64,000 nt of DNA from Cristatella mucedo (lineage: Eukaryota; Bryozoa; Phylactolaemata; Cristatellidae): contig WPIO01000032.1 of NCBI GenBank assembly GCA_009760855.2, positions 905,501-969,500 on the forward strand, written 5' to 3'. Shown here piece by piece: positions 1 to 64,000 of this stretch. The first letter of the stretch is position 1. Each line of letters begins with the position of its first letter. Made by a program: the position numbers and the translations under genes. The notes under the pieces are model-generated. The model ran no database searches and was not told where the DNA came from. It saw only the letters and a program-made list of their open reading frames with translations.

Positions 1-414
1 TCAAGAAATAGAAATTTTTTGTTTCAATCGACTTAACTATTGCTGGCTCAGCAGCTTGAGTATTTTTACAGAATTAGACCGAGCTGTAGCTTGAAGCTCT
101 GGCAGAACACATGCGGCGACACAGAAACACATAGGGGGCTTTAACCACCGTCCATTCGGCTGGTGCTCGCAGTGCAGCAAGCACACGGCCGTTCGCCTCT
201 CCGTCCACGTTCTAACTCCGTCGGCTCACCCAGCCTGCCTGCCGGCCACAAGCGGGCTGCGTGGTGCCGAGGGTGCTTGCCCTGCAAGCTATGCCGCTTC
301 AAGGGCAAGCAAACGTACTGTGGCTGAGCACCGCCACACTATTAGATCACGTAAGGTGGGCTTACTGTACTGGCTTTGCTACGACAACGCAGCAATCATG
401 TCTCACTACTTTTC
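1..414. other. No gene recognised; moderately GC-rich stretch
   Basis: No open frame of useful length, RNA gene or repeat is recognised. The part from about 100 to 310 is richer in C and G than the sequence around it. It could be unique sequence, or the 5' part of the decayed hAT element that follows. Confidence 0.4.
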
Positions 415-1660
415 AGGTGTCAAAAAGATGATACTATCCAGAAAAGAATGAATTATTGAAAGACTGTGATAACTACAGTTTGAACCTGGCAAGAGTTCAT
501 GCTGCAAGTCAGTATTCCGTTGTTATCACTTGTTTTAACAACCGAGAGCACCCACTTAATTTGTTCAAGATTGCACCTACTTAGTCTTTTCAAGATCAAC
601 TCTGAGGTATGACGAATTGAAGAAAACCTTAGCCATAAATGTCAAGCGTGACTCTGCAGAAAATTCGAGTGCAAGATTGGAGGTTTTGAAAGCTATCAAT
701 AATAGACTTAACAGGTCTAAATAGGTCTTTTGGAGCAACTGCCTGAGGACACAAATGAAACACTTGAAACAAGAAGTGAAGCTGACGGTCACGTACATTG
801 TATTTGAAACTATAACTTGTTGGCTCTGTTTCCATTTCGTTACAGCATTTAAACAAGTTTGGCCGAGTTCAGAAAAGACTGCTAGATCTAAAGAAGAACT
901 TAAAAGAGCCTTTTGTGACCACTCCTTTTTCATATTGACTTGTACAGACTTTCATTAGAAGGATGCCAGCAATAAATTCTAGATGCCAAAAGGAGACGAG
1001 AATTGTGAGAAATTGTAGTTGAACGAAGAATCTGCCAAGGACACAGAAACCCGGAAAACTCTCTCAAGATGCTTGTTCACGGTGAGGATGAAATTATAAG
1101 AGACTAAGTACAGCATATATTACCTTCGACCAGAAATTACAGCTAAGTTTTACCAGCTCACAGGTCTTGATACCAAATTTAATTTCTTCTTGGAAGTTGA
1201 GAAGCTTTTGAAGACACTTGATCAGACGAAACACCGCCAGCATAGTCTAGATCTTGGAGGCTTCTATTGTTCAGACATTGAAGGAACAGAAACTGTAAAA
1301 AAATGATGACTCTAAAATGCTCTGCCATACGTCAATACTTGGGACTAAAGACACCGCTATAACTCGTCTTTCGTTGTCAGTTATAGAGAAGATTTTTTGG
1401 TAATTTGAAAGTTACCTTGCAATCAGTTGCCAGTTGTGAACGTTCCTTTAGCATGCTGAAGATAATATTGTTATGCGGCAGAGCAGCAATAGGGCACAAT
1501 ATAGTCTCCGATTTTAAAAATTAAGCATAAAGAAACAATGATAAATATTGACTTTCAAGCTGTAATAGACCAGTTTGCCACGCTCAATGTCAAAACAAAT
1601 TATTCAGCTACATTTGGTATGCCTACAAGCGTGTTTCTTGTAATTCTGTGGTGGAAATAT
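415..1660 (+). pseudogene. Decayed hAT-superfamily transposase (ZMYM1-like/DUF4371 type)
   Basis: Plus-strand translation across frames gives pieces typical of the hAT transposases related to vertebrate ZMYM1-like proteins. Near 735-790 it reads LPEDTNETLETRSEADG, matching the conserved ETRSEA region of the RNase H-like domain. Near 1425-1500 it reads SVASCERSFSMLKII followed by a degenerate leucine-rich stretch, which is the SASCERSFSxLKxIK core of the hAT C-terminal dimerisation domain. An active hAT transposase cuts and pastes DNA, making 8-bp target duplications. Here stops and frameshifts occur throughout, no frame exceeds about 70 codons in the right register, and no terminal inverted repeats were found, so this is a fossil. 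The order of motifs, RNase H part then dimerisation domain, supports one plus-strand copy. The boundaries are approximate. Confidence 0.7.
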
Positions 1661-1786
1661 TTTGTAGCCATTTTTTGGCAAGAATAGAGTGCCATTTGTA
1701 GCTTTGACCCCGGGAACACATTCGGCCTCTATCCTGTTGCAGCTTGAATTGTTTTTTGGAACCAAAACTTCGATGGAGGCTTCTTT

Positions 1787-1930
1787 GCCGAGCTGGTTTG
1801 GTCTAGAGGTCTAGGTGCTCGCCCCGACCAAGGTCTGACAGAGGTCGTGGGCTCGAGCCCCGAGGAATATGTGAAGGGCCTGAATAAAGATAAGTTCTCT
1901 TGGGGCGCTATATAAATGAATTATATTTTT
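1787..1930 (+). repeat. tRNA-derived SINE (family 1), copy 1
   Basis: The tRNA-like head starts GCCGAGCTGGTTTGGTCTAG (A-box region) and has the B-box-like GGGCTCGAGCCCC about 50 bp later. A tail follows that ends GGCGCTATATAAATGAATTA, then T-rich sequence. Its internal polymerase III promoter would drive transcription. The same head and tail recur at 11325, 20356, 22550, 62783 and, on the minus strand, 63886. The A-box in this copy carries a GGTCTAGGTG variant, so it has drifted. Confidence 0.85.
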
Positions 1931-3560
1931 TTCTTTAATTTAACTGTAAATTGCATGTCAACATTTTCTACAAGTCTTTCTCTGAATCTACTTGAGCTCA
2001 ACCGTCCAGCTAAGCTGCGTATATCTAATAGTGAAGAACTTATCCCTGTGTTTGCATGATTTGTATTTGTGTGTGCGAGCGTGTCATTATTCTTGGGAAA
2101 CCTTGAGCTAGCGAGTGAAATGATACATTTTTGCAAGAGGTTACCCATCAAGAACATGAGGCTTCCTTTTTGCGTCCATATGCTTTAGTTGTCAATTGCT
2201 AGCAACTGACTATAGACGACCGTATACCATGCAGAAATTTGAGCTTATAAAAACTCTTTTACTGAAGGTATAAAAATGAGACATGCTTCTCAATACGAGA
2301 AGTACGCGATTTTTCCCAATCGCAGGGCGTAGGGTGGCTGGTAGTGGGAGTTATCCCCCAAATATGGCCGCTAATAGTGCGAGTTGTCCCCCAAAGCACA
2401 TTTATTCATATCATATAAAGACCAATGAAATGAATGGCATGAAAATTGGCACAAAGAACACTGGTAACAAATGCTATCGTTTGATGTGATATAGCTGCCG
2501 TGTTGACCCTCTGATGACCTGTAATAGTCCAAGGTCAGGTATGGTACTGCAGCTCAGTCATATAAGGCTTTACCACAAAACCACCCAGATTTACTACCAG
2601 TCATTGTAGAAATATGGCAAGCTGCTCGAAAGATGCAAGACATTCGACTACACGCTAACCCCACCACAAAAAATTAAAAAAAATTCGACATCTCAAAACT
2701 GTTGACTGTCATCACGACCACAGCCCAGGGACATTTTGTGACAGGCACATTATATCCATACACACCCATCATGCCTAGATGCCCAGGGGGGAACGTAGAG
2801 ACAGGTGAGCCCCTCCTATATTCCAAATTTCACACAGAACGGCTCAGTATCGACCAAGTTGAACAATTGATGAGGTACCAAGTACCACTGCTGGGACAGC
2901 ACTCAGAGAAGCCCATTTAAACTGCCTAAGCATGTGGGTGACGAAAGACAAGATTGTTACTATATTTGTCGCCATACAATTTTGAAACACATACTTACGA
3001 GCAAGTATTTCGAATTTCACGTTGATTGGGTCACTATTAGCCTACCTGTGACATTTTTACGACATATGAGTGAAAGGACGACAAAGGCTAAGCATGACAA
3101 ACACAGCCAGTTTTGACCAAAACAAGTCTATCTACTAGGTCCAATATGCATGCGAGAAGGCTGGAATGATAATGTAACTACAATCAATCATATATTACAA
3201 AGTTTTAAGGTGATTGGATCATTATTTTAGGATATGACATAAATGACAGCAGGCATTGGACTGTCGTTTGCAGATAAACTTGAGCCATAACCAAGCTATA
3301 GCCAAGAGGCAGCACTAGGAAACGCTATCATCGCACGAACAATTCAATAAATAGATAAATATGGATCTTAGGAATAGGTCAACCTAACAAGATCCTTATA
3401 CAGCCTAAGCAGAACATATCCGCGATAGGTCTCATACCGCAGGCCTTCAATCCAGGCTACAGCCGGGCGGCTCGGCAGCATTCGCCAATACAAATAACTA
3501 ACTATTAACGACATAAATGAGAACTTGAAATCAATTGAATTTCCTTGAATAGAAATGAAT
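1931..3560. other. No gene recognised
   Basis: Only short open frames occur. One stretch at 2745-2810 lies between an AG and a good GTGAGC donor and could be a small exon, but nothing in its 22 codons is recognisable. No repeat family seen elsewhere in the window is present. Confidence 0.35.
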
Positions 3561-3945
3561 CAACACTTCAGACTGGCTTCCAGTAAACGACGCGCTAGTT
3601 CCATCAAAGTCACCATGCTGACAGGCCACTGCACAAAGGACCACACGCGGCCGCCGCCTTGTGCGTTATGGCTGCTACAGGAACTGGATCAGCTGTCCCA
3701 GGATTCATGCGGTTCCGTGATAATGGACTCCGTAGTTACGGCGGCCCCGGCGGCTGTAAATTCTCAATACATAATCCCTAATGTTCGTCTACTGGCCGAA
3801 CGACAGTCACTTCCGGTTTGTGATCCGATGTAAACATAACATATAAACATGTTTCTGTCAAGTAAATAAGGAGTGGGCCTTGGAATGCCGTTTGCGCTCG
3901 GTTGCTATGGGCGGAGCTGGAAGTGGAGGCGAGACTAGGCCCAGC
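3561..3945. promoter_or_regulatory. Possible GC-rich promoter region with an ETS-type site
   Basis: This block stands out from AT-rich flanks by its CpG-containing sequence. It holds ACTTCCGG at 3809-3816 (consensus ETS/GABP motif, ACCGGAAGT on the minus strand) and a GC-box-like GGGCGGAGC near 3910. On the minus strand, downstream of the ETS motif, an ATG at 3708 opens a 32-codon frame that passes a GTGACT donor-like site near 3614. ETS motifs of this kind are common in TATA-less housekeeping promoters. No downstream exons were identified, so this is tentative. Confidence 0.22.
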
Positions 3946-5044
3946 CGATAGGGGGTTTACTCTTTTAGGATCTCGTTATGCTACCAGTCGGACGTTTGAT
4001 CTCGAGGGGCGCGTCATTTCCGGGAAAGTTTTAAACCATGACCCAAAGTCATTATGACATATTTGGAGGTATCCCCGCTTTATATCCTCAGTTTTGCCCT
4101 CATTTTGAATTAATAAGGATAAAATGATACCATTTAGAGACAATGAAGCCGATTCAATAAAGGGAATAAATCTCAATGATGAGACAAGATGAACCTGTCA
4201 GGACTTATAGAATCCTAGACCCTTCAAAAAAAGAAGCGAGCAACTAAACGATACAATACCGAAATGTTTGCATGCATCTTTTTAACAATAAATGTATTTT
4301 CATCCGTTTCTGCATTATCTTTCTTCGTCTTCTCTTCTTCATGTGCGCATTGCATGCTTCTCAAGCTGTTTTTACTTAACACTATACAAATGTTGTATTA
4401 TCCCATTTCACGATCAGAATTCTTTTACCTATTAGTGATCTGTGAATCACTGTCAAAATTGATGCGAAATAGCTTCTCAGAAAAGTACCTAAGCAAAAAC
4501 GCAGGCCTTCTGTATGTAAGAAATAAATTGTCAGATTGGAAACTTTTTTGAAGAGCTAGGCTGTTTGTTAGGTTCTAGCTGGAGCCAACTGGAGCACTTT
4601 ATTGGTTAAACAAATGTCACGCTTTTTCGAAAAAACAATATGCTGTGTGGCACTGCAACTCGAAGTTAGTAAATGACCAGAATTTCTAAATTATTAATCA
4701 TTATTTAGTCTGTTACTGTGATCACCTTTTAATAGATCTTACACATTGAACATTTTGGTCTTACCTGAGCTCCTCCAGTTTTCATTGATATTGGTGCTCG
4801 ATATAGTTCGGCTAACGTGTAAAACGGTGACAACAGTAATCATGCATTTCAAAATGAATCCATCTCTGCTACACATTCTAAAAGAATCTTGTCGAGGCTA
4901 TTTACGCAATAACCATTTGTTCAATGGACACTGACGTAGACCCATTAGGGAATCGGTGACGTCACAGGGACTCTCACAAAGCATATACATCTCACAAGAC
5001 TCCTCCCAACATTGACGATCGCGGAACAGTATATTGAACAGACA
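3946..5044. other. No gene recognised; AT-rich
   Basis: AT-rich sequence without a convincing exon, RNA gene or repeat shared with the rest of the window. The 95-codon frame at 4264 is hydrophobic and T-rich, as expected by chance in such sequence. Confidence 0.4.
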
Positions 5045-5400
5045 TCATCTAGCAGCCATTCTTCAGCTGGCTTTTTTTGGTTGCACAACCAAAAGGGAAT
5101 CGCAATAATCTAGCTGATATATAACTGAGGCGCTCTTTGAATTCTTTGCAAGCCACCATGGAAGACAGCTCCTAATCTTAAATAGGAATTGGACGCGATG
5201 GCTAGCAGTGGAAGCATTCATAACAAAGCTTTCAAGATTTAAGAAGCTGTCAAAGTCGACACCTACATTTTGAGCACATGGTGGTGGTCGCACAACAGCA
5301 TTCCCAATTACAAGAGCAAAGCCTTATAGTCCAGTCGCGTGCTTGAACCGCCCTATGAGTAGCAATCATATACTGTGCATTTAATAATTGAATATAGCAA
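5045..5400 (-). repeat. LINE-B (L2-like) fragment, minus strand
   Basis: The minus-strand translation from about 5293 to 5063 reads NVGVDFDSFLNLESFVMNAS and then KIRSCLPWWLAKN. This is colinear with the better-preserved LINE-B copy at 61655-60759 (ARNLGVVFDSCLNFKSF, KIRSCLPQWLVNN). It is the region just after the reverse transcriptase catalytic core, common to L2/CR1 non-LTR retrotransposons. The copy is truncated at both ends and carries stops. Confidence 0.75.
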
Positions 5401-6380
5401 GTTCTTTCAACAACTACCCGCTACCTGGAATCAAGATTGCCAACCAGGAGAAGCACTGGGCGTTCGAAAGGAGGCCAAATGCTCTATACAGGCCCGGCAG
5501 TGTTACGCTGGAGCAACAGGGTCAGATCTGGCTGCTCTAGCTCTATTTTTCCATAGCTTGCCCAGTTAGTCCATTTGTTGTTGCTGCAAATTTTCCTGCC
5601 GAGCTGATTGGTTGAATTGTTATGCTTTCCGGATAATTTCTTAACCAGAGGATCATGCGACGATTGGTCCATTCAGAATAGTAGGTCGAAATTTACGTCA
5701 GAAAATTCGCCGAACTGAAAATGCCTTCTGAGCACCGTTCTTTAGCTGATGACTGACCCTGAAAAAGGTGAAGGTTTGGTGCAAACATGAGCCGCTCGGG
5801 ATACACTATTAGCTTATTCTCTGTAAGCATTATTTTCCGGTTTCAAATGGAATAGTCCAATGCTCGTGGGGCAGATTCTGATCGTCCAAGACGACAAATT
5901 TCCGTCAGAAGGCTTTATATCAGATTTAACATGATATTGCTACACCTCATTTTGTGAAAGCCCGTATATCCGCAACGAAAGATTGCCCGCATCGCAAGCC
6001 ATTGTCGATGCCCTCAAAAAAGAAAGAGACTGATATCCCATCTGCAGAGTCTAACTACATGTCTCGATGGCAACCAGGCGCCTAGTCTTACGAAACCCCA
6101 ACAAAAACATCCGAAGCCAACTTCCGGAGAGGCTGGCCAAACCCGCTCGCTTGTGGTGCACCACCAAAGAAAGCGCATTGACTATTTCACTATGCCAAAG
6201 GCACACAGCACGGTGGGAACCTTTGAATCCGTTTAAGAACACTTTTCATTCTGAACTTCTCTAAATATGCGAGAGTAAATATTAACTGTCATTGACAGCC
6301 CTTCTGGAAACAGACGCTAAACAAGCATGCCGAATGAAAACAGCATTTTTTTGTCCAGTCTACGGAAAGTAGTAGATTCT

Positions 6381-6381
<1 letters not shown>
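5401..6381. other. No gene recognised
   Basis: Short open frames on both strands only. Two CCAAT-type motifs (GATTGGTTG near 5605 and GATTGGTCC near 5660) are present without other promoter evidence. Confidence 0.35.
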
Positions 6382-6477
<96 letters not shown>

Positions 6478-6540
6478 TGTATGTATGTATGTATATATGT
6501 ATGTGTGTATTTGTGTATGTATGTGTGTTTATTTGTGTAA
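6382..6540. repeat. (TA)n followed by (TG)n microsatellite
   Basis: About 60 bp of pure TA alternation from 6382 run directly into about 33 bp of TG alternation. After that comes an imperfect TATG/TGTG stretch to about 6540. The compound pattern suggests one locus that changed motif by point mutation and slippage. Confidence 0.95.
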
Positions 6541-8844
6541 ACAGATAACGTATACCTCTCCGCCCAACGAGCCCTGGAGACAGTCCAATGTCCCGTAATA
6601 ATTACCTCGAGCTTGACAGCTGAGCCTTGCGAATTACGAGCATGGCCGGTGGATTATAACTGAGAGCCACCCGGCTCAATGCCCATGCTTGAATAGGTAT
6701 TACAAAATGCAAATTTAAAATAGAAAGCCACGCGATGCCGTCTGCGGCAGTAATATGAACAATTTTTGCTTCCAGCGGTGCAAGAATCTGCAACCTCTGA
6801 GCTAATTGTAGTACTGTACTAACCGATCTATCAAGACCAAATTTTCATCTGACTCTAAATACGCGAATGTCCTATCTCATGATATTAGTTTACACCAATG
6901 CCTTATTCTGTATGGCATCTATTGCAAAAAAGATGCGGATGTAATCGATAACTGTTTTGCAGGGATACAGGTCAGTAAACGATGCTTTCAAAACGTGAAC
7001 ATGTTTGAAATCAAAGTAACTCCGAGTTTCATTATCCCTTAGCCAGGAATATGCAATTAGTAATAGTTCCACTATTCCATTGATTTATGAAAATTCAATT
7101 ACTCCTAAAATGAGATTGCATTTCATTAAAGATTGGGAGCCTTAGTAAAAAGAATGTACGGCCCAAGAACTGGTCCTAAATGCTTTAATCTAATATTATT
7201 TTGCTACTTCTCCGCAATTAAAATTCCAAATTTTGGATGTATAGATCAATCTTGTGCAAACGCCATTGATGGTTTTCCTAAAGCGAATCTCCGAATAGAC
7301 TTGCTTCTGGCCTGGGAAACCCCAGCTTGCTAGTGGATTTTCTTGCCTTTTAAATAAATGGCCGTGTTAAGCAAACGCATTCAAATTCATCTTTGTCTGT
7401 AATGAGTGCCTATCAAAGGCAGGCGATACAAATGCAATCCTTAATTTTGGAAATATATATATATGACCAACGGAAAATTCAAAAATAAATTTTCAAGGAT
7501 AGAAAAGTTTACACCAAAACTTGTGCTTTGGCCTCTATGATAATAGCTCGGGCCGAACGTAGAGTCTACGTATGATGTTTCTCCATTGAATAGCATCTAT
7601 GAAGCCCTCAACCGATCCCAAACCATTACTCAAAACCATGGAATAAGTATACAATTTACTAAATACTCTTACGCCCCTGAATTGAACCCTGTGCCTATTA
7701 GCAGTATAATACTACAAATGCTGGAATCTTACCCTCCAGCCAACCCAGCGGCAGGATGAGCTTAGGTGAACGGCTATCCCTGGGCATTATTTGCTTATTT
7801 AATTGCTGATAGTATGTTTAGATGCATGGAGGTTCATTAGCTTCTCTTCCGGAAGTGAATAACGCTTCACTGTAACAGAAGACTCATAAAAACCACGGAA
7901 TATGGCACATATACAGGCCAACAAAATAGCAATAATAGAACAATACTAACTTGCAACGCTGAAAAATAACGGAAAACTATAACTTTGCTTTGGAAGAAAG
8001 GCCAGTGTGTCCGCTGACCTAGCTAATAAGCCCACCCCTCTGATTGCTAGCCTAATCTTCTGAGCTAATGGAGGAAAGTCTTTTTTTTAAATTAGATTAA
8101 TTATTAAAATTCAAACTCATGTCAGCATTATATTAAATGATGATCTTAAAAAATAGACAAATTTAACTTCCTTTGAGTTATCGAATGCATTTGTTTTTTA
8201 AAGGCAGCACCGGAGAGTGAATCAGCATTGAACTTTGTGAAGGGAATATAGGGAAGTTCTGATCACATTTGAATTTGCATTAACTGTATAGTATGCCTTG
8301 TATAATCACGGGAGATTTATTTTGTGCATGCTTTCCCATCGATTACCAATGGCAGGATCAATTCGACTTCTGGTCTGGGAAGCTCATTCTGGCAGCTTTT
8401 CAATTCGCCCGCTCCGCCGGTTTAAAAGATGGAGGCGCCGGAAGCGCCGGAAACAACAGTCATCGACTGGGGTGGCTGTAAAGGGGGTCAAAGTGCAAAG
8501 AGAGCAAGCTGTTGGAATGCGATAGCCATGCTTTGAAAAACCTGTTTTTAGTTTCATTATCCTAGTGATCCTTTTAATTTGCTTGGAATTTTAATATTTA
8601 ATTTCAGCCATAAGATAGGATAACTAAAACATAATCTCTCCCTTTGTGAGACACGTTGCGGTACCGTCGGAATAGCGCTGCAGATGCCGCATCTATGACT
8701 TAACGTAATTACGACGTCGGTGACTGCGACGGACTTACCAACGGATTAATTAGCAAACCCAGCTTTTTGTATGAACAGATAACAGATAACGTAAGATTTG
8801 AATAGCACCTAAAAATAGAACTTCATCTGTATCCAGGTCCTTTA
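6541..8844. other. No gene recognised
   Basis: No exon, RNA gene or repeat can be supported. A 35-codon plus-strand frame with an ATG at 8430 begins MEAPEAPETTVIDWGG in a small GC-rich patch containing GCGCCGGAAGCGCCGGAAAC. It looks more coding-like than its surroundings but has no identifiable continuation. Confidence 0.35.
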
Positions 8845-8905
8845 AATGTTCTGCGTGGCACGAGCCCACGCGAGCACATTACCACTGGGCCAAACCGTGG
8901 CTGCA
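8845..8905 (-). repeat. Degenerate tRNA-like SINE head, minus strand
   Basis: Read on the minus strand, this gives GGTTTGGCCCAGTGGTAATG and then GTGCTCGCGTGGGCTCGTG. It resembles the A-box and B-box halves of SINE family 1 with internal shortening. It is too diverged and truncated to be a tRNA gene. Confidence 0.4.
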
Positions 8906-8909
8906 ATAG

Positions 8910-9085
8910 TAATAAAAATAACGCATTTGATATAGTGCCTCGGAGAACTTAACCCCTTTCAAGGCACTTTCAATTTGCTGCAAATGAAGCATGATCGAAT
9001 GGCTAGTGGCAGCATGCTTATTGAACAACAAGACGGCTTACGTTCGCATTTTCAAGGCTATCAGGGCAAATCTTAAATCTGGGAT
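8910..9085 (-). repeat. LINE-A 3' end, degenerate, minus strand
   Basis: The plus-strand text TTTGATATAGTGCCTCGGAG followed by AACTTAACCCC and TTTGCTGCAAATG matches, with substitutions, the reverse complement of the LINE-A 3' terminus seen at 30741, 44562 and 52905. The following GGCTAGTGGCAGCATGC matches the LINE-A 3' untranslated region. This is an old, 5'-truncated copy about 560 bp upstream of the MRRF start codon. Confidence 0.6.
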
Positions 9086-9642
9086 GGCTTTTGAAGTGAC
9101 GTTTTCACCCACTCACACAAAAGATGACAGACACTTCGCGTCTATATATTGTATACACCCTAACATCGCGATGGGTGCACCTTACATAGCACCATCTACT
9201 CTCCACACACATCTTTTTTAAACGGTTACCTTCCTTTATTCCTCTTTTATTCATACTCTCTCATTAAGAATGCTGCAGTCGCGCACGCAATTTATTCGGG
9301 TGATGGCCTAGTGGATTTCACTTTGATGCCAGTCTTATCCAGCCTGCTGCCTTCGAGCAGGCGGTTGCAGGTGGGACACAGTTGGTCATCAATTTTCGTA
9401 CTTGGGCGGCTTAAGCACTCTGACTAGGAGGAAATTCGGCGCAGGTAATAAGGAGACATGATAGTTACAACCCAGCTGCCGCTTTCCTTAAGACACTAAA
9501 ATAATTGCGATCCTTAAAAATGAGACCCCAGTCAATCAATTGGGAGGATCCCGATACGATATTAGTCTAGATGGCTTAATCTAAACTCACTGTTTCCGCT
9601 GTCACAGAGCATCCATTTATTCAGCTTTTTGCCAGCCGGCAA
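9086..9642. promoter_or_regulatory. Region upstream of MRRF; probable promoter or 5' UTR intron
   Basis: No repeat is recognised here. Immediately before the MRRF ATG, the sequence CAGCTTTTTGCCAG at about 9618-9636 looks like a 3' splice acceptor, so the start codon may sit at the beginning of an exon preceded by a 5' UTR intron. No TATA box could be assigned. Confidence 0.3.
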
Positions 9643-10458
9643 ATGTCCTTCGCCTGCTCTCGCTCCTCGGCTTTCCTGAGGATTGTGCTGTGTCAACGTC
9701 GGTCTTTCAGCGATGGGTGTTTCTTAACAGGTGCTTTGCATAATTTTGTCTCCTGTCCTAAAGTTTATTTGTCGCGGTGCTCGCCGATTCTTCACCGTGC
9801 TGCTAGGACCATTTGGAGGACCTACACTTCCAAAACGAAAAAGGAGTTGCCTTCCAAGAAGGAGGGCACTTCTAAGTTGCAAACGACAGAGAGTGGGTTG
9901 ACAATCATTGCAGATTTTGAAAAGTTTCGTCAACAGCTGCAGCGTGTCGTTGATGAGCTGAAAGCTGACTTCACTCAGCAGTTAAATCTGAGAACCAACA
10001 TAGGTGCATTCGACCACCTGATTGTTGAGGCCGATGGTAAGAAATACCAGCTGAACACTGTCGCTCAGATTTCACAGCGTAGCCCCCAACTTGTGGCGCT
10101 TAATATGGTGGCGACACCCCAGTATATCACCGCTGTGAAAGCTGCCATCGCCAGTTCCGGCTTGAACGTTACTCCTCAGCAAGATGGAACTACCATCTTC
10201 ATACCACTGCCGAAAGTCACACGAGAGCATCGCGAAAATCTCGCCAAGTCTGCAAAGTCAATGTGTGACAAAGCTAAAGTGAAGCTCCGCGACGTTCAAA
10301 ATAAGTTCATTCGTGATTCCAGGAAGCACAAGGCCACTCAGTCAGCTGATCTCATTCGGGAGATTGAGAGCGAGCTTCACACAGTAACCCAGGAGTACGC
10401 ACTACAGGCAGATACCATAATGAAAGCTAAGCAAGAAGAACTTCTAGCTACTAACTGA
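9643..10458 (+). CDS. MRRF: Mitochondrial ribosome recycling factor
   Basis: A complete 271-codon frame with no interruption. Ribosome recycling factor works in the mitochondrial matrix after translation termination, splitting post-termination ribosomes together with the mitochondrial recycling EF-G paralogue. Residues 1-60 are rich in Arg, Ser and hydrophobic residues with almost no acids, as expected of a mitochondrial presequence. Residues 61-85 are a Lys/Thr linker. Residues 90-268 form the RRF domain: NLRTNIGAFDHLIVEADGKK (115-134), QISQRSPQLVALNM (142-155), then PLPKVTREHRENLAK (188-202) and KAKVKLRDVQNKF (210-222). The last two carry the charged helical signature that contacts the ribosome. 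The length suits animal MRRF. The start at 9643 is the first ATG of the frame and keeps the presequence. Vertebrate MRRF has several coding introns and this copy has none. No poly(A) tract or target duplication marks it as a retrocopy, so a genuine single-coding-exon gene is more likely. Confidence 0.93.
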   Translation: MSFACSRSSAFLRIVLCQRRSFSDGCFLTGALHNFVSCPKVYLSRCSPILHRAARTIWRTYTSKTKKELPSKKEGTSKLQTTESGLTIIADFEKFRQQLQRVVDELKADFTQQLNLRTNIGAFDHLIVEADGKKYQLNTVAQISQRSPQLVALNMVATPQYITAVKAAIASSGLNVTPQQDGTTIFIPLPKVTREHRENLAKSAKSMCDKAKVKLRDVQNKFIRDSRKHKATQSADLIREIESELHTVTQEYALQADTIMKAKQEELLATN

Positions 10459-10541
10459 TACGGCTTGCATATGTTTAAATAACCAGAGGTTTGACATATT
10501 GTGAACTAATCGTGAGTTTCTATTCATGTAATTACCGATTC

Positions 10542-10547
10542 ATTAAA
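10542..10547 (+). terminator. Probable MRRF polyadenylation signal (ATTAAA)
   Basis: ATTAAA lies about 85 bp after the MRRF stop codon. It is the common variant of the AATAAA signal and gives a plausible short 3' UTR. No better hexamer lies closer to the stop. Confidence 0.5.
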
Positions 10548-10559
10548 CCAGCATGGGTG

Positions 10560-11324
10560 TAGCAATCATTATATCGTGAATTCAGGCATGCTGGTTACTG
10601 TTTGATTTGCCCCCTTTGCTTATTCTGCTATTATCTCACTAAAAAATATAAGTATATGTTCCTTGGACTGGAAGTGTTTTATGTAGCTTCCTTTATTGCC
10701 TGTATCCAGAGCATGTATGCATCGATGCATGCCAGCTAGCGTTTTCTGCAATTCCGCCTCCGACTTGTGACATATGTTTACCATTTTCTTCGTCGCCAAG
10801 ATGGTTAAATCCAGCTGGCTAGTGAGGCCACCTGGGACTTTAGTACTTGTACTGTGCTTGACCAAATACCGATGACTGCAGCACAGCCATTGAGGGTTGC
10901 TGACTGTCAGCTCACATTAGCAGTTCTACTAATGATGTTCAGGGGGGTCTGCATTGTGGCACTGCTGTGTGTGTGCATTATGTGTAACATAATTGGCCAG
11001 CTTCTTAACAGACCATCGAATGTAAGCAACTCTGGTCCTGGACATGCTTTGTCAGGTTCCTTATGTCAATCTTGTTCTCAATGCTCATATTCACCTTGCA
11101 TTGCTTTTTGGCAGCTGCTGTGTTCTGCACTGTCATGTAAGCTTAGACCTGTCCTTGTTGTACTTGTGGCATTTGCTCCTCCCTGAGTGAGAGCTATACA
11201 AAGCCAGTTTTTTAAGCAAACATTGTTGAGTGTATTTATAAATGCTCCTTAGTCCTGATCTTCACTAAGGCAGGATAACTATATGGGTGAATGTTGGCGA
11301 ATTTTCCAAAGTAAGCAAAGCCTT
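10560..11324. other. No gene recognised
   Basis: A 110-codon plus-strand frame from 10854 is Cys- and Leu-rich with no recognisable domain or splice context. It is treated as chance. Nothing else is identifiable. Confidence 0.35.
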
Positions 11325-11470
11325 GCCGAGCTGGTTTGGTCTAGCGGTTAAGGTGCTCGCCCCGACCAAGGTCTGACTGAGGTCGTGGGCTCGAGCCCCG
11401 AGGCATATGTAAAGGGCCTGAATAGAGATTAAGTTCTCTTGGGCGCTATATAAATGAATTATATATATTT
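11325..11470 (+). repeat. tRNA-derived SINE (family 1), copy 2
   Basis: This is the cleanest copy: GCCGAGCTGGTTTGGTCTAG, then CGGTTAAGGTGCTCGCC, a B-box GGGCTCGAGCCCC, and a tail ending GGGCGCTATATAAATGAATT followed by TA-rich sequence. The tail AGAGATTAAGTTCTCT is identical to the LINE-A 3' end. It lies about 0.9 kb downstream of MRRF. Confidence 0.9.
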
Positions 11471-12994
11471 TTTAATTTTTAGTTAGTTTGGTTGTACTGA
11501 TGTTGTGTCTGTGGCAGGTAGTGTAGGTATACAATAGCTAAGGCTTGAAAGATAATGTAATTCAGAATAAGAAATTCAGTTTGCAAGTCAAGCTGCAATC
11601 CTTATACGAAATTGTATTGTTTGGTGTCCACTGAGTCCAGCATTAGCTTTGAGATAAAATGATATGGAATTTTGGTAGTCAAATATGTGGAGAAAAGGAG
11701 ATCAGATTATCTTGCTATGTAAGGAGCGATTGGTAACGACCTCACGGTACCATTAATACAATTTGGTCTAGTCTCACCAACACACTACCTGCAGGTCTGC
11801 CTGTAGCTTGCGACAAGTGCTCCTGCATGTATTCCCTGCCCATTCCCAAGGTGAATCTGAACGTAGTTGCAGGGACCCGATGCCGAGAATGAAGAGCCGA
11901 CCAAGCTGGGCTGTGGCTGCAGACCGGCAGCTCATACCTCCACCCGGGCTTGTTGTTCAGTTGTTTGGACGTTCTATGTGTGGGCATGTCCCTCCTTCCA
12001 CATAATGGAGAGCTGTCCGAGCATTCTGGGAGGAGGCCAGCCTCTGTATGGGGAGAGCTGAATGAGCAGTACGTTTGTCCTTTTATGTCATTTTCTCCTT
12101 AACAAAAACAAGCGTTTGAATGGCCACAATGCCTTGCGACACTGAGAGACAGAGACAAAGATAGAGAGACAGACAGAGGGAGAGAGAGATCTAGTTTAGG
12201 TTAGTGACAAGAAGAATGTGTGATGAGGCAGGAAGAGGCTTTTGACAGTCGGGAGTAAGGTGATACAGCACAGTGGTCTGTATTTTTAAGATAATCACTA
12301 CAGAAATAGTACTTGCTTATAGCACTCTCAAAAAAATAAATACTTTTTAGGCATTTGATTCTTGCTTGCTCCCTCTGGTTCTCTGTCTTAAGTCATCTAA
12401 TTTTAATTTCCAGATTTTTTTCAAGTAAATGCAGCTAACTTGAATTGATAGAATTGTAATGTCTTTCTGTGACACACTGGGTAATTTTTGCTTCGTATAG
12501 CTTATAGCTGCACAGTTGAGAGTTGCCAGGCTGTCTTGTCACTTGTTGACTTCACCAGCTGAGTTAGCCTTTCTTAAGTATGGCTCTATATAGGTCTTAA
12601 CCCAGGAGTTAGTCGCTGGCCGAATCCCGAGTCAGGTTCTCGGTTCGAGTCTTGGAGCAGGATATCCTTGATCGCCATCTGTAAGTCTGCATCTGCATCT
12701 CATCTGCAATCTCTTGACATTACCCTTGTATCCTGAGTCGGTGGTTATTACAGCTTAATCACCAATTGGATCACACTTCTCAGGGCAACCACCAGCTATA
12801 GGAGTGGTAGGTAGCTGTGCACCCCTCTGCGTATGCCTTCTCATCCGATCTGAGAAATTGTTCACCCACGATTATTTCTGGCAGCATGGGCATTATCGAT
12901 AGCTGGACCTGTGGAGGTGAGGCCATGTCTCAGCCTTATTCTGGAGCTCCCATGGGGCCTGTAATTCGGCCTGAAACCTCTTATCATCCTCGGA
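11471..12994. other. No gene recognised; possible tRNA-like relic near 12630
   Basis: A short purine-rich run occurs at 12140-12190. At about 12620-12660 the text CGGTTCGAGTC resembles a tRNA B-box, preceded by GTTAGTCGCTGGCC, and could be a degraded SINE head. No coding exon is supported. Confidence 0.35.
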
Positions 12995-13178
12995 GAGAGG
13001 CAGAGAAAGATAGACAGACAGTGGCATGGAGAGAGTCACAGAAACAGAACAGACATGGAGAGAGACAGACAGAGAGGTGTGCAGAGAGCTGGACCAGAGA
13101 GATAGAGAGAGCGAGAGCTAGAGGAAGAGAGATAAGGGAGGGAGAGAGGGAGAGCTAGAGAGAGAGAGAGAGGGGGAT

Positions 13179-13218
<40 letters not shown>

Positions 13219-13352
13219 GTGAGGCAAAGAGAGAGAGAGAGAAAGGGAGGAAGAGAGGGAGATAGAGAGAGAGAGAAAGAGAGATGAGGGAGGAAGAGAG
13301 GGGGAGCCAGAGAGAGAGAGACAGAGAAAGGGAGGGAGAGAGAGAGAGAGGT
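12995..13352. repeat. Purine-rich (GA)n-type microsatellite
   Basis: A stretch of about 350 bp in which almost every plus-strand base is A or G after 13080, mostly GAGA with GGGA and GACA variants. Long Ser/Leu frames on the minus strand here are artefacts of the repeat. Homopurine tracts of this length can form triplex (H-DNA) structures. Confidence 0.95.
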
Positions 13353-13580
13353 ACTCCATCCTCACAGAAGTGGCCAGTCAGGCTGGCCATAACGGCAGCG
13401 TGATCCCCCCACCTAGGTTATACACCTTGCGGACCGACAGAGACCTCTGGTCGAGAGCCCTAGCTAGTCATGACTAAACAAGCAAGACTACAGGCCTGCA
13501 TTTAAGATTTATCGGGTTAGCTATTCAGGATGCTTGCCAGCTACACTCTGAAAATAAGGCCATTTGAAGATGCCCCTATC
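13353..13580. other. Sequence between purine repeat and SPIN-like element; no gene recognised
   Basis: No open frame, repeat or RNA gene is identifiable. Confidence 0.35.
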
Positions 13581-13588
13581 TTCTAATG
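13581..13588. repeat. Left target-site duplication of the SPIN-like element
   Basis: TTCTAATG, identical to 13776-13783. Eight base pairs is the duplication length made by hAT transposases. Confidence 0.85.
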
Positions 13589-13775
13589 CAGCAGTTCTAA
13601 ACCTGTAGGCCGCGACCCCTTTGGGGGTCGAACGACCCTTTCACAGGGGGTATTTTAAGACGTCTGCAAACAGGCATGTCCATATTTTGCAAACAATAAT
13701 TTTATGGTTGAGGGTCACCAAGGCATGAGGAACTGTATTTAAGGGTCGCTGCATTAGGAAGGTTGAGAACCACAG
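13589..13775. mobile_element. SPIN-like non-autonomous hAT element (MITE)
   Basis: A 187-bp element with imperfect terminal inverted repeats: CAGCAGTTCTAAACCT on the left against CTGTGGTTCTCAACCT read from the right (12 of 16 match). Internal blocks GGCCGCGACCCCTTTGGGGG, TCGAACGACCCTTTCACAGG, TTTTATGGTTGAGGGTCACC and TGAGGAACTGTATTTAAGGG match the ends of the SPACE INVADERS (SPIN) hAT family as remembered. SPIN_NA elements are short, move with a transposase supplied in trans, and are known for patchy, horizontally acquired occurrence across tetrapods and some invertebrates. The element has no coding capacity. Its 8-bp target duplications (TTCTAATG on each side) are still identical. Confidence 0.85.
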
Positions 13776-13783
13776 TTCTAATG
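13776..13783. repeat. Right target-site duplication of the SPIN-like element
   Basis: TTCTAATG directly abuts the right terminal CAG and exactly repeats the left flank. Confidence 0.85.
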
Positions 13784-15232
13784 GATTTACATTTTGGAAA
13801 GTCATCCAGCAGCAAGCCACAGAGACTGGCTAGTAAGTGGCTTGACTATTGACACCGAAAAGGCATCTGGTGGTGGCTGCTCGGCAGCAGGGCCTGCAAC
13901 TGGACTCGCCAATCAACGTTCAGGCTGAGCTGACTGCAAGGGAATGTCAGTCTCAGCCCTATTACTCCTAGCTTGGGTGTTGTCTGACTGATTCATGTGA
14001 CTTTCGGCTGCTGACTCTGCCTCCTCTTTCCCATTGTCAGGACTGGACAGGACTCTCTCGTCTTTTTTACTCTCGCTCTCTGTACTAAGCTTTGGCATCA
14101 AATCATACCCATTTGGTTCGTTGAGTTATCCATCTTACTGCAATTCCTAGCAAGCTCTCAGTGAGGAGCAGTTGGGGTGCTTGTTTGCTATGCCGGTAGC
14201 TTGTCAGGGAATCAGCCAAGTATGCTGCTTCTGAATAGAGCTGGAAGCTTTGGCTTGCAAGCAGTTGCTACATGAGAGTATCATAGCTGATCTGGGACTT
14301 GAGATCATAACAGGTGCCACTCCTCATGCTAGCAGCATTAATAACTGCAGCAGCTGCTGTAGTAGACAGAGATTTGATCAAAATAGTGGTGCAGCTGGCC
14401 CTCTCACCAGTGCCTGGCCTATTGATGTGAGGTTAAAACATTGCTCCAGTGCTAGTAACAATTGTGTCGAGTTCACCAGCTGGGGGTTGGCTATTGTGTA
14501 TGAATAGGTGAGACAGGCATGTGTGTTAGCTTGCCTGTGGCCTACCAGTGAGTTTTGGCATTGCTTACCGATGGGCCAGCAGCTGTATGTGGATATCTGA
14601 CTTGGCATGTGTCTCTCAACTAGAGCATTGGGCCTGAGCTGACATACTTGTGGTTGACACTGTCTCACTAGTCCCATCCATCATTATTGCTGCTCTTTTT
14701 TATACTAGCTTTTACTGATAGGTGCACAAGCCTCTGATAATGGTCTACAGTGAGAATGGTAAGCACATTATCTGTGTCATTTGGGGGCTGATAGCTCATT
14801 TACTTGAGCTTGATGATACCCAGTGGATGTGCAATGGCTTGCATTGACTAGCTTCCTCATGTTTTATCCGGTGCCTATATTAATTCACCGTTGGATCTCC
14901 TATTATGCCGGATTCAGGATGACTTCAGCAGATCCCCGAAGGTTCGGTTTTGCGTCCTCTTTCCTGCCAGTCTTGACAGCCGTGTCCAATTGATCGAGCT
15001 GTTTCTTTCTCTCACACCTCACAAGAGTGTTGTATTCAGGTTTTCTATTTCTATACCTTCTAGTCAATATGTCCAGCCATTCCCAAATACAGACGGCGCA
15101 TGTTTGCTTATGACCGAGCTGTAGCTGGCATCGAAACCCATCAAGATCAATGTAGGTGCTTGCTGCGTCTAACCTTGAGCTGGTAGTATTTTGAGGCATA
15201 TCCATGCACACGTCCTTGAATGTGCGGATGTG

Positions 15233-15236
<4 letters not shown>
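13784..15236. other. No gene recognised
   Basis: Several 60-100 codon frames occur on both strands, none with recognisable motifs or good splice borders. No repeat family shared with the rest of the window was seen. Confidence 0.35.

Positions 15237-15298
<62 letters not shown>
15237..15298. repeat. (TG)n microsatellite
   Basis: About 30 near-perfect TG units. Cys/Val frames across it are artefacts. Confidence 0.95.
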
Positions 15299-15301
<3 letters not shown>

Positions 15302-15884
15302 CTGCTTGCCTGTGACAGCTGATCACCTGCATGTCAGTAGTGCAGCTGTGATTCTGCCACGGCCCCATGGTGCTATAGAATGCTCAAACGCTAAATGTTA
15401 TGTTCTTCACCTCGCCTACCTCTTTAGATATATCTTTGGCTATTTCATGATGCAGAGTGCCATTTATACAGATTTGCTGATTTGTTAGCCAGCATTAGCA
15501 TGGAAGATGTCTATGCCTTATTTGTCTGATTGTGTTTACTAATGTCATTGGTTAGGCAGATCATGTTCAAAAACCGGTAGCACTAAGAGCACAAATAAAT
15601 ATTCAGCTGAAATTTATTTGCCTTGGTTGGCCATGAAATAATGGAACAAGGGGTTTCACTTACTGGGGTATACAATGCTTTATAACTCAGCTTTGTAAAC
15701 TGATAACAACTATCTGCTATCAATACATCTTCGTTACCCACAAATACTGCCCCGTATTTCACGGAATAAGTACAAAGTCCTGTGATAATACAACTTATAG
15801 AGTCTTTCTTGGACCACAATTGTCACAACAAGAGAAGGAGAAGTGAGCTTCGACTTTGATAGTGGCAGTGAAACCATAGTTATC
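15299..15884. other. No gene recognised
   Basis: No exon, RNA gene or known repeat is identifiable. Confidence 0.35.
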
Positions 15885-16035
15885 TTATTTAAGAAGCTCA
15901 CTTGTATAGCTGACAGAAGAGCCGTTTTGGCTGCTACTCCTGCATTCAGTCAGCAATAACAAAGTGCCTGCTAAAAGAGTCGAGCTGACGACCTAGGTCC
16001 TAAAGTGTGAGTACCTCACCGTTAGTCAAAGGCAG
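15885..16035 (-). repeat. tRNA-derived SINE (family 2), degenerate, minus strand
   Basis: GCTGACAGAAGAGCCGTTTT and later GAGCTGACGACCTAGGTCC parallel the well-preserved family-2 copies at 46118 and 57108 (GCGACAGAAGAGCCTTTACG; ACCCACGACCTCGGGACC). This is the oldest of the three copies. Its tRNA-like boxes are barely recognisable. Confidence 0.55.
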
Positions 16036-16349
16036 TCCCTAAAGCGGGTGCCACATATTACGAAAAGCACTGCAAAATCGCAATAGCACCACAAATATCG
16101 AAAAAGATCCTATTCGGGCTACATTCACTGGTGCTTTATCCATTCAATGCATTGCTGCTAACGTGAGAGACATGCCTCTGCATCATAACTTGGCCCCACA
16201 TATGAGATCATAGTACCTTTAGCATGCGACATGCCATGGTGCCTAAAGCACATGCCTGGTAGATAAAGCATGAGCATACCATACCTAATACCTAAGGTTA
16301 GCTATATCTGTTAAAGTTTATTTTTGTGCATACATATACAAATTAGTAA

Positions 16350-16610
16350 TGGTGCTAGTACATCTTTATAACGCCCTCGGGGAAAGTAATCTCTTTCTAG
16401 TTGTTTGACGCTTTCTGTTAAGGAAGCATAATCAAATAGTTAGTGGCAACATGCACTGTGTCAACAAGTATAACATGGCAAGAGATAGCATGCACAATGT
16501 CCCCATGCAAATATGGTTAGTGATAGCATGCACAGTGTGAGTGCACATAAGCACACGAAGGACGAATCGTAAGGTCTCAGCAGATGCTTTGAGAAAAATG
16601 AGCTGCGAAA
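16350..16610 (-). repeat. LINE-A 3' end, minus strand
   Basis: ATAACGCCCTCGGGGAAAGT and AATCTCTTTCTAG match the LINE-A 3' terminus. GGTTAGTGATAGCATGCACA and AAGCACACGAAGGACGAATC match the LINE-A 3' untranslated segment found at 30900-30980 and 53040-53090. The copy is 5'-truncated before the reverse transcriptase and drifted. Confidence 0.75.
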
Positions 16611-16701
16611 GCAAGGGAGTTGAGTGAATTTGACATACTTGAATGCTATTCAAGGTATGTGATTGATGGCTACTACTTACCTGTATTGAACCCGTTGCAA
16701 T

Positions 16702-16702
<1 letters not shown>

Positions 16703-16739
<37 letters not shown>

Positions 16740-16740
16740 C

Positions 16741-16782
<42 letters not shown>

Positions 16783-16812
16783 GTTATATATGGTTATACA
16801 TGGTAATATATG

Positions 16813-16854
<42 letters not shown>

Positions 16855-16855
16855 C
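16703..16855. repeat. (TA)n arrays with a TATAACCATA palindrome
   Basis: Three TA runs are separated by TAACCATACATATA near 16737 and ATATGTATGGTTATAT near 16778, which are reverse complements and would fold into an AT-rich hairpin. A further TGGTTATACATGGTAATATA variant precedes the last run. Confidence 0.9.
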
Positions 16856-17027
16856 GGGAAAATAATTTCCAACTAGCATATGCATTAGCCGGGGGTCCCC
16901 TGTCCTGCCGGAGTCGAGTCCTACCCTGGCCTCCTGGTTCAGGAACAGGGACTAAACGGCTTCCGAGCCGGCGATGGCATCTGAGACGCTGTGCTGCCTC
17001 AAAGCCGTTGTCTCCGAGCGTGGGATG

Positions 17028-17236
<209 letters not shown>

Positions 17237-17569
17237 TCAGCTCTAGACTTAGGAGGGTTTGACTTACAAAAATTCAGGCCCACGAAATTAAAAACGACAG
17301 TGCTGATATAATCAAAATTTATCCAAAATGTATCCAAGAAAACTTTCAAAATCCGGGAGAGATCAGTCGATTTAGCAATGCTGCAAACAGTCGGAAAAAA
17401 ACAATGCCCGACAACTATGCATTGTGGGTATTGAGGGCTCTCTCTAGTTATGAGGTATGATGTGCTCAGAATGATCTCGTGATTTCTCATTTTTTATGTT
17501 GTGATTTCACCATTTGCTACTTTATTACTGTAATTACTACTGCTTCTTTATTAGTTATTTGTGCTTATT

Positions 17570-18965
17570 TTGAGATGACTTTAAAATGCAAAAGTAGCAC
17601 CTCTCCTGCTGGTGGAAAGAAGGAGCAGATGAGAGAAGTTTCTCTTCACGTGAAAATGGACATCATACGGAAAGAGAATATGGCACATCGCTGACCGTGA
17701 TCTTATGAGAAATGGATTATCCGCTTTAACCATCTCTAATATTCTGAAGGATAAACAGCAAATTATCGATTCTGTAAAGTCTGCTGCTTCCATCAAATAG
17801 AAAATCTTCACAACAAAGAGAAATGGGCCTATCAAAGAGATGAAGAAACTGTTTGTCGTGTGGATGGACGACCAGAATAAAAAAACGTGTGCCTCTAACT
17901 CTGATAACCATTCAAGCTAAAGCAATGAGCCTCTTTAATGACCTCGATAGGCAGCATAATGATCCAACCTGCGGTCAAGATTGTATAGCAAGCCTTGGCT
18001 GATTTGGTTGCTTCAGGAAATGCCAATCATTCCTCAGCGTTAAAATCACTGGCTGAGCTCCAAGTGCTGATAACGAAGCTGTGGAGATGTTTAATGAAAG
18101 CTGGATAAAATGATTAAGAAAGAAAATTATTCGCCAAAACAGATTTTTAACGTGGATGAAACGGCGCTTTTCTGAAAACTTATGCCTGAGCATACGTACA
18201 TACACCCGGATGCAAAATCAATATCTGACTTTAGGACTCTCAAGGATAGGCTGACGTTGCTGGTTGGGGGAAACGTGGCAGGGTTTAAACTGAAAACTTT
18301 CCTGGATTATTAATCTGAAAACCTTTGAGCCTTCAAGAAAATCAACAGAATGCACTGCCTGTATATTTCCGCCATAGCCAGAAAGCATGGATGACTGCAG
18401 TGCTTTTTAAAGAATATTTTCTGCACAGTTTATTCCGAGCTCCAAAAATCTGCTGCCACGTCAGGATTACTCCCCTAACATCCGCTGATTTTGGATAGTG
18501 CACTTAGACACTACAATCTTGGGAGCTGCATCTAACGATGAGGGTGATTTAGATGCCACCCAGCACCACTTCTCTCATTTAGCCATTCGATTCATTATTG
18601 CTGCTTTTAAGACCTGCTATAGGCGGCGTACGTTCGCTTAGGTTGATACAGAACATTACACGGGCATTACTTTACGTGAAATTTTTGAGCCACTAGGACA
18701 TCGTAAATGCCACGAAATAAAAACCATTCAATGTAAGTGTGATTATGTGAACGCGACGTGTATGAAGGGTGCATTGAAAAACTACTGGGTGCATGTATGA
18801 ACGACTTTTAGGGTTTTGACAATTTTGCGAAGTGAAAGAAATGGAAGTAAAAATTGTGACAATGAGAATACAGCTCAAAATTGCTGTTAATGCTGACGAA
18901 GCTTTCGATCTCGTTGATGAATAAGGCAGTGAGTTTACTCATGACGACCTAATTAATTAGAAACT
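17570..18965 (+). pseudogene. Decayed Tigger/pogo-family (Tc1/mariner superfamily) transposase
   Basis: Plus-strand reading gives successive Tigger blocks with stops and frameshifts between them. KKEQMREVSLHVKMDIIRKE (17621-17680) is the start of the CENP-B-type helix-turn-helix. NVDETALF at about 18152 and then KDRLTLLVGGNVAGFKLKT (18243-18299) are the DDE catalytic core beginning with the NVDETxLF aspartate. RKHGWLQ-like and PLILDSALRHYNLG (about 18385-18520) cover the second aspartate region. AFKTCYRRRTFA (about 18608-18643) is the AFKxYYLRRTF block. An active enzyme would insert at TA dinucleotides. Length and order fit one full-length copy. No intact frame exceeds about 45 codons, and terminal repeats were not located. 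Confidence 0.8.
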
Positions 18966-19094
18966 GAAAAAAATACGAACGAAACAAGTAATGACGAACA
19001 TAATGTGGTGTCACGAAAGATTAACATAAAAGAAATGGCTGAGTCATTCTCCTCTTTCGCTCGTAGAATGCAGTAGCTAGAAATAAATGACTGC

Positions 19095-19230
19095 AACTTT
19101 GAAAGGTGCCTTTAAGCTGAAAGGCAAACTAATCACGCATCTATTTATCACAGTATGTAGTGGGTCCATGTGATTCCTCCTTTGTATACTCAAGAGTGCT
19201 TACACTGTGCCTGCTGCCCATGCCCCAGTA
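19095..19230 (+). repeat. LINE-A fragment, plus strand
   Basis: CATCTATTTATCACAGTATG then TAGTGGGTCCATGTGATTC and GTGCTTACACTGTGCCTGCT match the end of the LINE-A coding region and its 3' untranslated start, seen in reverse at 31000-30890. It lies just after the Tigger relic. Confidence 0.6.
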
Positions 19231-20355
19231 TCCTTCATCTGCAACACAGTTATTTTTAATGGAATCCTCGGCTTCACTTCAACTGCCTAAGCTATGCAAA
19301 AGGGCTGAAAGCATTGTATTTTCCTTCTCTGATGTCGTCCAACAAGCAGCAAGCAGCTCTTTGAACCAGTGGCTCAATAAAAGCCTCCAGTGCGACTTAT
19401 TTTGTTGTTTTTGTAATTGTATATATACGATCAAGCACTTTGGTAGGAGCACGTGCCCAGGCACACTTGCACATGCTTTTGTGTATGTGCGTGTGTGTGT
19501 GTGTGTGTGTGTGTTTGCCTGTGTCTGTGAGTCTGTGTCTGTGAGTCTGTGTGTAGGTATGTGCAAAAGCAAGCTGGAGCTGGGTATCGGCACACATGTT
19601 TCACAGTAATCTTTGCGAAGTTGCAGAAGCACAATTGTTCACAGTAGATGCTGTTAGTATAATTCTGCTCCCCTAAAGCTTCCGATGAGGCACGAAAAGC
19701 TTATTTAGAAAACTTGTTTCCTTAAGTCGGAGCTGATAGCTAAAAAAAGGGGCAGCGAAAAACAGGGTAATAATTCGACTACCAACAGTACCAACTATAG
19801 TTTTAACGAACTTATCGCCGCTAAAGATGCCGCTGCTTCACAGCTGTGGCTTTGAGCAATTCACGAGTAGCCAAGAGCACTGTTATTGCTCAGGTAAGTG
19901 ACCAGATGTTTTGTGAGCCATTGAAGTCTTGAAATTACATAAACATTTTCTTAGTAGCGACTCTCCGTCTTCAAAGTCGTAGCAGCTTCCTAGACGGCAT
20001 TGTTCAATAGCTCAATCTGCTCACTTTGAAGACACCCTCTGAGTGATGGCAATGACTTAAAAGTGTTTTGTGTAAGGCCAAGTGACACTAAACTTGTGCA
20101 TTGTCATTTTCTGCAGTTATAGCTGCGTTTCAGTGTATGAACCGGTCTTTAACTGTGCAGCAACGGTTGAAGCATATAGAATCGGCGCTTGGAGGACATA
20201 CTCCTTGTTGATTAAACTGTGTAGCACAGTGCTTGATATTGGAAAGTAAATGATACTTAACGCTTGCTTATATCTCAAAAAGAGAAATAAAATTGCCATT
20301 TGCCAAACAATTGACTCTATGACCAAAATATTTTGAATTTACCAACCGCTAAATA
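19231..20355. other. No gene recognised; (TG)n at 19488-19514
   Basis: A 149-codon plus-strand frame (19160-19609) begins inside LINE-A sequence and runs through a TG microsatellite, so it is not considered coding. No other structure is recognised. Confidence 0.4.
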
Positions 20356-20495
20356 ACGAGCTGGGTTGGTCCAGCGGTTAAGGTGCTCGCCCCGACTAAG
20401 GTCTGGCTGAGGTCGTGGGCTCGAGCCCTGAGGCATATGTGAAGCGCCTGGATAGGGATTTATTTCTCTTGGGGCGCTATACAAATGAATTATTT
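20356..20495 (+). repeat. tRNA-derived SINE (family 1), copy 3
   Basis: Head ACGAGCTGGGTTGGTCCAGC, GGTTAAGGTGCTCGCC and B-box GGGCTCGAGCCCTG, tail GGGGCGCTATACAAATGAAT. It shares TGAAGCGCCTGG with the tail of copy 4, a slightly different subtype from copies 1 and 2 (TGAAGGGCCTGA). Confidence 0.88.
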
Positions 20496-21074
20496 AAATT
20501 TTTTAATTTTAATCAGAAAAAAGGAATAATTTGCTTCTTTTTCTTCACATGCAGTCTGTAAATATCAATATGTGATTTAAAATTTCATAATATTCATCGC
20601 ATGTTATTTTACCTGTGGTCATACAAATATCACTGGCTTGACCCTTGCCTCAGATAGTTAAGTGACAAAGTTTCATAAATATACTCGAGGGCTGTCGACT
20701 CCTCTTAGAGAGCAGTGATAGGTTTCTGTCTGTATCAGGCCCATTTTTATGTGTAGTTGTGTTATCAGCACCATGTGGGATGGGGTTCGCTAATACCTCA
20801 AAACTAGCATCGCTGCCCCCAACAAGCAACTCTTTCTCTGTGGCTATTCTCTCTGTCGTAGTTAGCACTGCGAAACCTGCTGTCCCTTAGGCAAAATTAG
20901 CTGGGGCAAAGTGGTGCAACCATCTTGAGGACCTGTCAACAAGCCACCATTTGAAGTCCGATACTCCCTTCCAGCCAAACTAATTATGCATTCAGGCTTC
21001 TAGCAAGATCTTGACTACGATTAACTCCTCTTTGAGGGTCATCAAGGTCATCAAGCAAGATAGAAGAAGCGCTA
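20496..21074. other. No gene recognised
   Basis: No exon or recognised repeat. Confidence 0.35.
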
Positions 21075-21228
21075 TTCATTATTCATTTCGTTTGTTCTTC
21101 AAGCATGATTTTACTTACCATTCAATTGCATTTCACTTTACAGCAAATGTAAAGCGCCTAGAGAGAGATTAAGTTCTCTGAGGGCGCTTTATCAAGTGAA
21201 TTATTATTATTATTATTATTATTATTAA
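21075..21228 (+). repeat. LINE-A 3' terminus with (ATT)n tail, plus strand
   Basis: CATTTCGTTTGTTCTTCAAG, GATTTTACTTACCATTCAAT and then GTAAAGCGCCTAGAGAGAGA lead to AAGTGAATTATTATTATTAT. It is the forward orientation of the LINE-A 3' end and shows that copies finish in an ATT microsatellite. Only about 150 bp remain, a strongly 5'-truncated insertion typical of target-primed reverse transcription. Confidence 0.88.
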
Positions 21229-22549
21229 GAGATTGTAGCTAAGGAGGATCTTCCGCTGAATACTCTTTTGCTCTAGTCTTGATCAATTTGGTGCCGACAT
21301 ACCAAAGCACCTGTTCCAGAGGCTTCCAGATTCTTCCGGTCTGTTGATGTCTTCTCACAAATATACGATATATCTGTATGTATATAAATCAGCAAATGCA
21401 GCCGGATCTAATCTGAACTGGTTGTCCTAAGGTCCTTGTACCTATGGAATTTGTATTAAAAGAAATATTAATATAAGGAAGTTAGTAGTTGCGATGCATT
21501 AATCTTTCGAACAACTGATCATTACTACGGGTCACTAAGTTATCTGGGAATCAAACATACAGGTAGATACATGAAATCCTGAACTTTCCTTGTTGTACAC
21601 TCATTTGCTTGGGTGACAATGCATGAGTGATAAAATCTATATAAATTTGAATTGTTCTACTCAAAACTAACCTTGACGTAATATTTGTATATTCTTAATG
21701 TCCTCGAGAAGAAGTAAATTTCAAATCTTACGAACTATCCGAGTCGCGAGAGGAAATTTTTTCGGTAATAAATCTACAATTTTTATCCCTTTGAGGTATG
21801 ACACTTACTTTCCAGAAATAACGATGAATAAAACAATGGTGCTACATTTTTTTAAATTAATCTTAAAGGGAATTCTGGGCACCAATTTAAATAGCAAACA
21901 AAATGAATCCGACTGTATTCAATGAAATCTAAGATAGGCCAAAAGCGCATTCCTAATTTTAAACAAAAAAGCACAGTGGGTTACTTTGTAATCTCAATTA
22001 TAAGTTCCACACTCCCACCATATCGAGAGTACATGGTTTTGATGTGGTTTTCGATGGCCCCATTGATGTTTACCATTTTTCTTTAGAAGACTCCTTATTC
22101 TGCCACACATCACTCTCTCAATGTTTTTATAAGTAAAGATTTAATGAAGTCCTTGTTTCTCTCTTGGCCAGACAACTACTGCTCAGCTCAGGAGCAGACA
22201 GCCTGCCAACAAAGTCACTATTGTTCCTCAGTTGGTACTTAATACAGCTGCTAGGTCAAACTTTAAGGGACTTATATTATACTTAAACCCAGATTTTCAG
22301 CTAAGTGCCTACTGTTCTCGATTTTTCTTCCTTCTTCATTATTGTAAGGGCACTGAAATCTGCTTAAGCCCTCTGCTCGCTATAGTAGCAAAAATTGCCC
22401 CTCCCCCACTTTCACACCATCAAAGTAATTACGTTTTTCTAAATCTACCGACATAAAAAGATCGTAATCGTGCGTATATATCTGGCCGCTCAAGGTTGTA
22501 GGCTGAATTTGAAAAGGTTCATGTCTTCTCGGTCTCCCAATCGATATAT
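21229..22549. other. No gene recognised
   Basis: AT-rich. Frames of 74-75 codons at 21698 and 22232 have no recognisable motif or splice context. Confidence 0.35.
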
Positions 22550-22690
22550 GCCGAGCCGGTTTGGTCCAGTGGTTAAGGTGCTCGCCCCGACCAGGCCTGG
22601 CTGAAGTCGTGGACTCCAGCCCCGGGACATATGCGAAGCGCCTGAATAGAGATTAATTTCTCTTGGGGCCCTATTCAAATGAGTTAATTT
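22550..22690 (+). repeat. tRNA-derived SINE (family 1), copy 4
   Basis: GCCGAGCCGGTTTGGTCCAG, TGGTTAAGGTGCTCGCC, a degraded B-box GGACTCCAGCCCC, and tail GAGATTAATTTCTCTTGGGG. More diverged in the head than copy 2. Confidence 0.88.
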
Positions 22691-23357
22691 TGTATTTATA
22701 TATTGTCTGCCACACTCCAGATGTCGTAACTCTGAACCCTACAAAATCTGAACCGATGTTAACTCCACGTGATCCCAGGGCTCATCAAGCTTCTGCATAA
22801 GTCCTTGATTATACCTGAGTCGAGTCATTTTCTTTGCAGATAAAGCTGCGAGCCACATTTTTCTTAGAATATAAATGTACACCTCTCTGTTTTGTATTGT
22901 AGCTTTAAAAAATAAACAATCAACTCCATGCTTGGTCTTGTATGAAACGTTTGGCTCGATCATATTATCTAGTTTTGTCCGGGAGACCAAAGTAAAGTCA
23001 CTGCAGCCCGATTTCAATTCGGATGGTATCGAGTAAACACTGGTTGTGGCGCCTCAGAAGTGATCAGAGCTATGTAGCTTGACATTTCTATGTAGAATAC
23101 ATCGTATATACTGCTTGCATTTAGTTTTCTTAATGTGATTAACACTAAACTTTGATAACCTGGCTCAAGCAGAGGTCATCTGTGACACTGGCCATAACCT
23201 TGTTCACGCTAGTGTATCCAAATGCTTACTCTTTGATCCGCCGAGACTGGGATTTTCAAATGACCGACATTTTTACTTGGACGGCGGCAAACTTTCAAGA
23301 TAGTAATAGTTTTCAATGGTTACACTTAAAGTTAAGCAACTAGGAGTGTGTTCAGCT
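22691..23357. other. No gene recognised
   Basis: No exon, RNA gene or recognised repeat. Confidence 0.35.
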
Positions 23358-23374
23358 CAGGGGTCGGCAAACTT
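23358..23374 (+). mobile_element. Possible hAT (Charlie-type) terminal inverted repeat
   Basis: CAGGGGTCGGCAAACTT is a classic terminus of Charlie-type hAT elements. The next 200 bp is more GC-rich than its surroundings and may be element body. No matching right terminus was found within the following several hundred bases, so it may be a truncated or solo end. Confidence 0.4.
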
Positions 23375-24118
23375 AACTTTTCGGACTATTCGACCATGTC
23401 ATCAGGTCAAGAAGGCGTACTAGGCCAGAAGAAACTAGGCCCACTCAGCCGAGCCGGTAGAGAGAGCGTGGCCATACGACCAAGCAAACAGTCGCAACAG
23501 CCGCACAGGATCATTCATCTTCGCTCAGGGCTACTAAATTTCACAATCATTTGTTGACAAAGATTCAAGCAGCCGCTAGCCTTTTGTGTCTGCACTTGAA
23601 CACAGCTTGACTGGCCGATACTGAGGCAGTCGCTTCAAGTCAGACTCGATGAGCCAACGTCGGCTGGTGAAGACTTGTCCACTTGACCAACAGTCTTCCG
23701 GCCCCAGCAGTCAGGAAATACTTCCCTAACACAAGTAAATGAGACCGGCTGCTTGAGCTTAGAACGACACTATTTGCAGCTGGCTGAACAATCCGGAACC
23801 TGGCTGGGAGGTACCGGAGAGGCCAGATAATGTCAACCGTTACGTCAATCCTCACTCAGAAAACAGTTGTTGGTCAACCTTTTGTCGTACTATCGACTCC
23901 TTTGTGCAAAAGCTCAATAGGATGGCATCTGAAAAGCACGGTTGTGCATTCGGTTCCGGTAGTTGCAGTCTAATGGCGCTGTCCTGCATCTAGTAACGGC
24001 TGCCCATGGAGAACTATGCCTCAACTACTATCTAACCAAGTGTCTCTTTCGTACGGCCGTTAAGAATTTCTCACAGGATAATTAAATGCTGCTAAGCTTT
24101 GCTCGTTCCGCAGAGGGT

Positions 24119-24170
24119 ATGGCGACCGCAGCACCCGTGTTGGGCTTCTTAGCCATCTCGATGTTCTGTG
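24119..24170 (+). CDS. Signal-peptide first exon (putative Ly6-like surface protein gene)
   Basis: The ATG at 24119 opens 17 codons, MATAAPVLGFLAISMFC, with the form of a secretory signal peptide: short N-terminus, hydrophobic core VLGFLAI, small residues near the end. The exon is cut by an excellent donor, G|GTGAGT at 24171, leaving phase 1. An in-frame upstream ATG at 24086 would add 11 residues (MLLSFARSAEG). The inner start gives the better signal peptide. Downstream on the same strand are two exons at 29583 and 34256 that both begin and end in phase 1, so all three can be joined in frame. That they form one gene is inference. First exons of Ly6/uPAR-type genes commonly encode just the signal peptide. 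Confidence 0.5.
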
Positions 24171-24181
24171 GTGAGTTCTGT

Positions 24182-24894
24182 TTACCACTGAATGTATACT
24201 CGTTCAATCTGCACAGCAACGTCCTGCAGGAAGTCTTTTTTCATAATTGCACGCCACAATCGTGTTTCTAGAAGCAATTTACGTGCACCTTTGCATCTCA
24301 CATTTGCAGCTACTTTGCCCAAATCAACAGCTCTCTCTTGCTGGGGAAAGGACTCCATTAATACATCGAGTAACGCCTGGTGTTCAGAGCCTTTGGCGAC
24401 GCCATATTCGATGTCCATGTGTTTGTACCAAATGTCAACAACTGAGGAAGCATGCACAGCGTCAGACCAATGCATGGTAAGACCTGGTTTCATGAACTTT
24501 CCTTTAAAAATTAATCTATATTTACACTCCGTACAAGAAAATGTGCATATGGACACCGAGCCAGTTTTAGCTCCTGCATTTTTAGACCTAAAAAGTCAGG
24601 TCGCCGCTCTGTTCATTATGAACTGGAATGACTTTAGTGGTAAAAATATTGTCACTTTCAGACCGTCACGGCAGCTGCAACTTGGCCTAGCCTGAGCTCG
24701 AGCAATTCAAGCCAGCCGATGGTATTGAGTTTCGCCGGCTGTTTTAAGCAAAACCTGACAGCATATGTGTGCTTGGATGCCCAGTCGTTTGAAACAGGTA
24801 TGCATCGCTTTGACTTTGGCATGAAGATTAAGCATCTTTTATGCCGATATTGGAAGTGTGGTTCTACAGATTTCAACCGATATTTGAAAACCAA
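24182..24894 (-). pseudogene. Unrecognised degenerate coding-like region, minus strand
   Basis: Two minus-strand frames lie close together: 24894-24658 (78 codons, including SVEPHFQYRHKRCLIFMP) and 24556-24182 (124 codons, including CTECKYRLIFKGKF and HWSDAVHASSVVDIWYKHMD). The residue mix (Trp, His and Cys pairs, helical charged stretches such as LLDVLMESFPQQERAVDLG) looks more protein-like than a chance frame. Stops and a frame change separate the two. It could be a fossil transposase or a pseudogene. No family is recognised and the function is unknown. It lies in the first intron of the proposed signal-peptide gene, on the opposite strand. Confidence 0.3.
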
Positions 24895-25734
24895 GTCCTC
24901 AAACTCAATGCCCCTTAATTCAAACTTTAGCTTTAGATATTGGTGTTCGTAAATTCAACTTTGGACTTTATTTCTACTGTTTGTGCACAGCCGGTACATG
25001 TATGCACACTTACGAGTATTGTGGTTATTTTACAATCCAACAAGAATGTAAATGCTTTTGAATCTTGCCCTTCGGTGTACGTGATGTTTGATCGAGGCAT
25101 ATCAACATAACGAAAGACCTTAGTGGGGTTAGTACACGTAAGTAAATATGCCGATTTTCTTTGCACTAGGATTAGGAATCTGTATGGAATAACAGTAGAT
25201 TAATAGGTTGATTTGTGTTGCAATTAGTTAGGCGATTGGAGAGCTGACTGCTGCTTTACCGAACCTTTATAGAGTCATCTAAATATTAATATTCAGTTAG
25301 CAAGACCGAGGCACGGTTTCTTACTAAAACACTGACTCTCTACCCTTACGTAGTTTGCTTTTGCTTTCACTGATTAAAATTGTGTCTAAGCTTATAATTA
25401 TTTTTAAAGATTCCGGAACTTCATTGCTGCTGAGGGGCGGATAGGTAGAAATATTCTGCATAGCTTTTCTCATTCATGCTAAGTTTGCGGCCTGCTCGAG
25501 AGCCGATAATTATCTGTGGCCTGCACTCAATCACTTTAGCCATTAAAACTGGAAATCCACAAGTCCTACAAGCTTTTGGGTAGCTTTGAAAATAAAACCA
25601 AATAAATCTGGCTACTCTAATGTTTTTGCTATTCAGTATATAATAAGCAATAATAATACGAGGGCATAACACTATCAAAGAACTTAATCTTCTTCTAAGA
25701 ATTTTAGATGTTCTGTAAAGGAAAGATAATAATA
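24895..25734. other. No gene recognised
   Basis: Possible weak continuation of the degenerate minus-strand frame up to about 25110 (includes CTGCAQTVEIKSKVEF). Otherwise nothing is identifiable. Confidence 0.3.
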
Positions 25735-26400
25735 GGTTTAGTGGTAACATCCACAGTTTCAAATGCATAATATGGTTCCTGGTAACATGCAAAAGCGTCA
25801 ATAGACAAGTGTGGTTAGGGATACAATGAACAGCGTCAGAACGCAGAGGATAAATCACAAGAACCCATCAACTTCAGTGATGGAGCACGTTAGTACTTGG
25901 CTTCTTTTACAATTTTTCAATTCATAGGATGTCTTTACGTCTGTCACGAGTCAGATCCATACGCTGAGAGCACATCAAATAAGGCAAGGGTTTTACACGA
26001 TTATAGATTCCTTCTAGGCACATCTAATCTAGTTGTATCAGTAGAGCTGGTATTGCGATGCCTAGCCTTGATGGCGAGTAGCTCTGATAGCTAGGCTGGA
26101 GCCGGAGGATGATGGAACCTGAAACTGAGCGAACAAATTTCAGGTCGGCGGACAACTTGATTGGAAGCGAGTCAGTGAGAAGTGATGCAATGTGAAAACT
26201 ATGAAGCTTACACAGACGATCCTCGCAGAAAATGTTTCCAACAACTTTAAGTGCCTGATTGCATAAACCGATAGACCTGTAAGCAGTGAATTACAGAGAT
26301 CGAGACGGGATGACACAAATTCACGGTTCACCTTTGACAAGAAATGCTTGTCTAAGCAGACCCAAACTTCTGCAATTTAGCATATGTATACAAGTAGGCC
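25735..26400 (-). repeat. LINE-A fragment, minus strand
   Basis: The 3' untranslated part (GTGTGGTTAGGGATACAATG; CAGAGGATAAATCACAAGAA) runs into a minus-strand translation SSRLDLCNSLLTGLSVYAIR. This is equivalent to TSRLDFCNSLLTGLPACAIR of the better LINE-A copies. Frameshifted, with no catalytic core retained. Confidence 0.75.
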
Positions 26401-26434
26401 TTGCTCGTAAGTTCAAGTGTGGTATTGCAGCTAA

Positions 26435-27606
26435 TTAATACACGGATTCGGCATTGCTTCGGGTGCATAACGACTTACTTAAGAATGCAGACTTAGGTAG
26501 GGTCTCTTTGCTTTTATTTGCTCTATCTTTCGGCAGCTTTTAATACTATCGATCACCAAGACCTTCCTGAGCGACTCTCATCTCTGATGGGCATCACTAT
26601 CACTGCATGGAATGGTTCAGGTTCTATCTCAGTGAGAGAATCAAGAGTATTAATGTGAATGAACACAGATCACCAGAGGGTCCTCTGAAGTATGGGGTAA
26701 CTCGGAGCTCTGTGCTTGGACCTGCTTTTTTAGTTTGTACTCTCCCTCTTGCCGATGTGATTGCAAGGCACATTCTGGGCTTTAAATTCAAGGCAGATGA
26801 TACTCAGTTGTACCTTTATTTTGAATTTTCGCAGTTCTCCAGAACTTTGAATTCTCTCAATTCCCTAGCTGCATGCACTGATGACATCTGCACATGGATG
26901 ACAGCAAACTTCATTATATTAAATGTGGATAAAACGAACATACTAGTTATTGAAAAACCAAGCGTGATTCAGAAATTGGAAGCGTTAACACTCACAATAC
27001 TCTCTGTGACCATATCTCCTGCTGGTCTGCACGAAATCTAGGTGGTCTTTTTCAAAGTGGCCTTTCATTAGACGATGACATAATCTCCACGGCTAAGTCT
27101 ATCTAATTTCAGCTGCATAACATTGCTAAAACTCTATCTTGTGTAGACTCGATGCCACATTTAAACTGGTCCATGTATTTGGGACGTCCCGCTTAACTTC
27201 TGGAACTCACTGCTTCCTTGTCTACCGGCCTCTGCAATCAGGCGCTTAGTAGTGGTGCAAAACTCTGAGCCTAGGGTTGCCTGTTACGAGCTTCGCAGTT
27301 AATACATCACACCACTTCTCGCCGATCTGCACTCGCTACTAGTCAAGTAACTCATCGACTTCAAGGTTTTTTCACTCACCTTTAGGTTCTTCATTCTTTA
27401 GCTCCAGCCTATGTATCAGATCTACTCCCCCACCAGGCTAAGCATCGTACCACTGCTTATCGGAATCTAAACGCTTAGATATACCTCGTACGAACCTCAA
27501 ATCCTTTGGAGATCGTGCCTTGAGTTCGTATGCTCCCAAAGACTGAAGCTCACCCCCAACTTGTGTCATGGCATCCCTAGACGTGACCACGGTTATAAAG
27601 AAACGT
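26435..27606 (+). repeat. LINE-A reverse transcriptase fragment, plus strand
   Basis: The translation begins near RVHNDLLKNAD and continues through WFRFYLSERIKSINVNEHRS, GVTRSSVLGPAF and the polymerase active-site region [13 protein letters not shown] (about 26790-26830). It then reaches the thumb-domain linker NVDKTNILVIEKPSVIQKLE and, with frameshifts, the C-terminal end near 27540. The F/YADD motif is altered: Lys precedes ADD instead of Tyr. Several in-frame stops show it is dead. The family is L2/CR1-like non-LTR retrotransposons, which copy RNA into DNA at the nicked target. Confidence 0.85.
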
Positions 27607-27735
27607 CTGTAAAGAAGAAATGAAAGCCTAGATTGTGCTTGGCTATCACGACAGCAAGAGGGAGATTGTAAACTGTCAAAAGGAGCGGACCAAGCACAGA
27701 CCCCTGAGTTAGGGGCAGTCCCTGGCACACAATTC
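27607..27735 (-). repeat. LINE-A reverse transcriptase scrap, minus strand
   Basis: GAAATGAAAGCCTAGATTGT, CAGCAAGAGGGAGATTGTAA and GACCAAGCACAGACCCCTGA match the minus-strand LINE-A text at 53955-54040. It abuts the plus-strand LINE-A fragment end to end, an inverted junction. Confidence 0.75.
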
Positions 27736-29582
27736 CTCAGTTTACAAGCTTTCTTGTGAATTCATCCAATCGCATATCTCTCTGACTTTACGGACTTCAG
27801 TTTGCTGGATAAGCTGATGGATTAGTGGCTTCCCCATTTCCCCCTGGTTTTCCCTCTATCCAAAGCAAAAAGGCTCTTCGCATTTTTTGGTGCTGTACTT
27901 CATGGGTCGTAAGACCAGAGTTGGCAACCCTACATCATTAATTTAATAGGCGTAGTCAGTTGATAACTCATTGCTTAGCTTCAAAAAATATTTTAGTTTT
28001 CGGTTGGTCTCTTGGTTGTTCGTGCTCAATCATATTGAGCTTGGATTTGCCCTTTCGTATTGTCATTAAATTTACCTGATTTTGGAATACTGGATAGCTG
28101 CTGCTGACAGTATTGAGATGCAAATAAGTTACAGTGGATTAAGAAGACTACTCGTCACTAATGCTGAGAAGCACAATCTTGGCATTAGACTACCTATGCA
28201 TAAATTGCCTATGCCTGTAGGTTGCTATTGTAGTCATGGTGAAACACTTTCATGTCAGCATTGCTTTGTTTTGGGTGCAGTTTCTTATGCTGAAAGTATT
28301 TAGATATAAAGAAGTTTGTTTGATTTATAGATAAAAGACAGTAATACTTAATAATTTCTTTTTTGCTTTACTGTAACAATTTAATTGAGCTGCCAAAATT
28401 GAGATTGTCACCACTTTGTTTTCCAAGAAGACATTGCAAACGGTTCACTGTAAGATTTATTTCCTTAGTCACTTTGCTAGAGACTCCCACTGATCTAAAT
28501 TATTTACTTCAAATTGGGTGTTTTCTTTCTCTTTGTGCCTCTGTTTCTAACTTTAAAAGAGCTAACTTTTTGGACGTGGATTGATAACCTCATGTAGTCA
28601 GTAGTTGAGTGTGGTATATATCCTTTGTACCCACGGAAAAACAATTGATTTTATTTCGATTTGCTTGACGTTCTTAAAACTAGGGTTCTACAGCATGGGC
28701 AATGAAATACTTCCTAATGTTATCATTGGGCTATTAGGTTGTGAATTATAATTTTTTTTCATAATTCCGTACAAGAAATCTCCACTTCATTTAACACATA
28801 TCAGGAATTAAATAATATAGCAGTGCTGCCTGGTGAAGCAATCAGCCTTCCAAGCTGCACTGGAGTTTCAAGCACGACCCTAAAATTATTCGGTGGACAA
28901 TGGTTCCTACTGATCTTTGATGCAAAATTATCAGTTTTTATAAATATGGTTCTGCGAAGCTAAAGAACACCTTTTTCCTATTCATTTTGACATTTGAATT
29001 GCGATACTTCAACTAATCTGCAGCAGAAATATAAAAGTTAGATTGACCTATGTAGAAGCCAAATTAAACGCCGCACAATAGCATTGCTTTAATTACGATC
29101 TCTTGTGCTAAAGTTGAAAAAATACTGCACCACTGGCTTCGTAGTAGACGTGAAGTTGGAAAAGTACGGAATTCGGAATATACTGATGAAGAATTTTCCG
29201 TGCAGCCATAAAGTCTGACGTTTGGTTTGATCTGTAAGCAGTGATTGTGCGTGGTCCTTATCAAATACTACCACAATTATACGAATTCGGTTCTCATATG
29301 AGGACAATAATTTTTTTTATATCGATCATATTTACCGATATGAAGTATACGTGACTTGATGACCTGAGCTGTATTTAGAGCAAATAGCATGACTGTGCTG
29401 AAGAATTTGAATTAGTAGCCTTTGGCTGAAAAGACCAATTCCTAAGCCATTGAGTCGCAAAGACTACAAAATCCGACGCTCTCAACAATGGGTACTCAAT
29501 TAGTTGACATATTTTCAATGTTTATTTAGGTCTCAAGAGCGTCAGCTCCCTTCGTATTTCGTCTGTTTGTACGCTGCTGTAG
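27736..29582. other. No gene recognised; presumed intron of the signal-peptide gene
   Basis: Short frames only. The 73-codon plus-strand frame at 28082 contains GCYCSHGETLSCQHC but lacks matching splice borders in the phase required by its neighbours. No repeat is recognised. Confidence 0.35.
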
Positions 29583-29744
29583 ATGCTATGCCTACGGATG
29601 GCACTCTCAGTGTGGAAGAGGCCACGACGACCACGGCCAAGTCGACCTCTAGTGGCGCTTTGACTTCAAGGCTCTCCACCACCAGGCCAAGTTCGACCAC
29701 CCCAACAACCATGCCTGTCACAAGTCAGCCACAGACATCCTACC
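29583..29744 (+). CDS. Ser/Thr/Pro-rich exon (mucin-like stalk), phase 1-1
   Basis: An exon of exactly 162 bp between a pyrimidine-rich acceptor (GTCTGTTTGTACGCTGCTGTAG) and a strong donor (C|GTGAGT at 29745). It enters and leaves in phase 1, so it can be skipped or included without changing frame. It encodes about 54 residues, roughly half Ser, Thr or Pro (EEATTTTAKSTSSG, STTRPSSTTPTTMPVTSQ). That composition is usual for O-glycosylated stalks of secreted or membrane-anchored proteins. Phase and strand match the signal-peptide exon at 24119 and the Ly6-like exon at 34256. A longer exon starting at 29531 is possible but would enter in a different phase. Confidence 0.5.
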
Positions 29745-29874
29745 GTGAGTTAGTGCCATTCCGCTCACATGACTAGAAATAGCGTATCAATGCCATTCCA
29801 GTCTTAAGAGGCTTAACTCGCAGAGCTGTGCTTTCTTTCGAGAGGCTGCCATAAAGCTTTCTTCGGATGTAAAA

Positions 29875-30330
29875 TGGACTGCTCACTAAATTTGCTCATA
29901 AAACAAGAACAACATGGTTAGGGGTGACATGCACAGGGTCAGCATGCAAGTGTAGTTATTGGCAGCATGCACAGTGACAGCACACATAAGCATATAAACA
30001 CAAGATCCCACGCACTCACGAAATGCTGTGATAAATAGGTGCTTGTTCAGTTTCTTTTCAAATTTGGTCAATCAGGAGAAGTCGCGGCACCATTTGAGAG
30101 TGAGTTATTGCCTTTGGGAGCATACAAACTAAAGACAAGGTCTCCAAAGGATTTGAGATTTATACGAGGTATAAGTAAAAAGTTTGATTCCGAAAATCGG
30201 GTGGAGCAATGTTTAGCCTGGTGGGGGAGTAGATCTGATAATATCATAGTAGGCTGGAGCAAAAGCATGGAGGGGCCTAAAAGTGAGTAACAAAACCTTG
30301 CAGTCGATGCTTCACTTGACAGCATACGAT
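29875..30330 (-). repeat. LINE-A 3' portion, minus strand
   Basis: GGTTAGGGGTGACATGCACA and GGGTCAGCATGCAAGTGTAG are the 3' untranslated part. The C-terminal coding part follows in reverse (GGTCTCCAAAGGATTTGAGA; minus-strand NLKSFGDLVFSLYAPKG). It lies in the presumed intron after the Ser/Thr-rich exon and is frameshifted. Confidence 0.85.
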
Positions 30331-30429
30331 GTGGCTCCCTTAATAAGATTTAATAACAACAAAACCGTCTCCTGACACATCCTAAGCCATCATGTTTTTG
30401 GTCAGCACTGGCTGACAAACTTAGCCTAC

Positions 30430-30735
30430 GAGTAACTGAGATTGCTTAGTTTCTGTGGTAAAGAGGATTGACGCAAGTCATATAAATCATTGTTTGACCA
30501 ATCTTTAAAAAAGCCAGGATTGGATATAGAGGTCCTTGCAAACATCATCAAATTTGAATTCTTCGCTTTTTCAAAGATTCGTGAAAACAATATGACTAAG
30601 CAACTGTTAGCACAGATTGAAAATTTGAAATTTAGAAAAACTTTCAATTGGGTTAGAGATGCAGTACTCCACTGAAACTGCACTTCTCCGTGAAACCAAT
30701 GACATCCTATGCAGCAACGATAAGAGGAACCTTAA
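30430..30735 (+). repeat. LINE-B fragment, upstream half of a split element
   Basis: The plus-strand translation includes FSKIRENNMTKQLLAQIENL and, after a frameshift near 30650, STETALLRETNDILCSN. These correspond to KILEEIVAKQQVEHIENN and STETALLRVNNDILSGN in the minus-strand LINE-B at 62225-60740. The element resumes at 31446 after an inserted LINE-A. Confidence 0.65.
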
Positions 30736-31445
30736 TAATAATAATAATAATAATAATAATTCACTTGATAGAGCGCCCTCAGAGAACTTAATCTCTCTCT
30801 AGGCGCTTTACATTTGCTGTAAAGCGAAATGCCATTGAATGGTAAGTAAAATCATGCTTGAAAAAAATAAACGAAATGAATAATATGGTTAGGGGTGACA
30901 TGCACAGGGTCAGCATGCAAATGTGGTTAGTGGCAGCATGCACAGTGTCAGCACGCATAAGCACATCAAGGACGAATCACAGGGACCCACTAAATGCTGT
31001 CATAAATAGGTGTTTTTAAGTTCCTTTTAAATGTGGTCAGGTCAGGGGATGTTCTGACGCAGGTCGGGAGGGAGTTCCAGGCTTTGGGAGCATATGAACT
31101 AAATGCACGGTCTCCAAAGGATTTAAGGTTTGTATGAGGTAATTCTAGACTGTTGGATTCAGAAAATCGGGTGGTACGATGCTTAGCCTGATGGGGTAGT
31201 ATATCTGACAGATAGGCTGGAGCCATAGAAAGAAGGGACCTAAAAGTGAGCGACAAAACCTTGAAGTCAATCCGTTGCTTGACTGGTAGCCAGTGCAGGT
31301 CGGCGAGAAGTGGAGAAATGTGGCAACTGCGACGCTCACGACAGACAAGCCTAGCTGCAGAGTTTTGCACAAGCTGCAATCGCCTGATCGCACATGCTGG
31401 TAGGCCAGTAAGCAGTGAGTTGCAGAAGTCGAGACGGGATGTCAT
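30736..31445 (-). repeat. LINE-A insertion (5'-truncated) inside LINE-B, minus strand
   Basis: It starts on the plus strand with (AAT)n and CACTTGATAGAGCGCCCTCA, the inverted 3' end. It continues through the 3' untranslated region into a minus-strand frame of 151 codons (31445-30990): SRLDFCNSLLTGLPACAIRR, LLADLHWLPVKQRIDFKVLS, FGDRAFSSYAPKAWNSLP. This is the cleanest open frame of that region, which implies a relatively young insertion. The 5' truncation coincides with the point where LINE-B sequence resumes. Confidence 0.88.
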
Positions 31446-32700
31446 GTTACTGCATGGCTACTGCCGGACCTATCAGTTGCCTTCGACACTATTGATCACA
31501 ATATCAAACTTGAACCATTGAGAGCAATATCAGTCTGACAGATGAGGCACTGGCGAGGTTTAAATAGCACTTTTCTGCACGTCTTCAATCTGTGCGGTGT
31601 GACGGTCAGGTAATATCCATCACACCAGTTACATGTGGAGTCACATAACGGTCCGTTCTCAGTCCTTTGCAGTTATCCATTTATATTATCAACTTCTGAG
31701 AAACGGGATTCCGGCCCATGGAATAGGCTAACATTTGTATGCACCGGATATTCAGCTGCATTTATTGTTTAAAATGTGGAAATCTGCTTCAGTGCCTGAC
31801 AAACTGATTGCTTGCCTTGCAGACGTAATTTTCCTGAAAAAAACAACGATAAAACGCAACTACTACTCATAAGAAATTTCAATTGTGTAACCTGACTAGA
31901 AGACTTTGCTCTTCTAATAGGCGAAGCTATTGTGCGACCATCAGGTTGTACTCGGAATTCAGGTGTCGTCTTCGAAAGCTTCCTAAATTTTGAAAGCTTC
32001 GCTAAGAAGAATGCTTCCAAAGCTAGCCATCTGGTTCAATCGTTATCTAAGATTCGAAGAGTCTTTCACGGTGGCTGATAAAAATATTAACTAGCTCATT
32101 GGTTCCTTTTTGGCCAGATTATTGTAATTTTCTTTTAGCTGGGCAACCTAAAAAAATACCAGGCTGGCGATAGGTGATATGGTGATGCAGCTGGTGATAA
32201 ATATAACTTCAAGGCTAGTTTGAAAAAATTCCGGAGGTTTAACCATGTGTTTCCTTTGCTGAAAGAGCTTTGATGGCTGCTGTTTATCTAGTAGATACAG
32301 AGCAAAGTTCTTACACTGCCCACATGGTCCGTCATGGCTATGCTCGTTCATAACTAGCTGAACTGCTGAACCAGTTTCAGCCTTCTCGAGCCCTTGGGTC
32401 CTGTATGGACAAATATTAGCTGTTCTATTTCTCTAATTAATTACCATAGGCGACAGAAGCCTTTGTTCTGCGGTCCCAGACTGTGAAAGTCACTTTCACA
32501 TTTCTTACGCAACGACTACTACTCTCCATCTGCCGACTATGGCACATCCTTTCCAGCCGTCCTGAGCTACTGCTTCCCCGTTCCTCATTACCTCAACTGC
32601 TCGCATGACTGGGCTATGCTTCTCCTTTTACATTTTTTCGTGAGATAAAGTCTGCGGGCTACCGAATGCATACTGAGAGCTGCTTGGGCTGTGAGTGGGC
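31446..32700 (+). repeat. LINE-B fragment, downstream half of a split element
   Basis: The translation resumes with LLPDLSVAFDTIDH (equivalent to LALLDLSAAFDTIDH), the start of the reverse transcriptase palm. It runs with many stops through NDKTQLLLIRNFNCVT, NSGVVFESFLNFESFAKKNA and ASHLVQSLSKIRR, to the end of the coding region near 32650. There TTCTTACGCAACGACTACTA matches the reverse complement of 60961-60990. It is heavily decayed. Confidence 0.8.
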
Positions 32701-33129
32701 TATGAAAAACTCTCTTACGCAGCACCCATTTAGCCTGTGTGGCCTTTTGAAGCTACCGAAGGAGATCCATTATACGGGATATTATGCCTAAAAGGCAGAC
32801 TATTAACATTCGGTGAACATACAACCGCTGGCTGCATGGTCGGGAAGCCTGCGGCGCGTTGAAATTCAGGCGTAAGCAGTAGGCATTTAGATATCCATAG
32901 GCTCTCAATTTCTTACACACTGCGGTCAAACTATAAACACGTAAGGTTTAAACAGTTTTCAGCTCTACCGGTGTCCGTATATGATGTTTGCAAGAATTTC
33001 AATTTTCAAAATGAATTCTACAGCGGATAAGAAATGCTCGGAGTGCTTAGTACAGGGGCGGGGTGAGAATGCCGTGGCTACTATTTTCTCTAACAGCAAA
33101 ATTTACTCTCCGTTAGCCTCTGATACTGT
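32701..33129. other. No gene recognised
   Basis: No convincing exon. A frame around 32985 contains KKCSECLVQGRG followed by a GTGAGA donor-like site, but its phase does not match the neighbouring exons. Confidence 0.3.
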
Positions 33130-33880
33130 GGGCCTGATGATCGCCTTAGAGCGCACGGAAGCGCGAACACACCATTACGGCTCGTGCTTGCAAGTTTCAC
33201 CACCGGTTCGGAAGTATACTGCTAAGATTAGGGCTTAACGTGCCTTCAGGGAAAAATTCTTCTCGCTGTATTGCTACGCAGTGCCGTTTTACATCGGCAA
33301 ACCAAGACTCACCATCGAACACGACTTATCGAGGAAAGACAAGCACTCAGCCCATGCAGGTGGCTGGCGGAGCTTGTAAGGCTTCCATCAACAGCTGCTC
33401 ACCTTCAACGGCGCACCAAGGCCACCGTAGGCTGCAGCCGCCGATGCACGGCCCGCTAGCGGTTTTTTCCTGCGCACCCGGCACGACAAGGACGAAGATA
33501 TTCACAGCATTCATTCATCTCGACTTTCGTGTGAAGCCACGACGCTCTAATAATAACGCACCACGTACTGTAGGGGCTCGCGAGCGCGCGATAGCGGCGT
33601 GACGAAGAGCGAAGCCCCCACAAGCGAGTCGTGGCGTTGTCGACGACGGCTGTATTATATGATACACCAGCCGTCGTGCGTGCTGCTCCGAAGCACGAGG
33701 TGTTAAGAGAGAGAAGAGAGTGGATAGCGTGCGTGCAGGCCGATGCACAGGCAGAAAATGAAATGTGCAGCGAGGAACGCGTCACGTGCCGGCAAGGAGC
33801 GTTCCCGTTGGGCGAACGGAACGTCGGCTGGGGGGGGGGCGGAACCACGTGACGGCGATCACACGCCCACAGTACTACCG
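33130..33880. other. GC- and CpG-rich segment of unknown role
   Basis: CpG-rich compared with its surroundings, with overlapping frames on both strands and no recognisable protein. It contains a 10-bp inverted repeat, ACGACGGCTG at 33643-33652 and CAGCCGTCGT at 33668-33677. It could be a CpG-island-type regulatory region or old GC-rich repeat sequence. Confidence 0.35.
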
Positions 33881-34255
33881 TCCGGCATCTGTCTATCCTA
33901 AGTCACCCTGGCACTTTCCTGATTGTAGCTACCCCGCTTCTCTGTCTGTGATTGTTCTCTGTCTTCTGTTGCTGATTCTATTATTAGTTTTCTATATTGC
34001 CAATGGAGCTTAGGGTTTCTGATATTGTCTCAGTTGCTGGATTACGTCAGTCTGCGAGGATATCCACCGAAACCCGTGGGAGAAAGCTTGACGTCACGTG
34101 TCCATTAGGATCAGCGTTTGCGACTCCTTATTTCTATTTTCAGCATATATTAGCGACAGTATTCTACGCGCATATCACTAAGTATACAAATTAGCACTTT
34201 TACGATTCGCACGCTGGCGGCTGTCAATGCTTAGATGCTAAGTCTCCCGTTCCAG

Positions 34256-34420
34256 GAAACGTTGGCTCGTGTGCATACTCCACTGTGAATTTTGCAAATC
34301 CAACTTGCTCTGTGGGTACTACGACCCATGCACGACTTGCCAATGGTACTGGTGGCATCATAGATGTCAACTTCATCGTCACGTCTTGCTGCAACGACTC
34401 TGATCGGTGTAATAATTACG
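34256..34420 (+). CDS. Exon for C-terminal half of a Ly6/three-finger-type domain, phase 1-1
   Basis: An exon of 165 bp between acceptor GTCTCCCGTTCCAG and a perfect donor (G|GTAAGT at 34421). It enters and leaves in phase 1. It encodes about 55 residues with five cysteines, ending TSCCNDSDRCNNY. This is the diagnostic end of Ly6/uPAR-type domains (CC, then Asp, then Cys-Asn), in which the last cysteine pairs close the disulfide core and the Asn is packed inside. An N-glycosylation sequon, Asn-Gly-Thr, is present (ANGTGG). The N-terminal half of the domain should lie in an upstream exon and was not found with confidence. With the signal-peptide and Ser/Thr exons this suggests a secreted or GPI-anchored surface protein. 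Assignment to that gene is inferred from strand and phase. Confidence 0.6.
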
Positions 34421-37021
34421 GTAAGTACGAGTGGCTAACTCGATGTTTGTGTTGGCGGCCGGCAAGGGGGTTGGCGTCGGTATTCAATTTGCTCTTACTA
34501 TAAACGTGGAATTTGCCTTCTCTGGTGCATTTAACCCCAAATTTAAGCCATTAGCAGTGATTTACCAATGCATTCCCGCATTGAAGCTGAGTACTATGCA
34601 ACAAGAAAACTGACGGGAATGGCCTGGATAGATTTTCGTTTCTTTCGGTGCTATAGAAATTTCTATTAGAAATATATCGAATTAATTGCATCTACTAATC
34701 GTACACATATCGGACCTCTGACGAATTAAGTATCCTAAACCCCAATAATCGTTAGCAATGCTTTAACAACCATTTTAAGATTCATTCATTTGCACGTGAA
34801 ATGCCACCACACATAGAGATACCATGTAAACCATGCACACCTATAATACTTATTTAGCAAAGTGCTTTATCGCCTAAAAATATAACCGACAAAGAAAGGT
34901 CCCTTTACGAGGAAAGAGTAACATTTTAAAAACAAATTGCTCGGACTTGCTTAGACATGAACGAGCTGGCTCCCGCATGCTTTCAGCATTTCTCTGTTGA
35001 AAAGCACAATTTAGTCCGAAAACGTTATAACACACCGTGGTTGCAGTTAAACTTCCGCCTCTGGACTTATCTATTTCGCAAGAAAACTTTCGTAGCATTG
35101 GCCTCCGACCCCTCGGTCGATCGCCCGAGGCAGAGCGGAGCAAAGCTAGCAACTACAGCTGCATAGCGACATTGCAATAGGTCACAGCTGCACGCGGAAC
35201 TGCTACGGTGCCCCGAGCGAGATGCCCCTCAAAGCTACCGGCGTCGACGACTCCGCCGCACACGCTCGCAGGACGATGCCCCGAACTTGCTATGGAGCTT
35301 CAAAAAAGCTATTGCGGTGGCGATGTTGAGTGCATCGCATTTGTAGGAGCTCGTCCGTCGTTTGCCAGCTGGTGCTACGAATGCCAGGACTCAGGAGAAC
35401 CACCGTCTGCTAGTCGATGCGGTCGGGTTGCCGTCTGCTCCGCCTGCTGGGTGAGAAAGAGTTCCGGCCTTCGGGACTTCGCGAGGAGAGCCTACCTTTT
35501 GTTCGCACTGCAAACGCTGTCGCTGCGTCATGCTAAATGCTTTTAAGACCCAAGAGCAAGTTTCTTTTTTCGGCCACAGGTATCTACTACATTCGACGCG
35601 AACGGCATAACAAAGAATTTTCGAGGTTGCAAAGTAGGCATGATGGCAGCCTACTGGCCTGAGCTGACGGCACAGCCGCCACCTTCCTGCACTGCTGCCT
35701 ACCAGCAGTCAACGTGCAAGGTTTTCGGAAACCAAACGGTACGGTGCCCTGTATTTGCGTTTTTTCACACGAGCTAGCCGGCCTCATATCGTTAGCGCTT
35801 TTGTGGGCATTGGCTAACTTTCGCCATCTCGTTGAGGCGAAAAGCCTTTTTTACGGCACTAGCACCGCATCCGTCCTGCAGTTACTTTTCTGCCGAGCTG
35901 TAATCCGTAGTGCTTGAAAGTTCAACGGAAGATTTCTGCGACGAGGTTATTAAGTACACCGTTCTCCTTATCCATATGCTTAGCAAGCTGCAGAAGATGT
36001 GAATTTCCGAATAATGACCCCCACTGCACAATGGCTGACCAGCATTGCAAGCCGATCATCGATGTGCTGACAAGCTATTTTATGTCTCTGCGTTCTTCAC
36101 TATTTTGAGTAGCGGCACAACACTGCAATCTACTCAGATCTAAAGCTCGCGATGTGTAAATGATAACGACACAGCCCTTGATATTCAACAAGTAGCTCCG
36201 GCACAAAAACCGAAGTAGAAAATGCACATACACTATGCTAAAGAATAAGGCATATACAGCAGGTGACTTCCAAATGACTCGCTTGCAGACTTACAGTATC
36301 TCGCTCTCAGCACTAGAACTGACTCACCAGCAAACCGTCGCTCTAAAAGAGCGACTTCAGCGCGGCCTAGGCCTCCTATAGTAGCCAGGTCATAATTCAG
36401 GCAACGATCTCGTTTGTATGTAATCATACTTCGTGCGTCTCATGAGCCTCAGCTTATCGGGGCTATTTCATCAACGGCTCGATTATATTTCAGTGGCCAA
36501 GCTCATTTTCCGTAGTTCGGGTTCAGCTGTTGACTTCGTCGTCAATAATCGCGAGGCTTAGCAGCTATGTCTTCGGCAAGCAGAGCAATCTTAGCAAAGC
36601 AGACAGTTTTCTATGCCGTAATGTTGTTCCTCGAAACGCTACCAACTTAAAAAAACCACTCTATCCCGCTATGTCGGACGTTTATGCCGGTCGCCTGCTT
36701 CTGGAAATAAAAGTATACCCAGGCTTCAAAGACACATTGTCTTGCTCTGATGTGGGTTCGCTAAAAATGGATGCATAATTCCGTAGCACATACTTCCACT
36801 AATGACACTCAGCTAGGTGGCTAATGTTGCCTCGGCAAACGGCCTTCGGTCGATTGATCGAATGTAATTCTGAAATTCCGAGACCATCGAATACATCCCA
36901 GAAGAGGCCGCTGGGTGTTGTGCTCCGATCGACGGGAAACGGAAGGACGGGGAAGCGACCTTCGAGCTTCGCTGCGACCGGAGAAAGTTGAAGTGCACAC
37001 TGGCCCCCCTAGAGGCCTCCT
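34421..37021. other. No firmly supported gene; possible further exons
   Basis: A Cys-containing stretch at 35351-35446 (WCYECQDSGEPPSASRCG) lies between an AG and a GTGAGA donor. It resembles the N-terminal CYxC start of a Ly6 domain but sits after the C-terminal exon. Other frames are unremarkable. A GC-rich patch lies at about 34930-35550. Confidence 0.3.
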
Positions 37022-37038
37022 AACACCTCTTCTCACAG

Positions 37039-37257
37039 ATGTGGGGCCCCAGCGTTCCTGTCGTCTATTCGCTTGCTAATGACGGCCAGAGTCAGGAAGA
37101 CACTATCGTTAGTCATTCGAGGCCGCCGAAAGGGTCGCCAGCCGGTGGCTACCAACTGAGCCCAGTCAGCAGCCCACAGGCAGCTGGGGTCAGGGCTGGC
37201 GAGCCACGACGTTCGTGCGCTCGACTACTTACCACACTCCACCGCAATCCTCTCTAA
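37039..37257 (+). CDS. Candidate terminal exon, unknown protein
   Basis: A strong pyrimidine-rich acceptor (CCTAACACCTCTTCTCACAG) is followed by 72 open codons in one frame, rich in Ser, Pro, Gly and Gln (SRPPKGSPAGGYQLSPVSS), ending at a TAA. If instead it is entered in phase 1 from an exon like that at 34256, it would add only about 13 residues before a stop. Either use would make it a last exon. No domain is recognised and the link to the Ly6-like gene is speculative. Confidence 0.22.
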   Translation: MWGPSVPVVYSLANDGQSQEDTIVSHSRPPKGSPAGGYQLSPVSSPQAAGVRAGEPRRSCARLLTTLHRNPL

Positions 37258-37289
37258 TTAGGCTGAAATCGACAGGACATTGGCCTTGC

Positions 37290-40200
37290 CGAGCTTAACT
37301 TTCAAGCGAATATTTAAGCACACCTTCGATTTTATGTACATTACGAATTTCATGCTATGGTTTGCTTGCACACTCGTGCTAATGGACAGCAAAGACAGCG
37401 GCTTTTAGGCCCCCTCAAATCCGCTACAAATGTGCTGCTAAAAGCTCCAATGATTTTGAAATATTCCACTTCACTACCTTTAAAGAGTCTTGAAAAAATT
37501 TTGCACGATTCCACTAGCACGTTCTCACAAACCTCATGGCCGGCACCAATACCTTAATCCACTGCAATCCACTGAATTGCACTGCAAAACCAAATAAAAC
37601 CTATGCAAAAAAGTTTGCTTTTGATTGCATACGACCGACAGGACAATCTGTGAAAAGTGTACTCGAACACTTTTACTTGCGTTGGCATGGGCGTTCTCGT
37701 GCAATACCCTGAACTGCAACGGCCCTGTTCAATACCATAACCCACTGCAATCTACTGCATCTACAGTAAAACGACTAGAAATAGATTGCCTCAAGCTTTC
37801 ATTTTCATTGCATATTAAAGCCCGCTGGGTTGTGTGCACATCAACGTAAAATTGAGAAATTGTGGATCAGCTCACGCTGGCAAGGCTGAGAAATCGCCCC
37901 AAACAACGTGGACCAATACGGCAATCCACTCTAATACACTGCAAGCCATCCTCAAATCGTCAAAATGAAACTCTAAATTAAATTGCATATAAGGCTAGCA
38001 TCTTTTCAAAGTTCACCTACAAAATCTCTCTCCACTGTGCAAGCGTGTGCTCATGTAGTGCCAGTCTTCGCTTAGGAAGAGGACGGAGGCCCTGAAGCCG
38101 TGCCAGACGTTCACCCTCACACTTTCCTGTACGCGGGCAACAGCAATGGCTCGACGAACTCGAGAGGCGAATAGCGTGGAGAATCTGTGGGAGCCATTGA
38201 TAGCTGTTAGGTAGGTAGAGGTACGGGCACCAGTGAGGCTGAAGGCGTCGGGGCAGGGCAAGGGACTACTATCGACTGCAACGGAAGTCCCATGCTGCAA
38301 TCCACCATAATACACCACAATACACCACAAATCTACAGTAAAGCGTACACTTGAAGCTCTTAACTACGATCGCACATTGCTCAACTCATCGATGTGTGTG
38401 TACTCGCACAATTTTACTACAATTGCCTCAACCATTCTGCAGCCATGCACTGCAATCCACTCCAGGCCCGGAGAAATACCACAGCATGTACTTCAAAACG
38501 TCTAAAAATCGATTATACAGAGCTCCAGTTTTCGTTTCATATTACAGTGTGCTGTGTTACATGCACACCCACGTACATTCGAGAATTGAGATTCCACGAA
38601 CTCTACCAATCACTTGAAATGGCTTGAGTGAATACCGCAATCCACTGTCATCCACAAATTACCAATGTGAAGCTCCGATTTACGTTGCACATAAAACTAC
38701 ACTCAGTTCAAACAGCAAGCTGAGAATGTCGTGCCGTTCAGCATTTTGCGAGTTCTCATGCAATGCACCAAAACCGACTGAACCTGCCCGAGCCAATGCA
38801 GCAATCTGCAGCCATCCTCAGTAAAGCAATAATAAAGCTTATGCCAGAAGTTCTAATGGCGATTGCTCCTTTCTCTGCTCTTCAGTTATTATTTACTCAC
38901 ACCCTTTCACTGCAATTTCCTCTGGAATTCCAGTACATTGGGCTGCAATCGACTGCAATGGCTCGGGTCACATGCTCCGAAATCGGCTTCTCAATGCTCC
39001 AACTTTTCCAACTTTACATATCGCAACGTACCCTGTTTAAAGTGCAACCTCATCATTTTAACGTATTTTACTCCTACAATTTCGTGCAACGCATGCCACG
39101 GCAGCGACTCGGCTCGAAGCAGCAATCTACTGCAATCCCTAGCAAATTGACCGTAAATTGGTGGAGCGAAGCTCCAATAGCCATTACATTTACCATTTCA
39201 TTGTGTTCAAACTGAAACCATAGAATTTTCAAGCTATTTCGCTAGCTAATTTTAGGCGATGCACATCAATTGACAGCACTGACAGGGGCCAATCAATGGC
39301 AAATCGACTACAAATCGGTTGGGCGAAGTCTAAATCTCCTTCTGCATAACATCTCCATTCAGGTGCACATAATTTTTATCCAGTATGTGCGTTCGATCTT
39401 TCGACCGGGCAATGACTAGCTATCGACGGTAATGGCTCAGCTGATAACACCAATCCATTATGATGGTCAACCACCGGGAAGTTGCGTGGCCAAGCACTTA
39501 ACTTTCTTTTCTTTAACTTAACTTTCTTTACATATTACAGGATACTGTGTTTAGAGTGCGACTAGAATGCTTTCAACCAATCGTTCCATACTTTTTCGAG
39601 CTATAAATAGCAGTCAATGGCTTTGCCCGGAGCAAATACCCTAATCCGTGGCAAATCGAAGAGCAATTGGCACTGCAAACCAATTTTCGTTGAATATACC
39701 ATTTTGCTGAGCTCAAAGTGAAACAACAGAATTTCCCAGCTGATTAGCTATTTAACTATTGGCAATGCATGGCCAGCGACATAAATGGCAGGGTCAATCC
39801 GGAAATCCGAGGCAAACTAACAAAATTGGCTGTACGAAACTTTTATTCTCATTCCACGTTACATTTCCCTTCGAACACGTATAATTTTCGCGCATTATGC
39901 GCATTCAATTGACGGGAATTTGCTGCAATAGACTGCAATGCAGCTGAAAATATTGCAATCCATAATAGTTGGTTACAAATAAACTGAAAGTTGCAGGAAG
40001 AAGATCCAACATTTCTTATGTATTACATCATGCTGTTTTAAAAGTAAAACCACATCATTTTAACCAATCGTACGTGTACAAGCGAGGGCAATGTTCGGCA
40101 ATCAACGGCAGTTGCCCGGCTTCGACCACAATCCACTTCAAATTGACTATAAATTTACTGTTTGAAGCTTCTATATTCATTTCACGTAACGTTCACCATG

Positions 40201-40560
40201 CATGCACATCCTTTCAAGCCACTGTGTGGGTTCAATATCAAACAATATGTGGCAATCGGCACCAATCGCCCTGGCAAAATATGGTAGTCCATTATGATCC
40301 GTCGCAAAACGTGACTGAGTCAAGCTCAAACCATTCTTGCGTATTATATATGGAATTGCACACTATGTTAAAATGGTGACTACATTATTTCAACCAATCG
40401 CACTCGTACACTCGCCAGCCATGTGCAGCAATGGTTGCGGTTAATACCAAAACCTTGGCAAATCAAGGGCAAATTTTCCGAAAGAAACAATTCTCATTCA
40501 TCTTACTGTGTTACTCAACTACTTACATGTTACGATAGCATGTGATGCATACCAATCGTT
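37290..40560. repeat. Highly diverged tandem satellite, period about 160-170 bp
   Basis: A recurring block of the form GAAGCT(C/T)-A/T-rich-CATTNCATNTTAC, then a TGTGTTCAAAGTG-like element, is found near 37441, 37600, 37790, 37960, 38520, 38670, 38990, 39165, 39325, 39510, 39680, 39835, 40005, 40165, 40325 and 40485. Most spacings are 150-185 bp or twice that. Between blocks lies a CAATCCACTGCAATCCACT-type motif and often CCAATCG. Copies share perhaps half to two-thirds of positions, so this is old. A more GC-rich interruption at about 38040-38280 lacks the motifs. Frames of up to 150 codons across the array are not considered coding. Confidence 0.75.
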
Positions 40561-41849
40561 TCTCATGGAAATTCAGTCTACATTTATCCGAAGATTTAAT
40601 CATGAAGTGTTTGACTTTGCCAGGTGAGCAACGTCCGTTACAACCTCATAGAAAAATAATGACGCCATAAGTCTGAATTAAGTCATAGTCTCTCACAGCT
40701 GAATGGAAGAACAGAAATTCGCAACAACTTTCGCAGAGACTTATACAACACTTGAAAATTCAATTCCCGAGTTGGAGCTCGCTGTTATGGGAAGAGGCAA
40801 TACTGACTAGCTAAACGAGCCTTGTTAACTTTCATATGTAGCCATATGTGTACAACTCCATAAACATGGTCGACCAGCATCAGAGAATGGTGAGCTTCTA
40901 GCACGCTCCAAGGCAGTATCGTCAATTGGAAGTCGTTGCATCCACAGACGGTTGTCTGGCTCTCTGGAGCCCCCTCCACCCCCCCCCCTAGCATACCAGA
41001 AACCGTGCCAGAAACGAAGCATTATTGCCAACAAGTCTCAGTCGAGCCAGCAGAAATGTTAAACTAGAAACTTAATGCCTAACGAAATTTCTACACAGTT
41101 GAGTGCCGACTTAGAGTGGAAGCAATTAGCGAGGCAGTACCAATTACGATTGTAAATCAAGTGATTAAATAGGGGCGAGCAAATCTAAAAAAACTGTCGG
41201 CAAAGTAAATATTTAGCAAGACACACTCACTCTCACTCTCTCGTCTGATATTGATCATTTCCAAATCGCCTAACGCCTAGGTACACTGGTCCATTCATTA
41301 AAATACTTACGTAAGTGTATACATAATTTATATGTACACCACCATAAGAGAACAATGTCTATCCACACGTTTCAAATATGCTGCAGTGCTTCGGCCCACG
41401 ACCTCCGTCCTCAAAGGCAAACACCTAACCCCTGGGCTAATATGTTGCCGTGTGCCGTCTTGGACGAGGATGTTCCACGCAATTATTTCTCAGCTATTTT
41501 TGGGCAAATTCAATTTTGGGAATGTAATGAGATTTCACCCGGGCCAGGTCGTTGAGTCCAGCGTTGAGTCCTCTTAATCGCGAAGGTTAGACCAATAAAA
41601 GATGGCATTGTCCTAATGCAAGCTGCATTGTCTGCCGTTTTGCAGATATGCTACAGATGCTGCACTGGCTTCTTGTGCAATGGTTGGACGGCAGTCATAC
41701 CACAGACAAAAGCACCGTTTTCGGGCCAAGGCCGGTTGACTGCTGGACTGCTTCGATACTACATTTCTGTAATTCCATTTGTTCTACTTCTTTATTCGCC
41801 CACTATCGAAAATGATGTCGCGTTATAAAAATCCCACCTAAATAAATAT

Positions 41850-41850
<1 letters not shown>
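40561..41850. other. No gene recognised; tRNA-like SINE head near 41390
   Basis: At 41390-41445 the minus strand reads TTAGCCCAGGGGTTAGGTG and then GGAGGTCGTGGGCC, resembling the head of SINE family 2 or 1 without a clear tail. No exon is supported elsewhere. Confidence 0.35.
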
Positions 41851-41854
<4 letters not shown>

Positions 41855-41901
<47 letters not shown>

Positions 41902-42037
41902 TGGAATATATATATATATATATAAATTAAGAATGCATTATATTACATAGTATTATTTATTAGTATATATTTTATTTATTTTAATTATAATAATGATATA
42001 TAATAGTAATATAATATAGTCATTACATATATATCCG

Positions 42038-42118
<81 letters not shown>
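41855..42118. repeat. (TA)n and (TG)n microsatellites
   Basis: TA runs occur at about 41858-41882 and 41907-41924 with TG at 41883-41900. A long pure TA run of about 75 bp lies at 42042-42118, separated by AT-rich sequence. Confidence 0.95.
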
Positions 42119-42121
<3 letters not shown>

Positions 42122-42149
42122 GCTCATCACCGTTTAGCAATGATTTTGA

Positions 42150-42360
42150 GCTGAAAGCAAGGTGGTTGGAGGATTTAGGGTTTCGGTTTAATCACAGGTA
42201 AGCAGCTTAGCATTTTTGTACATTAGGTTTAAGCTTACAGTTTATGGTATAGATTGATGGCTATGAAGATAAGCGATAAAGGCCGGTTTAAGCGTTAAGT
42301 TTATGGCAGGACGGTTTATGATTAAGCAGACAAGCGGTAGTCAGGTTAAGTGCTTAGAGT
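42150..42360 (+). repeat. G/T-rich degenerate heptamer-like block
   Basis: Repeated TTTAGGG-, GGTTTA- and GTTTATGG-like words (GGATTTAGGGTTTCGGTTTA near 42170; GTTTATGGTATAG near 42240; GGTTTAAGCGTTAAG near 42285). They are the complement-strand counterpart of the A/C-rich array at 43757-44035 in the opposite orientation. Confidence 0.5.
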
Positions 42361-42461
42361 TGCAGCAGAGTAATTTATTGCTTTGCAAATAAACAATTAT
42401 ACCTGATAAGTGGTTTGCGGTTTTACCTAGTCCAGGGGAGGGTCTTGTGGCACAAACTAGT

Positions 42462-42803
42462 GAGAGACACAGAGAGAGAGAGAGAGACAGAGAGAGAGAC
42501 AGAGAGAGACAGAGAAAGAAAGAGAGAGACATAGAGGGGGAGAGAGAGACAGAGAGAGAGAGAGACAGAGAGAGAGACAGAGAGACAGAGAGGGGGAGAG
42601 ACAGACAGAGAGAGAGGAGGGAGAGACAGAGAGGGCGGAAAGAGGGACACAGAGAGAGAGAGGGAGAGAGACAGAGAGGGGGAGAGAGAGACAGATGGAG
42701 AGAGACACAGAGAGAGAGAGACAGAGAGGGAGGAAAGAGAGACAGAGAGATAGAGAGAGAGAGGGGAGAAAGAGAGACAGAGAGAAAGAGAGAGAGGGAG
42801 AGA

Positions 42804-42834
<31 letters not shown>

Positions 42835-42857
42835 TGAGGGGAAAGAGAGAGAGAGCC
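42462..42857. repeat. Purine-rich (GA)n microsatellite
   Basis: Nearly 400 bp of GAGA/GACA units with very few interruptions. The 327-codon minus-strand frame spanning it (Leu/Ser repeats) is an artefact. Confidence 0.95.
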
Positions 42858-43260
42858 GAATGACTAGGCATGAAGGTTAAGGAGCAGTCACCCCCACCAC
42901 CCGTCGACGGTGTTAGGAGTTCCAGAGTTTGTTGTTCCGGTGGGTGTCTCGAGATGTGGATGGCGGGCATTAGACACGTCCGTAAACGTACGCACGGCTG
43001 GTTGTACTCGTTTCGAGCTCGGGGGGCAGAAAGGAAGAACCTTTTGTGGGAGTTTAGATTGCGAGTCTCTTTCGAGCGGCTTTCGAGGCACTGCAGGAGC
43101 TTCTGCTGAGAGCCGCTGGGAGCCTGAATTGGAGCTGCCAGCGTCGCTTTCCTCTGTAGTAGTGCCCTATGAATAGGGTGAGGTCCGTGCGTTTGTCTTT
43201 GCAAGTGTTTGCAAGGAGTATGGAGGTAACGCTTAATTAGACTGCAGCGACGGTTGTGGG
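42858..43260. other. GC-rich segment, no gene recognised
   Basis: Overlapping frames of 79-88 codons on both strands, none recognisable. It may belong to a composite repeat spanning 42.1-44.1 kb. Confidence 0.3.
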
Positions 43261-44077
43261 ACATTTTCCCCTGGACGTCCCCCCCCCGACATTGCCCCCC
43301 TCCCGGATAGGACGTTTCCCGCATGTTGATTAATGTAAACTAAAAAAGATGAAGTTCACGCTCTATTAATATAAAATCAACTCAGTATAATTAGAAGGAA
43401 TGGATGGATTGGAAGGATGGTTTCTAATGGAGCGAGCGGCTGCGGCGGCGGTTGCATCAGCGGTGGTTGCGTCAGCGGCGGTTGCGTCAGCGGCGATTTC
43501 GGCGGCGGCGACGGAGAGCTATACAGTTCGGTCCCGCGGGAGTTCGGTCCCGCTCGACGGCGCTAGGCACGTGTTCGTAATCCTCAACGCGGGTGCGGAC
43601 TACGGCGTGCGGCGCGTTCCTGCAAATGAGCGCGAAGCCTCAGAGGTCTACTGAGTACAACTCGATCTCAAGAGATCTCGCTACGCCCCCATACACACTT
43701 ATTAAGCTCGGAATAGGCTTAAGGGTGGATTTAGACAGCGGGAAAGCACCGCCTGCCCTAAACCCTAAATCCTAAAACCCTAAACACTAAAACCTAAACC
43801 CTGAAAACCGTAAGGCCTATAATCACCATAAACACTAAACACTAAAACCTGAAAACCGTAAACCTTATAATCACCCTAAACACTAAACCTAAGCACTAAA
43901 CCCTGAACACTAAACCCTAAAACCTTAAACACTAAACCATAAACACTAAAACCTAAACCCTTAAACCATAAACCCTATAATCACCCGAAACACGAAACCC
44001 TAAGCACTAAACCCTAAACCGTAAACCATATACGGGGGAATGTCTAACCGAAGGGGGAAACGTCCAGGGGGAAATGT
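43261..44077. mobile_element. Possible DNA element bounded by C-rich inverted repeats
   Basis: The left end reads ACATTTTCCCCTGGACG, then a run of C, GACATTGCCCCCC. The right end, read on the minus strand from 44077, gives ACATTTCCCCCTGGACG, then TTTCCCCC and GACATTCCCCC. The pair is inverted, about 40 bp long and imperfect. Inside are a GC-rich stretch with GCGG-type repeats (43430-43650) and the A/C-rich array. No transposase frame or target duplication is evident. It may be a non-autonomous transposon, or a fortuitous foldback. Confidence 0.4.
43757..44035. repeat. Degenerate AAACCCT-like tandem array
   Basis: About 280 bp made of CCCTAAA, CACTAAA and ACCATAAA words, with a longer phrase containing TATAATCACC recurring near 43818, 43871 and 43977. 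It resembles plant-type telomere heptamers (TTTAGGG) but is too irregular, and animal telomeres use TTAGGG, so it is treated as an interstitial satellite. Confidence 0.8.
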
Positions 44078-44561
44078 TCGTACCCCGTAGTGATATCAAG
44101 AGCTTGCGAATAAAGTTCCGAAGAATTCGCTGTTTATGATTGGTATCTCGGTCCAGGTCATGCCAGAAAACTCGCGACCCCTAGGTAGTGGTATGAAGGA
44201 TAGAGCCAGAAACACTATTGACGATTCGACCTGTTGGCTATTGTGCATTTAGCACACGTCCTGGGCTAAGACTTTAAAAAAATTAAATGGACTGACGTCG
44301 TAATGAATTTTAAAAGAATGGCTACTTTTTATAATTATTTCCATGATAGAAAACGTCACTGCTTACAACCGGTTTGAATGCAAACTGCATTTTATAATCG
44401 ACTGTTGAGTCATAAAATTTCCAGAAATTAGACTCGAAATAGCAGTAAATCATACGGAGTGAGCTGTGATTGTAGGATCATATCAGCAAATGATCAATAT
44501 AGCATAGCTTAAACCTCGTTGAGTACTTGAAAGCCGGCATAGTTTGTGGAGCACTGTGATT
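44078..44561. other. No gene recognised
   Basis: No exon or known repeat. Confidence 0.35.
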
Positions 44562-44645
44562 TAATAATAATAAAAATGCATTTGATAAAGCGCCCTCAGA
44601 GAACTCAATCTCTTTCTAGGCGCATTATATTTGCTGCAAAGTTTC
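44562..44645 (-). repeat. LINE-A 3' terminus only, minus strand
   Basis: Begins TAATAATAATAAAAATGCAT and continues TTGATAAAGCGCCCTCAGAG and TTTGCTGCAAAG. An extremely 5'-truncated insertion of under 100 bp. Confidence 0.85.
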
Positions 44646-44732
44646 ACCTTGTTATCCTCTTACTCTCACTGTTAAATGCACCCGGCCAACAATATTTTCA
44701 TACACGGAATCCTGAGCTCTTGACCGTATGGA

Positions 44733-44786
<54 letters not shown>

Positions 44787-44826
44787 TTGTGTGTATATAT
44801 ATATATTTATATGTATATATATATTC
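44733..44826. repeat. (TA)n-(TG)n-(TA)n compound microsatellite
   Basis: TA alternation, then about 28 bp of TG, then interrupted TA. Same layout as at 6382. Confidence 0.95.
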
Positions 44827-46117
44827 CTGTATATGGTATAATTCCACAGTCTTGGATAACAGAAAATTTGCCAGCCACCTTGGTTGCTAGCTAACGTCAA
44901 TAGTCATCAGTTGGGCATATTCTAATCACCTTAGGCTATTTAGCCGTTTCGATCAGCTGTCGGCATACAAGAAGCGACTTAATTTGACTCGAATTTACTG
45001 CTGACTCTTAATGTCTGCTTCTCATTGAGCATGGCTTGTAAATAGTGAGTCGTTGTGTCTATCAGTAACTCACTTGATCGTAGATGTAATTCACGATGTA
45101 ATATTAGCACTTGCTACTCCTTGTGTTGAGAGGATAATATTTCGCCTCGTATCTTAGCATTCAGAAGCTTCAATTACTGTTTGTGACGCCCATTTAGTTG
45201 CTGCAGCATCGCCGTGGAGAGGTGCAAAAAATATCTTGACTTCACTTTACCTCACTCACAGATAAAAATTTCCAAGAAGACAAAAACAGTACTTATTTAG
45301 CGAACCAATTTTTGGTTTGAAAATACTCTGGGGCTTAACCTGGATCGTTTTATTTCACACCCTAGTGAGATGGTGAAATCGACATAAAACCAAGTAACTA
45401 TGTTGAGTACTGCAGATGTTCAAAGATACTTTTTCTATCCGAGTAGTTAGTTTGATGAATTTAGGATCGAGGTAGCCTAGGTTTAGCATATAGTAATGGT
45501 GGCAGGTTTATGGATGCTAACCATAATTGCGAAGTAGAAAGTAGTACCCCCACTAATCTTTAGTGAAGAATTCACTGAAGATACAGACAGAACCGACTTA
45601 TTTGCCTAATACATTCTCCTTCATAAGTAAGATAGTGCCAAATATATCTGCATATCATTCCATACCATATTTACGCAAAGAAGCAGCCCGAACAGTTTAA
45701 ATGGGGACACCATGTGTCACTCTCAATTTCCTTTTCAAGCACCTTGATTCAGAAAATTGTTAAACTTTCAAATACCTTGTTTTTGCTTTCTTTCTCTCAT
45801 GTAAAGCCAAAATAATTTGCTAGCTTAGATTTCTACTATTTCTACTGCTTATATTTCTACTAGGATTGCATTAACGCCTAGCTTGCACGTACAGAAAATC
45901 ACGCGTACACGACTACCATTTAGAAAATTAAATACTATGCATATAAGCATGGAGCTTGACAAAGGCACAGACGCAATGACTCACTGACCAGGATGCAACT
46001 TCTACGATTCTTGTCTAGGTCAAGTGATTAGTTTTCATCAATTCCACTGAGTTGTATTCTCCACAACACTTCGAAACATAATAAATAACTCCCTAATCAA
46101 AAGCCTATTAAATAAAT
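44827..46117. other. No gene recognised
   Basis: AT-rich, without open frames of note, repeats shared with the window, or RNA genes. Confidence 0.4.
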
Positions 46118-46290
46118 AAATCCAAGCTGATTAAACAGCCTCTTTTTTATAGCGACAGAAGAGCCTTTACGGCTATCACCACCGCTTGCAGTGGCGATAA
46201 AGAATCGCCCATCGCCGGAATCGAACCCACGACCTCGGGACCGAGGTCGTGAAAGCAACCACCTTACTTAGTGTGCCATCACGGCTGTTC
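46118..46290 (-). repeat. tRNA-derived SINE (family 2), minus strand
   Basis: On the minus strand the head reads AGCCGTGATGGCACACTAAG, GTGGTTGCTTTCACGACC, and B-box GTGGGTTCGATTCCGG. It is followed by a body (GGTGGTGATAGCCGTAAAGG) and an (ATTT)n tail, seen as TTAAATAAATAAATCC on the plus strand. It differs from family 1 in head and tail. It is nearly identical to the copy at 57108. Confidence 0.88.
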
Positions 46291-46731
46291 ATCACTATTC
46301 TAAGATTCAACTTGCAACTCAATGTCAAACTTTAACTAAGATTTTATATTTGAGCTAAGTACAGGCACTAGCAAATTATTAGGCTTTATTTATTTTTTCA
46401 TGAAAATTTTCACAACTTTACCATTATATTTGTATTGCAAGTTATCGCAAATGAAACAAGGTAAGCTAGACATCAGTTAATTGCATTTTTAATGATGAAT
46501 TCCAGCACATGCGTATCTAAAATCAAATTATATAGGCTTACGCAGCCATCTAATGCAGTCTGCTTACTGAGTCTACAACGCCAATTGGTGATTGCTTGTT
46601 AAGACACCTGGAGCGCTCAGCAATGCATTTTTTACACTCGCGGCAAGTACTTGGATTGAGGGCTAGACTACCTTATGGACTGGGCTTTATTTGAATGACT
46701 ACGCTTGTTCTTGCCATTCCCTTGCTCACGA
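46291..46731. other. No gene recognised; probable 3' UTR and downstream of the minus-strand gene
   Basis: Sequence after the stop codon of the minus-strand terminal exon. No AATAAA close to the stop was assigned with confidence. Confidence 0.3.
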
Positions 46732-46797
46732 TTAGTTCTCTTCGTCTTCATTCTCGTCAGACTCGGGTGATAGAATTATGTCGTCGGGCACAGTGAC
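46732..46797 (-). CDS. Terminal exon with acidic C-terminus, minus-strand gene
   Basis: On the minus strand the acceptor TGATTGGATGCTTGTAG is followed by 21 codons, VTVPDDIILSPESDENEDEE then N, and a TAA stop. The exon starts in phase 0. The donor of the upstream exon at 49228 (TTCAAG|GTAGGC) also ends in phase 0, so the two join in frame and the acidic tail would follow LYESNFK. The composition (PDD, then DENEDEEN) is very unlike the surrounding AT-rich noncoding sequence. Other small exons could lie between. A candidate is the region at 48402-48270, where an acceptor TAATGGCTTGCAG opens VPVFWISVHRASDLPIRR. Linking this exon to the 49-50 kb gene is inference. Confidence 0.45.
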   Translation of the reverse strand, partial: VTVPDDIILSPESDENEDEEN

Positions 46798-49227
46798 CTA
46801 CAAGCATCCAATCAGTGGCATTACTGAAGGTAAAATAAAAAAAATTCCCCCGCAGCTTATTTAGGTGAACACCTCCGTGCAATTTTCAAGAAACCGGCTG
46901 GTTAAATAGTTTTTTTGCTTTTTTAATGGGATGAAAGTAACTTTAAAACTCTGCAGGAATTTTCGCTGGATCTTCGATTACTATGGTAATATTTACCATT
47001 ATTTGGCCGAGGGGTAAGAAGTGAGTTTCTCTTCTTAAATGACCAAGATCTTCGGCTCTAGCCCTGTGGAATATGTAGATCAATTGATAGAGATAGCGAT
47101 GGAGTGGAGAACTAAGCAAATGAGAATGGCATAAATTTATGCTATTGTTTTCAACTATCTTGCAATGCCCGAACTAGGAAGCAGAGCTCGGGTATTTAAT
47201 CCATGCACCAAAGAATGATAAAACGCATTTCCCTAGAACTCTACCATTATAGCAGGCATTGCCAACTACCCACAGTTTTAAAGCAGATACAAAACTGCAA
47301 AGATTTATCAGAGCCATGACCAGAAGGTATCTCTAGCCGTGCCTAATGTAAGCATCTTTCAGCAAAGCAAGGCTTAATTTCCATTAATGCCAGAACGAAT
47401 TCAGCCTCAGCTTGCTCGGATAAATAATCCTTCATTTAAGAATGTGCACTGTGGTTAAATGGAAAAAAATATTTCAGAATTGAAGTCCAATAGTCCAATA
47501 TCCTGTATTCATCTGTTTCGAAATAGTGAGACTGGTTCAAGTAATTTATTTTTAATAGCTGGGAAAACGGGGGCGACAAAAAACTGATTCACATGAGAGA
47601 GTTAATGAATAAATCAGTGGCCACGGACACAGCTAGGTGGTGCATCAACACTTACTTTAACTTTCTGTCGGTACACAACACTATACAATCACACACACGT
47701 ACACGCACGCACGCACGCATGCACACACACATAAACACACACACTCACGTGCAGGCACGCATGCACAGACGTAGCACACACACACACACACATACGCTAC
47801 ACGCATTATGGTTGCTGATATTTTGGAATGCTTCTGGCTTTTATTACAGCTTACATATTTTTAATTGGGCGAATCCAAGTTCTGCATGCTAAGGTTCAAA
47901 TGTAAGAATATAATCCAATATAATCTCCGTTTCTAACCGCATACAGCGTCTTCAGGCTGACAGTGTGGCTTTCAAATTAGAGCAGTTCGTGAGCATTGAT
48001 TCATTTTTTCGGCTGTTGCTTAAGAGGAAGTTCCTTCTTCAGCAATGGCTCAAGGTAGTTGTATATTGCTGCAAATTATAGATCTTACTTTCTCGTCGCC
48101 CCTCACTGCTGTCTTCTTGCTCGACTTCATATTTCTTCTTAACTCTGCCGTGTTTTTCAATATTCTGAGCCTGTAGTGTCAGGCGAAGCTACTTGCCGAT
48201 TGATCAGATTGATCACAACGCATCTTCACTGCTCTTCTGCTAGGAACTTGCAAATATCCTATCGTTCCTTCACAAGAGCGGGTGATGAGCACTCCATGCA
48301 GCTTTGTTAAGATTGGATGTTGCCCGGCTCCTCCTGATTGGAAGATCGGATGCTCGGTGCACGCTGATCCAGAAAACTGGTACCTGCAAGCCATTATAAT
48401 TAGAAGTTTCAAAAAAGCCCCTCCCCCGCTTTTCCTTTTTCGCTTGTGTGCGTTTTTGCATGCCTTTGTGGTGTTCTCAGGCTGCCAGACCTAGACAAAG
48501 AAATCTGCCTGCTCAATGGGCACGCAAATCGGTGAGGCGTCCCGACCTAGGCTAATCCATATGTCTACTCAAAAAGCATGAAAGCCGGAGCATAGATAGC
48601 AGGCGAAATATAACAGCTGTTCACTGCTCCCTAAGCCAGTAGCGACATTGACGCTCCCGTAGTTCCCACGCAACATTTGTAATGGTACTAGCAAAAATAT
48701 CTGAGTGACCAAAGCGGGTGTAACTATGTTCCCAAAGTACTTATATCTAGTTTAAGTAGCTGATTCAATAATCCCAGACTCGCAGACGAAAGCAGGTCCA
48801 ACAAGCAAATTGTAACACCCCACTTTTCAAAGTCTGTCTAATGTCTTGATGCATGCCTCTCCATTTCTTAGCATGAGAAGAGTTCCAGGAGACTTACACG
48901 ACAGCAGCCTCATAATCCGTCCAGATTAATGAGCTACCACTTCAGATGCCATTTTTTGTGCGCTCTAAACTAGAATGCATCGGACTCCTTAACAATCACC
49001 ACTAAGGAACCACTAATAAAATCGTGAGCAGTTTCTATATAGCCTGAACCAGTACGCATTTTATTTTAGAGTGTCACTATCGATTTCGTGACGAAAGCAG
49101 CCAGGGCTTTCAGTGCGAAATCGGACACTCGGCAGTGTGCATGAGATTGCCTAGTCCTCATCAAATGCGAAGCGCGAGACCAAATATCGAAATTACGAGA
49201 GACCACCAGCGACGGAGCTCGGCCTAC
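46798..49227 (-). other. Presumed intron of the minus-strand gene
   Basis: It contains a degenerate SINE family-1 tail at about 47035-47110 (GGCTCTAGCCCTGTGGAATA), a CA-rich microsatellite at 47690-47795 and no firm exon. A candidate minus-strand exon around 48402-48180 is bounded by an AG but has no clear donor. Confidence 0.35.
47690..47795. repeat. Imperfect (CA)n / ACGC microsatellite
   Basis: Runs of CACA and CACGCACG with interruptions, including a GTACACGCACGCACGCACGC segment. Confidence 0.9.
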
Positions 49228-49602
49228 CTTGAAGTTACTCTCGTACAGGTCCCGGTATAGTCTCTTCAAGTACTCGGGATTCGAGTCCATGAAAGTGTCG
49301 ATGTCTAGCGCAGGCGCTTCACTATTGTCCGCCGAGTCACTGATATCGCACCCAGGGTCCTCCAGCTGCAAGCAGACGCTCGCCTCGTCTGCCTCGTTCC
49401 AGTCCAGCTGCAGCCTGGCGCTGCCACTCGGCCGCTGCTTCTGTTGCTGGCGGCGGCTCTGTTCGGCGCCACGTGCGCTCGCCGGCGGCTGCGGCCGCTG
49501 GCCGCCGACGCCGCTCGGCCGGCGACTTGCATTCGAGCCGGCGCTCGAAGTCTTTCCTGAAATGCCCGCGCGACCGTCAGACACCTGTCTCCCCAGCCGG
49601 CC
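49228..49602 (-). CDS. Unrecognised protein, downstream exon segment after an in-frame TGA
   Basis: This segment continues the reading frame of 50526-49606 beyond a single TGA at 49605-49603 and stays open to a donor (AAG|GTAGGC) at 49227. It encodes about 125 residues. The first part is Ser/Ala/Gln-rich and low in complexity (EQSRRQQQKQRPSG). The second part looks conserved: RLQLDWNEADEASVCLQLED, then a Ser/Asp stretch, then DTFMDSNPEYLKRLYRDLYE and SNFK, an amphipathic helical block. No ATG lies at its start; the frame reopens with GTG. The helical block and acidic tail look like a small adaptor or scaffold motif, but no family is recognised. Translation here requires reading through TGA, a small unrecognised intron, or a sequence error. 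Confidence 0.5.
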
Positions 49603-50526
49603 TCAGGCTCGCAGCCGTCGGTAAACGCTCAAATCCGGAAGCGCGTCGCCGTCATATCCGTCGTCTTTTGACCAACCTGCCGCAGCCACCGTTGCCGACA
49701 CCTTGACTGCTGCGGAGGCGAAAATGCTGCGCCGCCTTGCGTCCTGGGCTCCCGGATCCCGGAAGGGTCGCGCCGAGCTGCTGGCGGCTTCCGGGTACGG
49801 CGTACGGGAAGCGCCGCGCCGCGGCGAGGCGCTGCCGGCACTGGCCCTCGTGACGTAGACTGGCGTCGCACCGTCGCGCTCGGACGCTTCGGGCACCCGC
49901 AAAGTAGCAGCGGCGTCCTTGCTGGTACTACGGGCAGCCGCCGCCACTGCACTAGCTGCGCCAAGGCTATATACAGCCGGCCGCCTAGAGGCGGCACTGG
50001 CAGGGGTGGTGGCGGAATGCGGCGACGACGTGGCTCGTTTTGCGGCCTCGCCGGCAGCCCGCCCTGCGGCTGCTCCACCGAAACCAGCAGGCGTCCGGCC
50101 GGAGCGAGCCGGACGCTGCCCGTGACCGGTCGCAGCAGCCGAAAGCTGGACCTGTGCGAACAAGTCGCCTTCGTCGTCGTCGGATGCCGTGTAGTAAGTT
50201 GTAGTGCAGCACGACTCGATGGACTTGGACAAGCTCGCCGGCGCAGGAGCGACTCCCTCTACTCGTGAGCGGTTCGTCGTAGGTCGCTCGCCGAGACTCG
50301 CATTTCCTTGCGCGCGCGAGCATCCGACCTTCGGAGAGCGTTCGACGACCGCGGAAGCGGGCCTCAGCGAAGGGTGCTCAACGCTCTTGCTCGCGCCTCG
50401 TGGCGGCGTTAATGCGATGATCGGCCGCCGCTTGGTGGATGCCTGGCGAGCGGCTGCGGTCGGCGGCGACTGCTTCGCTCCGGCCGATCGACCGTCTGCG
50501 CTCAAGCCCCTGGCGAATGGCATCAT
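49603..50526 (-). CDS. Unrecognised Ala/Ser/Arg-rich protein, main exon
   Basis: A 307-codon open frame with an ATG at 50526 on the minus strand, in a GC- and CpG-rich island. It is largely disordered in composition: Ala, Ser, Pro and Arg dominate. More specific stretches include KRRPIIALTPPRGASKSVEH (34-52), ESCCTTTYYTASDDDEGDLF (105-124) and DGYDGDALPDLSVYRRLRA just before a TGA. The acidic SDDDEGD and the C-terminal segment look selected and not random. GC-rich sequence can hold long chance frames, so coding status rests on these patches and on the frame continuing past the TGA. A second ATG at 50543 in another frame gives MTQSFDDAIRQGLERRRSIG and runs 54 codons. It might be the true N-terminus if the exon structure or sequence differs. 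Confidence 0.5.
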   Translation of the reverse strand: MMPFARGLSADGRSAGAKQSPPTAAARQASTKRRPIIALTPPRGASKSVEHPSLRPASAVVERSPKVGCSRAQGNASLGERPTTNRSRVEGVAPAPASLSKSIESCCTTTYYTASDDDEGDLFAQVQLSAAATGHGQRPARSGRTPAGFGGAAAGRAAGEAAKRATSSPHSATTPASAASRRPAVYSLGAASAVAAAARSTSKDAAATLRVPEASERDGATPVYVTRASAGSASPRRGASRTPYPEAASSSARPFRDPGAQDARRRSIFASAAVKVSATVAAAGWSKDDGYDGDALPDLSVYRRLRA

Positions 50527-50529
50527 CAA

Positions 50530-52810
50530 AGGACTGCGTCATGGACGCCAGGGGCGCCCGCCCGTGACTTCACCGAAGTGCTCTCGGAGCTAGCAAGCGC
50601 CATACCACAAACTCCCTATTATCCAACGAAGTGGCTTTCAAGCACTTAAGAATTCGGTTCGCGCATCTCTTGGGATTTTGGTTGTGCTCATAATGCAAGA
50701 CGTCGTCCAGATTTAATGCAGCTCAGCGAACGAGAAGCACGACGTTCCATTTCGTATTAATATAAGTTTGTTGCTTTCACGTGAATAAAATCAAAATAAA
50801 AACCGTGGAAACTCGACTCTTTGAAGTCATGTGCAAGACTAACAATGCGACCCATGAAATGCCTCAGTTATTTTATTTGCTTCCGTTGTCTTTGGTACTT
50901 CAACTGCGTCGTCACAAACACTCCAGTCTGCTCGTTCCTGCGTTCAATCGGACAACATAGAATTCAGTCCAATTAGAGATACATGAGAATGCAGAATACC
51001 AAAACCTACCTCTGTCGCCGAATTCAAAGAATCTCTACTCTGACATTCATTGATTGATTCGTGTGCGAATGAAACCCGGCATTAAAAATGAGCTATAAAT
51101 CTATTAGCTCGACCGGTATTCTTCCTTACTGAAGTGAGTAGAGAACACTGGATTCGTCCTTATTTTGCTTCTCTATTACGATAGTAAGTATAGTTCATTC
51201 GATAGCTCACAGTTTTTCATTCTGCCGCTGTTACACCAAAATGAAAGGATAATTCGCTATTCAATATGCAAATGCCAGAAAGCCAATTTCAAGTGCAAAT
51301 CCTCAAACACTCGCCCGTGATCAATCTTCAAGGATTGCCCAACTTTTAGTGGTGACCTGAAATTTTCGAGTAGCAGCGGGTTTATTTGATAAAGTCATTG
51401 TTCTTTGACATTTCTGACGATCCGGGGTATGAGCATTCACGACAGCTGATTTGCTTTAACGGGGCTAAGCTTCGAACCTTGAGCGAAGCAAAGGCGAAAG
51501 CATTGGCCTAATTAAATGTGGTGTGGTTCTACGAAAATTATCTTACTTTTAAGTTAAAATATTTTCTTTTGAGAATACCATCAAAATAGCTTAGCTACGT
51601 AAGTTCGATCCAGAATCGTTTTCTGTGAGTCTATAATTTAAACTCGTCGTTTCGGCAGCAACTGGGCGCAGGTATGAGCAGTTCGGCAAGTGTTTGGTTC
51701 GGCAAGTGTTTGGTTTCCTCAAACCAGAGTGAATGTAGACTTATGAACCATTCTTTGAGCAGTGTCTAGTTTAAACTGCAGCCATTAATGGTTTCTGGCT
51801 GCTTAATTGGGTTGAAGGATTTTCACCAGCAACAATTCCGACTGATGTGGCCTCTACAATGCACACTGTGTTACTTAGCCACTCCGTGCAGGCAGCGACT
51901 GAACTACCGCCTACGATCTACAGTGTGCCGGGTTCAGGGGCGAGCTGTCGGACACCAGAAGGCTAGTAAGAGACGTGCACGCTGACACACGTGAGATTAC
52001 CTGCAAGTTTCAAAGCAATTTATTGAGAGCAATTTATTCATGTTTTCCATGGGACTCACCTGGTCCATTGCCGGTGCCCATCAAAATTTGTGCGAGCTCC
52101 TGTAGCCCAATGCTCAGCGGGTTTATGTCTGAGTGGAGGAGCCAAGGAGGTCCTAAAATTGCGGCGTGATTTCCATCGCGACTACTGTGAGCTAACTCTT
52201 TGCAGGCGTTTCTGTCTATGAAATAACCAGCTCACTGATAGTTTGCAACGCTGCGACTCGGTGCATTTCCAGTCTTCATGGCGATTCCGGTGTGAGCTGC
52301 TGCCATGGCCATACTTCGCTTAGCCAGAGGTACGAGGCTTCGCCTGATGTCTAGTGTTTCGTGCCTAACTACCTGTGTGCACCTCGGCGTGGCTAACTTT
52401 TCATTCTATGATTTCTTTTATTTCAGACAATTGATGAAAGCGAACTCATAATCACTTTACTGTTTTCTGCGGCTCTAGTGTCTCCACCTTAAATCTTGTA
52501 TTAAAGCTTTTTAAACCTATTCGTTTTCCTTCATGGCTCAACTTCATTTCGACCTAAAAATGTTCACTCTATCAAGTTCGATCCTGCTTCGTTCCAACAC
52601 AATCTGAAATTCCCTTATCGACTTAAATGCAACTGTAGAGATCCCAGGTTACTTTCAAGCTTCGCTATAGCCTTTTTGGAAGCTATACTCTGCACAAGAT
52701 CCCCCTGAAGATGCAGAATCGCACTTTCCTTCTATGGACGAACAGCTATTCAGGCATAACTGGTTATTCGAAATGTATGTATCGCTTCCTGTAACTTTAA
52801 AAAGCTGCTA
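50530..52810. other. No gene recognised
   Basis: Upstream of the minus-strand gene, so its promoter may lie near 50540-50700. The rest is AT-rich with frames of 65 codons or fewer and no known repeats. Confidence 0.35.
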
Positions 52811-52902
52811 AAACTCCATGTGAGTGTGTGTGTATGTGTATGTGTTTGCCTGTCTGTGCGTGTGTGTGTGCATGTGTGCGTGTGTGCGTGTGTGTGTGTA
52901 TA
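52811..52902. repeat. (TG)n microsatellite flanking a LINE-A insertion (left part)
   Basis: About 90 bp of TGTG with GTATG and GCGTG variants, ending directly at the TAATAATAAT terminus of the LINE. Another TG run lies at the far end of the LINE at 54238. Confidence 0.9.
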
Positions 52903-54237
52903 ATAATAATAATGTACTTGATGAAGCGCCCTCAGAGAACTTAATCTCTTTCTAGGCGCTTTACATTTGCTGCAAAGGGAAATGCAATTAAATGGTAAGT
53001 AAAATCATGCTTGAAAAACAAACAAAATGTATAACCAGGTTAGGGGTGACATGCACAGGGTCAGCACGCATAAGCACGTGAAGGACGAATCACAAGGACC
53101 CACTAAATGCTGTCCTAAATAGGTGTGTTTTTTAGTTCCTTTTAAATGTGGCCAGGTCAGGGATGTTCTGACGAAGGTCGGGAGGGAGTTCCAGGCTTTG
53201 GGAGCATACGAACTAAATGCACGGTCTCCAAAGGATTTGAGGTTTGTACGAGGTATTTCTAAACTGTTTGATTCGGAAAAGCGCATGGTACGATGCTTGG
53301 CCTGATGGAGGAGTATGTCGGAGAGATAGGCTGGAGCCATAGAATGAAGGGACCTAAAAGTGAGCGAAAACACTTTGAAGTCAATCCGTTGCTTGACTGG
53401 TAGCCAGTGCAGGTCGGCGAGAAGTGGAGAAATGTGGCAACTGCGACGCTCACGACAGACAAGCCTAGCTGCAGAGTTTTGCACAAGCTGCAATCGCCTG
53501 ATCGCACATGCTGGTAGGCCAGTAAGCAGCGAGTTGCAGAAGTCGAGACGAGATGTCACGAATGCATGGACCAACTTGGACGTGGTATCCTTATCTAAAC
53601 AAGCCCGAATTTTAGCAATATTATGAAACTGAAAATAGGCAGATTTGACTGTGGAGCTGATATGGTCGTCTAACGAGAGGTCGCTTTGGAATATGACACC
53701 TAGATTTCGAGCTGATTCGACAGGAGATATGCTGGCAGAGTCAATTTTGAGAGACAGCCTTTCCAATCTCTGAATCACACTGGGTTTTCCCATAACTAGT
53801 AAGTTAGTTTTGTCATAGTTTAGTTTTAGAAAATTTGCTGCCATCCATGTGCGGATGTCATCAATGCATGCTGCAAGTGAGTTTAGAGAACTTGAGGTGC
53901 TCGAAGGCTGGGGGGTTCAAAGCAAAGGTACAACTGAGTGTCATCCGCATAGAAGTGAAAGCCTAGATTGTGCTTGGCAATCACATCAGCAAGAGGGACA
54001 GTATAAACCGTGAAAAGAACCGGACCTAGCACGGAGCGCTGAGGTACTCCATATTTCACAGGTACTTCAGATGATCTTTGTCCATTCACGTCAATACTCT
54101 GTAGTCTCCCACTGAGATTGGACCTGAACCACTGCAGAGCAGTGCCAGTGATGCCCGGGCGAGATGAGAAGAGCTCTAGAAGAACTTTGTGATCGATGGT
54201 TTCAAAAGCTGCCGAAAGATCGAGCAAAACAAGCATG
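52903..54237 (-). repeat. LINE-A, best-preserved 3' two-thirds, minus strand
   Basis: The minus strand encodes two long frames separated by one frameshift near 53880. The frame 54236-53883 has the reverse transcriptase palm: LVLLDLSAAFETIDHKVLLE, GVPQRSVLGPVLFTVYTVPL and the catalytic [14 protein letters not shown]. The frame 53844-53005 (279 codons) has the thumb and C-terminal part: LNYDKTNLLVMGKPSVIQRL, ARNLGVIFQSDLSLDDHISS, SRLDFCNSLLTGLPACAIRR, LHWLPVKQRIDFKVFSLTF, FGDRAFSSYAPKAWNSLPTF. This motif series is typical of the L2/CR1 clade. The endonuclease part is missing because of 5' truncation. The 3' end is the inverted AATAATAAT terminus. It is the least damaged LINE in the window. Confidence 0.93.
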
Positions 54238-54243
54238 TGTGTC

Positions 54244-54279
<36 letters not shown>

Positions 54280-54282
54280 TAA
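54238..54282. repeat. (TG)n microsatellite flanking the LINE-A insertion (right part)
   Basis: GCATGTGTGTCCCTGTGTGTG and onward, directly abutting the truncated 5' end of the LINE. Confidence 0.9.
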
Positions 54283-56234
54283 GTGTTTGCGTATGTGTGT
54301 GCCTTACGGTGAGGGTCCTTTTTTGTTTAAAGCATAATCGGATTACAGCAGGCATGCGGTAGCTAAAAGACTCTTACGAAACAAGAAGTGAGAAACATAG
54401 TTTATTATATACTTACCCCACCAAGTTTGCAATATTCAGGGAAAACTTTATTGGCTAGATGCAACAATCAATATGCGGCCGTCTCTGAGTTAGATTTATG
54501 GATAATGTGCATAATAGTGTCGCCTGCAGTTCGATGGAAGCTGTCAGCTTCAACAGCTTACCGGTTGGCGGTGAATAACTGAGTGGTGACTAAATTCAGG
54601 GGAGTTTCGTGCTCCAAGATAATCGTTGCAAAATTAAGCCTCGTGAGATATTCCGGAAGTGTTCATGACGGAGGTATTACGTACAGAAGTGTTCATGACG
54701 GAGGTATTACGTACACTGCACATGGACCGTAACCTTTTAGACTCTAGCTCGCCTATAAGCAATTGCCGTTGAGAGTCAAGGTGATGATGACTGATGACCC
54801 CAGTAATACCATAAAGGTTAGCCATCGGCTTCAAGCTAATTTATGGGCAGTTTCTTCAGATGCATGAAAAATGGGTAATTTGGTCCTAAAGCATATTGGG
54901 CATTAGCGAAATCATTGTCTATCAAGGACATAATCCCTAACTCCGGAATAATCCACGTTCTATCTTTATAGGAAAATCTTTGTAAAGTAGTTTAAAAACT
55001 TGTAGGGTTTTCTGTTGCTAAGCACTTTTTGTTTCTTTCCAGTCATTTCATATATTTGAGATATGTTGAATAAAAAATTTCAAAATATATACTTGAATTT
55101 TAAGCTGATGAGGATTATTAATTCTGCTGAGTACGATTGGTCATCGTGCACATGAAAATGTCATCTCAAAATCAACTCGATGAAATATTGAAATTTATTA
55201 ACAAGAAAACAGATGAAAGTAGCCAGTAAATTTGATCTCGGGCGATCTTTTTACTAGCTTGAAGATATAATTTGCTACGTATAACATGCATGCAATTTTG
55301 GAGCAATTTGAAGAGTAGTAGTTTCTAGCTCTCGGCTTGTGGAGCTTTTAATTTGCAGACCAATGTTCTCGTTGTAGCAATTTAAGGTTGCTTCATTCGT
55401 TCATAGGTAAACGCCGGAAGGCAAGGGTCCTCAAGGATCAACTCAGTCTGCATAATAGAAATGGCGGTTCTCCCGTGGCTGAATAGCGTGACCTTTACAG
55501 CTCGTAGAGCCTCGATTACAATTCACCTAGTGCCGTGGTAAACAGTGGTATATGGAGACCCAATTTAGCATGGATCACTATGACTCATTAATACTCTTCA
55601 AAAACTGAGTAAAAGCAGGCAGACTATTAGATGGTGGTGGCCTGCCCATCACTGCTGCAGTCTCCTATCGTAAGGGCAGAGAGGTTGAGTGGGGCGGCCT
55701 CGCCTATTTTTTGTCTCACCAGCTGTAACATAGATCGCACACTGTTCTTCCCTAGAACCCAGCGATGTCTAGTGACAGAAATGAATTTCAGGAGTCAACA
55801 AAATTTCTTAACTTTGCTCGCTGCCTAGGCAGCTCTTGTCAGGCAGCGATATTGCTATTTCCAAAAGCTTCCCTAATAGCTGTACGAACTTGGGCTCTAT
55901 TAAAATTTTAGAAATATTGCAGCAGCCATTTGCTTAGGCAGCGACACAGGAAATGCCGAATAGGATGAAGACTCATTCTCTTTTGTTGCCAATGAGTAAA
56001 CAGTGGCCCTTATGGCCGATTTGTTCATCTCACGGAGAATATGAAAGAGGATTTGTAAGAGCAAAGTGGTGAGAAAATACACTGGATTTGGCTGATTTGT
56101 TGCTGTGCTTTCGTTCACTCTGTACACTATCACAGTTTTCAAAATTCAAAAATGCTGATGTCTACTCTTAACCATATTTTTAACCACTCCCAGGCTAGCT
56201 CCTATGATCCTGTGATCCTTGTGAATATACTATC
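54283..56234. other. No gene recognised
   Basis: It holds a 30-bp tandem duplication (54656-54715) and, near 55470-55550, a possible tRNA-like relic (GTGGCTGAATAGCGTGACC). No exon is supported. Confidence 0.35.
54656..54715. repeat. Exact 30-bp tandem duplication
   Basis: The unit GAAGTGTTCATGACGGAGG + TATTACGTACA occurs twice head to tail with no differences, indicating a recent duplication. Confidence 0.95.
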
Positions 56235-57105
56235 ATTATTATAATAGCTATATAGCTTATCCTTGTGAAGATCTTGCAAATAGCTTCTCTAGCTTCTTTG
56301 TCAGCAAGATAGACGAGATACGATAGTCCATCGCTACGGTGGCAGTATTCCACCTAGAGTTATATTCCTCAACTCTGTTCTGCACCTCGTTGTCTACATT
56401 CAAGGTGGCCACGAGTGACCTCATCCTAAAGTTCATATCCAAATCAAAGACGACAAAAACTTATTAGCCAAGAGCCAACCAAGTGTGACTCAGATATTGG
56501 AAAATTTAATGCTCAAAAATTGGCTCTGCCAGCGTATCTCCTGTTGAATCTGCATGAACTTTAGGTGCCATTTTCCAAAGTGAAATTTCAATAGATGACC
56601 ATGTCAACTCCACAGCAAAGATTGCCTACTTTCAGCTGCATAACATTGCTAAAAATTTGAGCTTGCTTAGACAGGGATATGAAATCTAAATTAGTGCATG
56701 GATTTTTTACATTTTGCCTTAACCTTTTCTGTATCTTACAGCTCGCTGATCTTCCGGCCTGTGCAATTTTTCGCGAACAGTTGATGCCAAGCTCTGCAGC
56801 TAGGCTTGTCTGTCATGAGCATGGCATTTGCCACGTGACACCACTTCTCGATGACCTGCATTGGCGCCAAGTCAACTACTTCAAGGCTATTTCACCATCT
56901 CTTTAGGTCCCTGCATTATCTTGCTAATTCCTACCTATCAGATCTACTCCCTCAACAGACAGCATCGTGCATCCCACTTTTCTGAATCTAATCGTTCAGC
57001 TCTACCTCATACGCACCTCAAATGGTTTGGAGACCATGCATTTAGTTCGTGTATTCCCAAAGCCCGTAGCTCACTTCCAACTGGCGTTACGACATCCCTT
57101 GACTT
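56235..57105 (+). repeat. LINE-A, internally deleted, plus strand
   Basis: The first part (ATAGCTTCTCTAGCTTCTTT, GTCAGCAAGATAGACGAGAT) matches the pre-reverse-transcriptase linker also seen at 62330-62480. At about 56460 it jumps to the post-catalytic region (CCAAGTGTGACTCAGATATT, QSEISIDDHVNS-like) and continues to VTTSLDL at 57104. The catalytic palm is missing, an internal deletion of several hundred bases. A family-2 SINE then interrupts it. Confidence 0.8.
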
Positions 57106-57107
57106 AA

Positions 57108-57291
57108 ATAAATAAATAAATCCTAGCTGATTAAACAGCCTCTTTTTGTATAGCGACAGAAGAGCCTTTACGGCTATCACCACCGCTTTCAGTGGCGATA
57201 AAGAATCGCCCACTGCAGTATTCGATCCCACGATCTCGGGACCGAGGTCGTGAAAGCAACCGCCTAACCTAGTGTGCCACCACGGCTCACC
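57108..57291 (-). repeat. tRNA-derived SINE (family 2) inserted in LINE-A, minus strand
   Basis: The plus strand begins AAATAAATAAATAAATCCTA (inverted tail) and ends TAGTGTGCCACCACGGCT (inverted head). It is nearly identical along its length to the copy at 46118-46290. LINE-A coding sequence stops just before it and resumes just after it. Confidence 0.92.
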
Positions 57292-57505
57292 ATGACCACA
57301 TTTACATGGGAGCTAAAAACGTACCTATTTATCAAAGCATTTAGTGGACTCATGTGTTTCTTCGTGTGTGTGCTTATGCGTGCTGAGAAGTGCAGGCAGC
57401 CACTAACCGTATTTGTATGCTGGCTCTGGGTATCTTACCTCTAACCAAATGAAACTTTGCGAGGGCACTATACAAATGCTTTATGATTATTATTATTATT
57501 CTAAT
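57292..57505 (+). repeat. LINE-A 3' end after the SINE insertion, plus strand
   Basis: Resumes with ACCACATTTACATGGGAGCT (TTFTWELKTYLFIKAF), followed by the 3' untranslated region and GGGCACTATACAAATGCTTT, then ATTATTATT. It completes the copy begun at 56235. Confidence 0.85.
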
Positions 57506-57774
57506 GTGTTGCCTAAAACTTCTCTTTGTAAGCACAAATAATAGTGTGCTGCTTGCTGCTTTTTGAAGTGTCAAGGATGATGCTCTGCTCTCTTTTACAT
57601 TGTGCCATCCCAGAAATCGTGCCATCTTACGTTACCATAATGCAATATTAGCTCAATAGTGCTGCAAGGTGACTTTCTATGCATCTCTTTCGGTAACTTC
57701 TCACAGGCATAGACCATGTGTGGGTGTTATTCTGTAGTTTTTTGTGAGCACACACAACATGAAAGCAACTGTCT
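57506..57774. other. No gene recognised
   Basis: Short spacer between two LINE insertions, with no identifiable content. Confidence 0.35.
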
Positions 57775-58745
57775 GTGCCTATAAAGTAGCCATTAGACTC
57801 CAAGTTGTGAAAAAAGAGAAAGTGAGGGGCCCTCGAGGGCAGCCGAGGAAGTGAATAGCATAGAAGTTACAAAACATGACGGCGGCAAATGTTGTGCTTG
57901 AGTCTACGTATGGAGAGACTAAGTCTTTGAAAAATATTTCAGTTCCACAGTCTAGGAGTTGCACAGAAAATGCTTCTGTCACAAGCAATCAGCAAGCCAC
58001 AGAATGTAAAAGCTAGTTTATTTTCCATTGATGATCTGAGAGCACCAGAAAGCTGAAACTGATGAAGCATCGACATGAATGAAGGTTCGACTTGAATGAA
58101 GCATCGAAATGAAGGCTCAACATGGAGAAGCCGAGCTGCGGCAGGTCATACAGGTTGAATAAGGAAGTTTGCTCTGTATTGGTTATCCGAATGCCATCAG
58201 AGTTCCGTCTCTAAAGGGGACACGCGGCTGACTATCAGGATTTTGTTTAAATAATCACACAGAAATACTCCTTACCGGTAGCCGAACCTTATTGGATATT
58301 TTTTTAGCTATGGTAAAACTAAATTGCCGTATTCTAGTTTAGACAGCAACACCAGAGAGCTAGTGAGTTCTTAAGCCAGCCGACATGGCGGACTCTCATA
58401 TTTTTGATAGGAATCGGATGTGATGGCTAGCCCTGTAGATATCATTCAGTTTTTTAAACTTTCAAAATTGAAGCAATTATCAATGAGGATGCGAATATTT
58501 CGAACACGTGATGAGGGTCGCATTACAGATTCCACCAATTAGAAGAGCAATGTCTCCTATCCTAGCTGAAAGCTCATAGTCTCCTGTGAGTGGCAGTTTC
58601 GTTTCATTGCAGCTTAGTTTTTAGGCTACTGGGCCAAAATCCAGGATCAAATGTTTTCAATGCAGTCATTCAGTGTATCAGTGGCTGCAGCAGACTCCGG
58701 TGGTTTAAATAGCGAATACGATTGGGTTAGTCCTTTATCTTGAAC
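57775..58745 (-). repeat. LINE-B fragment, minus strand
   Basis: Colinear with the LINE-B at 60759-61700: GAAGTGAATAGCATAGAAGT at 57851 parallels GTAGTGAGTAGCATAGAAGT at 60892, AGTTCCACAGTCTAGGAGTT at 57940 parallels 60994, and GGATGTGATGGCTAGC at 58416 parallels 61436. Part of the middle is missing and frames are broken. Confidence 0.85.
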
Positions 58746-58879
58746 AAAGATCGCAACTGGTGATGACGTGGCGGCAAGCTAAATCAGCAAATAACGATTG
58801 AAACCTATTAATTTTTTGTTAATTAGCTATACTGATTAAAGGCATATTATATTGTAATCAACAGCCAAGGTAGCATAAA

Positions 58880-59758
58880 ATCCTAGCCCGCGTGACATGC
58901 AGGATGCTACAGCTCCGGGAGTTGGCATTGGCATTCAATCTGTTTCAAAGTGTCCTTTTGTTAGACGGTCTCATCAGCTCCACAATCAAGCCTTCCTACT
59001 TTCAGTTACATAAGGTTTCTAAAATTCGGCCTTGTTTAGATAGGGATACGACATCTAAGTTGGTCCGTGCATTTGTGACATCTTGCCTTGACTGCTATGG
59101 GTTCACTGCTTTCTGGACTACAGGCTTGTGCAATTAGGAGCTTACAGCTGGTGCAAAACTCTGCAGCTAGGCTAGTCTGTCAGGAGCGTTGCAATTGCCA
59201 CATCACACCACTTCTCGCCCATCTACACTGGCTACCAGTCAAGCAACGAATCGACTTCAAGGTTTTGTCACTCACTTTTAGGTACCTTCATTCTTTAGCT
59301 CTAGCCTACCTATCAGATCTACTCCCCCTACAAGGCCAAGCATCGTACCACCCACTTTTCGGAAACTAACTGTTTACCTATACCTCGTACAAACCTCAAA
59401 TCCTTTGGAGACCGTGCATTTACATCGTATGCTCCCAAAGCATGGATTTCACTTTCGAGTTGCGTCGCGGCATCTTCTGAATTGACCACATTTGAAAACA
59501 AATTAAAAACGCACCGATTTACGATAGCATTTAGTCTGTCCCCTTGATTCGTCCTTTTCGTACTGACGTTGTGCATGCTGCCAGTAGCCACTCTTGCATG
59601 CTGATCCTGTGCATTTTACCCTTAACCCTGTTATTCTTGTTGCTTATTAAGCATTATACCACCACCTTTCTATTGTGTTTCCTTTGCAGCAAATGTAAAA
59701 CGCCTAGAAAGAGATTAAGTTCTCTGAGGGTGCTTTATCAAAGTGTATTATCATTATT
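58880..59758 (+). repeat. LINE-A 3' half, plus strand
   Basis: The translation reads LDGLISSTIKPSYFQLHKVS, KIRPCLDRDTTSKLVRAFVT and then, after a frameshift, LSGLQACAIRSLQLVQNSAA, LLAHLHWLPVKQRIDFKVLS. The end is AACGCCTAGAAAGAGATTAA with GGGTGCTTTATCAAAGTG and a short ATT tail. 5'-truncated after the palm. Confidence 0.88.
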
Positions 59759-59869
59759 GTTGTTAATAGGCCCTTGTAATAAGCAACCTTATTTCTGCAA
59801 AAGTTCGAGACCTGCTCGCCTTGACTTAAACTTGGCTAAAATTGGTAAACTGCCCGACGATTAAAGAAA

Positions 59870-60720
59870 AAACTCCTACTGGTTTCTCTTTCTTTCCCAC
59901 CCCTAGATAAATCAAAACTGGAGGCGGAGTCGCTATTACCATGCCCAGCACTTTGATATTCAGGATTTGTAAGTAGACTCGGAGTAGCCTTTCGAATCTA
60001 TTGTCTTGATTTCAGCCCAAAATTAAGCTACGGATGGTGGCCGTAGTTTATCGCCCACCAGGTACCAAGTCCTCCTTATCTTAGCTTTCTCAAATCTAAT
60101 TTAGATTTATTTGTGAAGAAATCAATCTTTCCTCATTATGGATGATTTCAACATTAATTTTCATAAATTATCTTAAGTCTTCAGCACTAAATTGTTTGAA
60201 CTCACTGACTCACTGTCTTTTGAGGCTCGCGTTCATGGTTCTCCTCATATTAAAGGTCACACGCTCCACCAAATTTTCTCATGCAACTGCACTTTATCAT
60301 CACCACCTATCACAAAACTTTGTTTATCTGACCACATGCACATGTCTTGCAGTCAACAATGTGTTCCCTCCCCCTCCTTATCTAACATCACCTGCGAATC
60401 GTGAAACCTCAAGACCCTTGACATCCATGCTATCCGTGGGAAAATATCTGCTGTCGATCCCCTTCCGACCTGTCATGGTTGGTAGATTGCTACGACACGA
60501 CACTGCCTGACATCTTCAACGAGTTTGCGCTTCTGACTTTGAGCACTGTGAGATGGCCTTTGGTTTACCACTGACATTAGGCTAGCTAGGACTACTAAGC
60601 AAAAGCTTGAAAAAACAACAAAATATCAGTTCTGGCTGTCCATTGACATGCGTACGATCACTACTGTAAATCGTGCCTATAAAACCTAGCAAAGGCCAAG
60701 TCTACCTTGTAATGTATCTC
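59870..60720 (+). repeat. LINE endonuclease-domain fragment, plus strand
   Basis: The translation shows GGGVAITM, VAVVYRPPGTKS, IMDDFNINFHKL and, after a frameshift, HIKGHTLHQIFSCN and LCLSDH. These are the blocks of the apurinic-type endonuclease of L2/CR1 elements (IYRPP, GDFNIH, GHTLD, SDH), with Asp-Asp-Phe-Asn in place of Gly-Asp-Phe-Asn. This is the only endonuclease region seen in the window. Which of the two LINE families it belongs to cannot be told. Confidence 0.8.
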
Positions 60721-60739
60721 CGTCAGTAACTCCACAAAG

Positions 60740-62225
60740 TCATAAAGACCATATGGTGTTACGCAGGAGAGTTTTGTATAGCGCATTCACAGCCTACGCG
60801 GCTTTCGGCACCAATTCGGAAGCCAACAGACTTCGTCTCACGCAACAAAGAGACAGTGGAAAGCATAGCAGAGTCAGGAGAGCAGTTGAGGTAGTGAGTA
60901 GCATAGAAGTAGCAGTTTAGGACCGCTGAAAAAGATGTGCCATAGTCGGCAGTTGGAGAGTAGTTGTCGTTGCGTAAGAACTGTGGAAGCGAGTTCCACA
61001 GTCTAGGACCGGCAGAGTTAAAGCTTCTATCGCCAACTTTCTTTAAGCGGAGGAATGGGACAGCTAATTTATTGTCCACACAGGAGACACACCTGAGGGC
61101 GCGAACAGGCTGAAACTGATGCAGCAGTTCAGCTAGGTACAAAGGAGCCAAGCCGTGGCGGGCCTTGTGGGTCAGCTTAAGAACTTTGCTCTGTATCCTT
61201 TGCTCAACCGGCAACCATCCTAGCTCTTTCAGCAGAGGTGACTCGTGCTCAAACCGCGAGGACTTGAAGACCAGCCTTGCAGCCATATTCATAGTCAGCT
61301 GTAGTGGCATAATAGCTTTCTTTGGCAGCCCAGCCAAAAGGGAATTACAATAATCAAGCCGAGACAGAACCAAAGAGATAGTTAAATTGTTTACAAGCCA
61401 CTGTGGGAGACAGCTTCTAATCTTGGATAGGGATCGGATGTGATGGCTAGCTGTAGAGGCAGTCTTCTGAATGAAGCTTTTGAAATTGAGGCAGCTGTCG
61501 AACACGACACCTAGATTACGAGCTCGTGGTGAAGGTCGCACAGTGGCATCACCTATTAGAACAGCAAAGCCTTTTAATCCAGCTACACGCTTAGGGTGTC
61601 CAATGAGCAGCAGTTTGGTTTTATCGTCATTTAATTTCAGGAAGTTTTCCGACATCCAGGATCGAATATCGGCAAGGCAAGCATTCAGTTTCTCAGTTGC
61701 TGCAGCAGATTCCGACGGTTTAAATCACAAATACAACTGAGTATCGTCAGCATAGAAGTGATATCCTATTCCATGGGCCTTAATCACTTTTCCCAGAGGT
61801 TGTGTATAAATGGAGAACAGCAAGGGACCAAGAACAGACCCTTGAGGGACTCCACAGGTGACCCTTCTCATGTCTGAGACCTGACCCCCACACGACACGG
61901 ATTAAACACGATCAGACAAGTATGATTCAAACCACGCCAGTGCTTTGTCTGCCAGACCGATCGTTGTTCTCAATTGTTCAGCAGAACTTCGTGATCAATG
62001 GTGTCGAAGGCAGCAGACAGATCTAGCAGAGCTAGGGCAGTGACATTCCCGTCGTCGTTGCCACTTAGAATGTCATTGTTAACACGGAGGAGAGCAGTTT
62101 CAGTAGAGTGCTGCCTCTTGAACCCTGATCGAAATGTTTCTGACATTCCATTATTTTCAATATGTTCAACTTGCTGCTTAGCAACAATTTCTTCAAGAAT
62201 CTTTGACCTTCCATAAAAGAAATTA
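60740..62225 (-). repeat. LINE-B, reverse transcriptase to C-terminus, minus strand
   Basis: The minus strand reads, from 62225: LEEIVAKQQVEHIENN, STETALLRVNNDILSGN, LALLDLSAAFDTIDHEVLLN. After frameshifts, a degraded palm with TSMLTILSC in the YADD frame-shifted position follows. Then comes an intact 298-codon frame (61655-60759): FLKLNDDKTKLLLIGHPKRV, ARNLGVVFDSCLNFKSFIQK, SRLDYCNSLLAGLPKKAIMP, LLKELGWLPVEQRIQSKVLK, VGDRSFNSAGPRLWNSLPQF. The motif order is that of L2/CR1 elements, distinct from LINE-A at about half of residues. The long C-terminal frame is the best LINE-B sequence here. It faces the endonuclease fragment tail to tail. Confidence 0.92.
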
Positions 62226-62239
62226 TTGAATCACAAATT

Positions 62240-62782
62240 CAAAATCAAAAACATGCTGACTTCTGTGATTAGCCTTCTATTTAACCACTACTAGGTAAGC
62301 TATTTTCCCAGTGGTTACTGTGATGATCTAGCTGATCGGTTCTCTAGCTTCTTTGTTAACAAGATAGACAAGATCAGGTTGTCCCTCCCTAAGATGGCGG
62401 CATCCCACTGGACTCATGTCCATCAATTCCATGCAGTCCCTTAATGTCTACATTCAATGTCACTAAGGACCTCGCCCTTAAGTTCATATCCCAAAAGATA
62501 ACTAGCCCCATGGACCATATTATTATTGTCCTGCTTCTATGATGCATTGATCTCCTGCTGCCATGCATAACTATTATCATTAATATGTCATTAACTTCAG
62601 ATCATGTCACGTCCCAGCACCTTTCCAAAAGGCTGTAGTCCGGCCACTACTCAAGAAAGCAACACTAGACCAACATAAGTTGAGCTACTTCCGCCGTCTC
62701 CCTTCTACCGTTCCTGTTAAAGACACTAGAACGAGTCGAGGCCGACCAGTTGAACACATACATAGTTTAAACCCCAAACCTT
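62240..62782 (+). repeat. LINE-A linker and start of reverse transcriptase, plus strand
   Basis: Translations DLADRFSSFFVNKIDKIRLS and, near 62610-62760, APFQKAVVRPLLKKATLDQ (with a frame change) match the conserved entry to L2-type reverse transcriptase (KxAxVxPLLKKxxLD). The copy is then interrupted by a SINE. Confidence 0.75.
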
Positions 62783-62910
62783 ATAGTAAGTTCAGTGGTT
62801 AAGGTGCTCGCCCCAACTAAGGTCTGGCTGAAGTCGTGGGCTCGAGGCTCCGAGGATTATGTGAAGTACCTGAATAGAGATTAATTTCTCTTGAACGCTA
62901 TGTAAATGAA

Positions 62911-62920
<10 letters not shown>
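62783..62920 (+). repeat. tRNA-derived SINE (family 1) inserted in LINE-A
   Basis: TTCAGTGGTTAAGGTGCTCG, GAAGTCGTGGGCTCGAGGC and tail GAGATTAATTTCTCTTGAAC, ending ATGTAAATGAAATATATATA in a TA run (62915-62943). The 5' A-box half is degraded. Confidence 0.82.
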
Positions 62921-62943
<23 letters not shown>

Positions 62944-62984
62944 AATTAATTAAACTTTACACTCTGGTTTCACAGCTGATCGCC

Positions 62985-63885
62985 CCACAGATTCGATATT
63001 GCTTCGGGTGTATAACGACCTACTTAGGAACGCAGACTATGGTAGAGCCGTCCAGCTTGTTATGCTCAATCTTTCGGCAGCTTTTGATGCTATCGATCAC
63101 CAAGTCCTTCTTTAGCGCCTCTCTTCTCGCCTGGGCATCACTGGCACAGCTCAGCAATGGTTCTTCACGGAATGGTTAGGGTCCTATCTCAGTGGGAGAA
63201 TACAGAGTACGGCTGTGAATAGACACAGATCATGCCGATGTGATAGCCAAGCTCAATTTGGGCTTTCAGATCTACGCAGGTGACACTCTTTAGTACTTTT
63301 ATTTTTACCTGTCTCAGCCCTCCAGGAGACCAAATTCTCTCAACTCCCTGGCTGCATGCATTGATTACATCAGCATTTGGATTCGAAGCCAACTTTCTTA
63401 TATTGAATGTGGATATAACCAACTTACTAGTTATTGGCAAACCAAGTGTGATTCGGAAATGGAAAAAGTGTAATGCTCACAATCGCTCTGTGATCATTTC
63501 TCATGTTGACCTGCACAAATCTAAGAGTTCTGTTTCAAATTGAACGTTCATTAAACGATCACATCAGCTCCACATTCAAGTCTGCCTAATATCAGCTGCA
63601 TAGCATTGCTAAAACTCTATCTTGTTTAGACTGAGATAACACATCTAAATTGTTTCATGCATTTGTGACGTCCCACCTTGACTTCTGCAGCTCACTGCTC
63701 GCTTGTCTACCGACCGACCTGTGCAATCAGGGGCTTACTACAGGTGCAAAACGCAGCTAGGCTTGTCTGTCGTGAGCTTCACAGTTGCTATGTCACACCA
63801 ATTCTTGCTGACCTGTACTGGCTCCCAGATAAGCAACGCATCAACTTCAAAATTTTCTCACTTAAATTTAGGTCATATCATTAAG
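62985..63885 (+). repeat. LINE-A continued: reverse transcriptase palm to thumb, plus strand
   Basis: Resumes with ILLRVYNDLLRNADYGRAVQ and LVMLNLSAAFDAIDHQVLL. It then has WLGSYLSGRIQSTAVNRHRS, an internal deletion around 63230 (the [10 protein letters not shown] block is missing), a frameshifted catalytic region and the thumb with KLFHAFVTSHLDFCSSLLAC. Numerous stops. Together with 62240-62782 it forms one SINE-interrupted copy. Confidence 0.85.
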
Positions 63886-64000
63886 TATAATTCGTTTATT
63901 TAGAGCTCCAAGAAAACTTAATTTTCTACTCAGGCGCTTTATATTTCCCTCGGAGCTAGAGCCCACGACCTCAGCCAAACCTTGGTCGGAAGGGGATTAC
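63886..64000 (-). repeat. tRNA-derived SINE (family 1), minus strand, cut by window end
   Basis: The plus strand reads AGCTCCAAGAAAACTTAATT, CTCAGGCGCTTTATATTTCC and AGAGCCCACGACCTCAGCCA, the reverse complement of the SINE tail and B-box half. The 5' head continues beyond base 64000. Confidence 0.82.

Follow-up and report, generated by a model that had tools for sequence, protein, structure and literature searches.

The 64,000-nucleotide stretch analysed here (the window; C255:905501-969500 of host assembly G000, which has 572,011,866 bases in 688 contigs) very probably carries a non-autonomous deletion derivative, or MITE, of a SPIN-type element from the Buster branch of hAT, belonging to an apparently horizontally transferred family whose examined full-length copies are dead. 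The preliminary description had reported a 187-bp element with identical 8-bp duplications, and it is there as reported: the element occupies 13589-13775 on the forward strand, between a left (13581-13588) and a right (13776-13783) target-site duplication, both reading TTCTAATG and both fitting nnnTAnnn. The inverted ends hold for the family consensus, where the short, hAT-style terminal repeats match at 15/16 positions, but are degenerate in the window copy, where the left repeat (13589-13604) matches the right one (13760-13775) at 12/16. The internal near-palindrome is confirmed as the subterminal palindromic stretch CGACCCCTTTGGGGGTCGAACGACCC at 13613-13638, where the window copy is identical to the consensus. 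An exact 37-mer that includes this stretch (13613-13649) has 34 matches genome-wide, the window copy among them (20 forward, 14 reverse), and its reversed control has none. There is no second copy of the 187-bp element within the 64-kb window. A query that fused the two flanks across a single duplication, as two pieces overlapping by the 8 duplicated bases, matched only its own site (one candidate, one scored), and this joined-flank search found no empty paralogue of the insertion site in the host genome.

Several other features were noted elsewhere in the window. An uninterrupted 292-codon frame at 9580-10458 (+) matches the ribosome recycling factor domain PF01765 at E 1.6e-36 and probably encodes the mitochondrial RRF, whether it is an intronless gene or a retrocopy. 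A degenerate CCCTAAA-like array at 43756-44030, with higher-order units of 29-111 bp, resembles telomere-type repeats inside the contig. Non-LTR reverse transcriptase remnants lie at 53886-54278 (-; RVT_1 above cut-off, E 4.4e-12) and at 60762-61724 (-; RVT_1 weak and below cut-off, E 0.018). The frames 53005-53916 (-), 30990-31457 (-) and 26571-27041 (+) look similar by eye, and a domain search of the first and last gave no RVT hit. Neither Rfam, at its gathering threshold, nor a tRNA scan returned anything for the window.

A search for further host copies, as the preliminary description had suggested, uncovered a large family. The element as query gave at least 41 matches, 40 of them besides the window copy itself (40 of 2,059 candidates scored), with a best E outside the window of 8.3e-51 among the scored candidates; these two figures place the element far beyond chance. 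The 29-mer at its 3′ end, allowing up to three mismatches, occurs at 633 + 650 = 1,283 genome sites (reversed control, 0 + 0), the first 100 places being listed, all of them exact. With more diverged copies included, we estimate the family at about two thousand. A 187-bp consensus was built from the 39 fetched stretches (20 + 19) that hold the 40 other copies, and the first 20 stretches alone gave the same sequence. It represents 39 other copies, omitting one (L024b) that is a different deletion form and lies 26/180 off the consensus. At the locus of that copy (C676, matches at 2828050 and 2828319), a pair of oppositely oriented SPIN-type MITEs, each of its own deletion form, is separated by about 100 bases; the duplication is perfect and TA-centred in one and matches at 6/8 in the other.

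Target duplications were evaluated over 41 copies with the element ends fixed by alignment. Identity between the flanks is 0.787 at 8 bp versus 0.19-0.29 at 6, 7, 9 and 10 bp, so that the family makes the 8-bp duplications of hAT elements; they match at 8/8 in 12 copies, at 7/8 in 14 and at fewer positions in 15. Among the 30 copies with at least 6/8 matching, position 4 is T in 57/60 and position 5 is A in 55/60, the nnnTAnnn pattern of Buster elements, and a central TA is found on both sides in 26/41 copies and on at least one side in 40/41. The duplication in the window obeys the same pattern.

Intact duplications had been taken to argue against great age, and this part of the preliminary description is not supported. 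The window copy has 28 substitutions in 187 positions relative to the consensus, the highest count of the 40 aligned copies (next, 16/186), within a set that is biased toward the consensus, the 39 others having been retrieved as best hits with the window copy as query. Nine of the 28 are private to the window copy, and nine more are shared with only one or two of the 39 others. Perfect duplications are found in 12/41 copies, and reading them as a sign of youth is unsupported here. The 39 other copies average 5.8% off the consensus (range 3.2-8.6%; CpG sites 13.3%, the rest 4.8%). A recent insertion, argued from the 8/8 duplications of the window copy, is improbable against this load of rare substitutions, even allowing that half of them (14/28, by alignment to the consensus) fall within one 29-bp stretch at 13650-13678, which could be one event rather than slow decay. 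It is also on the side of recency that, once the 29-mer is set aside, divergence at the 3′ end is not exceptional, with 4/53 in the window copy versus 56/632 (8.9%) in 12 of the 100 listed sites; the best-hit set has 135/2,061 in the same region, and one site (L121) alone has 11/52 outside the 29-mer and may be another form. On these alignments the divergence of the family is roughly 9%, and that of the window copy over its whole length more. Considered alone, this copy is an old and unremarkable MITE.

The likeness to SPIN extends to printed vertebrate DNA. Mouse genomic DNA in the retrieved part of PMC8376875 matches the 3′ end of the consensus at 67/80 positions (score 90; best of 200 shuffles, 23) and the window copy at 63/78 (score 76), while two mouse primers in the retrieved part of PMC2767504 match consensus positions 1-19 at 18/19 and 56-75 at 18/20. 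A sequence printed in a third paper gives a 15/16 match to the 5′ end only. Murine rodents are named among SPIN carriers in the accessible text of PMC5857283. An uncurated rodent reference element aligns with the whole consensus at 180/187 columns, with the gaps for a longer middle left out of the count. When an uncurated rodent-type 105-nt 3′ end was searched against the host genome, at least 41 matches were obtained (40 of 2,016 candidates scored), the best being 95% over 105/105. The first 24 or so bases of this query are absent from the window element, and the comparison was not blind, since host copy L024b with part of the stretch was already visible beforehand. Exact-pattern scans for a reference copy in viral contigs and in prokaryote genomes gave zero each, a result from which little can be read with exact patterns.

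Given these matches, and with references that are partly uncurated and printed mouse pieces that are short, the SPIN label appears to hold. The host element resembles the SPIN of murine rodents and other tetrapods in its end and subterminal sequence (from the printed mouse DNA and the uncurated rodent element), and differs in having an invertebrate host and, in the 187-bp form, its own internal deletion join. Within the excerpts consulted, PMC3499496 describes nnnTAnnn duplications as the rule for TcBuster and places SPIN with Buster in one subfamily, and PMC4054807 files SPIN under hAT-Charlie instead. TcBuster, an active beetle transposon, has the same 8-bp nnnTAnnn duplications as the elements here and is likened to them by those duplications, not by sequence.

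The family also includes longer relatives. In 28 of the 30 loci from the 105-nt 3′-end search, a similarly oriented 5′ end was located upstream. The resulting forms are mostly 180-612 bp; a single form reaches 919 bp, and L111 has an interruption inside its 5′ end. L091 is without a 5′ end, and the end pairing in L096 is spurious. A piece of the 919-bp form has six genome matches, itself included (6/6 candidates scored), of which three were fetched. One of the three (L114) is a form with its ends about 1.1 kb apart, and the other two fall inside full-length copies. The first, at C133:3519332-3522441 (3,110 bp), has ATCTAAAT on both sides (duplication 8/8), and the second, at C111:23756954-23760241 on the minus strand (3,288 bp), is flanked by GTTTAAGC and GATTAAGC (duplication 7/8). 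They are about 83% identical to each other and have both ends in common with the deletion forms. Since a 608-bp form is collinear with both ends of a full-length copy, consisting of about its first 420 and its last 189 bases, the short forms are internal deletion products of such full-length elements. The preliminary description had proposed a search for an autonomous transposase; full-length copies exist, but the coding region of both is broken by stops and frameshifts. Pieces of it may resemble SPIN transposase. Comparison of the transposase pieces with Pfam gave no hAT family and only unrelated matches (best E 0.029), and comparison with PDB gave nothing relevant and one unrelated match (E 0.95). 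The claim of a SPIN-like hAT MITE is upheld by the ends, the nnnTAnnn duplications, the deletion forms, the full-length relatives and the printed mouse DNA.

Another hAT family in the host genome was considered as the autonomous partner of the MITE. It has the dimerization domain PF05699, with 62 of the 138 listed hits scoring 73.5-78 bits and 16 of those 62 in frames of 635-642 amino acids. Thirty loci were fetched (L054-L083); compared with one of their number over the longest stretch that aligns, they show 99.0-99.8% identity, and this family looks very recently active; two of its loci share the contig of the window (C255:1103080 and C255:1562171). It was rejected as the partner because SPIN ends are absent from the 30 fetched loci; alignment of its 3′-terminal 200 nt to the SPIN-type consensus gives scores of 15 and 13, no better than shuffles.

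Horizontal transfer, received or given, is well supported as the best explanation of the family's presence. Descent would not be expected to leave non-coding DNA so alike in a lophotrochozoan and in a rodent, and transfer of SPIN between species is described in print (accessible passages of PMC11614815, PMC5440852 and PMC5857283). The preliminary description held that this genome received SPIN horizontally; transfer stands on the non-coding DNA common to lophotrochozoan and mouse, but the direction ‘received’ is no better supported than ‘given’. A native, vertically inherited lophotrochozoan family of Buster type with merely SPIN-like ends could draw on the uncurated reference set, on the transposase pieces without a hAT match, and on the occurrence of a SPIN-like hAT at about 1,000 copies in another lophotrochozoan, a snail (retrieved part of PMC5440852). 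It is nevertheless unlikely, because the similarity reaches non-coding sequence well inside the ends, as in the mouse copy (67/80) and the uncurated rodent-type end (95% over 105/105), and such conservation by descent since the protostome-deuterostome split would be unexpected.

A snail has already been described in print as a carrier of SPIN-like elements: the Biomphalaria glabrata elements of PMC5440852, likened here by description, also belong to a lophotrochozoan host, and the retrieved passages of that study state that no intact DNA transposases were detected. Rhodnius prolixus likewise is an invertebrate with vertebrate-like non-autonomous elements (SPIN_NA, per the accessible part of PMC11614815), although it is a blood-feeding insect. 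Among the open-licence papers listed we found no report of SPIN in a nemertean or any other non-molluscan lophotrochozoan, which does not prove absence. What we have found is a known kind of mobile DNA moving between species, not something new.

The host itself was placed by its mitochondrial genome, the 21,008-base contig C688 (L032, L033 and L053), in which COX1 was found via Pfam, other genes were read from frames and tRNAs are ARAGORN predictions, some of them spurious. Translation with code 5 makes sense of COX1, which has 5 AGA, 3 AGG and 11 TGA codons. We read the gene block nad1-P-nad6-cob-S2-T-nad4L-nad4-H-nad5-F, in which P and T lie on the opposite strand, as lophotrochozoan in type. 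From mitochondrial code and gene order we conclude that the host is a lophotrochozoan, not a vertebrate. A nemertean affinity was not accepted: nemerteans have trnP and trnT alone on the other strand (accessible part of PMC3368773), whereas C688 also has a putative nad2 and several predicted tRNAs there, and its 21,008 bases compare with 14,558-16,296 in that source. The mollusc haemocyanin domain PF14830 had no hit in the host, and the control was equally silent. On this contig a 2.1-kb block forms a two-unit direct repeat and has a 1.8-kb counterpart in inverted orientation. The units are 100% identical, and the arrangement could be genuine or produced by assembly. The element had been put forward as a clue to host identity; because SPIN is patchy it is a weak one, and the mitochondrial contig is more informative.

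Contamination of the assembly by vertebrate DNA would be a natural concern with a family known from mammals. Its probability is negligible, since the copies are scattered across dozens of contigs, which reach 24.8 Mb in length, the flanks in the window are unique to the site and continuous with the element, and the mitochondrial contig is of invertebrate type; copy number and spread refute it in practice.

From the observed structure, duplications, deletion forms and dead full-length copies we infer a cut-and-paste course with a preference for TA, followed by amplification and loss of the source. Transposase from full-length copies would have acted in trans, binding the ends and subterminal sequence; this Buster-type enzyme would have excised the element and inserted it at a TA-centred site, where repair would have left the 8-bp duplication. 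Horizontal transfer may have brought the family into the lophotrochozoan lineage or carried it out; amplification would have been mainly of short forms, with later loss of the transposase source.

With these results the known carriers of SPIN-type elements include one more invertebrate, whose genome has many copies as well as full-length relatives. More tentatively, and at somewhat less than even odds in our judgement, the host would be a lophotrochozoan, perhaps of a phylum new to SPIN, with a whole SPIN family (more than 1,000 MITE sites, several deletion forms and full-length copies) whose ends are almost identical to the mammalian ones, and invertebrates could be a reservoir repeatedly seeding tetrapods. 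For a named host, a tree of transposases could be used to test which donor and which route lay behind a classic case of horizontal transposon transfer.
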